A DNA stretch of 32,484 bases, from positions 1 to 32,484 of the forward strand of contig NZ_AWNH01000019.1 in the NCBI RefSeq assembly GCF_000482245.1. Reading direction: 5' to 3'. The translations under genes and the position numbers were made by a program. This stretch comes from Leptolyngbya sp. Heron Island J (GTDB lineage Bacteria > Cyanobacteriota > Cyanobacteriia > Phormidesmidales > Phormidesmidaceae). Position 1 is the first letter of the stretch. Every line of letters starts with the position of its first letter. Below the pieces are notes generated by a model. The model saw nothing but the letters and a program-made list of their open reading frames with translations, ran no database searches and had not been told where the DNA came from. Positions 1 to 32,484 of the stretch are shown piece after piece.

Positions 1-319
<319 letters not shown>

Positions 320-352
320 TCGTCTTGGTTTTTTGTAACCTAGATTAGTCGA

Positions 353-382
353 AAGGCCCTCTATCTTCGGATGGGGGGCCTT
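353..382 (+). terminator. Probable terminator of psbA
   Basis: An AAGGCCC arm (353-359) pairs with GGGCCTT (376-382) about 35 nt after the psbA stop. The sequence after it is only mildly T-rich (AATGTTTT), so this is a plausible but not ideal intrinsic terminator. Confidence 0.6.
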
Positions 383-423
383 AATGTTTTAAATGTGTTT
401 TCTATAAATAATTTTCTAATGAG

Positions 424-449
424 AAAGGGAAGCTTTATAGCTTCTCTTT
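424..449. repeat. Inverted repeat between psbA and the 83-aa gene
   Basis: AAAGGGAAGCT (424-434) and AGCTTCTCTTT (439-449) form an 11-bp stem with one G-T wobble and a 4-nt loop. It lies between two convergent genes and may act as a weak bidirectional terminator. No clear T-run follows on either strand. Confidence 0.45.
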
Positions 450-549
450 ATGGCTAATGATTCAGATGACTTTTTGAATGAAATTAACTAATCTTAGAGA
501 GATTAAACGTTGAACTTGAAGCTCTCTACTACCGTTAATTGAAGCCTGA

Positions 550-801
550 TTAATAGGCAAGAGTTTCCAGTGTTTCGCGCAAATATCGTCTGACTAAGTG
601 CTCCAGTGGAGTTTTGTCCAAGATATCAGAGGGTAGTTCTGACTTCCAACGCTGAAACCCTGCACTATTACAGATAGCGCGTTGTAAGCTTAGCCACACA
701 TTTGTGTCTTCAGAGCTAAATAGATTAGAGGATATATTAGCCATAGGTTTCCCTGCGTAAGCTGACTTAATAAATACTGCAGTGTATTCTGTTATTACCA
801 T
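550..801 (-). CDS. Small conserved hypothetical protein (83 aa or 64 aa)
   Basis: This small soluble protein has no known function. Its C-terminal half (GFQRW, then LVRRYLRETLETLAY at the very end) resembles a family of short proteins that I recall as widespread in cyanobacteria; the name and role are not known to me. No membrane segment or signal peptide is visible. The first ATG at 801 lacks a clear ribosome site. The internal ATG at 744 (MANISSNLF...) is preceded by AGGGA about 6 nt upstream and may be the true start, giving 64 residues. The gene stands alone, converging on psbA and lying downstream of the infB terminators on the same strand, so it probably has its own promoter. Confidence 0.7.
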   Translation of the reverse strand: MVITEYTAVFIKSAYAGKPMANISSNLFSSEDTNVWLSLQRAICNSAGFQRWKSELPSDILDKTPLEHLVRRYLRETLETLAY

Positions 802-869
802 AACGCAGCTATCCAGGAGATGTTGTGCCTATAGTCACGGTTTGTATTGAGTTATTTCTAGCTCTCATA

Positions 870-918
870 CAACAAAGGGAGACCGATTTAAAAGCTTCTC
901 CCTTTGTTGCAATTTTTT
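870..918 (+). terminator. Strong plus-strand intrinsic terminator with no obvious gene
   Basis: A perfect 13-bp stem (CAACAAAGGGAGA, 870-882, with TCTCCCTTTGTTG, 897-909) is followed on the plus strand by CAATTTTTTGG. The six Ts lie at 913-918. The minus-strand side has no T-run. The nearest annotated plus-strand gene is psbA, over 500 nt upstream, which already has its own hairpin. Confidence 0.75.
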
Positions 919-922
919 GGCA

Positions 923-961
923 AAAACCTATGGGGCATGAACAGATTTCCTAATAGGTTTT
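923..961 (-). terminator. Terminator of the rimP-nusA-ylxR-infB cluster
   Basis: Read on the minus strand, AAAACCTAT (961-953) pairs with ATAGGTTTT (931-923), and the right arm runs into a short T stretch. It lies 17 nt after the infB stop. The loop is long (21 nt), so the strength is uncertain. Confidence 0.6.
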
Positions 962-977
962 GCTAGCACGATCTTAA

Positions 978-3935
978 TTAAGAACGACCTGCTAAAGTAC
1001 GTCGTTTCGTCACCATCTTAAAGGCTTCGATCCGATCTCCTTCTTGCCAATTGCTGAACTTGTCAACACCGATACCACACTCAAAGCCGGAAGCTACTTC
1101 TTTTACATCGTCGCGCATACGCTTCAATGAATCTAGATTGCCTTCGTATACCTGAGAGCCATTACGCATAACGCGAATCTTACAGTTGCGTGTCACCTTG
1201 CCAGATAGCACGTAGCAACCTGCCACAGCTCCTTTACGGACTGGGAAGACCGCACGAACTTCGACTTCACCTAAGGCTTCTTCCACCAATTCAGGCTCAA
1301 GCAGACCTTCCATAGCGCCTTCGATATCTTCAAGGAGCTTATAGATGATGTCGTAGTCGCGAATATCCACGCCCAGTCGATCGGAGGCCTGCTGCGCACC
1401 CGGTGCAAGGGTTGTATTGAAGCCGATGATGACAGCGCCACTGGCAGCAGCTAGGTCAACATCAGTCTCACTAATTTCCCCTGGGGCAGCCATCAGCACT
1501 CGGATTTGTACCTCGTCTTGAGGCAGCTGCTGTAAAGATGCCAAGATAGCTTCGACAGACCCTTGAACATCTGCCTTCAGTAAGATGTTCAGTTCCTTCA
1601 GTTCACCTTCTTGGGCTTGGGCTGAGAGGGTATTTAAGGTAACCCGACGGGATGCCATAGCCTGCTGTAGCCTTGACTGACGCTGGTCAGCAGCACGATT
1701 ATCAGCAACGGCACGCGCTTCTTTCTCGGATTCAAAGACTTCAAACTCATCACCTGCTTGGGGGACGTCGTTTAAGCCTAAGACCTCTACGGCAAAGGAT
1801 GGCGATGCTGCTTCGACCCGGTTTAGTCGATCATCCAGCATAGCTCTCACTTTACCAAAGACAGATCCGACCACCATCGAGTCTCCGATCTTCAAGGTGC
1901 CGTTCTGTATGAGTAAAGTTGCAACTGGGCCCCGTGCTTTGTCTAGGTTGGCCTCAATAACGGTGCCCCTTGCCAGTCGGTCAGGATTAGCATGGAGATC
2001 CTCAACTTCAGCCTGTAGCAAGAGCATTTCCAGCAATAGATCTAGGTTCTCACCAGTGAGGGCACTGACGGGTACCATGATGCTGTCGCCACCCCATTCT
2101 TCAGGTACAAGACCTTGCTCCATCAGTTCTTGCTTAACGCGGTCGGGGTTAGCTGTTTCCTTATCGACTTTGTTGATGGCTGTGACAATGGGCACTTGCG
2201 CTGCTTTTGCATGGCTAATTGCCTCGATAGTCTGAGGACGGACGCCGTCATCAGCTGCAACTACTAACACTGCGATGTCGGTAACACGAGTACCGCGAGC
2301 TCGCATGGCTGTAAATGCTTCGTGGCCAGGTGTATCTAGGAAGACGACTTGGCGACTATCGCCATCGTGATCAACGTCAACATGGTAAGCACCAATATGC
2401 TGGGTAATACCACCTGCTTCACCGCTGGCAACCTTGGCTTCACGGATGGCATCTAGTAGTGATGTTTTACCGTGGTCAACGTGGCCCATGATGGTGACCA
2501 CAGGTGGCCGCTGCTTCAGGTTCTCCAGGTCACCTTCGTCTAGCATCTCAGTGGTCTTCTTCGCTTCAGACTCGGCCTCAGCGGTTTCCACTTCAATCTC
2601 AAATGCTTCCGCTACCATCTTGGCTGTGGGAATATCCAAGGTCTGGTTGATATTGGTAGCAATGCCTTTGAAGAATAAGAACTTGATAACTTCAGTTTCA
2701 GGTTCTCTAATTTCCTGAGCTAGCTCATGTACGGTTAACCCATTGGTGAGCACAATTAGTTCAGGCTTTTCTTCGACGACTTCGACTTTGCGATCGCGCC
2801 GATTATTTCGTGACGACCCACCCCGACTGGGCATAGAGCGACTCTTAACCGTTGCTGGTTTGGCCTGACTCTGATGGGACTTGGGTTTTGGCGGCCGCAT
2901 TAGCGAAATACTGATTGGAGTTGCAGCGCTATCTCCAGATAAACCAGCCTCTAGCTCGTCGATATCATCGTCATCGTCCAGACGCTGGGCGCGGCGTTTC
3001 TTCGTCGCATTCTTGCTTGCGCGCTGCCGCATTTCCTCTTCTTCACTTTCTCCACGCGGCTTACCTCGTTTGGGCGGACGTGCTGGTGCTGCAGGCCGAC
3101 GAACATCAGGCCGACGAGGCGCACCGACCAAAACAGGTCCTGTATTCTCCTCAACTTCAGCCCCTTCACCGTTATCCAACTGACCGCTGTCAGAACCATT
3201 GGGTTTTGGTCGACGAGCCTCAACAACAGGCTTAGGCTTTAAGCTGGGCTTTTCCTTCAGTAAAGTAGGCTTCGCCTTGACTTCTCCAGCACTAACCTCT
3301 GTAACTGGAATCTTCTTACCTTCTGAATCCCCCCGATCTCGCTTCACCATCTTCGGCCGTGGTGCAGGTGAACGCGATGGCGGTGATACCAACTTAGGTT
3401 GAATTAGCTGTGGTGTAGATTCACCCGAAGAGTCCTGGTCGGCTGGCTTTTGACCAGATGCGGCAGCAGCTGGTCTGGACGCAGGTCGAGGAACTGGCTT
3501 TTGCGGCGGCTTGATCGCCGGTTTAGAAGGCCCTCCTGGGCGGTTCGGTGGCTGCCTGAGGTTGTCTGAAGGTTGCTCAGAGTCAGAGGAAGCATGTGCA
3601 GGAGCCTGAGGTTGTGCAGCCCTCCTCTCAGGAGGACGTGGCTCCGGTGATTGATGTCGCCGAACTTCTAATATCTGCTGCTTGCGAACAGGGCGATTTG
3701 GCGCTTTCGGCTTTGTCAGTGTTGGCTTTTGCTTAGGTTTAGGAGTCGGTTTTTGCAGTGATCGCTTTGGTGTCCCTGCTGCAGCCGCACGTATCCGCTC
3801 CGCATCTGATTCAGTAATGGTACTACTATGACTTTTTACCGCAATTTCTAAACGTTCACAGATGGCCAGAATATCTTTATTGTCTAAATCTAACTCCCGA
3901 GATAACTCATATATCCTGACTTTGCCATTGTTCAT
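978..3935 (-). CDS. infB: Translation initiation factor IF-2
   Basis: IF-2 is the GTPase that places initiator tRNA on the 30S subunit and promotes subunit joining. The 985-residue product begins with an IF2-N fold ([19 protein letters not shown]). A roughly 350-residue basic, Pro/Lys/Arg-rich and probably disordered stretch follows, with a second IF2-N-like segment near 395-445. The G domain has G1 GHVDHGKT (484-491), G3 DTPGH (534-538) and G4 NKVD (588-591). Domains II-IV and the C-terminal tRNA-binding region complete the protein. Long N-termini are usual for cyanobacterial IF-2. The ATG at 3935 has GAGGA upstream at suitable distance. It is the last gene of the rimP-nusA-ylxR-infB cluster but is separated from ylxR by 275 nt, which may carry its own promoter or leader. 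Confidence 0.98.
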
Positions 3936-4210
3936 CCAAATATTCCTCGCAATTTTTCAAAAAAGGTGTCACATAGACTTACTGCCCTTATCGAAACGAC
4001 ATGACATCTTACCCTTGGGCATATGGGCAATATCTAATTTTATCGACTGTTGCGACTAATGTGATCAGTCTATGATCGATAAAATTGATGCTTACCCCCA
4101 TCCTCGCTCAATAATATTCTGACAGGTTCGGTGATTTCTGACCGAAAATCAGCACAGGTCTTAAATTTTACCTTAGCATCAGCCCTAAAAAACGTCTTTG
4201 GGTGGTTCGG
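3936..4210 (-). promoter_or_regulatory. Long structured infB leader region
   Basis: This 275-nt gap separates ylxR from infB, although the preceding genes of the cluster are tightly packed. It contains an 11-bp perfect inverted repeat, AATTTTATCGA (4036-4046) and TCGATAAAATT (4076-4086). Nested inside it are GACT/AGTC arms. A smaller TGATTT/AAATCA hairpin lies at 4132-4151. I see no ORF that looks real. A separate infB promoter or a regulatory 5' UTR is inferred, not shown. Confidence 0.5.
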
Positions 4211-4459
4211 TTATCCCTGAATCTGTTTATACAGTTCTTCGTAAACTTCCTCGGGAATAGCTATTCTGAGCGCCCGACCCAGTCTGTTTTTTTTGTGAGC
4301 TAAATTTAAGCAATCCAACTGAGGACAGAGATAGGCCGATCGCCCGCTACCTTTGTTGAACTGAACCGTACCTGTTGGGTGAGTGCGGACAACTCTCAGC
4401 AGCTGGCTGCGATGAACTACCTTACGGCAACTAATGCAACGTCGGTGGTTGATTGGCAC
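4211..4459 (-). CDS. ylxR: YlxR family RNA-binding protein (DUF448)
   Basis: This is an 82-residue basic protein of the YlxR/RnpM family, encoded between nusA and infB in many bacteria. B. subtilis RnpM binds RNase P RNA and modulates its activity; the role in cyanobacteria is less clear. The family marks are visible: RRCISCRKV near the N-terminus and GRSAYLC in the middle, followed by a Lys/Arg-rich stretch (HKKNRLGRALR). Length is normal. It starts 9 nt after the nusA stop, so the two are almost certainly cotranscribed and probably translationally coupled. Confidence 0.93.
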   Translation of the reverse strand: MPINHRRCISCRKVVHRSQLLRVVRTHPTGTVQFNKGSGRSAYLCPQLDCLNLAHKKNRLGRALRIAIPEEVYEELYKQIQG

Positions 4460-4468
4460 AATAACGCC

Positions 4469-5812
4469 CTATTCCTCCTCATATGCAGGTACTTCAGTTG
4501 CGATCGCTGCTGTTTCCTCTTCCTCAGCAGCAGCGGCTTCTTCAGCTGCCCTTTGCGCCGCCGCTGCCAGGTTCGCCGCTTTAATAGCTTCCATCTGAGC
4601 TGCTAGAGCTGCCGCCGCTTCCTCTTCCTGCTTACGTTTTGCTTCTAGCTGAGCCCGTACTTTTTCATCTTCAGCCTCATAGTCATACTTGGCTGAATCT
4701 TTGATATCGATTTTCCAACCAGTCAGACGTGCCGCGAGACGAACATTCTGTCCTTCCTTACCGATAGCTAAACTGAGCTGATCATCGGGGACTAAAACGT
4801 GTGCCTGACGATCCTCAGGATTCATCAGACGAACCTCATCGACGCGGGCGGGGCTGAGGGCATTGGCAATATAAGTCGCCGGATCCGGAGACCAGCGGAT
4901 AACATCTATTTTTTCACCCCGCAGTTCATTGACAACTACCTGGATGCGAGACCCTCTTGCACCAATACAGGCCCCTACAGGATCAACGTCCCGTTCCAGA
5001 GTGTCTACGGCAATCTTGGTTCTTGGACCAACTGAGCGCGATGGCGGATTAGCTTCCCGTGCGACGGCAACGATACGCACCACCTCGTCCTCGATTTCGG
5101 GGACTTCATTAGAGAATAGCTCGACCACAAGGCTAGCATCGGCCCGAGAGACCAGAAGCTGGGGGCCACGATGGGAACCCTCTGAAACTTTCTTTAGAGC
5201 GACGCGGAATGTAGCATTAGCTCGATAGTTATCATTCGGTAGCTGATCGCGCTTAAGCAACTCCGCCTCTACGTCAGGTTGGCCCACGCCGCTGCTAACG
5301 GCCATAATCACGGACTGACGTTCAAACCGCAGAACTCGCGCTTGTAGGATAGTGCCTTCTAGATCTTGAAATTCTTCCTGAATCAGACGCCGCTGCTGAT
5401 CGCGCAGTTTTTGAGCTAACACCTGTTTGGTTTGAATGGCGGCCATCCGACCAAAATCCCGTTGCTCTGGCGTAACGTCGAGGACGACTTCGTCGCCAAC
5501 CTGGGCCTCTGGCGCAACTTCGACCACTTCCGCCAAAGAAATTTGATGATCGGGGTTTTCAACTGCCTCGACAATCATCTTGCTAGATAAGACTCTAAAG
5601 CCTTCTTCTTCAGGATCTAACTCGATTGAAAAATTATCGAAATAGTCTTCATCAAATTGAGCACTATCCATGCGGCGAGTACGGCGATAACGCTCGTACC
5701 CTTTGAGAAGAGCCTCGCGCAAGGCTTGTTCTACGGCGGAACGCGGTAGATTCCGCTCGCGGCTAATGCCCTCGATCATTTCTTGTAGGCTTGGCAGACT
5801 AACCATGGACAT
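4469..5812 (-). CDS. nusA: Transcription termination/antitermination factor NusA
   Basis: NusA binds RNA polymerase and nascent RNA and controls pausing, intrinsic termination and antitermination. The 447 residues comprise an N-terminal polymerase-binding domain (about 1-130), an S1 domain (about 135-205) and two KH domains. KH1 has GACIGARGSRI near residue 280 and KH2 has LAIGKEGQNVRLAA near 350. The protein ends in an Ala/Glu-rich, probably helical or disordered tail, and lacks the E. coli-type acidic repeats, as is normal outside proteobacteria. A second in-frame ATG two codons in could also serve as start. It follows rimP by 110 nt and is tightly linked to ylxR. Confidence 0.98.
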   Translation of the reverse strand: MSMVSLPSLQEMIEGISRERNLPRSAVEQALREALLKGYERYRRTRRMDSAQFDEDYFDNFSIELDPEEEGFRVLSSKMIVEAVENPDHQISLAEVVEVAPEAQVGDEVVLDVTPEQRDFGRMAAIQTKQVLAQKLRDQQRRLIQEEFQDLEGTILQARVLRFERQSVIMAVSSGVGQPDVEAELLKRDQLPNDNYRANATFRVALKKVSEGSHRGPQLLVSRADASLVVELFSNEVPEIEDEVVRIVAVAREANPPSRSVGPRTKIAVDTLERDVDPVGACIGARGSRIQVVVNELRGEKIDVIRWSPDPATYIANALSPARVDEVRLMNPEDRQAHVLVPDDQLSLAIGKEGQNVRLAARLTGWKIDIKDSAKYDYEAEDEKVRAQLEAKRKQEEEAAAALAAQMEAIKAANLAAAAQRAAEEAAAAEEEETAAIATEVPAYEEE

Positions 5813-5922
5813 GGGCTCTCTTCTCCTTAGACAAATAGACTTTGATGCGCATAAAAGTTAAGAATGATGCTGATTTAGACCTGGTATTCTGGCGTGGCGG
5901 TTATCAGCGTATTGATCCATGG

Positions 5923-6393
5923 CTATGCTTCAACTTGATTGCTTAGCTGGACCGTTTCTATTAGCTCATTGGGTAAGGCAACACGCCGACCTCGTTGACT
6001 AATGGCGAGTTTGTTGTCTGTTCGTTCTAACAATGTACCTACCCATACCTTTTTGCCTTTATGGGGAGTATGCAGCGTGACTTCAATGGCAAACCCCTTG
6101 AAAACGATAAAGTCGCGCTCGGTCTGGAGCTGATTAGAAACTCCAGGGCTGGAAACTTCTAGAACATATGCATCTGGCAGAGTGTTAGAGATTTCTAGGG
6201 CTTCACCTAATGCAATGCTCATCCGTTCGCAATCATTGAGACTGGTATCTTCTTGTGTGAGGTTACGAACGTCAACGCGTAAAACCGGTGGGGTATGGTT
6301 GGTTTGAAAAACTGCGCCCACCACCTCCAACCCCAAGTCAGTGGCGATGGGGGTAGCTATTTCAAGGACCTGTGGAATAACAGGATGAGCCAT
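5923..6393 (-). CDS. rimP: Ribosome maturation factor RimP
   Basis: RimP assists 30S subunit maturation and is encoded immediately upstream of nusA in most bacteria. The start chosen is the ATG at 6393 (MAHPVIPQVLEIATP), giving 156 residues, the usual length. The longer reading from 6453 would add 20 hydrophobic residues unlike the family and would translate through a terminator-like hairpin. Visible features are the N-terminal domain with LGLEVVGAVF and VLRVDVRN, the segment CERMSIALGEALE, and YVLEVSSPGV before the C-terminal SH3-like domain. No good ribosome-binding site precedes the start. The gene leads the rimP-nusA-ylxR-infB cluster, and the hairpin at 6422-6444 may control it. Confidence 0.95.
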   Translation of the reverse strand: MAHPVIPQVLEIATPIATDLGLEVVGAVFQTNHTPPVLRVDVRNLTQEDTSLNDCERMSIALGEALEISNTLPDAYVLEVSSPGVSNQLQTERDFIVFKGFAIEVTLHTPHKGKKVWVGTLLERTDNKLAISQRGRRVALPNELIETVQLSNQVEA

Positions 6394-6408
6394 GGACACG
6401 TAGTAAAT

Positions 6409-6444
6409 TAAACAAAATAAAAAGTGGGCCTTAAGGTCCCACTT
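6409..6444 (-). terminator. Intrinsic terminator or attenuator immediately before rimP
   Basis: On the minus strand AAGTGGG and CCCACTT (6422-6444) form a 7-bp stem extended by an inner CC/GG with a TTAA loop. It is followed by TTTATTTTGTTT. The structure ends only about 28 nt before the rimP ATG. It either terminates the upstream epimerase gene or attenuates rimP-nusA transcription. Confidence 0.7.
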
Positions 6445-6482
6445 CCGACACAATCATTCTTGAACTGGGGCAGTCAGGGGCC

Positions 6483-6516
6483 AGTCAAAAGTTGACTTAA
6501 ATAGTACTAGTACTAT
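6483..6516. promoter_or_regulatory. Two tandem dyads in the rimP upstream region
   Basis: AGTCAA-AAG-TTGACT (6483-6497) is a perfect 6-bp inverted repeat. A perfect 16-bp palindrome, ATAGTACTAGTACTAT, lies 3 nt further on (6501-6516). Both lie between the epimerase stop and the rimP hairpin. On the minus strand TTGACT could also be a -35 box. Operator function is inferred. Confidence 0.45.
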
Positions 6517-6539
6517 GGGCCTTTGCCGCGTTACACAGT

Positions 6540-7538
6540 TTAGCGTGTTTTTCTTTGCTTTGATTCAATCCCCGTTGCTTGAAAAAGATCGGCCACTGTG
6601 GTGCAGTAGTTGTCGATGCCGAAACTGGCAGGGGTCAGGGGATTTTGATAAGTAAAGTGACGATACTTTAAACAAAAACGATCCCAATCCTCCATGCGCA
6701 CCTTAAAGAGCTTGATAAAAAAGTCAATCAGGCTTTGAGAAAGGGGAATTTGAAAGTAAATGGAGCGGCCAAGATAATGACTGACGGCAGCAACGGCATC
6801 GTCCACTGCCAGGGCCGAATTGCCTAATACCAGTTCCCTGGAATCGCCTGCTTGGGGACTATGGTCTACTAGGTAAGTGACAACCGTAGCAACATCTTTG
6901 GCGTGAATAAAGTGCAGGGTGCCGTCAGCACTGAAAAATCGAATTAGGTCGATCCATTTGGTAACTTCCGTCAACCCGCTGGATATATGGGAATAGGGTT
7001 TGTTGGTATCACCACCAAAAACGAGGGTAGGGAAGAGGGTGGTGATGTTTGGGAAAATTGCTAAATCTTTGAGCTTTTGATGGCACTGATATTTGCTGCG
7101 AATATAGTCGAAGGATACTTGACCTGCTTCTCGGAGGGGTTGGTTTTGGCGGTCTAAAATGCTGGCTGTTGAAAAGTAAAGTACCTGACGAATTCGATCT
7201 GGATCGAGCAGGGTCATTAGCTTTAAGTTAGCCGTGACATTGATGTCATAAATTGCGGGTGCGCCTCCCCAAGATGTGGCGATGAGGATGGCGGTATCTA
7301 TTGTGCCTAGCAGATCAGAGAATTGCTCTATTTCGCGGATATCGCCTTGCAGGATATGAACTCTGGATTGATTGGTGACGTCTAGCTGTAGTTTGTCAGG
7401 GTTGCGCAACAGCAGGAAAAGTTCGTGCTCGCTGTTTTGAATTAGGCTTTCAAGGACATAATGGCCAATACAGCCACTGGCACCAGTAATAAAAATTCTC
7501 TGCGGTGACGATGGGATGGCTTGTACCAGTTGACTCAC
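6540..7538 (-). CDS. NAD(P)-dependent epimerase/dehydratase family protein (extended SDR)
   Basis: This is a 332-residue extended short-chain dehydrogenase/reductase. The nucleotide-binding glycine motif GASGCIG lies at residues 19-25, after the first beta strand (RIFITGASGCIG). The catalytic YxxxK appears as YIRSK in the middle. The segment ILQGDIREIEQF with a following Asp/Ile strand fits the Rossmann fold. The C-terminal half (FIHAKDVATVVTYLV, then LVLGN) is the usual substrate-binding lobe. The substrate cannot be told from sequence; nucleotide sugars, flavonoid-like compounds and quinone-related steps all occur in the family. It sits between hemE and rimP on the same strand, 168 nt from hemE, with no functional link evident. 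Confidence 0.88.
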   Translation of the reverse strand: MSQLVQAIPSSPQRIFITGASGCIGHYVLESLIQNSEHELFLLLRNPDKLQLDVTNQSRVHILQGDIREIEQFSDLLGTIDTAILIATSWGGAPAIYDINVTANLKLMTLLDPDRIRQVLYFSTASILDRQNQPLREAGQVSFDYIRSKYQCHQKLKDLAIFPNITTLFPTLVFGGDTNKPYSHISSGLTEVTKWIDLIRFFSADGTLHFIHAKDVATVVTYLVDHSPQAGDSRELVLGNSALAVDDAVAAVSHYLGRSIYFQIPLSQSLIDFFIKLFKVRMEDWDRFCLKYRHFTYQNPLTPASFGIDNYCTTVADLFQATGIESKQRKTR

Positions 7539-7642
7539 GGTTTAATCGAGCGCGATACGCGATATTTAAGTATCCATACTATTACTTTGCGTAACAGTTA
7601 TGACAGCTGGTGTGACGCCTCGCTGAATGAATTATATAAATT

Positions 7643-7674
7643 TGCAGCCCATGCTTGGTTAGCTATGGACTGCA
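7643..7674 (-). terminator. Possible terminator of hemE
   Basis: Minus-strand TGCAGTCCAT and ATGGGCTGCA form a 10-bp stem with one G-U pair and a 12-nt loop. An A/T-rich tail (AAATTTATATAATT) follows. It lies 33 nt after the hemE stop. Confidence 0.4.
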
Positions 7675-7706
7675 GATTTACGATCTCTTTATCCGTGGAG
7701 CGAGCT

Positions 7707-8771
7707 TTAGGCTGGGACCGCCATTAGCTCTTCAAGCTGTTTAGCGGTTTCAAAGAAATGCGCTGCGTTTTCTTCGGGGGTACCAGGCAGGATACCGTGG
7801 CCTAGATTCAAAATGTGTCCACCCCGACCGGCTTTACGGACGGTGTCGAGGATGCGATCTCGAATAAAGTCCTTCGACCCAAACAGAACACCTGGATCAA
7901 CATTACCCTGGACCTTCATGTTGGGACCCAAACGACGACGAGCATCAGCCATGTCAACAGTCCAGTCGACACTGATGATATCCACACCAGACTCTCCCAT
8001 CAGTTCCAAAACACCAGCACTACCGCTGATATAAAGAATCAGTGGCGTATCTGGATGCGTTTCTTTAACCTGCCGTACCACCTGTTGCTGATAGGGCAGG
8101 GCAAAAGTGCGATAGTCTTCAGGGCTAAGCTGGCCAGCCCAAGAGTCAAACAGCTGCACCACTTGAGCGCCACAGTCAATTTGGTAGCGCACATAGGTGG
8201 CAATGCCGTCTGCCAGGTGGCTCAAAAGCTGATGTAGCATCTTGGGCTCAGAAAATGCCATGCCCTTGATCACAGAGTAGTTCTTAGAGCTCTTACCCTC
8301 AATGGCATAGGCAGCCAATGTCCAAGGAGATCCGACAAAACCTAGCACTGTAGATTCGTTGCCAACCTCTTGACGCAGGGTGGTCAGAATCTTACGGATG
8401 AAGGGCAAATCTTCCTCGGGATTTAGCGGACGCAGGGCATCAATCTGCGCTTGAGTACGAATGGCGGGTTCAATGATGGGACCTTTGCTTTCCACAATGT
8501 CAAAGGGAATGCCCATGCCTGGCAGCGGGGTCAAAATGTCGGAAAACATGATGACGCCATCGGGGCGAAACGCGCGCCAAGGCTGTAGTGAAATCTCAAT
8601 AGCAAGGTCTGCATTTTCAGAGCGCTCACGGAAGGATGGATACTTTTCCCGTAGATCGCGATATATCTTCATATATCGACCTGCCTGACGCATCATCCAG
8701 ACCGGTGGTCGATCCAAGATTTCGCCCTTGGCGGCTCTCAACAAGTAGGGCGTTTGATCGGGTTGGGTCAT
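7707..8771 (-). CDS. hemE: Uroporphyrinogen decarboxylase
   Basis: HemE decarboxylates the four acetate side chains of uroporphyrinogen III to give coproporphyrinogen III. This is the common path to heme, chlorophyll and bilins. The 354-residue length is normal. The signature [12 protein letters not shown] lies near residue 25 with the substrate-binding Arg. [12 protein letters not shown] carries the catalytic Asp near residue 85. Further family marks are [30 protein letters not shown] and HILNLGHGI with the conserved His. The upstream region, shared with a divergent phycobilin lyase gene, carries a perfect 10-bp inverted repeat. Pairing of tetrapyrrole synthesis with a bilin lyase is a sensible context. 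Confidence 0.98.
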
Positions 8772-8800
8772 TGAAATCTCACCACAGACTAAAAAGGTTT

Positions 8801-8836
8801 TTAATTCGCATTTGTTAGCTTATCATTGCGAATTAA
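8801..8836. promoter_or_regulatory. Perfect 10-bp inverted repeat in the hemE upstream region
   Basis: TTAATTCGCA (8801-8810) and TGCGAATTAA (8827-8836) are exact reverse complements separated by 16 nt. They lie 30-65 nt before the hemE ATG, within the 200-nt region shared with the divergent lyase gene. On the minus strand the stem is followed by AAAACCTTTTT. It could be an operator or a leader hairpin of hemE. Confidence 0.5.
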
Positions 8837-8971
8837 CCTCAATACCTGGAGACGTTTGACTTGTGTAGGTTTTGGCCAATGAACTGATGATTTTGACGTG
8901 ACCGTCACAGCGTAAACTTAAAGGCAGATAACGAATTGTGGCCCCATGTGTCATTTTATTCAGACCTATTC

Positions 8972-9484
8972 ATGCAGAATGTGAACTTTTTTAAAAAGCA
9001 AGGAGGGCGGTGGTTTTCTCAACGCACCACGCACTACTTAAAAACAGGTGGCTCTAAGGCGGGGAAATCGGATTTAGAGATTACCTATTTTGATGAAAAT
9101 GACGATACTGTTGTGCGTCTCTGTGGTGAAGCTCACTGGCCAGCTGCAGATGCTGTAGGAGGTCTGCGGATTGTGCAAAAAAGTACCATCATCGGTGGTA
9201 AGACGCGAAACCAGTCGACATTGTTGGTTGCGATCGCAACCGATGACAAAAGTGGCAAACTCCTCAGTCAGCCCGAGGGCCAACCCATATCGCAGCTCAG
9301 TCAGTATCGATTTGAAAACGATGTACTGACAATCACGACTGATGCTAATGGTCTGCGTGCTGAAGAAAGATGGTGGTTTATTACCGATAAGCTCCGGATG
9401 CGCACCCATGTTCTAAGCGACAAAGAAGGCCAAACCATGGCGTCTTTTTGTTCAGAAATTCGCTTAGGAGATGTTAGTGCCTAG
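8972..9484 (+). CDS. Phycobiliprotein lyase, CpcS/CpeS family
   Basis: Members attach phycocyanobilin or related bilins to cysteines of phycobiliproteins (usually Cys82/84 of beta and allophycocyanin subunits). They are lipocalin-like beta-barrels. The family pattern is visible: FFKKQGGRWFSQRTTHYL at the N-terminus, GKSDLEITY, and the C-terminal block AEERWWFITDKLRMRTHVL followed by ASFCSEIR. The ATG at 8972 gives 170 residues, matching the family's start; a TTG 36 nt upstream would add 12 unconvincing residues. The central segment diverges from textbook CpcS, so assignment among CpcS, CpcU, CpeS or CpeU is open. The 3' end overlaps the convergent neighbour by 11 nt. Confidence 0.88.
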   Translation: MQNVNFFKKQGGRWFSQRTTHYLKTGGSKAGKSDLEITYFDENDDTVVRLCGEAHWPAADAVGGLRIVQKSTIIGGKTRNQSTLLVAIATDDKSGKLLSQPEGQPISQLSQYRFENDVLTITTDANGLRAEERWWFITDKLRMRTHVLSDKEGQTMASFCSEIRLGDVSA

Positions 9485-10157
9485 CCAGGCGTTTGCTTCG
9501 CAGTGTTGGTTGAAATGGCTGTATGGGAGACGACTCAGTCAGATAAACGTGTCCCGAAGTATTCTTTGCATTTTTATCTCTGTTACTGGATGCATTTACG
9601 GGATGACTGGATTTATCGGCTGACTCCCTGCGAGATGTGCTGGCTTGATAAACCTCTACTAAAGTGTCTTCAGCCTTGACCGGAAAAGCTTTGATCGATA
9701 ACCCAGACAAATCACCATAGCCCATAGTAGAGTCAGCAAATTCTATGTTTGTTGGGGGCGGTAGTTCATCTTGGGATATCAGCGATAGCGAAATGTCCCG
9801 AGTGTCTAATTTTTCAATGTCTCTAGCGGGTTGAGGCATCTGAGTCATCATCGATGTAGACAAGCGCAGCTGAGTTCCAAGCTGAGCAGAAATTACTTGC
9901 TCAAAACCAGAGGTAAAGTGGCAAACCGGCTGTCCCCGTCGCTGCCATATTGCGAGGATATGCTCGACAGAAATAATTTTGTAGCGTCCCTGATAAACAG
10001 CCTCAATAATGGCATCTCGAATCCAGGGAGCACGATATTGATGGAGCCAATATAAGACCTGGCTTTCAGGACTATACTGCTCTAATTCCAGGCTAAAGGA
10101 CTTGATTAGAGTAATAGCCTGTTGTGCTTCTCGTCCTAATTCTGATGACACCATCAC
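9474..10157 (-). CDS. Conserved hypothetical protein (227 aa)
   Basis: I do not recognise a named family. The first ~95 residues look folded and conserved (helical start, then PWIRDAIIEAVYQGRYKIISVEHILAIWQRRG, then FTSGFEQVI). This part looks like proteins I associate only with cyanobacteria. From about residue 100 the chain is low-complexity, Ser/Thr/Pro-rich and probably disordered, ending in a basic cluster (RSKRLARH). There is no signal peptide or membrane segment. The second codon is also ATG, so the start may be one residue later. The 3' end overlaps the convergent lyase gene by 11 nt. Confidence 0.82.
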   Translation of the reverse strand: MMVSSELGREAQQAITLIKSFSLELEQYSPESQVLYWLHQYRAPWIRDAIIEAVYQGRYKIISVEHILAIWQRRGQPVCHFTSGFEQVISAQLGTQLRLSTSMMTQMPQPARDIEKLDTRDISLSLISQDELPPPTNIEFADSTMGYGDLSGLSIKAFPVKAEDTLVEVYQASTSRRESADKSSHPVNASSNRDKNAKNTSGHVYLTESSPIQPFQPTLRSKRLARH

Positions 10158-10336
10158 TACTTAACCCTTAGCCCAAACTATTAGCTACTAATCTATTCAT
10201 TGCCCAGTTGACAATTTCCTAATACGTTTGGGAAGTAATATTCACAAGTTTATCTAACCTCTATTAGTATTCACCTCAGCTTTGAAGAATATTACGCGGC
10301 TGTGCTGGCTTTATACAGGTTGGAGCAGCTGAGATC

Positions 10337-12853
10337 TTAGCGCTGTTCTACGACACCACTTTCTACTCGCCGAATATTACGTTCATCAAAGGGGCTGCCA
10401 GTCCCAACCCAGTTAAAGTCGCTGAGTCTAAAACCGACAGAGCCTGTCTCGCGAGTAGGGCTGTAGCGCAACACTAGACCATAGGTGCGGCGACTGTACT
10501 GGAAAATAATGTCAGTATTTATTTCCTCTGCAGTATTAATGTTGATTGATGTTTGAAAGCCCAGCAAAATAGGCCCAAAAATTTGCTGAAGGATACCAAA
10601 GCTAACAACGCGACGGTCTACATTGCGATCGAACAAAAAGGGAGAGCTATCGCTAGATAGAATATCTTGAGAGTAGCCAAGATTAAATCGGGTATAGTCA
10701 AAAAAATCTTTGGATAGATGGCCGACTTGACCATCAATGCGGATATCTCCAGAGATTTCTTCTTGAAAATCGCCGCTTGTGTAGTACGAGCCGACACCCA
10801 GTAGACTAGCGCTGAGCCGTAAGAAAGGAACTAATGGAACTGGGCTATAGCGTAATCCTTCATTTTGGGTAGCCGGTAAGGGGGCACCCCTCCACAGGCT
10901 GAAGCTTTTTCGCAAGCGTGCGCTAGCCTGCATACGACCTAATGTGAGCAAATCCTCATCCCCACCACGTCGTGGTCTACCGAGAAGATCAGTTCGGTCA
11001 GTTCTAGCAGTTATCAGCTGCCCACCTGCTTGATAGGTCAAAAGCAGACCACGGCCATCTAAGTTAATCGTTGGGGACTCGATAACTGAGCCGATGCTGG
11101 AACGTACATTCTGAAAACCTAGAGTGCCGTTAAAGAAGCGATCGCGATAACTATACTCTGTGGTTAAACGATGGTTTCCGATCAGGTAGCGATTACGAAT
11201 ATTGCCCCGCAGGTTATCTTCGAGCTGATCAAAATCTAGACCTGTTAATGTGGTGCGAGCAGAGAGCTGCGATCTACTGGACAAACGCGTATTGAAGTCG
11301 AGTTCGAATCCGAAGACCTCTGGATCGGTGAACCCCTGATTAGAAGCACGCTCTAAAAAGTACTGGGGAGTAATCGTTAAGTTAGTAGATTCATTCTCGA
11401 TGACTGAAAACTGACTTTCCAGAAATACACCGCCACGATCTTGAGAGTCGCTCCCAATATTTACCAAAAAAGGATTAATTTGATTGGACTCAGCGGCTCC
11501 ACGATTAAGCACATAGCGTGACTTCAAAATCGGGAGTGATAATCCTTGGTCGAATACCAGTCGCGGCCTTTCTGTCGTGAGCAAATCGGCCGTAGGGGAT
11601 AACGTCACTAACGTCATCCGGTCGGTGCGAAATTCTAGCTCGGGGGGAGAAAACGGGTCATTAGTTAACCTGACGTCTTCTGCTACCCAGGTCTCAGCAT
11701 CAAACGTGACTCTGGCTGCTTCAAACCGTAGACGTCTAATGCCACCTTCGCTTTGAGGCAACGAGCCTGACGTGGGACCCTCGAGACGAGAGCTGAGTTC
11801 AAATCCGCCAGCTCTTGTCACGTCCGTCACCTCTCGATCTGGATTAAGCGGGTCGAATACTGTCTGACTAGTAACGATACCCTCAGTGGGAGAGGCAAAG
11901 TCGTCTTCGAGATCGGGTAAAAATAGTTCTCCGCGAGTTTCAAAGATGGTGCCTGCTTCCTGAAGCAGGCTATATTCAGCCCGCTCCCCTCGCACTTCTT
12001 GTTCGCCACGAGTAAGAATGACATTGCCCTCTGCTAAAACATAGCGGTTAACCAAATTCACCCATAGTTCATCAGCTAGCAGCAAGGCATTGTTTAGCTG
12101 AAATACCGCATTGCCTCGGGCAATGACGACCTGTCGCTCAGAGTTGAAAATTTGAGTATCAGCTGTGATTTCTAGCTTGGAAAGGTCTAAAGGTTCTGAA
12201 GCCTCTGTTGCCTCTATCGCAGGCATGCCATCAGCTGGTTCCGAGGTTTCAGCGGATGGAGAAGGCGGCTCTGACTCTTCAGGAGCTACGGCAGGATCTT
12301 CTTGGGCTTCAGCTTCAGCGTCTGTAGTGTCTGCGTCTATCTCGAAATCGTTCGGAGCTTGCTCATCGAAATCGATGGTATCTAAATCGCTCTCTTCTAG
12401 GTTCAGCTGTTCGACATTTTCAAGATCTACGGCCTCTGTATCTATGTCGCTGGGAGCTAATGATGGTTCAATCGCATCTTCGATCTCGGCTGGCTCAAGA
12501 TTCTGAATAATGTCTGTATCTAGCACTCCATCAACTGCATCTAAAGTCTCATGATCAATGCTAGGTAGCTCCGGACCTGACTCAACTTCTGGCGGTAGCG
12601 TTGGTAATTGAGTCAGATTAGGCGTTGAAAAATCGTCAGACGCTGGCTCTGACAGTTGCTCAGCAGGCAGCAGACTTCTAGGAGAAGAAAAAGCCGGAAT
12701 AATACTATGGGTGACTCGACCCAGGGATGGAGAATGACTGGTAAGAAGGTGCTGTGCTCCACTATCTGGCTTGAGTTTGGGAGCAACTGTGCTGATAGAG
12801 ACCGTTGATAACTGATTTAGGAGAGGTTCAGGAGGTAAATCGATTGGGGCCAT
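10337..12853 (-). CDS. LptD/OstA-like outer-membrane assembly protein (DUF3769)
   Basis: This 838-residue protein has the layout of cyanobacterial LptD homologues. LptD inserts lipopolysaccharide into the outer leaflet of the outer membrane. The N-terminal ~220 residues are Pro/Ser-rich, then strongly acidic (many Asp/Glu/Ala), and look disordered. An OstA/LptA-like beta-jellyroll follows at about 225-310 (LEITADTQIFNSERQVVIARGNAVFQL, split here by residues A/D/Q, then LAEGNVILTRG and VRGERAEY). The remainder is rich in alternating strands typical of a 26-strand barrel, with many aromatic/Tyr-Arg repeats near the end. No signal peptide is visible at the chosen start. Tight operon partners are absent, and psbI lies upstream after a terminator. 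Confidence 0.85.
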   Translation of the reverse strand: MAPIDLPPEPLLNQLSTVSISTVAPKLKPDSGAQHLLTSHSPSLGRVTHSIIPAFSSPRSLLPAEQLSEPASDDFSTPNLTQLPTLPPEVESGPELPSIDHETLDAVDGVLDTDIIQNLEPAEIEDAIEPSLAPSDIDTEAVDLENVEQLNLEESDLDTIDFDEQAPNDFEIDADTTDAEAEAQEDPAVAPEESEPPSPSAETSEPADGMPAIEATEASEPLDLSKLEITADTQIFNSERQVVIARGNAVFQLNNALLLADELWVNLVNRYVLAEGNVILTRGEQEVRGERAEYSLLQEAGTIFETRGELFLPDLEDDFASPTEGIVTSQTVFDPLNPDREVTDVTRAGGFELSSRLEGPTSGSLPQSEGGIRRLRFEAARVTFDAETWVAEDVRLTNDPFSPPELEFRTDRMTLVTLSPTADLLTTERPRLVFDQGLSLPILKSRYVLNRGAAESNQINPFLVNIGSDSQDRGGVFLESQFSVIENESTNLTITPQYFLERASNQGFTDPEVFGFELDFNTRLSSRSQLSARTTLTGLDFDQLEDNLRGNIRNRYLIGNHRLTTEYSYRDRFFNGTLGFQNVRSSIGSVIESPTINLDGRGLLLTYQAGGQLITARTDRTDLLGRPRRGGDEDLLTLGRMQASARLRKSFSLWRGAPLPATQNEGLRYSPVPLVPFLRLSASLLGVGSYYTSGDFQEEISGDIRIDGQVGHLSKDFFDYTRFNLGYSQDILSSDSSPFLFDRNVDRRVVSFGILQQIFGPILLGFQTSININTAEEINTDIIFQYSRRTYGLVLRYSPTRETGSVGFRLSDFNWVGTGSPFDERNIRRVESGVVEQR

Positions 12854-12947
12854 GGATAGTGTTAAAAACGGCCAATGGTCAGCATCATGCTAACCCTCAT
12901 GAACACAAGCGTCGAAATAGCCCCTCAGATAGGCACTGAATGGCATT

Positions 12948-12981
12948 AAAAACTCCTTAGCTGGGCTAGCCAAGGAGTTTA
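12948..12981 (-). terminator. Terminator of psbI
   Basis: Minus-strand AAACTCCTT (12980-12972) and AAGGAGTTT (12958-12950) form a 9-bp stem around a 13-nt loop, followed by TTAATG so that five Ts end the structure. It lies about 46 nt past the psbI stop and insulates psbI from the LptD-like gene. Confidence 0.75.
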
Positions 12982-13026
12982 ATCAAAATTAATTGGAACT
13001 CTTTCGGAACTAGCGTTTAGCAGAAA

Positions 13027-13143
13027 TTATTCCATATCTTGACGACCAGGATTCCGAGCAGGGTCACCATTGAGGAAGCCGAAGATAAACAGACCTACGA
13101 AAAAGGCAACAGTCAGATATACAACGATCTTTAGAGTCAGCAT
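13027..13143 (-). CDS. psbI: Photosystem II reaction centre protein I
   Basis: This is a 38-residue single-pass thylakoid membrane protein located beside D1 and CP43 in photosystem II. It helps dimer stability and early assembly. It starts [19 protein letters not shown], continues through the membrane helix, and ends in the family's stromal tail [13 protein letters not shown]. The length is exactly that of other PsbI proteins. A GGAG ribosome site lies 9 nt before the ATG (CTGGAGACTCCCG). A strong terminator follows. It is too short for ordinary ORF cut-offs and could easily be missed. Its upstream region holds an A/T-rich TTTATATAAATT stretch that may include the -10 element. Confidence 0.97.
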
Positions 13144-13300
13144 CGGGAGTCTCCAGCACAGACACTTAAATTTATATAAACTCTATTCTATCGCAACATT
13201 GAAGTCATCGAGTGTTTGTACTTAGCGTTCTTTGGGTATGCGTGTTTATGGGAGGCTTTAGGGAGAAGATGGACGGGATGTCTAAGTAGCTAACACCTGT

Positions 13301-14182
13301 TTAATCCATCGCCATGATGGCTACCCCACTCACCATAATGGCTGCACCCAGTAGGCGTTCTTTGAGTCCTTTTTCGCCAAATACAAGATAGCCAAATCCA
13401 ACGGAAATTAAGGCGCTCATGCGTTTGACGGCGATTACCTGAGCGACTGGAGCCATGGTTAAAGCAATAAACTGTAGCGTGACGCCGACTGAATTAAATA
13501 AACCAGCGAGGCTGATAAATCGGGCTTGCGATCGCAACTCCCCTAACACACATCCAGCCCCCTGCTGCCATGCCCGCTGGGCTACAAATGGCACCATACC
13601 AACAGCAATCGTGCCAAATAGCGACATTCCCCAAAACAACGAAGACGAATTTAGAGTGCCGACTTTGTCAAAATTTGACGTGATGCTCCACAAGAAAGCC
13701 ACACCGATCATCATCCGGCTGCCTGAATTGACAGCCATAGCTCGCAGTGGAGCCAGGGTAAATCCATCCCTGGGTTTGAGGTTCAATACGTAGGAACCAA
13801 TAATCAGCAAGATTACCCCGATAGCATCCAGTTCCGTTGGCCATTCCTGCACAATGAGCGGGGAGGTCACTAGCAGAAACAATGGGGTTAATGTGACCAA
13901 CGGTACTGTTAGGGATAGATCGGCAATCTTAATTGCTCGGGTATAGAGCGTAAACGCCAAAATATTTAAGCCACCCCCAATCAGCAGTGCTAGTCCAAAG
14001 TCTGGTCCCAGGGTGGGTAATCCTTCCGTAGCCAGCATCAACAAGCCCATAATCAAGGCTCCAACCGAGGTAAATCCCAGCAAGACGGAATATTCATCCA
14101 AAGACTTTAAGGCTTGTTTGCCAGTGGCATCTTTCAGGGCCTCGCAAAGAGCAGTACCGCTGGCGAGCATTAACCAGAGCAT
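13301..14182 (-). CDS. EamA/DMT-superfamily transporter
   Basis: A 293-residue integral membrane protein with about ten hydrophobic segments arranged as two five-helix halves, the standard EamA (drug/metabolite transporter) plan. Recognisable pieces are the short N-terminal helix, TRAIKIADLSLTVPLVTLTPLFLLV at the end of the first half (Ala/Pro-rich as in the family), VILLIIGSYVLNL, and the second-half equivalent FIALTMAPVAQVIAVKRMS followed by LVFGEKGLKERLLGA. The substrate cannot be predicted; members export amino acids, nucleotides or sugars, or are uncharacterised. It is encoded upstream of psbI on the same strand but 157 nt away, and probably independent. Confidence 0.9.
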   Translation of the reverse strand: MLWLMLASGTALCEALKDATGKQALKSLDEYSVLLGFTSVGALIMGLLMLATEGLPTLGPDFGLALLIGGGLNILAFTLYTRAIKIADLSLTVPLVTLTPLFLLVTSPLIVQEWPTELDAIGVILLIIGSYVLNLKPRDGFTLAPLRAMAVNSGSRMMIGVAFLWSITSNFDKVGTLNSSSLFWGMSLFGTIAVGMVPFVAQRAWQQGAGCVLGELRSQARFISLAGLFNSVGVTLQFIALTMAPVAQVIAVKRMSALISVGFGYLVFGEKGLKERLLGAAIMVSGVAIMAMD

Positions 14183-14291
14183 AGGGATTGTGGGGTATGG
14201 GTAATGAGTGCAAAGCTATCGTTAGACAGCTTACAAGGCTGGCCAAAGATTAACGTGCCGTCATTAACTCACAACTAGACTCTTCCAGTGC

Positions 14292-14621
14292 CTAACTGCC
14301 GCAGCAGCGATCAATCCCCAGACTGTCTAGCAACAAATCTCCGACGGCGTTCGCAATGGCAAATTCGCTATAGAAACTTTTGGAAAAATCAAACGATTGC
14401 ATCTCTGTCAAAATTGCCATCACCAGCGGAATCAGCTCATTTTCCCCTTCCATGCGCTGGCGGACAAAAACCTGAGAGGCTCGCTGGGCAATGTCCTGAT
14501 TGACAGCTTCTGGTAAAAACTCGGTGTCTAGCCACTGCTGAAGCGATGCACATAGCCATTCGCCTTCCTGCTGTGGATTTTTAGAGGGCGGCAAGGTAAC
14601 GGATTGAATCGGTTCAGTCAT
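14292..14621 (-). CDS. Conserved hypothetical protein (109 aa)
   Basis: A small, acidic, soluble and predicted helical protein without a family name known to me. The pattern WLDTEFLPEAVNQDIAQRA, then VFVRQRMEGENEL, then FAIANAVGDLLLDSLGID and a Cys-Cys pair close to the end, looks like a conserved cyanobacterial family. No membrane segment is seen. It is divergent from aat, with 124 nt between the starts, so a shared control region is possible. Confidence 0.82.
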   Translation of the reverse strand: MTEPIQSVTLPPSKNPQQEGEWLCASLQQWLDTEFLPEAVNQDIAQRASQVFVRQRMEGENELIPLVMAILTEMQSFDFSKSFYSEFAIANAVGDLLLDSLGIDRCCGS

Positions 14622-14745
14622 ATCGAATGCAGCAGTGAAATCTGTACTTTTTCAGTTTTAGATTCTTTTAGGGTAAGTTTTTTTAGGCTACGGTAGGAGA
14701 AGGGTTTGAAGAATGTAACGGGCGAGTCCCCTTGTCGCAGCTGCT

Positions 14746-15390
14746 ATGGCTTACTCGATTCCCCACATTTTGCAATGCTATGCCCAGGGCTATTTTTTAA
14801 TGGCCGATAGCGATTACCAAACACTCAACTGGTATTCCAGCCGTAAACGCGCACTAATTCCATTAGATGACCGCTTTCGTTATCCGAAGTCGCTACGTCG
14901 GGTGCTTAACCAAAATCGGTTTGAGATTGCGTTTAACCGGGATTTTGATGCGGTAGTCGAGGGCTGTGCCAATCGAGAAACGACCTGGATCTCCGATGAA
15001 CTTAAGGCGATCTATCGCATGCTGCACCGGGCGGGCCATGCCCATAGCTTTGAAGCCTGGCAGGGGGATCAGCTGGCAGGCGCTATTTTGGGCATTGTGC
15101 TGGGGGGAGCGTTTATCGGCGAGTCAATGTTTTTTACGATCCCCGATGGTTCGAAGGTGGCGATGGTAAAGCTGGTGGAATGGCTGCGATCGCAAAACTT
15201 TCTGCTCTTCGACGCCCAAATGATGAATCCTCACCTTGCCCGTTTTGGCGCATACATCGTCGAAAGTGAAGTCTACGAAGACATTCTGTACCAAGCTATC
15301 CAGCGACCTTGCCAGTTTTTGCCCCTATCGGCGGCTGAGCGGACTCCAGCAATGAGGCGGCAGCTTCACTTATATCGAGGCCGCGAATAG
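14746..15390 (+). CDS. aat: Leucyl/phenylalanyl-tRNA--protein transferase
   Basis: Aat moves Leu or Phe from aminoacyl-tRNA onto N-terminal Arg/Lys of proteins, marking them for ClpS/ClpAP in the N-degron pathway. The 214 residues show the family blocks: FLMADSDYQTLNWYSSRKRALIPL is a variant of the usual N-terminal 'WWSP..RGVIP' block, split here at Trp. RYPKSLRRVL follows, then TWISDELKAIYRMLHRAGHAHSFEAW, and GGAFIGESMFF, then FDAQMMNPHLARFGA. The protein is slightly shorter than E. coli Aat (234). The start ATG lacks a strong ribosome site. The transferase fold (GNAT-like) is complete. Confidence 0.94.
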   Translation: MAYSIPHILQCYAQGYFLMADSDYQTLNWYSSRKRALIPLDDRFRYPKSLRRVLNQNRFEIAFNRDFDAVVEGCANRETTWISDELKAIYRMLHRAGHAHSFEAWQGDQLAGAILGIVLGGAFIGESMFFTIPDGSKVAMVKLVEWLRSQNFLLFDAQMMNPHLARFGAYIVESEVYEDILYQAIQRPCQFLPLSAAERTPAMRRQLHLYRGRE

Positions 15391-15456
15391 GTGAGTGGCT
15401 GGTGTAAATTCTTTCTAGATTGAGTACATTGCTTTTGCTCATCCTTTTGCCCATTT

Positions 15457-16230
15457 ATGGATGCAATCCCTGACATCAGCCCCGGATTTGTCGGTGTAAG
15501 TTTTCTCGCGTCGTTTATTGCCTGTTTTTTCTCTAGCCTGGCGGGTGGAGGAGCTGGGTTAATTTTGCTGCCTATCCTGCTGCTACTAGGATTACCCTTT
15601 GTCAATGCTCTGGCTTGTCATAAGTTGGCCGTTGGTTTTATTGGCTTGGGCAGTGGCTATCGTTATACCAAAGCTGGGCTAATCGATTGGCAAATGTTTT
15701 GGTGGACTGGGCTGGCAGGCGTGCCTTTTGTCATCCTGGGCACTCGATTCGCCGGACAGCTATCCAGTGAAACCATGCGACCGATCCTGGGGGGTGTGAT
15801 TTTGACCATGGTCGCTGTTGCCTTTTTGCGTAAAACCGATCATTTAGAACATCAACCCCGACAAATGTCCCCCAAGCTATGGCTGCTGGCATCGTTGATG
15901 CTGCTTCCCATGGCCTTTTACAGTGGCTGGATTACGGCAGGGGCGGGTATTTTTACCACCTATCTTTATTTATTGTTTTTCCGGTATGACCAGCTGCATG
16001 CTACGGCGATGACCCTATCGGCCAATGGCATTTTTTGGAATATGGTTGGGGCTGGGGCTCACGTATTTCTTGGGAATACGGTGTGGTCGTTGGCTCCCGG
16101 TCTAGTCGGTGGTGCTTTGCTGGGCAGCTACTGTGGGGCCAGTTTGGGGATCAAAAAGGGCAATAAATTTTTGCGGTTTATTTTTCTGACGTCGGCGTCG
16201 ATTACTGGAGGGTTGTTGTTGTTGCGGTAA
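15457..16230 (+). CDS. TauE/SafE family sulfite exporter-like permease
   Basis: A 257-residue inner-membrane protein with about eight hydrophobic segments. The first helix is followed by the family's Gly-rich motif, SLAGGGAGLILLPILLLLG, and an Ala-His-Lys region (ALACHKLAVGFIGLGSG). A second equivalent occurs after the middle loop (WITAGAGIFTTYLYLLF and TAMTLSANGIFWNMVGAG). The superfamily carries anions such as sulfite, sulfoacetate or organosulfur compounds, but many members have no known substrate. It starts 66 nt after aat on the same strand; a link in function is not apparent. Confidence 0.9.
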   Translation: MDAIPDISPGFVGVSFLASFIACFFSSLAGGGAGLILLPILLLLGLPFVNALACHKLAVGFIGLGSGYRYTKAGLIDWQMFWWTGLAGVPFVILGTRFAGQLSSETMRPILGGVILTMVAVAFLRKTDHLEHQPRQMSPKLWLLASLMLLPMAFYSGWITAGAGIFTTYLYLLFFRYDQLHATAMTLSANGIFWNMVGAGAHVFLGNTVWSLAPGLVGGALLGSYCGASLGIKKGNKFLRFIFLTSASITGGLLLLR

Positions 16231-16235
16231 GCGGC

Positions 16236-16270
16236 GCATCCACAAGAGATAGGGCATCCCTGGTGGATGC
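16236..16270. repeat. GC-rich palindromic repeat after the TauE-like gene
   Basis: GCATCCAC (16236-16243) and GTGGATGC (16263-16270) form an 8-bp stem around AGGGCATCCC. The sequence is similar to the core of the MITE-like element at 25340-25452 (AGGGGCATCCCCTTGTGGG). It lies between the convergent TauE-like gene and the 51-aa gene and may serve as a two-way terminator. Confidence 0.55.
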
Positions 16271-16280
16271 ACCTACGAGA

Positions 16281-16436
16281 CTATTGTTCTTGGGATAAAT
16301 GGATGGGAACCCACTGGCAGACTAGCGTGCCATTAACCCGAGTCCAATGGGCCACGAGTTGAGATCGCTGCTGAGGGCGAGAATCTTTGGGAGGAACAGC
16401 GCGATAAACAGTGGTTGGGTTTGCATAAGTAAGCAT
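16281..16436 (-). CDS. Small hypothetical protein (51 aa)
   Basis: A 51-codon minus-strand reading frame. It starts at the ATG at 16436 with a near-perfect ribosome site (AGGAGG, 8 nt before the start) and ends at TAG 16281. The product begins MLTYANPTTVYRAVPP. It carries a compact motif HWTRVNGTLVCQWVP near the end, alternating Trp/Val like a small beta hairpin. This resembles small cyanobacterial proteins with a W...V.GxLVCxW pattern that I recall without a function. There is no signal peptide or membrane helix. A TATTGTAAAT sequence about 25 nt upstream of the ribosome site may be the -10 region. It stands alone between the TauE-like permease (convergent) and the glucosidase (divergent). 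Confidence 0.7.
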   Translation of the reverse strand: MLTYANPTTVYRAVPPKDSRPQQRSQLVAHWTRVNGTLVCQWVPIHLSQEQ

Positions 16437-16843
16437 ATAGGTGTCCTCCTCAGGGACGATTTACAATAGCTAATTCTCAGGAGTACTTAATCTGACTGGT
16501 CTGAAGGTCAAACATTCAATCCAGGGATCAATCTCCAGCAGTTCATCACTAACTTTTATTGATTTGAAATGTATTGAAAGATACATCACTTGTTTTTCAA
16601 TTTCGGGTAGCCCAACTTAAACACACTGTTTTTAGCCTGAGTTTTGGGGTGTTAGCTATTCGTTGAGTAGCTAGAAAGCCTTGCTCCAATGTGGCTTGAG
16701 CGACCTTGATAATTTGTCGATATCGACATTTATATTGCTTTACATTGCATAGAAAGCTGGGGGAGTGGTGAGGTAAGGTCGGCTCATCGTCGTCTCATTT
16801 TGGTGAGCGATAAGCTATTTCACGCCCCTATTGTTGTCCTACC
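16437..16843. promoter_or_regulatory. Upstream region of the glucosidase gene with candidate operators
   Basis: This 407-nt divergent intergenic region has no convincing ORF. It holds ATGTAT-N6-ATACAT (16569-16586) and a perfect 14-bp palindrome, TGTCGATATCGACA (16715-16728). An A/T-rich TTTATATTGCTTTACATTG stretch directly after the palindrome could contain the glucosidase promoter. A repressor site overlapping or next to the promoter is inferred. Confidence 0.45.
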
Positions 16844-19531
16844 ATGACTGCTGAACACGCTCGCTTACAGACTCAGCCAGATGCTTGGAAATTCTGGGGA
16901 CCTTACCTGAGCGAGCGTCAATGGGGTACTGTTCGTGAAGATTACAGCGCGACCGGTGAAGCCTGGGATTATTTTTCCCATGCTCAATCCCACAAACGGG
17001 CTTATCGCTGGGGTGAGGATGGGTTGTTGGGGATTTCTGATGAAAAACAGCGACTTTGTTTTGCGCTGGCGCTGTGGAATGGAGAAGACCCAGTACTAAA
17101 AGAGCGGCTCTTTGGTCTAACGGGTAACCAGGGGAACCATGGTGAGGATGTAAAGGAGTATTACTTTTATCTGGATAGTACGCCGACGCATTCTTATATG
17201 AAGGCGCTCTATAAGTATCCGCAATCGGCCTACCCTTATGACGAGCTGGTGACGGAGAATCAGCGGCGCGATCGCACTGCCTTGGAATACGAACTTCTAG
17301 ACACAGGCGTCTTTGACGAAAATCGCTACTTCGATGTCTTTATCGAATATGCCAAGGCCGCACCCGAAGACATTCTGATTCAAATTACCGTTACAAACCG
17401 AGGACCTGAGACTAAAACTCTGACCGTATTGCCCACTCTCTGGTTTCGTAACACCTGGAGCTGGAAAGAACATGCAGACAAACCCAGTCTTAAACTAGCT
17501 GACACTCAATCAGGTTTTAGCATTCTAGAAGCTGTTCATTCGGGTTTGGGCAATCGCTGGCTCTACTGTCAGAGTAAGAATTTGGTACAAAAATCTCCGA
17601 TTTTGTTCACGGAAAATGAGACTAACTACCAGGCGGTTTTTGGTGCTACCAATGCTACTCCCTATGTCAAAGATGCTTTTCATCGCTATGTGATTCAGGG
17701 TGAGTCAGCTGCTGTAAATCCTGATCTGATGGGGACTAAGGCTGCGGCACTCTATGTATTGACCGTGGCACCTGGAGAGAGTCAGGTTATTTGTCTGAGA
17801 CTGAGTGACCAACCGCAACTTGCAACTCCTTTTGGCGAATCTTTTGCCACTACTCTGGCTGCTCGACAACAGGATGCAGACGACTTTTATCGCAAAGTTT
17901 CTCCGTTTCCGATGCCGGATGAGGAGAGAGCGGTTCAGCGTCAGGCGTTTGCTGGCCTTTTGTGGACTAAGCAGTACTTTGAGTTTGATGTCAATCGCTG
18001 GCTTCAGGGCGATCCGACGACGCTGAAACCGCCAGAAGGTCGCCAGCGCAATCGGGAATGGATTCATCTTGATGCTCAAGATATTATCTCCATGCCCGAT
18101 AAGTGGGAGTATCCCTGGTTCGCGGCATGGGATACGGCGTTCCACTGCATTCCCCTGGCTATGGTAGATCCGGAGTTTGCCAAGTATCAGTTGGATATCA
18201 TGACGAGGGAGTGGTACATGCATCCCAATGGTCAGATTCCGGCCTATGAGTGGGCATTTGGGGATGTGAACCCACCGGTGCATGCCTGGGCAACGTGGCG
18301 GGTTTATAAGATTGAGCAGAAGGTGAAAGGGGTGTGCGATCGCACCTTTCTAGAACGTGTTTTTCAAAAGCTCCTCCTCAACTTCACCTGGTGGGTTAAT
18401 CGCAAAGACTCCGAAGGCAATAATGTCTTTGAAGGTGGCTTCCTGGGGTTAGACAATATCGGCGTTTTTGATCGCAGTTCTGACCTGCCCACTGGCGGAC
18501 ATTTAGAGCAGTCTGATGGCACCAGCTGGATGGCCATGTACTGCTTGAATATGCTCACCATTGCCCTAGAGCTAGCCAAAGAAAACCCAGTCTATGAAGA
18601 CATGGCCACCAAGTTCTTTGAGCATTTTCTTTACATCGCCGATGCCATGAACCATATCGGCCAGGAGCGTACTCAGCTCTGGGATGACGAAGACGGCTTT
18701 TTCTACGATGTGCTGCACTTTCCCAACGGCGACCGACAGCGTCTCAAGGTCCGGTCAATGGTGGGTCTGATTCCCCTCTTTGCAGTCATGACTCTGGAGC
18801 CCGATTTATTAAAACAGGTACCTGGATTCAAAGAACGGCTGGAGTGGTTTATCAACAATCGTACTGAGCTAAAAAAGAATGTCGCCTGTATGGAAACGGC
18901 AGGCGTGGGTGCTTGTCGTATGTTAGCTCTCTGCTATGCCACCCTAGGAAAAGTTGAACCAACTGACAAATTGCGTCGCATCCTTGCCAAACTGCTAGAT
19001 GAAAACGAGTTTCTCAGCCCCTACGGCATTCGTGCCCTATCGCGCTACCATGCCGAGCATCCTTACTGTTTCAACGCTGATGGCGAAGAGTTTTGCGTAA
19101 ATTACGAACCGGCAGAATCCAGCAGTGGCTTATTTGGCGGCAATTCCAACTGGCGTGGTCCCATCTGGTTTCCGGTGAACTATTTGCTGATCGAGTCGCT
19201 CCAAAAATTCCATCACTACTTAGGTGATGACTTCAAAATTGAATGTCCTACTGGCTCAGGGCACTGGATGAATCTGTGGGAAGTGGCAGCAGTGCTTTCC
19301 CAACGACTAACTCGTATTTTTCTCCCAGATTCTGAGGGTAGTCGGCCTGTTTACGGTGGCTTATCGACTTTTCAGCAAGACCCCCACTGGCAGAACTATA
19401 TTCTTTTCCATGAATATTTCCATGGTGATAACGGTGCAGGCATCGGAGCCAGCCATCAAACGGGCTGGACTGGTCTAGTGGCTAAGTTGATTCAGCAGCA
19501 AAGTGAATATGGTGCATATCGAAGCGTTTGA
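16844..19531 (+). CDS. MGH1-like glycoside hydrolase / glucosidase (GH63-related)
   Basis: A large (895 residues) cytosolic enzyme of the MGH1-like / GH63-related group, (alpha/alpha)6-barrel glycosidases that act on alpha-glucosides or glucosylglycerate-type compounds. The N-terminal ~330 residues form the beta-rich domain ([12 protein letters not shown], then [15 protein letters not shown], then [12 protein letters not shown]). The barrel follows, with [15 protein letters not shown] at about 421-435; Asp430 is a candidate general acid by analogy with the group. C-terminal features are [19 protein letters not shown] and [13 protein letters not shown]. No signal peptide is present. The exact substrate is not visible; related cyanobacterial genes are annotated only as glucosidase. 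It is monocistronic, with a palindrome about 115 nt before its start. Confidence 0.88.
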
Positions 19532-19799
19532 TGACTAACGAGCAGTTAGAGTTACCCATTGAGATGGCTTTTCGATTGGGCAGTTAATCGGAATAGAACA
19601 ACGGAGGTATTGAAGCCATTGCTTGGAATCGTAACCCAATACAGCCAATCATGTTAGTAAGAAATCTATCGTTAAATTAACTAGATATAGCGCTATAAAT
19701 CGGCTAACCTTATAATCCATACTCTACAGCTAGTGGCTAACCCAACGCTTCAGGTAGCAAACTCCATAGAGTATACTTGTACTAAAATAGGCGCACGCT
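19532..19799 (+). promoter_or_regulatory. dnaE upstream region
   Basis: No ORF is convincing in these 268 nt. A TATAAT (19711-19716) and a TATACT (19772-19777) on the plus strand are candidate -10 boxes for dnaE, each with only a poor -35 match. A perfect 12-bp palindrome, TATAGCGCTATA (19686-19697), lies just before the first. No good ribosome site precedes the dnaE ATG. Confidence 0.4.
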
Positions 19800-22700
19800 A
19801 TGTCCTTTGTTGGTTTGCATATCCACAGCGATTACAGCTTGCTCGACGGAGCCAGTCAGCTCACACCGCTGGCTGAAAAAGCCGTCGAAATGGGTATGCC
19901 CGCCATTGCCCTCACCGATCATGGCGTCATGTACGGGGCCATTGAGCTGATCAAAACCTGCAACAAAGTAGGGATCAAGCCCATCATCGGCAATGAGATG
20001 TACTTGATCAACGGGGATATCACCAAGCAAGAAAAACGCCCCCGCTACCACCAGGTCATTCTGGCCAAAAACACCCAGGGCTACAAAAACCTGGTTAAGC
20101 TCACCACTAAGTCCCATCTGGACGGTGTCCAAGGTCGTGGCATCTTTTCCCGTCCCTGCATTAATAAAGACCTGCTGGAGCAATACCACGAAGGGCTGAT
20201 CGTCACCAGTGCCTGTCTCGGTGGCGAAGTCCCCCAGGCCATTATGCAAAATCGCCTGGACGTCGCCTATCGTGTAGCAAAGTGGTATAAAGACCTCTTT
20301 GGCGAAGACTACTACTTAGAAATCCAAGATCACGGCTCGCCGGAAGACCGTATTGTAAATGTGGAAATCGTTCGCATTGCCCGCGAGCTAGATATCAAAA
20401 TCATCGCTACCAACGACTCCCACTTTATTTCCTGCGTGGATGTCGAAGCCCACGACGCACTGCTCTGCATCCAAACTGGCAAACTCGTTACTGAAGACAA
20501 GCGCCTACGCTACAGCGGCACCGAGTATCTAAAGTCCGCAGAAGAAATGCGTCGCCTTTTCCGCGATCATCTGCCCCAGGACGTCATCGACGAAGCCGTA
20601 GCCAATACTCTGGGAGTGGCGGAAAAAGTCGAAGCATACGATATCCTCGGCAACCCACAGATTCCAAATTTCCCAGTGCCTGAGGGGCATACCGGCGAAA
20701 CCTATATGGCTAAAGTTTCCCGCGATGGTTTGCTGGAAAGATTAGAGATTGCTTCCTACGAGGAGGTCCCCAAGGAATATCAAGACCGTCTGGAATACGA
20801 AATCCAGATGATGCACCAGATGGGGTTTGCTACCTACTTCCTGGTGGTTTGGGATTACATCAAGTTTGCCCGTGATAACAAGATTCCGGTGGGGCCAGGA
20901 CGAGGTTCTGCAGCCGGGTCTCTGGTGGCTTACTGCATGGGTATTACCAATATTGACCCGGTGCACCACGGTTTGCTGTTTGAGCGATTCCTGAATCCTG
21001 AACGAAAGTCTATGCCTGACGTCGATACCGATTTCTGCATCGAAAAACGGGAGCAGGTAATTGAGTATGTGACAGAAAAGTATGGTAAGGACCATGTCGC
21101 CCAGATTATTACCTTTAACCGTATGACCTCCAAAGCGGTGCTTAAGGATGTGGCCCGTGTGTTAGACATTCCCTACGGTGAATCCGACAAAATGGCGAAA
21201 ATGATCCCGGTGGCTCGGGGTAAACCTGCCAAGTTGAAGGTGATGATTGATCCTGAGAAAACCCCTGAAAAGGCATTTCAGGAGAAATATGAAAGCGGCG
21301 ATCTGGTCCCTGGAACGGCAGTCACCTACCAACGCTGGCTGGATATGGCCATCACCATTGAAGGCACCAACAAAACCTTTGGCATGCACGCGGCGGGGGT
21401 GGTGATCTCAGCTAAGCCCCTGGATGAACTGGTACCGCTACAGCGCAATAATGACGGCGCAGTCATTACCCAGTACTACATGGAAGATGTGGAAGCCGTG
21501 GGTCTGCTAAAGATGGACTTTTTGGGGTTACGCAACCTCACCATGATCCAAAAAGCAGTGGATTATGTGGAGCAAACCCGAGGCAAAACCCTCGACATGG
21601 ATAAGGTGGCCTACGATGATCCAACAACCTATAAGTTACTGGGGCGAGGTGAGCTGGGTGGTGTCTTCCAGCTGGAGTCCTCGGGGATGCGGCAGATTGT
21701 CCGTGACCTCAAACCGGATGGATTGGATGATATTTCGTCAGTTTTGGCTCTATATCGCCCAGGCCCGCTAGATGCTGGACTGATTCCCAAGTTTATTAAC
21801 CGGAAGCATGGTCGGGAACAGATCGACTATCCCCACGAACTCATTCAGCCGATTTTAGAAGAAACCTACGGCATCATGATCTTTCAGGAGCAGATCATGA
21901 AAATTGCCCAGGATATGGCGGGTTATTCCCTAGGAGAGGCAGACCTGCTACGCCGCGCCATGGGTAAGAAAAAACAGTCAGAAATGGACAAGCACCGTGG
22001 CAAGTTCATTGAGGGCTCTGTCGCGAATGGTGTGCCTAAGAAAACCGTGGAAACCCTCTGGGACCAGATGGTTAACTTCGCTCAGTACTGCTTTAATAAG
22101 AGTCATTCCATGGCCTATGGCTATGTCACGTTCCAGACGGCATACCTCAAGGCGAATTATCCGGTCGAATATATGGCGGCGCTGCTGACTGCCATCAGTG
22201 GCGATCAGGATAAAGTACAAATGCATATTGCTAACTGTGTCAGCATGGGAATCGAGGTGCTGCCGCCGGATGTAAACCGCTCAGGGGTGGACTTTACGCC
22301 GGAAGACAATAGCATTCTGTTTGGTTTGTCGGCAGTACGAAATGTAGGGCTGGGTGCAATTGAGACGATTTTGCAGAACCGAGCTGAGGAGGGGCCATTT
22401 GGGTCGTTACCGGAGCTGTGCGATCGCATCGATCTTCGTGCTGTCAATCGCCGTGCCCTAGAAGCGCTGATCCACTCTGGAGCCCTAGACGGTCTCAACA
22501 ACAATCGGCGTCAGCTCATGGCAGATCTCGAATTTGTTGTCGACTGGGCCCAGTCCCGTGCCAAGGATCGTGAGATTGGCCAGGGCAATATCTTTGACAT
22601 GATGCTGGGTGGTGGTGATACTAGCAAGCCTAATCAGAACAACAATGCCAGCGCCTACGAAGCTGCACCCAAAGCCCCATCAATGGAAGACTATGATCCA

Positions 22701-23342
22701 CAAGAACGGCTACGTCTAGAAAAAGAGCTACTAGGCTTCTACATTTCTGATCATCCACTTAAATCCATACAGCGCCCGGCACGTATTCTAGCGCCCATTA
22801 GTCTGGCTGAACTCGCTGAACAGCCCGAAAAACTGACTCTAAGTGCGATTGTTATGGTCAGTGCCATGAAACCCATCACCACTAAAAAAGGTGACAGTAT
22901 GGCAATCCTACAAATTGAAGACCTTAGCGGCCAAGCTGAGGCGGTTGTTTTTCCGCGTTCCTATGCCCGCATCGGCATGCATATCAAGGCTGATGCTCGA
23001 TTAATGATTTGGGGTAAGGTCGACCGTCGAGATGATCAGGTACAGCTAATTATCGATGATGCTGAACCGATTGAAGATGTACGCTTAGTGACCGTTGAAC
23101 TGCCTCCATCCATTGCGGGCGATATTGTCCAGCAAAACCGTTTACGCAATGTGATTCAAAATCAGCAAGGGGAGGATAAACGCGAAGCTAAGGTCCCCGT
23201 AGTTGCCATGATTACTCACCAAGGGCATCGTCAAGTGGTTCGTCTTGGCGCTCAATTCCGAGTTAAGGATCCAGATGAAGCGGTATCTGCTCTCAAAGCA
23301 GCTGATTTTCAAGCCAAGACAGCACCGCTCGTCAGTGCCTAA
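19800..23342 (+). CDS. dnaE: DNA polymerase III alpha subunit (uninterrupted)
   Basis: The replicative polymerase catalytic subunit, 1180 residues. The N-terminal PHP domain starts at once ([15 protein letters not shown]). The palm carries [15 protein letters not shown] and the catalytic Asp pair in MPDVDTDF (Asp407, Asp409), with the third Asp in [10 protein letters not shown] (Asp573). Fingers, a helix-hairpin-helix and a C-terminal OB-fold ([20 protein letters not shown]) follow. In many cyanobacteria dnaE is split in two by a trans-splicing intein between Tyr and Cys of the FAxY/CFNKSHS block. Here [16 protein letters not shown] reads straight through (Cys764, 22089), so the gene is whole and intein-free. 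It stands alone between the glucosidase and lipase genes. Confidence 0.98.
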
Positions 23343-23481
23343 TGTTGCATGTTTCCCTGATGATCTGAAATTTTGGGGAACGCTATTGAAGGTTCTAGCA
23401 AGCTCTAGTGCTGATGTTGACTCCTTCCTGTGGCAGCATTTACCTGGAGACACTTAATTTTTATCACCGAGTGGTCAAGAT

Positions 23482-23519
23482 GCAAACCTCATGAGGCAGA
23501 CTGACCTCATGGGGTTTGC
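23482..23519. repeat. Long hairpin between dnaE and the lipase gene
   Basis: GCAAACCTCATGAGG (23482-23496) and CCTCATGGGGTTTGC (23505-23519) pair over 15 bp with one G-T wobble and an 8-nt loop. No T-run follows on either strand. It lies 140 nt past dnaE and 18 nt before the lipase ATG, so it could end dnaE transcripts, block lipase translation, or protect an mRNA end. Confidence 0.6.
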
Positions 23520-23537
23520 AATTGAATTGTAAGGATT

Positions 23538-24305
23538 ATGACTAAGCAACTCGATAATACAACTGCTCTGCGCTGTGCCCATCTCGCCAACGAGGTTTAT
23601 CGAGACTTGAACGCTCGGCTGCGCTTCAGTATTGTGCCTGATATTGTGCCTAAGTTTTTTGATATTAAGGAAACCGATACTCAAGTCGCTCTGCTAGAAG
23701 ATCCTGATACTCAGTGTGGTTATGTCGTTTTTCGTGGCAGTAATGCTGATCGTGATTGGTTAACGAACTTAGACTTTGCTCAGTGGTCTACCGTAACCGA
23801 TGCTGTGCTTGATAATAAACAGCTGGATTATCCTGACGTTTATGGAGAATCGAGTGCTGGTGTGAAAATGCACACAGGGTTTACCAAAGCCTATCTAGCA
23901 GTACGCTCTCAACTTCACGCCCTCGTTAAGCATAGTGAAGTCACCCATTGGATTGTGACGGGACATAGTTTGGGTGGGGCCTTGGCAAAATTGTGTGCTG
24001 TGGATTTGCAATACAACTTTTCACCAGCTGTCTCAGTCGAGGTTTATACATTCGGAGCCCCGCGTGTCGGTAATCGGGCTTTTGCAGACTCCTATAATCG
24101 CCGTGTTCCTAATACCTGGCGGTTTGTAAACGGTAATGATGTAGTTTGTGGACTCCCCCGTCGTTGGCAAAACTACCGTCATGTCGATGCTCGGATCAGG
24201 TTTAAGGTTGGGTTCAGTTGGCGAATTATCTCAGGTAGCTTACAAGATCACCGTATTGATCGATATATTGCGGCACTGACTAAGCGTGTAGATCGAGAAG
24301 GTTAG
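23538..24305 (+). CDS. Class 3 (Rhizomucor-type) lipase family protein
   Basis: A 255-residue alpha/beta hydrolase of lipase class 3. The nucleophile elbow is VTGHSLGGALAKL with Ser144. YVVFRGSNADRDWLTNLDF is the family's oxyanion/lid-side block. VYTFGAPRVGNRAFA follows the elbow, as usual. Asp in FVNGNDVV and His in NYRHVD complete a likely triad. No signal peptide is seen, so the enzyme appears cytosolic or peripherally membrane-bound. In phototrophs such lipases may release fatty acids from galactolipids, but the substrate here is unknown. The ribosome site is weak (AAGG close to the ATG), and the long hairpin at 23482-23519 ends 18 nt before the start. Confidence 0.92.
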   Translation: MTKQLDNTTALRCAHLANEVYRDLNARLRFSIVPDIVPKFFDIKETDTQVALLEDPDTQCGYVVFRGSNADRDWLTNLDFAQWSTVTDAVLDNKQLDYPDVYGESSAGVKMHTGFTKAYLAVRSQLHALVKHSEVTHWIVTGHSLGGALAKLCAVDLQYNFSPAVSVEVYTFGAPRVGNRAFADSYNRRVPNTWRFVNGNDVVCGLPRRWQNYRHVDARIRFKVGFSWRIISGSLQDHRIDRYIAALTKRVDREG

Positions 24306-24443
24306 TGGCTGTCTGAATACTAAGAGATTCCTTGGTTTGATTTGTAGCTAAAGATGTCAATGGTATATTCCGAAATAAGTGCCTAGTGCTTACCTTTAAA
24401 TTCTTAATATCTGAGTCTTTTACAACAGACCTAAAGGATAGTT

Positions 24444-25295
24444 ATGAAAAAAACGGGGCGACGCAGTAGCAATATCGACGATCGCCGTGGCGGTGCAAGT
24501 TCTCTGGTGGTCGGTGGGGGCGGTTTAGGTGCTTTGTTGCTGGCTGCAGCTGTGACAATGCTAACTGGAAATCCAGGCCCCATTTCGGATCAAGTTGCTG
24601 CACCACCGACCCAATCGCCTGCTCAACAGCAGCAAACATCGCCAACTGAGGATGAACTGGCTAACTTTATCTCCGTTGTATTGGCCGATACGGAGGATAC
24701 GTGGGGGCAAATTTTCCAGGAGGAATTCGGTCAGCCTTATCCTGAGCCTACCTTAGTTTTATTTTCTGGGTCTACGCAATCGGCCTGTGGTCTTGGCCAG
24801 GCTGCAATGGGGCCGTTTTACTGTCCGGCTGATCAAAAAGTTTATATTGATCTGAGTTTTTATAATGATTTGAAAACTCGTCACCAGGCTCCTGGGGATT
24901 TTGCCCAAGCCTATGTCGTTGCCCATGAAGTGGGGCATCATGTGCAGAACGTTTTAGGTATTTCTAGTCAGGTTCGACAGCTTCAAAGTGGTGCCAGTGA
25001 AGTTGAATCTAATCGACTGTCTGTGCGCTTAGAACTCCAAGCGGACTGTTTTGCCGGTGTGTGGGCCAATCGTGCTGATCAGGCCCGCGATATTCTTGAA
25101 AGCGGTGATATTGAAGAAGCTCTCAATGCGGCTAGTCAGATTGGTGATGATCATTTGCAGCAACAGTCCCGTGGCTTTGTAGTGCCGGAATCATTTACTC
25201 ATGGTAGTTCTGCCCAGCGTATGCGGTGGTTTAATCAAGGTTTAGCAACGGGCGATATTGAGCAGTGCGATACGTTTGCTGCCAATCAGATTTAG
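24444..25295 (+). CDS. Neutral zinc metallopeptidase (YpfJ-like family)
   Basis: A 283-residue protein of the putative zinc peptidase family typified by E. coli YpfJ. The N-terminus is basic ([17 protein letters not shown]), then has one membrane helix (about 25-45), then a Pro/Gln-rich linker, so the catalytic domain probably faces the periplasm. The zinc site is HEVGHH (161-166), with a further conserved block [13 protein letters not shown] about 35 residues on. [22 protein letters not shown] is the family's upstream beta block, split here by its two Cys. An AAAGGA ribosome site precedes the ATG. The natural substrate is not known. It follows the lipase gene by 138 nt. Confidence 0.92.
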
Positions 25296-25643
25296 GGCGG
25301 TTTTGTCTGTGATTAGAGTTGGGTTGCGGTTGCTCAGGTCTTATACCAAATCCGAATTCATCAAACCCGATTAAAAATGGACGGTTCTGTAGGGGCATCC
25401 CCTTGTGGGTGTCCTTTGATATCGGACGCTATCAGTCAGGATTTCGTATGAGTAGCTATTGTTTATATCCGTATTTTTACGGATGATTAGAGTGGGTAGG
25501 TGAGTCAGGGGTACAAAACTATACTCCGTGAAATCTCGCTGTTTTTTGCTAAATATCAAGCCTTGAAGAAGATGTCAAAATCACTGAGGTGGTCGACATC
25601 TAAGTAGAGATATCACTGATGAAGTATTGTTTGATACTCGTCT
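25296..25643. other. Intergenic region with repeats and hairpins
   Basis: This 348-nt gap has no supported gene. It holds the MITE-like element (25340-25452). It also has a hairpin, ATCCGTA-TTTT-TACGGAT (25467-25484), and GATGTC/GACATC arms (25571-25600) before the PEP-CTERM gene. A 62-codon minus-strand frame across it only reads through the repeat. Confidence 0.6.
25340..25452. mobile_element. MITE-like element with terminal inverted repeats
   Basis: CTTATACCAAATCC (25340-25353) and GGATTTCGTATGAG (25439-25452) are inverted copies matching at 12 of 14 positions, bounding a 113-nt element. The centre has a GC-rich AGGGGCATCCCCTTGTGGG palindromic block. No transposase or clear target duplication is visible. 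The termini look like non-autonomous repeats common in cyanobacterial intergenic DNA. Confidence 0.5.
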
Positions 25644-26534
25644 GTGATGATGACTAAGTCGACTGCATTTTTGAGGGTTGCGATCGCAACTACTATTCTC
25701 TTAGCAGGTGAGATCGCGCCTGCTAGCGCCAAAGTAAGAGTTCTAGATTTTGAAAAAGATGCCCTGGGTAATGACCTGAGTGGAGGTACTCAAATTCATG
25801 ATGATTGGGCGGACTGGGGCCTCACTATCACCGGCAAAAACTACAAAACTGGTAATAATAATGCGCCTCTACTGCTCTATGACACCAGTAAGTCTGGGGC
25901 AGACAACGATTTGCGTACTGGCACAACCTGGGGCACCGTCAACCAAGGCAATGCCCTCATCATTCAGGAATATAACAATGGCAGCTATAACCTGCATAAA
26001 CCTGATGATGAGGCACAAGGCGGTCATGTTTGGTTCAAATTTGAGCAAGAAATTGGGTTTCAAAAGTTTTCCTTGCTCGATATCGACGATAACTTTGGAG
26101 ATGCTGCCGGTACTCAAGTCCGTGTCATTGGCAAAAATGCCGATGATAAGAAAGTTCTAGATATTAATGTCGACGATCTAATTAGACGATTTGCAGATAC
26201 CTATACCAATCCGGATCACACCAAAAGTCAGGGTAAATCCCTGACCCATTCGTATACCAACGGTCTGGGCGAAGATATCGATGTCACTATTACCCAAGTC
26301 GGTAATAAGCGTGACGATAACTCAATGTTTGAGTTTAAGTTCGACGAAGCTACGGTCCAGAAAATCAAATTTCAGTACAACGGGGTTAGTGGAGCCATTG
26401 CAGATTTACAGTGGGATGACCATACGACTGAAGAACCACCACAGCTACCAGAACCCTCCGTCAGCCTTGGACTCATGATGATGGGGTTGGTTGGTTCTTG
26501 GCAGTTTTTCACAAGGCGTCCGCAGCCAGATTAA
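25644..26534 (+). CDS. PEP-CTERM sorting domain-containing protein
   Basis: A secreted protein of about 295 residues. The N-terminal signal peptide has the hydrophobic stretch [21 protein letters not shown] with a likely cut after Ala-Ser-Ala. The mature part is Asn/Asp/Gly-rich and probably all-beta, beginning [20 protein letters not shown], in the style of carbohydrate- or calcium-binding extracellular domains. The C-terminus is a PEP-CTERM signal: LPEPS, a hydrophobic helix, then FFTRR. Exosortase cleaves and anchors such proteins during export, often together with exopolysaccharide. The GTG at 25644 is followed by two ATG codons (25647, 25650), either of which may be the start. The stop overlaps that of the convergent dehydrogenase gene. 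Confidence 0.88.
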
Positions 26535-27643
26535 TCAAAAGTTACGACACTGCGAATTGACTGGCCTGTATGCATCACATCAAAAGCCTCGTTAATTTGC
26601 TCAAGTGGAAAAGTGTGGGTGATCAGGTCGTCAATGTTGATCTTGCCATTCATATACCAATCCACAATTTTAGGAACATCGGTACGGCCTCTGGCTCCAC
26701 CAAACGCCGTACCTTTCCACACTCGTCCCGTGACTAATTGAAACGGGCGCGTTGCAATTTCCTGACCTGAGGCAGCTACACCGATGATGATGCTTTCACC
26801 CCAGCCCTTATGGCAGCACTCTAATGCTTGGCGCATCACCTGCACATTGCCAATGCACTCAAAGGTATAGTCAGCCCCACCTTTGGTTAAATCCACCAGG
26901 TAAGGGACTAAATCTCCATCCACGTCTTGGGGATTGACAAAATGGGTCATGCCAAACTTTTCTGCTAGGGCTTTTTTCCCAGGGTTAAGATCGACCCCAA
27001 TAATCATGTCTGCCCCCACCAAACGGCAGCCCTGGATCACATTCAGGCCAATACCCCCCAGTCCAAATACGATTACATTGGCACCTGGCTCTACCTTGGC
27101 AGTATTAATCACAGCCCCAATTCCCGTTGTGACCCCGCAGCCAACGTAGCAAACCTTATCAAAGGGGGCATCTTCTCGAATTTTAGCTAGGGCGATCTCA
27201 GGTACAACGGTATAGTTGGCAAACGTTGAGGTCCCCATGTAGTGATAAATCGATTCATTTCCCAACCGAAAGCGACGAGTGCCATCGGGCATGAGCCCGC
27301 GACCTTGAGTACTTCGAATCGCCTGGCATAGGTTGGTTTTACCGCTCAAACAATACTCACAGGCACGGCACTCCGGCACATAGAGAGGGATGACATGATC
27401 GCCAGGCTTCAGGCTTTTGACATCATCACCTACGTCAACAACTACACCAGCTCCTTCATGCCCCAAAATGGCTGGAAATAAGCCTTCTGGATCTTTACCT
27501 GAAAGGGTATAAGCATCAGTGTGACAAACACCTGTAGCCTTGATCTCAACCAACACTTCACCAGCTTTCGGCCCATCTAACGTCAGCGTTTCTATTGTTA
27601 GGGGTTGACCAGCCTGATGAGCAACAGCGGCTCTCACTTCCAT
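26531..27643 (-). CDS. frmA: S-(hydroxymethyl)glutathione dehydrogenase / class III alcohol dehydrogenase
   Basis: This zinc- and NAD-dependent enzyme oxidises S-hydroxymethylglutathione (formaldehyde plus glutathione) and also reduces S-nitrosoglutathione. The 370-residue length fits class III. The catalytic zinc ligands are in [11 protein letters not shown] and LGHEGAG, with the later Cys in [13 protein letters not shown]. The four structural-zinc cysteines are in [15 protein letters not shown]. The NAD-binding glycine motif is GLGGIG followed by DLNPGKK. It is encoded alone, downstream of the ParA-like pair on the same strand (119-nt gap). Its stop codon overlaps that of the convergent PEP-CTERM gene by 4 nt. 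Confidence 0.95.
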
Positions 27644-27762
27644 AATCTATTCCTCTGCGCAATTGCTTCTGCCAGGGTAAATGATGAGAGTAGTAGATTA
27701 TCAACCCGTTATTCAACTGTAAAGAAATGCCACGAGAGTTTATCAGGAGTAGCTTTGCCTCC

Positions 27763-28389
27763 TTAATCAACCCAGCCAATATCATCATCAGAGAGCATAC
27801 TATTCTGTTCGCCTCGTTGGATGGCATATTCTGGAATAGCTTTGTATCCGCTGGGGCGATTGCGTAAACTTAACGTATTGCGGTTAGTCGCTAGATCAGC
27901 CCCATGGATAACTTTGGGTGGTGTGGCTTCTGGCTCAGGAGTCTCCTCTTTTTGGGCTGTGATCTGCCGAATTGTATCCTTGGCGGTTTCAAGTTCTTCA
28001 GTAGCCTTGGTCAGTGCATCAGTTTTTTCTACTGTGGCCTTTTGTGCCGCGTCTAAATCATCCTTGAGTTCAAAGATCCGAGCTTGATGAGTTTTCAGAT
28101 CATCCTGTAGCTCAACAATCTGTTCCTGAGCCTGTTTGAGAGCCCCTTCTAAATCAGCTATCTGCTTTTCCAGGGCCACTGTGTTGCTAGCCTTTCCAGT
28201 AGGAGCTTTGGATGTAGTTGATGCTTTGCTTGTACGTTTCCTTGTCCGACCTGTCCCTGTAGCTGCTTTCTTGGGTGTGTCGGAGCTTGTCTGGGTTTCC
28301 TGAGATACGTCTTCTACTGGAGCTTCTGCAGCCTCGTTCGATTTTTTGACTTCTTCTTTGAGCAGGTCGGCAATGCGTTTTTTTGTCAT
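27763..28389 (-). CDS. Coiled-coil partner of a ParA ATPase (candidate McdB-like protein)
   Basis: A 208-residue protein with three zones. Residues 1-70 are charged, Lys/Thr/Ser-rich and probably disordered (MTKKRIADLLKEEVKK at the start, RTRKRTSKAST in the middle). Residues 72-148 form a long coiled coil. The C-terminal zone, 155-208, ends in DDDIGWVD with Trp206 three residues from the end. The start overlaps the stop of the upstream ParA gene by 4 nt (ATGA), so the two are translationally coupled. Published McdB proteins, the adaptors that link carboxysomes to the ParA-type ATPase McdA, share a disordered basic N-terminus, central coiled coil and a C-terminal tryptophan. That identity is an inference; other ParA cargo adaptors remain possible. 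Confidence 0.85.
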   Translation of the reverse strand: MTKKRIADLLKEEVKKSNEAAEAPVEDVSQETQTSSDTPKKAATGTGRTRKRTSKASTTSKAPTGKASNTVALEKQIADLEGALKQAQEQIVELQDDLKTHQARIFELKDDLDAAQKATVEKTDALTKATEELETAKDTIRQITAQKEETPEPEATPPKVIHGADLATNRNTLSLRNRPSGYKAIPEYAIQRGEQNSMLSDDDIGWVD

Positions 28390-29042
28390 AATCTTTTCCA
28401 GTCCCTGAGAACTTCAGCAGCAACTCGATAGTAGTCGGCCTGTGCTTCCTGAGCATTTGGCCCTTTCCATTGACTGATAGCGCAACCTTCCATAGCAGCT
28501 CGTTCGTGGGCTTTATAAGTCCGTATGTATGTTTGAAAAGCCGAAATATCTAGCTCCTCCAGCATGATTTGAGCTTCTTGCGCTTCCTTTAAACTACGGG
28601 AATCAACCTTTGTCAGCAATACCCGGTGAAAAACCCCAGAGGGTTGAACAATCGTTTTAACAGTTGTGATCAATGCGGTCACGTCCATTGGCGCTGGTGG
28701 TGTAGGCAATAGTAGATAATCTGCCAATTGGATTACAGCACCTAAGGAATTAGAGTGTAGCGCTGGTGGCGTATCGATCACAATTAGTTCGTAGTCAGCA
28801 AGGGTCTTCAGCTGCTCCAGCATTGCGATATCGGTTTCGTGAGAAAAATCAAATGCCTGATGTACCCGCTCCAACCACCAAGTTGCAGACCGCTGGAGAT
28901 CGCTATCTATCAATAAGACGCGCCGATCTTCTGCAAAAATTGCAGCCAAATTAACGGCAGTGGTTGTTTTGCCTACGCCCCCTTTTCCATTCAGAATCAC
29001 AAGGACTTTAGGAGCTATCTGCTTCCCTTTTACCTTAGCCAC
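28386..29042 (-). CDS. ParA/MinD family ATPase (candidate McdA-like)
   Basis: A 218-residue ParA-type P-loop ATPase. The deviant Walker A box is NGKGGVGKTT with both Lys20 and Lys25. Switch I/A' is LLIDSDLQRSATWW, and Walker B is ELIVIDTPPAL. The segment near 120-150 (PPAPMDVTALITT) and the basic C-terminal end fit ParA proteins that bind DNA non-specifically when ATP-bound. There is no helix-turn-helix extension, so it is a small type-Ib-like ParA. Its stop overlaps the start of a coiled-coil protein, as with McdA/McdB pairs; Type 2 McdA keeps the signature Lys seen here. Plasmid partition is less likely since the neighbours are chromosomal housekeeping genes and no parS-like repeats are evident. 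Confidence 0.94.
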   Translation of the reverse strand: MAKVKGKQIAPKVLVILNGKGGVGKTTTAVNLAAIFAEDRRVLLIDSDLQRSATWWLERVHQAFDFSHETDIAMLEQLKTLADYELIVIDTPPALHSNSLGAVIQLADYLLLPTPPAPMDVTALITTVKTIVQPSGVFHRVLLTKVDSRSLKEAQEAQIMLEELDISAFQTYIRTYKAHERAAMEGCAISQWKGPNAQEAQADYYRVAAEVLRDWKRL

Positions 29043-29109
29043 GACTCATTACAGTAATAGGACCCTAGTGTTAGGTGTTGATCGTCAAGATAGATGAGTT
29101 TGGCTGCAT

Positions 29110-29739
29110 CTAAACCTCAACCTCTCGCCCATTGTAAAGACTCATGGCTCGTTCGATACCTTTACGTAAGCTAAACTCTATGGCCTCGTCTGCAAGATTG
29201 ACAGCGGCATCCATCACCTTGCGCTCATCTGGGGCAAATTTACCAAGAACATGCCCTACAACGACCTGATTGGCCTGGCTTTCTAAGTTATTAGCCCGAC
29301 TGATTCCCAAGCGTAGTCTAGGAAAGGTTTGGGTGCCCAGGTGAGAAATAATTGATTTCATTCCATTATGCCCACCGGCTGAACCTGACAGGCGCAGACG
29401 CAGTTTGCCTATAGGTAGGTCCATGTCGTCATAAATGATCAGCACATCACTTGGTGATAACTTGTACCAATCAACGACAGCTCGCACCGCCTGACCAGAT
29501 CGATTCATATATGTGTTGGGCTTGAGCAAAATAAGACGATCACCCGCCGCAGTACGAGTTTCGCCGACACTCCCGTGGAACCGCTTATGATTGGTTAGTT
29601 GTATTGCCCAACTCTTGGCCAGGCTATCTATGACTTCAAAGCCAATATTGTGCCGTGTACGCGCATACTTTTGGCCAGGATTACCCAGTCCAACTAGCAA
29701 TTTTGGCGCTGGTAGAGAATCAGTATTTGTAGTCGCCAT
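29110..29739 (-). CDS. pth: Peptidyl-tRNA hydrolase
   Basis: Pth frees tRNA from peptidyl-tRNA that drops off the ribosome. The 209 residues begin with a short extension, then LLVGLGNPGQKYARTRHNIGF, with catalytic His30 in the RHNIGF motif. LKPNTYMNRSGQAV, IIYDDMDLPIGKLR and GSAGGHNGMKSI carry the other conserved Asn, Asp and His residues. FPRLRLGI follows, as in the family. It lies 67 nt upstream of the ParA gene and 168 nt downstream of tatA on the same strand, in a loose cluster. Confidence 0.97.
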   Translation of the reverse strand: MATTNTDSLPAPKLLVGLGNPGQKYARTRHNIGFEVIDSLAKSWAIQLTNHKRFHGSVGETRTAAGDRLILLKPNTYMNRSGQAVRAVVDWYKLSPSDVLIIYDDMDLPIGKLRLRLSGSAGGHNGMKSIISHLGTQTFPRLRLGISRANNLESQANQVVVGHVLGKFAPDERKVMDAAVNLADEAIEFSLRKGIERAMSLYNGREVEV

Positions 29740-29907
29740 CCTAGTGCCTGAAGCTTTTATAACTTATGTCTTGGCAGCATTTTGTCAGAGCACTGATACC
29801 CAAGCTAAAAAGTTAAGCAATAAGCCCTGTACAACTTTGCAGAATAGCCACTGGCCTCTAGCAAAATATAATCTGAAGACCGAGATGATTAAGCAAGGTA
29901 ACTGCGT

Positions 29908-30222
29908 CTAGGCAGTCTTATCAGTAGCGATGTTGGAGTCATTCTCGGTTACCTGACTTTCATCAGCTGTTTCGGGCTCTGGCTGAAGTGCTTTTGGTTC
30001 AGCTTTTTCCAAAGTTGCTTTCATTGGCTCAGCAACAGTTTTCTCGATGCGAGCAGCTTCTTTCTTAAATTCGTCTTCAAACTCTTTAGAAGCGTCCTGA
30101 AATCCTTTGATAGCCTTACCCAGGCTACGACCTATTTCAGGTAGCTTTTTGGGGCCAAATACCAACAAGGCAACCATCATAATTAGAGCCATCTCTGGCA
30201 GACCAATGCCAAAAATATTCAT
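29908..30222 (-). CDS. tatA: Twin-arginine translocase subunit TatA/TatE
   Basis: TatA multimers form the passage of the twin-arginine system for folded proteins across cytoplasmic and thylakoid membranes. The 104-residue protein has an N-terminal membrane helix (LPEMALIMMVALLVF), the hinge FGPKKLPEIG and an amphipathic helix (RSLGKAIKGFQDA). A charged, disordered Glu/Ala/Pro-rich tail completes it. The absence of TatB-specific features fits the single TatA type found in cyanobacteria. The gene lies between psbH and pth on the same strand, each with sizable spacing. Confidence 0.93.
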   Translation of the reverse strand: MNIFGIGLPEMALIMMVALLVFGPKKLPEIGRSLGKAIKGFQDASKEFEDEFKKEAARIEKTVAEPMKATLEKAEPKALQPEPETADESQVTENDSNIATDKTA

Positions 30223-30324
30223 TACAGGTAAACCTCCCGCCGATATTGACTGCTGTGAACGTTTGCTCCAAAAATAGCCTGACCGCTATGGCATTCGTGA
30301 CTAGTCTTTCAACACATTACTAGT

Positions 30325-30353
30325 AAAGGGGATAGGCTAGCGAACCTATCCCC
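30325..30353 (-). terminator. Terminator of psbH
   Basis: Minus-strand GGGGATAGG and CCTATCCCC (30353-30328) form a perfect 9-bp GC-rich stem with an 8-nt loop followed by TTTACTAG. It lies about 80 nt past the psbH stop. The T-run is short. Confidence 0.7.
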
Positions 30354-30430
30354 TCCAATAGCTTTCAAATTTCCACGGCGTTGTCTCAATGCCTCAGCAC
30401 TTCAACATTCCATGTACTCATGAAATTGGC

Positions 30431-30634
30431 CTAGAAGCTTAAGCCACGCCAATCCACGTCAACTCCCTGAATTTGAATAGAGTTATTGTAAAGCTGCAGA
30501 ATGATGAGTAAGAAAACAAGGAAAAGCGCCATAAATACTCCCATTAAAGGAGTAGTACCCCAGCCGGGGGCGACTTTACCGTATTCAGAGTTCAAAGGTT
30601 TAAGAAGATTTCCCAACCGAGTTTGCTGTGCCAT
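30431..30634 (-). CDS. psbH: Photosystem II reaction centre protein H
   Basis: PsbH is a single-pass thylakoid protein beside CP47 that supports the quinone-A to quinone-B step and bicarbonate binding. The 67 residues show the family layout: N-terminal stromal part ([22 protein letters not shown]), [20 protein letters not shown] as membrane helix, and a C-terminal [12 protein letters not shown] tail. It is divergent from psbN, with 76 nt between the starts, which matches other cyanobacteria. It has its own terminator and thus probably a monocistronic message. Confidence 0.97.
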
Positions 30635-30710
30635 GGGCGTAAGTACCTTAAGGTCACTTTATATTCTGTAATATCATAGATTTTACATCCTCTAAGCCTT
30701 AAACGATCCT
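30635..30710. promoter_or_regulatory. Divergent psbH/psbN promoter region
   Basis: These 76 nt separate the start codons of psbH (minus) and psbN (plus), so both promoters or leaders lie here. The centre is A/T-rich; minus-strand TATGAT and AATATAAAG and plus-strand TAATATCAT are candidate -10 elements. None has a strong -35 partner. Confidence 0.5.
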
Positions 30711-30842
30711 ATGGATTCTGCAACAGTTCTTATTATTTCGGTGGGCGCTGTCGTCATCGCCTTTACCGGGTTGGCTGTATATACAGCATTTGGCCCCCCT
30801 TCCAAGCAGCTGGCTGATCCGTTTGATGATCACGAAGATTAA
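30711..30842 (+). CDS. psbN: Photosystem II assembly protein PsbN
   Basis: PsbN is a 43-residue membrane protein needed for photosystem II assembly and repair rather than a stable subunit. The sequence runs MDSATVLIISVGAVVIAF, then the rest of one membrane helix, then the conserved YTAFGPPSKQLADPFDDHED tail. The Gly-Pro-Pro-Ser and Asp-Pro-Phe motifs are diagnostic. Length is exactly normal. It was found by reading the plus strand upstream of rpsP and is too short for common ORF limits. It is divergent from psbH, as usual. Confidence 0.97.
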   Translation: MDSATVLIISVGAVVIAFTGLAVYTAFGPPSKQLADPFDDHED

Positions 30843-30913
30843 TAGCCCCGTTGATCTAGCTGCAAGGGTTTACGTCTTGATGTGACCTCACAGATAAAAG
30901 AGAGGCGCGCGGA

Positions 30914-31044
30914 TGCTGCTGCAATCTTGCGGCAGCAGTGCCGATGGTTCTAAGTGGTGATAGAATTAGATGCTTCGGGTGAGTACGGTCGTTGTTCTTT
31001 CTGTTTGGAAGCCGCTGTGCTCCAGCACTTTAGAGTGAGTGCTG
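30914..31044 (+). promoter_or_regulatory. Structured rpsP upstream region
   Basis: Between psbN and rpsP there are two stem-loops. TGCTGCTGC/GCGGCAGCA (30914-30937) has 9 bp, one wobble and a 6-nt loop. CAGCAC/GTGCTG (31023-31044) has 6 bp. Neither has a T-run. They may end psbN or structure the rpsP leader; no ORF is seen in this 255-nt gap. Confidence 0.4.
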
Positions 31045-31097
31045 TTACTCAATGTTTATGTATGTAAAACTTTCGGATAGACCGTTTCAACACAATT

Positions 31098-31346
31098 ATG
31101 ATCAAACTGCGACTGAAGCGTTACGGCAAAAAGCGTGAGGTGAGCTACCGGATTGTGGCTATGAATAGCCGAGATCGTCGTGATGGTCGCCCTTTGGAAG
31201 AGTTGGGTTTCTATAATCCTAGAACTGATGAAACTCGACTTGAGGTGCCCGCTATTGTGAAGCGCCTTAAGGAAGGTGCTCAGCCCACTAAGACTGTGCA
31301 GCGTATCCTTGAAAAAGCTAACGTGTACGAGCAGTTGAAGGCTTAG
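31098..31346 (+). CDS. rpsP: 30S ribosomal protein S16
   Basis: S16 binds 16S rRNA early in 30S assembly. The 82 residues start [20 protein letters not shown], continue with [19 protein letters not shown], and end with a helical [12 protein letters not shown] segment, all typical. Length is normal. It leads a plus-strand group with a KH-domain protein and phoH. Together these make a likely RNA and ribosome-related set. Confidence 0.98.
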
Positions 31347-31488
31347 CCTGAGCACGTAGTTGGTTCTCTCTGCCTTGGGTCTACAACTTTTTAGCTTGGT
31401 GAAAGAGCTTTTTTCTAGTTGATGATCTGAACTGCAGGAATGAGTTTTTTAAGTTGCAATTTGCTGTATGCGCTACTGCTGTTAGTGA

Positions 31489-31875
31489 GTGACGGATGTG
31501 CCTGACTTTGAAGCCCTAGTTAAATTTCTAGTAACTCCTTTTCTAGAGTCTCCTGATGCGTTGAGGTTGGATTTTGAGCCGTTGTCGGATGGTCAGCGTC
31601 TCTGGGTTCGGGTAGCCTTTGATGGTGAAGATAAAGGTCGTGTCTTTGGGCGCGGGGGGCGTAATATTCAAGCTATTCGTAAAGTACTGAAGGCGACAGG
31701 TTCGCTACACAACTGTTCAGTGCATTTGGATGTTTACGGTGAATCATCTCACGACTCTAATGGGGGTGCTTCGGATCGTGGTCGCCCGCGTGGTGGCCGT
31801 AACGGCGGTGGTGGACGACCACGACGTAGCGGCGGTCGTCCGCCAGGGCCTAGTAGGAATCCCAGACGTAATTAA
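31489..31875 (+). CDS. khpA: KH-domain RNA-binding protein (KhpA-like) with RGG tail
   Basis: A 128-residue protein starting at a GTG. Residues about 5-80 form a single KH domain of the KhpA (YlqC) type, with the GxxG loop in VFGRGGRNIQAIRKVL. Bacterial KhpA binds RNA broadly, often with KhpB, and is usually encoded next to rpsP, as here. The C-terminal ~45 residues are unusual: Gly/Arg/Pro-rich with RGG-like repeats (GRPRGGRNGGGGRPRRSGG), probably disordered and RNA-binding. E. coli has no equivalent, and Gram-positive KhpA is only about 75-90 residues. It lies 142 nt after rpsP and 70 nt before phoH. Confidence 0.92.
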   Translation: MTDVPDFEALVKFLVTPFLESPDALRLDFEPLSDGQRLWVRVAFDGEDKGRVFGRGGRNIQAIRKVLKATGSLHNCSVHLDVYGESSHDSNGGASDRGRPRGGRNGGGGRPRRSGGRPPGPSRNPRRN

Positions 31876-31945
31876 GGTTAAGGCAGCGCTGGCGTATTGT
31901 TAGGTCTTGGTGCTGAGTAACTGGTGTATTTGGTGCAGATGCTAG

Positions 31946-32484
31946 ATGTCTGTGGCCACAGAATTGATTGGCTGTATGGAAGGTGCCTTTACGTTTGAAT
32001 TTGATTCGGCTGAGCAGGCCATGGCCATGTCCGGATATCGGGAGGATGCGGTAAAACGGATCTCCCAGCAGACAGGGGCTAAGCTGGTCATGCGGGGTAC
32101 CACTTTGTTGATATCAGGGACGCCAAACCAGATTGAGCGTTCTAAGCGTTTGGTTTCATCACTGAAGTCTATTTGGTCCCAGGGACAGACAGTCTCTGTT
32201 GCTGATGTGGCGACGGCAGTGCATGCTCTAGATACTCATCGAGAAGATGACCTGGGGCAGTTACACGGTGATGTCATTGCCCGTACTCGTCGGGGAGAGA
32301 CAATTCGAGCAAAGACCTTTCGGCAGCGTAAGTATGTCAGTTTTTTGCGTACTAACGATCTGATTTTTTGCACTGGACCAGCAGGTACTGGAAAGACATT
32401 TTTGGCGGCTATGGTGGCTGTTCAGGCAATTCTAGAACAGCAATATGAACGATTGATTTTGACTAGACCTGCTGTCGAGGCGGG
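31946..32484 (+). CDS. phoH: PhoH family ATPase (3' truncated by the window)
   Basis: Only the first 179 codons are present. The N-terminal part (about 15-75) is the KH-like domain typical of PhoH (AVKRISQQTGAKLVMRG, then LLISGTPNQIERSKRLV). A linker follows, ending in TRRGETIRAKTFRQRKYV. The ATPase domain then begins with Walker A GPAGTGKT at about 146-153 and RLILTRPAVEAG at the edge. The role of PhoH is not settled; it is linked to RNA metabolism and phosphate stress. An ATG further in (MEGAFTFEF, residue 11) is another possible start. The order rpsP-KH protein-phoH supports a role in RNA or ribosome processing. Confidence 0.95.
   Translation, partial: MSVATELIGCMEGAFTFEFDSAEQAMAMSGYREDAVKRISQQTGAKLVMRGTTLLISGTPNQIERSKRLVSSLKSIWSQGQTVSVADVATAVHALDTHREDDLGQLHGDVIARTRRGETIRAKTFRQRKYVSFLRTNDLIFCTGPAGTGKTFLAAMVAVQAILEQQYERLILTRPAVEA

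Follow-up and report, generated by a model that had tools for sequence, protein, structure and literature searches.

A pair of overlapping genes in Leptolyngbya sp. Heron Island J very probably encodes, as judged from sequence, a β-McdAB Type 2 carboxysome-positioning system, comprising the ParA-family ATPase McdA and its adaptor McdB. The genes lie on the minus strand of a 32,484-nucleotide stretch of DNA, which was analysed as a whole (the window). Such a pair was to be expected in a family already known, although its Leptolyngbya-like host lineage has been little studied. What makes it valuable is the comparison that it opens: the nearest relatives of McdA found outside the family are plasmid ParAs, and the partners of these match McdB at the N-terminus only.

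The ATPase gene, mcdA (Type 2-like), spans positions 28386–29042, starts with GTG and encodes 218 aa that match the AAA_31, CbiA and ParA families in Pfam. It is followed directly downstream by mcdB (Type 2-like; 27763–28389), which starts with ATG and encodes an adaptor of 208 aa. The two genes overlap by four nucleotides (ATGA), with the mcdB start placed inside the last ATPase codons, and an operon is predicted from this layout. Both reading frames and the overlap are as the earlier note had given them, and so is the full deviant Walker A box of the ParA protein. Here, KGGVGKT occupies residues 20–26 (28965–28985, minus strand), both lysines are present, including the signature lysine K20, and the motif is invariant across an 18-row alignment. 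There is no large mid-protein extension, and the AlphaFold2 model (pLDDT 87.2) aligns to ParF chains of 204–211 aa. The best PDB matches are ParF of plasmid TP228 (4dzz, 4e07, 5u1g) and 3cwq, a Synechocystis ParA, which share the compact ParA fold of the ATPase with TM-scores (query) of 0.78–0.84 but are only 23–32% identical to it. ParG, the partner of ParF, binds DNA and is a centromere-binding protein (PMC9178275). The solved Cyanothece 'McdA' (6non, 6noo and 6nop, the name being that of the depositors for 6noo) also has the ParA fold, but 6non and 6nop are only 21–23% identical to the ATPase model and score 40–44 bits with phmmer. The solved protein is much more distant from the ATPase than are the Thermus plasmid ParAs described below (21–23% versus about 58%).

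The partner belongs to a fast-diverging family. An alignment of 15 partners has just three invariant positions, M1, E13 and W206, and the 14 other sequences are no more than 18–35% identical to the window's protein. As McdBs diverge too fast, a search with the partner's own sequence found 5 of 194 genomes, and partners elsewhere were searched for via the ATPase first and then with a 15-row McdB profile. Disorder is high, with 118 of 208 residues at pLDDT below 70 (pLDDT being used as a proxy) and a GRAVY of −0.92, and the AlphaFold2 model built on the 15-row alignment has a mean pLDDT of 67.9 and a pTM of 0.33. The N-terminal segment (residues 1–19; 28333–28389, minus strand) is charged (MTKKRIADLLKEEVKK). 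This end of the protein had been described as disordered and basic; it is basic, and residues 22–61 are modelled at low confidence, but it opens with a short predicted helix at residues 6–19. The motif found here is conserved in McdBs and common to plasmid partners, and residues 1–19 are probably the McdA-binding and -activating segment. A coiled coil had been claimed at residues 72–148, and its location was right: AlphaFold2 shows one confident helix over residues 66–149 (27943–28194, minus strand), including a block of pLDDT 85–98 over residues 71–150. The tail that follows residue 149 is mostly of low confidence and ends, as described earlier, in the acidic-Trp sequence DDDIGWVD (27766–27789, minus strand). 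Trp206 (codon 27772–27774) is third from the end and is the single Trp of the protein. This tail is probably the carboxysome-shell-binding motif.

Type 2 systems have been described as having a full ParA lysine, no mid-protein extension, a charged N-terminus, a central coiled coil, a C-terminal Trp, disorder and a Q-rich centre (PMC8262871, section 6), and the tail of β-McdB as being D-rich and Trp-invariant (PMC11321042). The assignment to Type 2, already proposed in the earlier note, agrees with nearly every one of the section 6 sequence features. The weak one is the glutamine-rich centre: the partner has 13 Q in 208 residues, five of them in residues 79–104, and the middle thirds of 24 orthologs contain 6–25% Q. 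McdB of PCC 7002 is a named Type 2 example (PMC8262871). The window's pair and that of Synechococcus/Picosynechococcus sp. PCC 7002 have in common the ParA lysine, the lack of an extension, an adjacent mcdB, the charged N-terminus, the coiled coil and the acidic-Trp tail; they differ in that the window's pair is sited after psbH-tatA-pth and is weakly enriched in glutamine. Picosynechococcus sp. PCC 7117 (G052), which is of the same genus as PCC 7002, has an adjacent pair, and its tail, like that of G077, is EEIGWFD. The Type 1 system of S. elongatus PCC 7942 shares the proposed mechanism and a C-terminal Trp in McdB, but Type 1 McdA is without the signature lysine and is enlarged by a long extension in its middle part (PMC8262871), whereas the window's ATPase has the lysine and a compact fold. 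In addition, the partner matches no other adaptor family at the curated cut-offs of Pfam and NCBIfam, a match to another ParA adaptor family being an outcome that the earlier note had named as a refutation. A second clear McdAB in the same genome, raised earlier as a complication, was absent from the ParA-type loci examined (the 60 best of 33 + 35 matches, 30 from each, plus L001–L008).

The ATPase and a W-tailed partner are found together across the phylum. In a sample of 194 genomes drawn from it, the ATPase occurs at the ortholog cut-off of E ≤ 2.6e-69 in 35, with 54–65% identity in the 34 besides the window's own; a degraded copy in G177 scores 7e-40, and all further matches are at 2e-28 or weaker. 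All 35 genomes encode a W-tailed partner, which is adjacent in 29 (the window, 24 of the 29 loci L021–L049, and G052, G054, G077 and G005) and lies elsewhere in the genome in six (G014, G083, G089, G091, G173 and G151). In these six, McdB was identified by profile with E-values of 1e-26 to 2e-6 and keeps its Trp tail (e.g. DDIGWFD, NSTWLL). The persistence of separated mcdA and mcdB in six genomes adds evidence that the two proteins work jointly. The split mcdA genes are at L029, L032, L039, L040, L045 and L197 and the mcdB genes at separate sites, L236–L241; in G089 and G091, mcdB is about 23–26 kb from ccmM.

A named set of 85 related loci, whose genomes overlap with the 194-genome sample, consists of the best 80 of at least 419 relatives and five stretches from the first set. 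Here, an adjacent W-tailed partner is present at 84 loci; the Trp is the fourth residue from the end at 46 of these and the third at 38. Although identity among the aligned partners is low, this recurrence exceeds chance. This count combines 62 partners found by script with 16 and 6 by reading, and a single-script recount also gave 84. The lone exception is L197 of G151, itself one of the six split genomes. Among the best 80 of at least 419, the nearest named relatives of the ATPase are those of Leptolyngbya sp. PCC 7375 (91%), Adonisia turfae (90%) and L. cf. ectocarpi (89%). The minus-strand neighbours of the window's pair are pth (29110–29739), tatA (29908–30222) and psbH (30431–30634) upstream and a zinc alcohol/formaldehyde dehydrogenase-like gene (26531–27643) downstream, all named by reading of their translations. 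The order psbH-tatA-pth-mcdAB-dehydrogenase is common to 5 of the 85 loci (L110–L114), which form a small Leptolyngbya/Adonisia group. As pth and mcdA share a strand and are just 67 bases apart (29043–29109), co-transcription of mcdAB with the upstream genes is conceivable in this group.

The ATPase is linked to genomes with β-carboxysome genes. CcmM is matched in 35/35 ATPase genomes (weakest E 2.7e-61), and the ATPase is present in none of the 12 CsoS2 (α-carboxysome) genomes of the sample, which represent one family and are therefore not 12 independent cases. CcmM matches occur in about 79 genomes of the class, and about 44 of these are without this ATPase. The window's own genome (8.06 Mb in 119 contigs) has rbcL and a ccmK-K-L-M-N-O locus on contig C38, away from the pair, where the names of the non-BMC genes are readings; its BMC matches are this locus and two further single-domain matches. 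The earlier note had placed Type 2 pairs away from ccm genes. This holds in the window's own genome, but 20 of the 85 loci have two ccmK-type genes (three in L170) behind the pair on the same strand, starting 0.8–3.8 kb after mcdA. In Nostoc sp. WHI (L155:5010–7209), no same-strand ORF of at least 80 aa lies between mcdB and the ccmK genes. Judged by their sequences, the two genes are presumably ccmK3 and ccmK4. A ccmK3-ccmK4 pair has been reported as a satellite locus in 194 species (PMC5853843), which also supports this naming. With three BMC-gene contigs in an 8-Mb genome, simple arithmetic puts the chance of such a neighbour at about 0.4% per 10-kb window. All 20 ccmK-linked loci are from Nostocales, an assignment checked for two of the families. 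In the tree, the linked loci fall in three places of one 44-row Nostocales clade (100/97), 24 rows of which are without ccmK in the stretch examined, so that the linkage may be a single ancestral one.

The pair has decayed in two diatom endosymbionts. EtSB and RgSB are the spheroid bodies of Epithemia turgida and Rhopalodia gibberula, respectively, and are non-photosynthetic (PMC5638926). In both EtSB (G141; L199) and RgSB (G177; L198), mcdA and mcdB are broken (at about 5600–6800), while the pair at the same position in Cyanothece PCC 8801 (G137) is intact. The gene after mcdB, acyltransferase-like by reading, stays open in the two endosymbionts, whose rbcL genes, like the pair, are broken. 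RgSB has a CcmM fragment that contains a stop, and a search of the EtSB genome for CcmM gave no match. Protein genes number 1,720 in EtSB and 1,671 in RgSB against 4,367 in PCC 8801 (PMC5638926), and this strong reduction gives a high base rate for the decay of any one gene.

A mechanism can be proposed by analogy with the systems of S. elongatus and H. neapolitanus, from which the cargo and all of the biochemistry set out below are carried over to the present organism. McdA (28386–29042) would bind ATP, dimerise and coat the nucleoid non-specifically. McdB (27763–28389) would dock on carboxysome shells via its acidic-Trp tail and may self-associate via the central coiled coil. Its basic N-terminal helix would then trigger ATP hydrolysis and the release of McdA around each carboxysome, and carboxysomes would move toward the remaining McdA by a diffusion ratchet, thereby becoming spread over the nucleoid. 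Even spacing of carboxysomes supports carbon fixation and fair carboxysome inheritance. In the systems reviewed, McdA-ATP coats the nucleoid, carboxysome-bound McdB releases it and carboxysomes follow the resulting gradient (PMC8262871). In H. neapolitanus, McdB needs its first 20 residues to interact with McdA, and these also suffice, with Lys7 being critical (PMC12204374, a preprint), and the window's McdB has its basic predicted helix in that region. In both model species, McdB associates with carboxysomes only if it has its C-terminal Trp (PMC11321042), and an McdB-like protein of Gloeobacter kilaueensis co-localised with the carboxysomes of S. elongatus even though its identity is low (PMC6328274).

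The closest relatives of the ATPase found outside the family are encoded on plasmids. A tblastn search against plasmids gave 85 records at E ≤ 1e-20, and the identities given here are those among the 60 listed. Among these, eight Thermus plasmid ParAs are 57–58% identical over 90–94% of the ATPase, and five from cyanobacterial plasmids (Oscillatoria, Geminocystis, Nostoc) are 50–53% identical, as close as some chromosomal McdAs. The gap in score between orthologs and paralogs was considered as proof of McdA identity and was rejected, as the plasmid ParAs of 50–58% identity fall on the ortholog side; the ATPase alone is therefore not diagnostic of McdA. In a 36-row tree, the 20 McdAs are monophyletic (98/95) and sit inside a larger group that otherwise comprises plasmid ParAs and L197, although the base of this group is without resolution and some branches are long.

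The gene after ParA was read in fifteen plasmids, eleven from Thermus or cyanobacteria and four from actinobacteria. In the former (e.g. pTthSNM1-1c, pOSCIL6304.01 and pNe_2) the partner gene overlaps or abuts that of the ATPase, and all eleven partners have an McdB-like start (e.g. MKRKRLAELVREE, MAKARRRLSDLVHEE), recognisable by its [KR]-rich, L[SA][DE]L-like motif. Their C-termini differ from that of McdB: the plasmid proteins have a conserved module, YLxLVRKExRL...RITENTLIRxAVDLLL, in place of the coiled coil and Trp tail. Ten of the fifteen plasmid-side proteins are without any Trp, and in all fifteen the last 15 residues are free of it. The N-terminal likeness was tested using an HMM of 54 McdB N-termini against 3,992 ORF starts from the loci analysed. 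All eleven Thermus and cyanobacterial partners scored better than the best unrelated ORF (E 1e-6 to 0.84 versus 5.4); of the four actinobacterial partners, one was weakly above it (E 2.5) and three were not. For 12 of the 15 proteins, none of 200 shuffled N-termini scored as high as the real one; for the others, 1, 7 and 73 of 200 did. When profiles of McdB and of the plasmid partners were compared, the alignment was confined to 14 N-terminal columns (probability 67%, with E 5e-5 in a single comparison), and the profile of the plasmid C-terminal module gave no alignment to the McdB profile (probability 0.2%). From its sequence the module is plausibly a ribbon-helix-helix DNA binder, and the searches for a ribbon-helix-helix match returned none in Pfam (five partners) or NCBIfam (five partners) and noise only in the PDB.

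These relatives raise the question of whether the pair could be a plasmid-type ParAB, captured by the chromosome and still handling DNA, with the partner binding a centromere and the ATPase moving DNA. The plasmid origin of the nearest outside ATPases, at 50–58% identity, and the McdB motif at the start of the Thermus and cyanobacterial partners speak for this reading. It is nonetheless extremely improbable, because the window's partner is without the conserved C-terminal plasmid module and instead has the Trp tail that the plasmid-side proteins lack. In addition, the window contains the IF-2 and NusA genes, and the confinement of the ATPase to CcmM genomes in the sample and the ccmK genes that follow the pair at 20 loci fit a carboxysome role rather than the partition of DNA.

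A second alternative retains the McdAB-like way of working but assigns it to other protein cargo, such as a condensate, another compartment or a motility complex. Aromatic residues are present at the C-termini of McdB-like proteins of other microcompartments (PMC11321042), which lends this idea some credit. Against it, the aromatic residue in the tail here is Trp and not Tyr or Phe, and the same CcmM-genome association and ccmK neighbours apply, as does the decay of the pair along with rbcL in EtSB and RgSB. The BMC matches in the window's own genome also amount to the C38 ccm locus and the two single-domain matches. Cargo other than carboxysomes is therefore very unlikely.

With carboxysome positioning by a Type 2 McdAB as the preferred reading, the plasmid pairs suggest where it came from. 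Type 2 McdAB is somewhat more probably than otherwise a plasmid partition system whose cargo has been exchanged, where the ATPase and the activating N-terminal helix of the partner were kept, while its C-terminal module gave way to a coiled coil with an acidic-Trp tail that would grip carboxysome shells. The living Thermus and cyanobacterial plasmid pairs, with ATPases 50–58% identical, would be of the donor type. Parsimony favours plasmid partition as a state older than carboxysome positioning, the direction being inferred. A plasmid origin of McdAB is not stated in the passages of PMC8262871 examined, a scope that does not extend to 10.1093/molbev/msz308, a 2020 paper on McdAB evolution. If true, the proposal explains the source of an organelle-positioning system and, through two closely related sets of components, opens to experiment the question of how a ParA machine switches cargo. 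As plasmid pairs of the donor type are still living, the exchange could be re-enacted at the bench by fusion of modules.

Several other loci were noted. In the window's own genome, five ParAs in which SGGxGKT replaces KGGxGKT (L050, L051, L052, L054 and L057) have partners of 148–335 aa without a Trp tail. Candidates for another McdAB that were considered and rejected include two RGGTGKS proteins with a Trp in the last six residues of the partner, these partners reading as a 94-aa winged-helix-like and a 342-aa glutaminase-like protein, and two short, chance ORFs with a Trp in the last six residues that follow ParA-type ORFs. Beyond the dehydrogenase-like gene, a 296-aa protein (25644–26534) with no Pfam match at E ≤ 1e-5 has, by reading of its sequence, a signal-like start and a C-terminal PEP-CTERM-like segment. 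Lastly, a CcmM-like match in another genome (G046:C1:2888000–2889172) falls in an open frame of 24,396 aa, which is probably a masked run or an assembly artefact.
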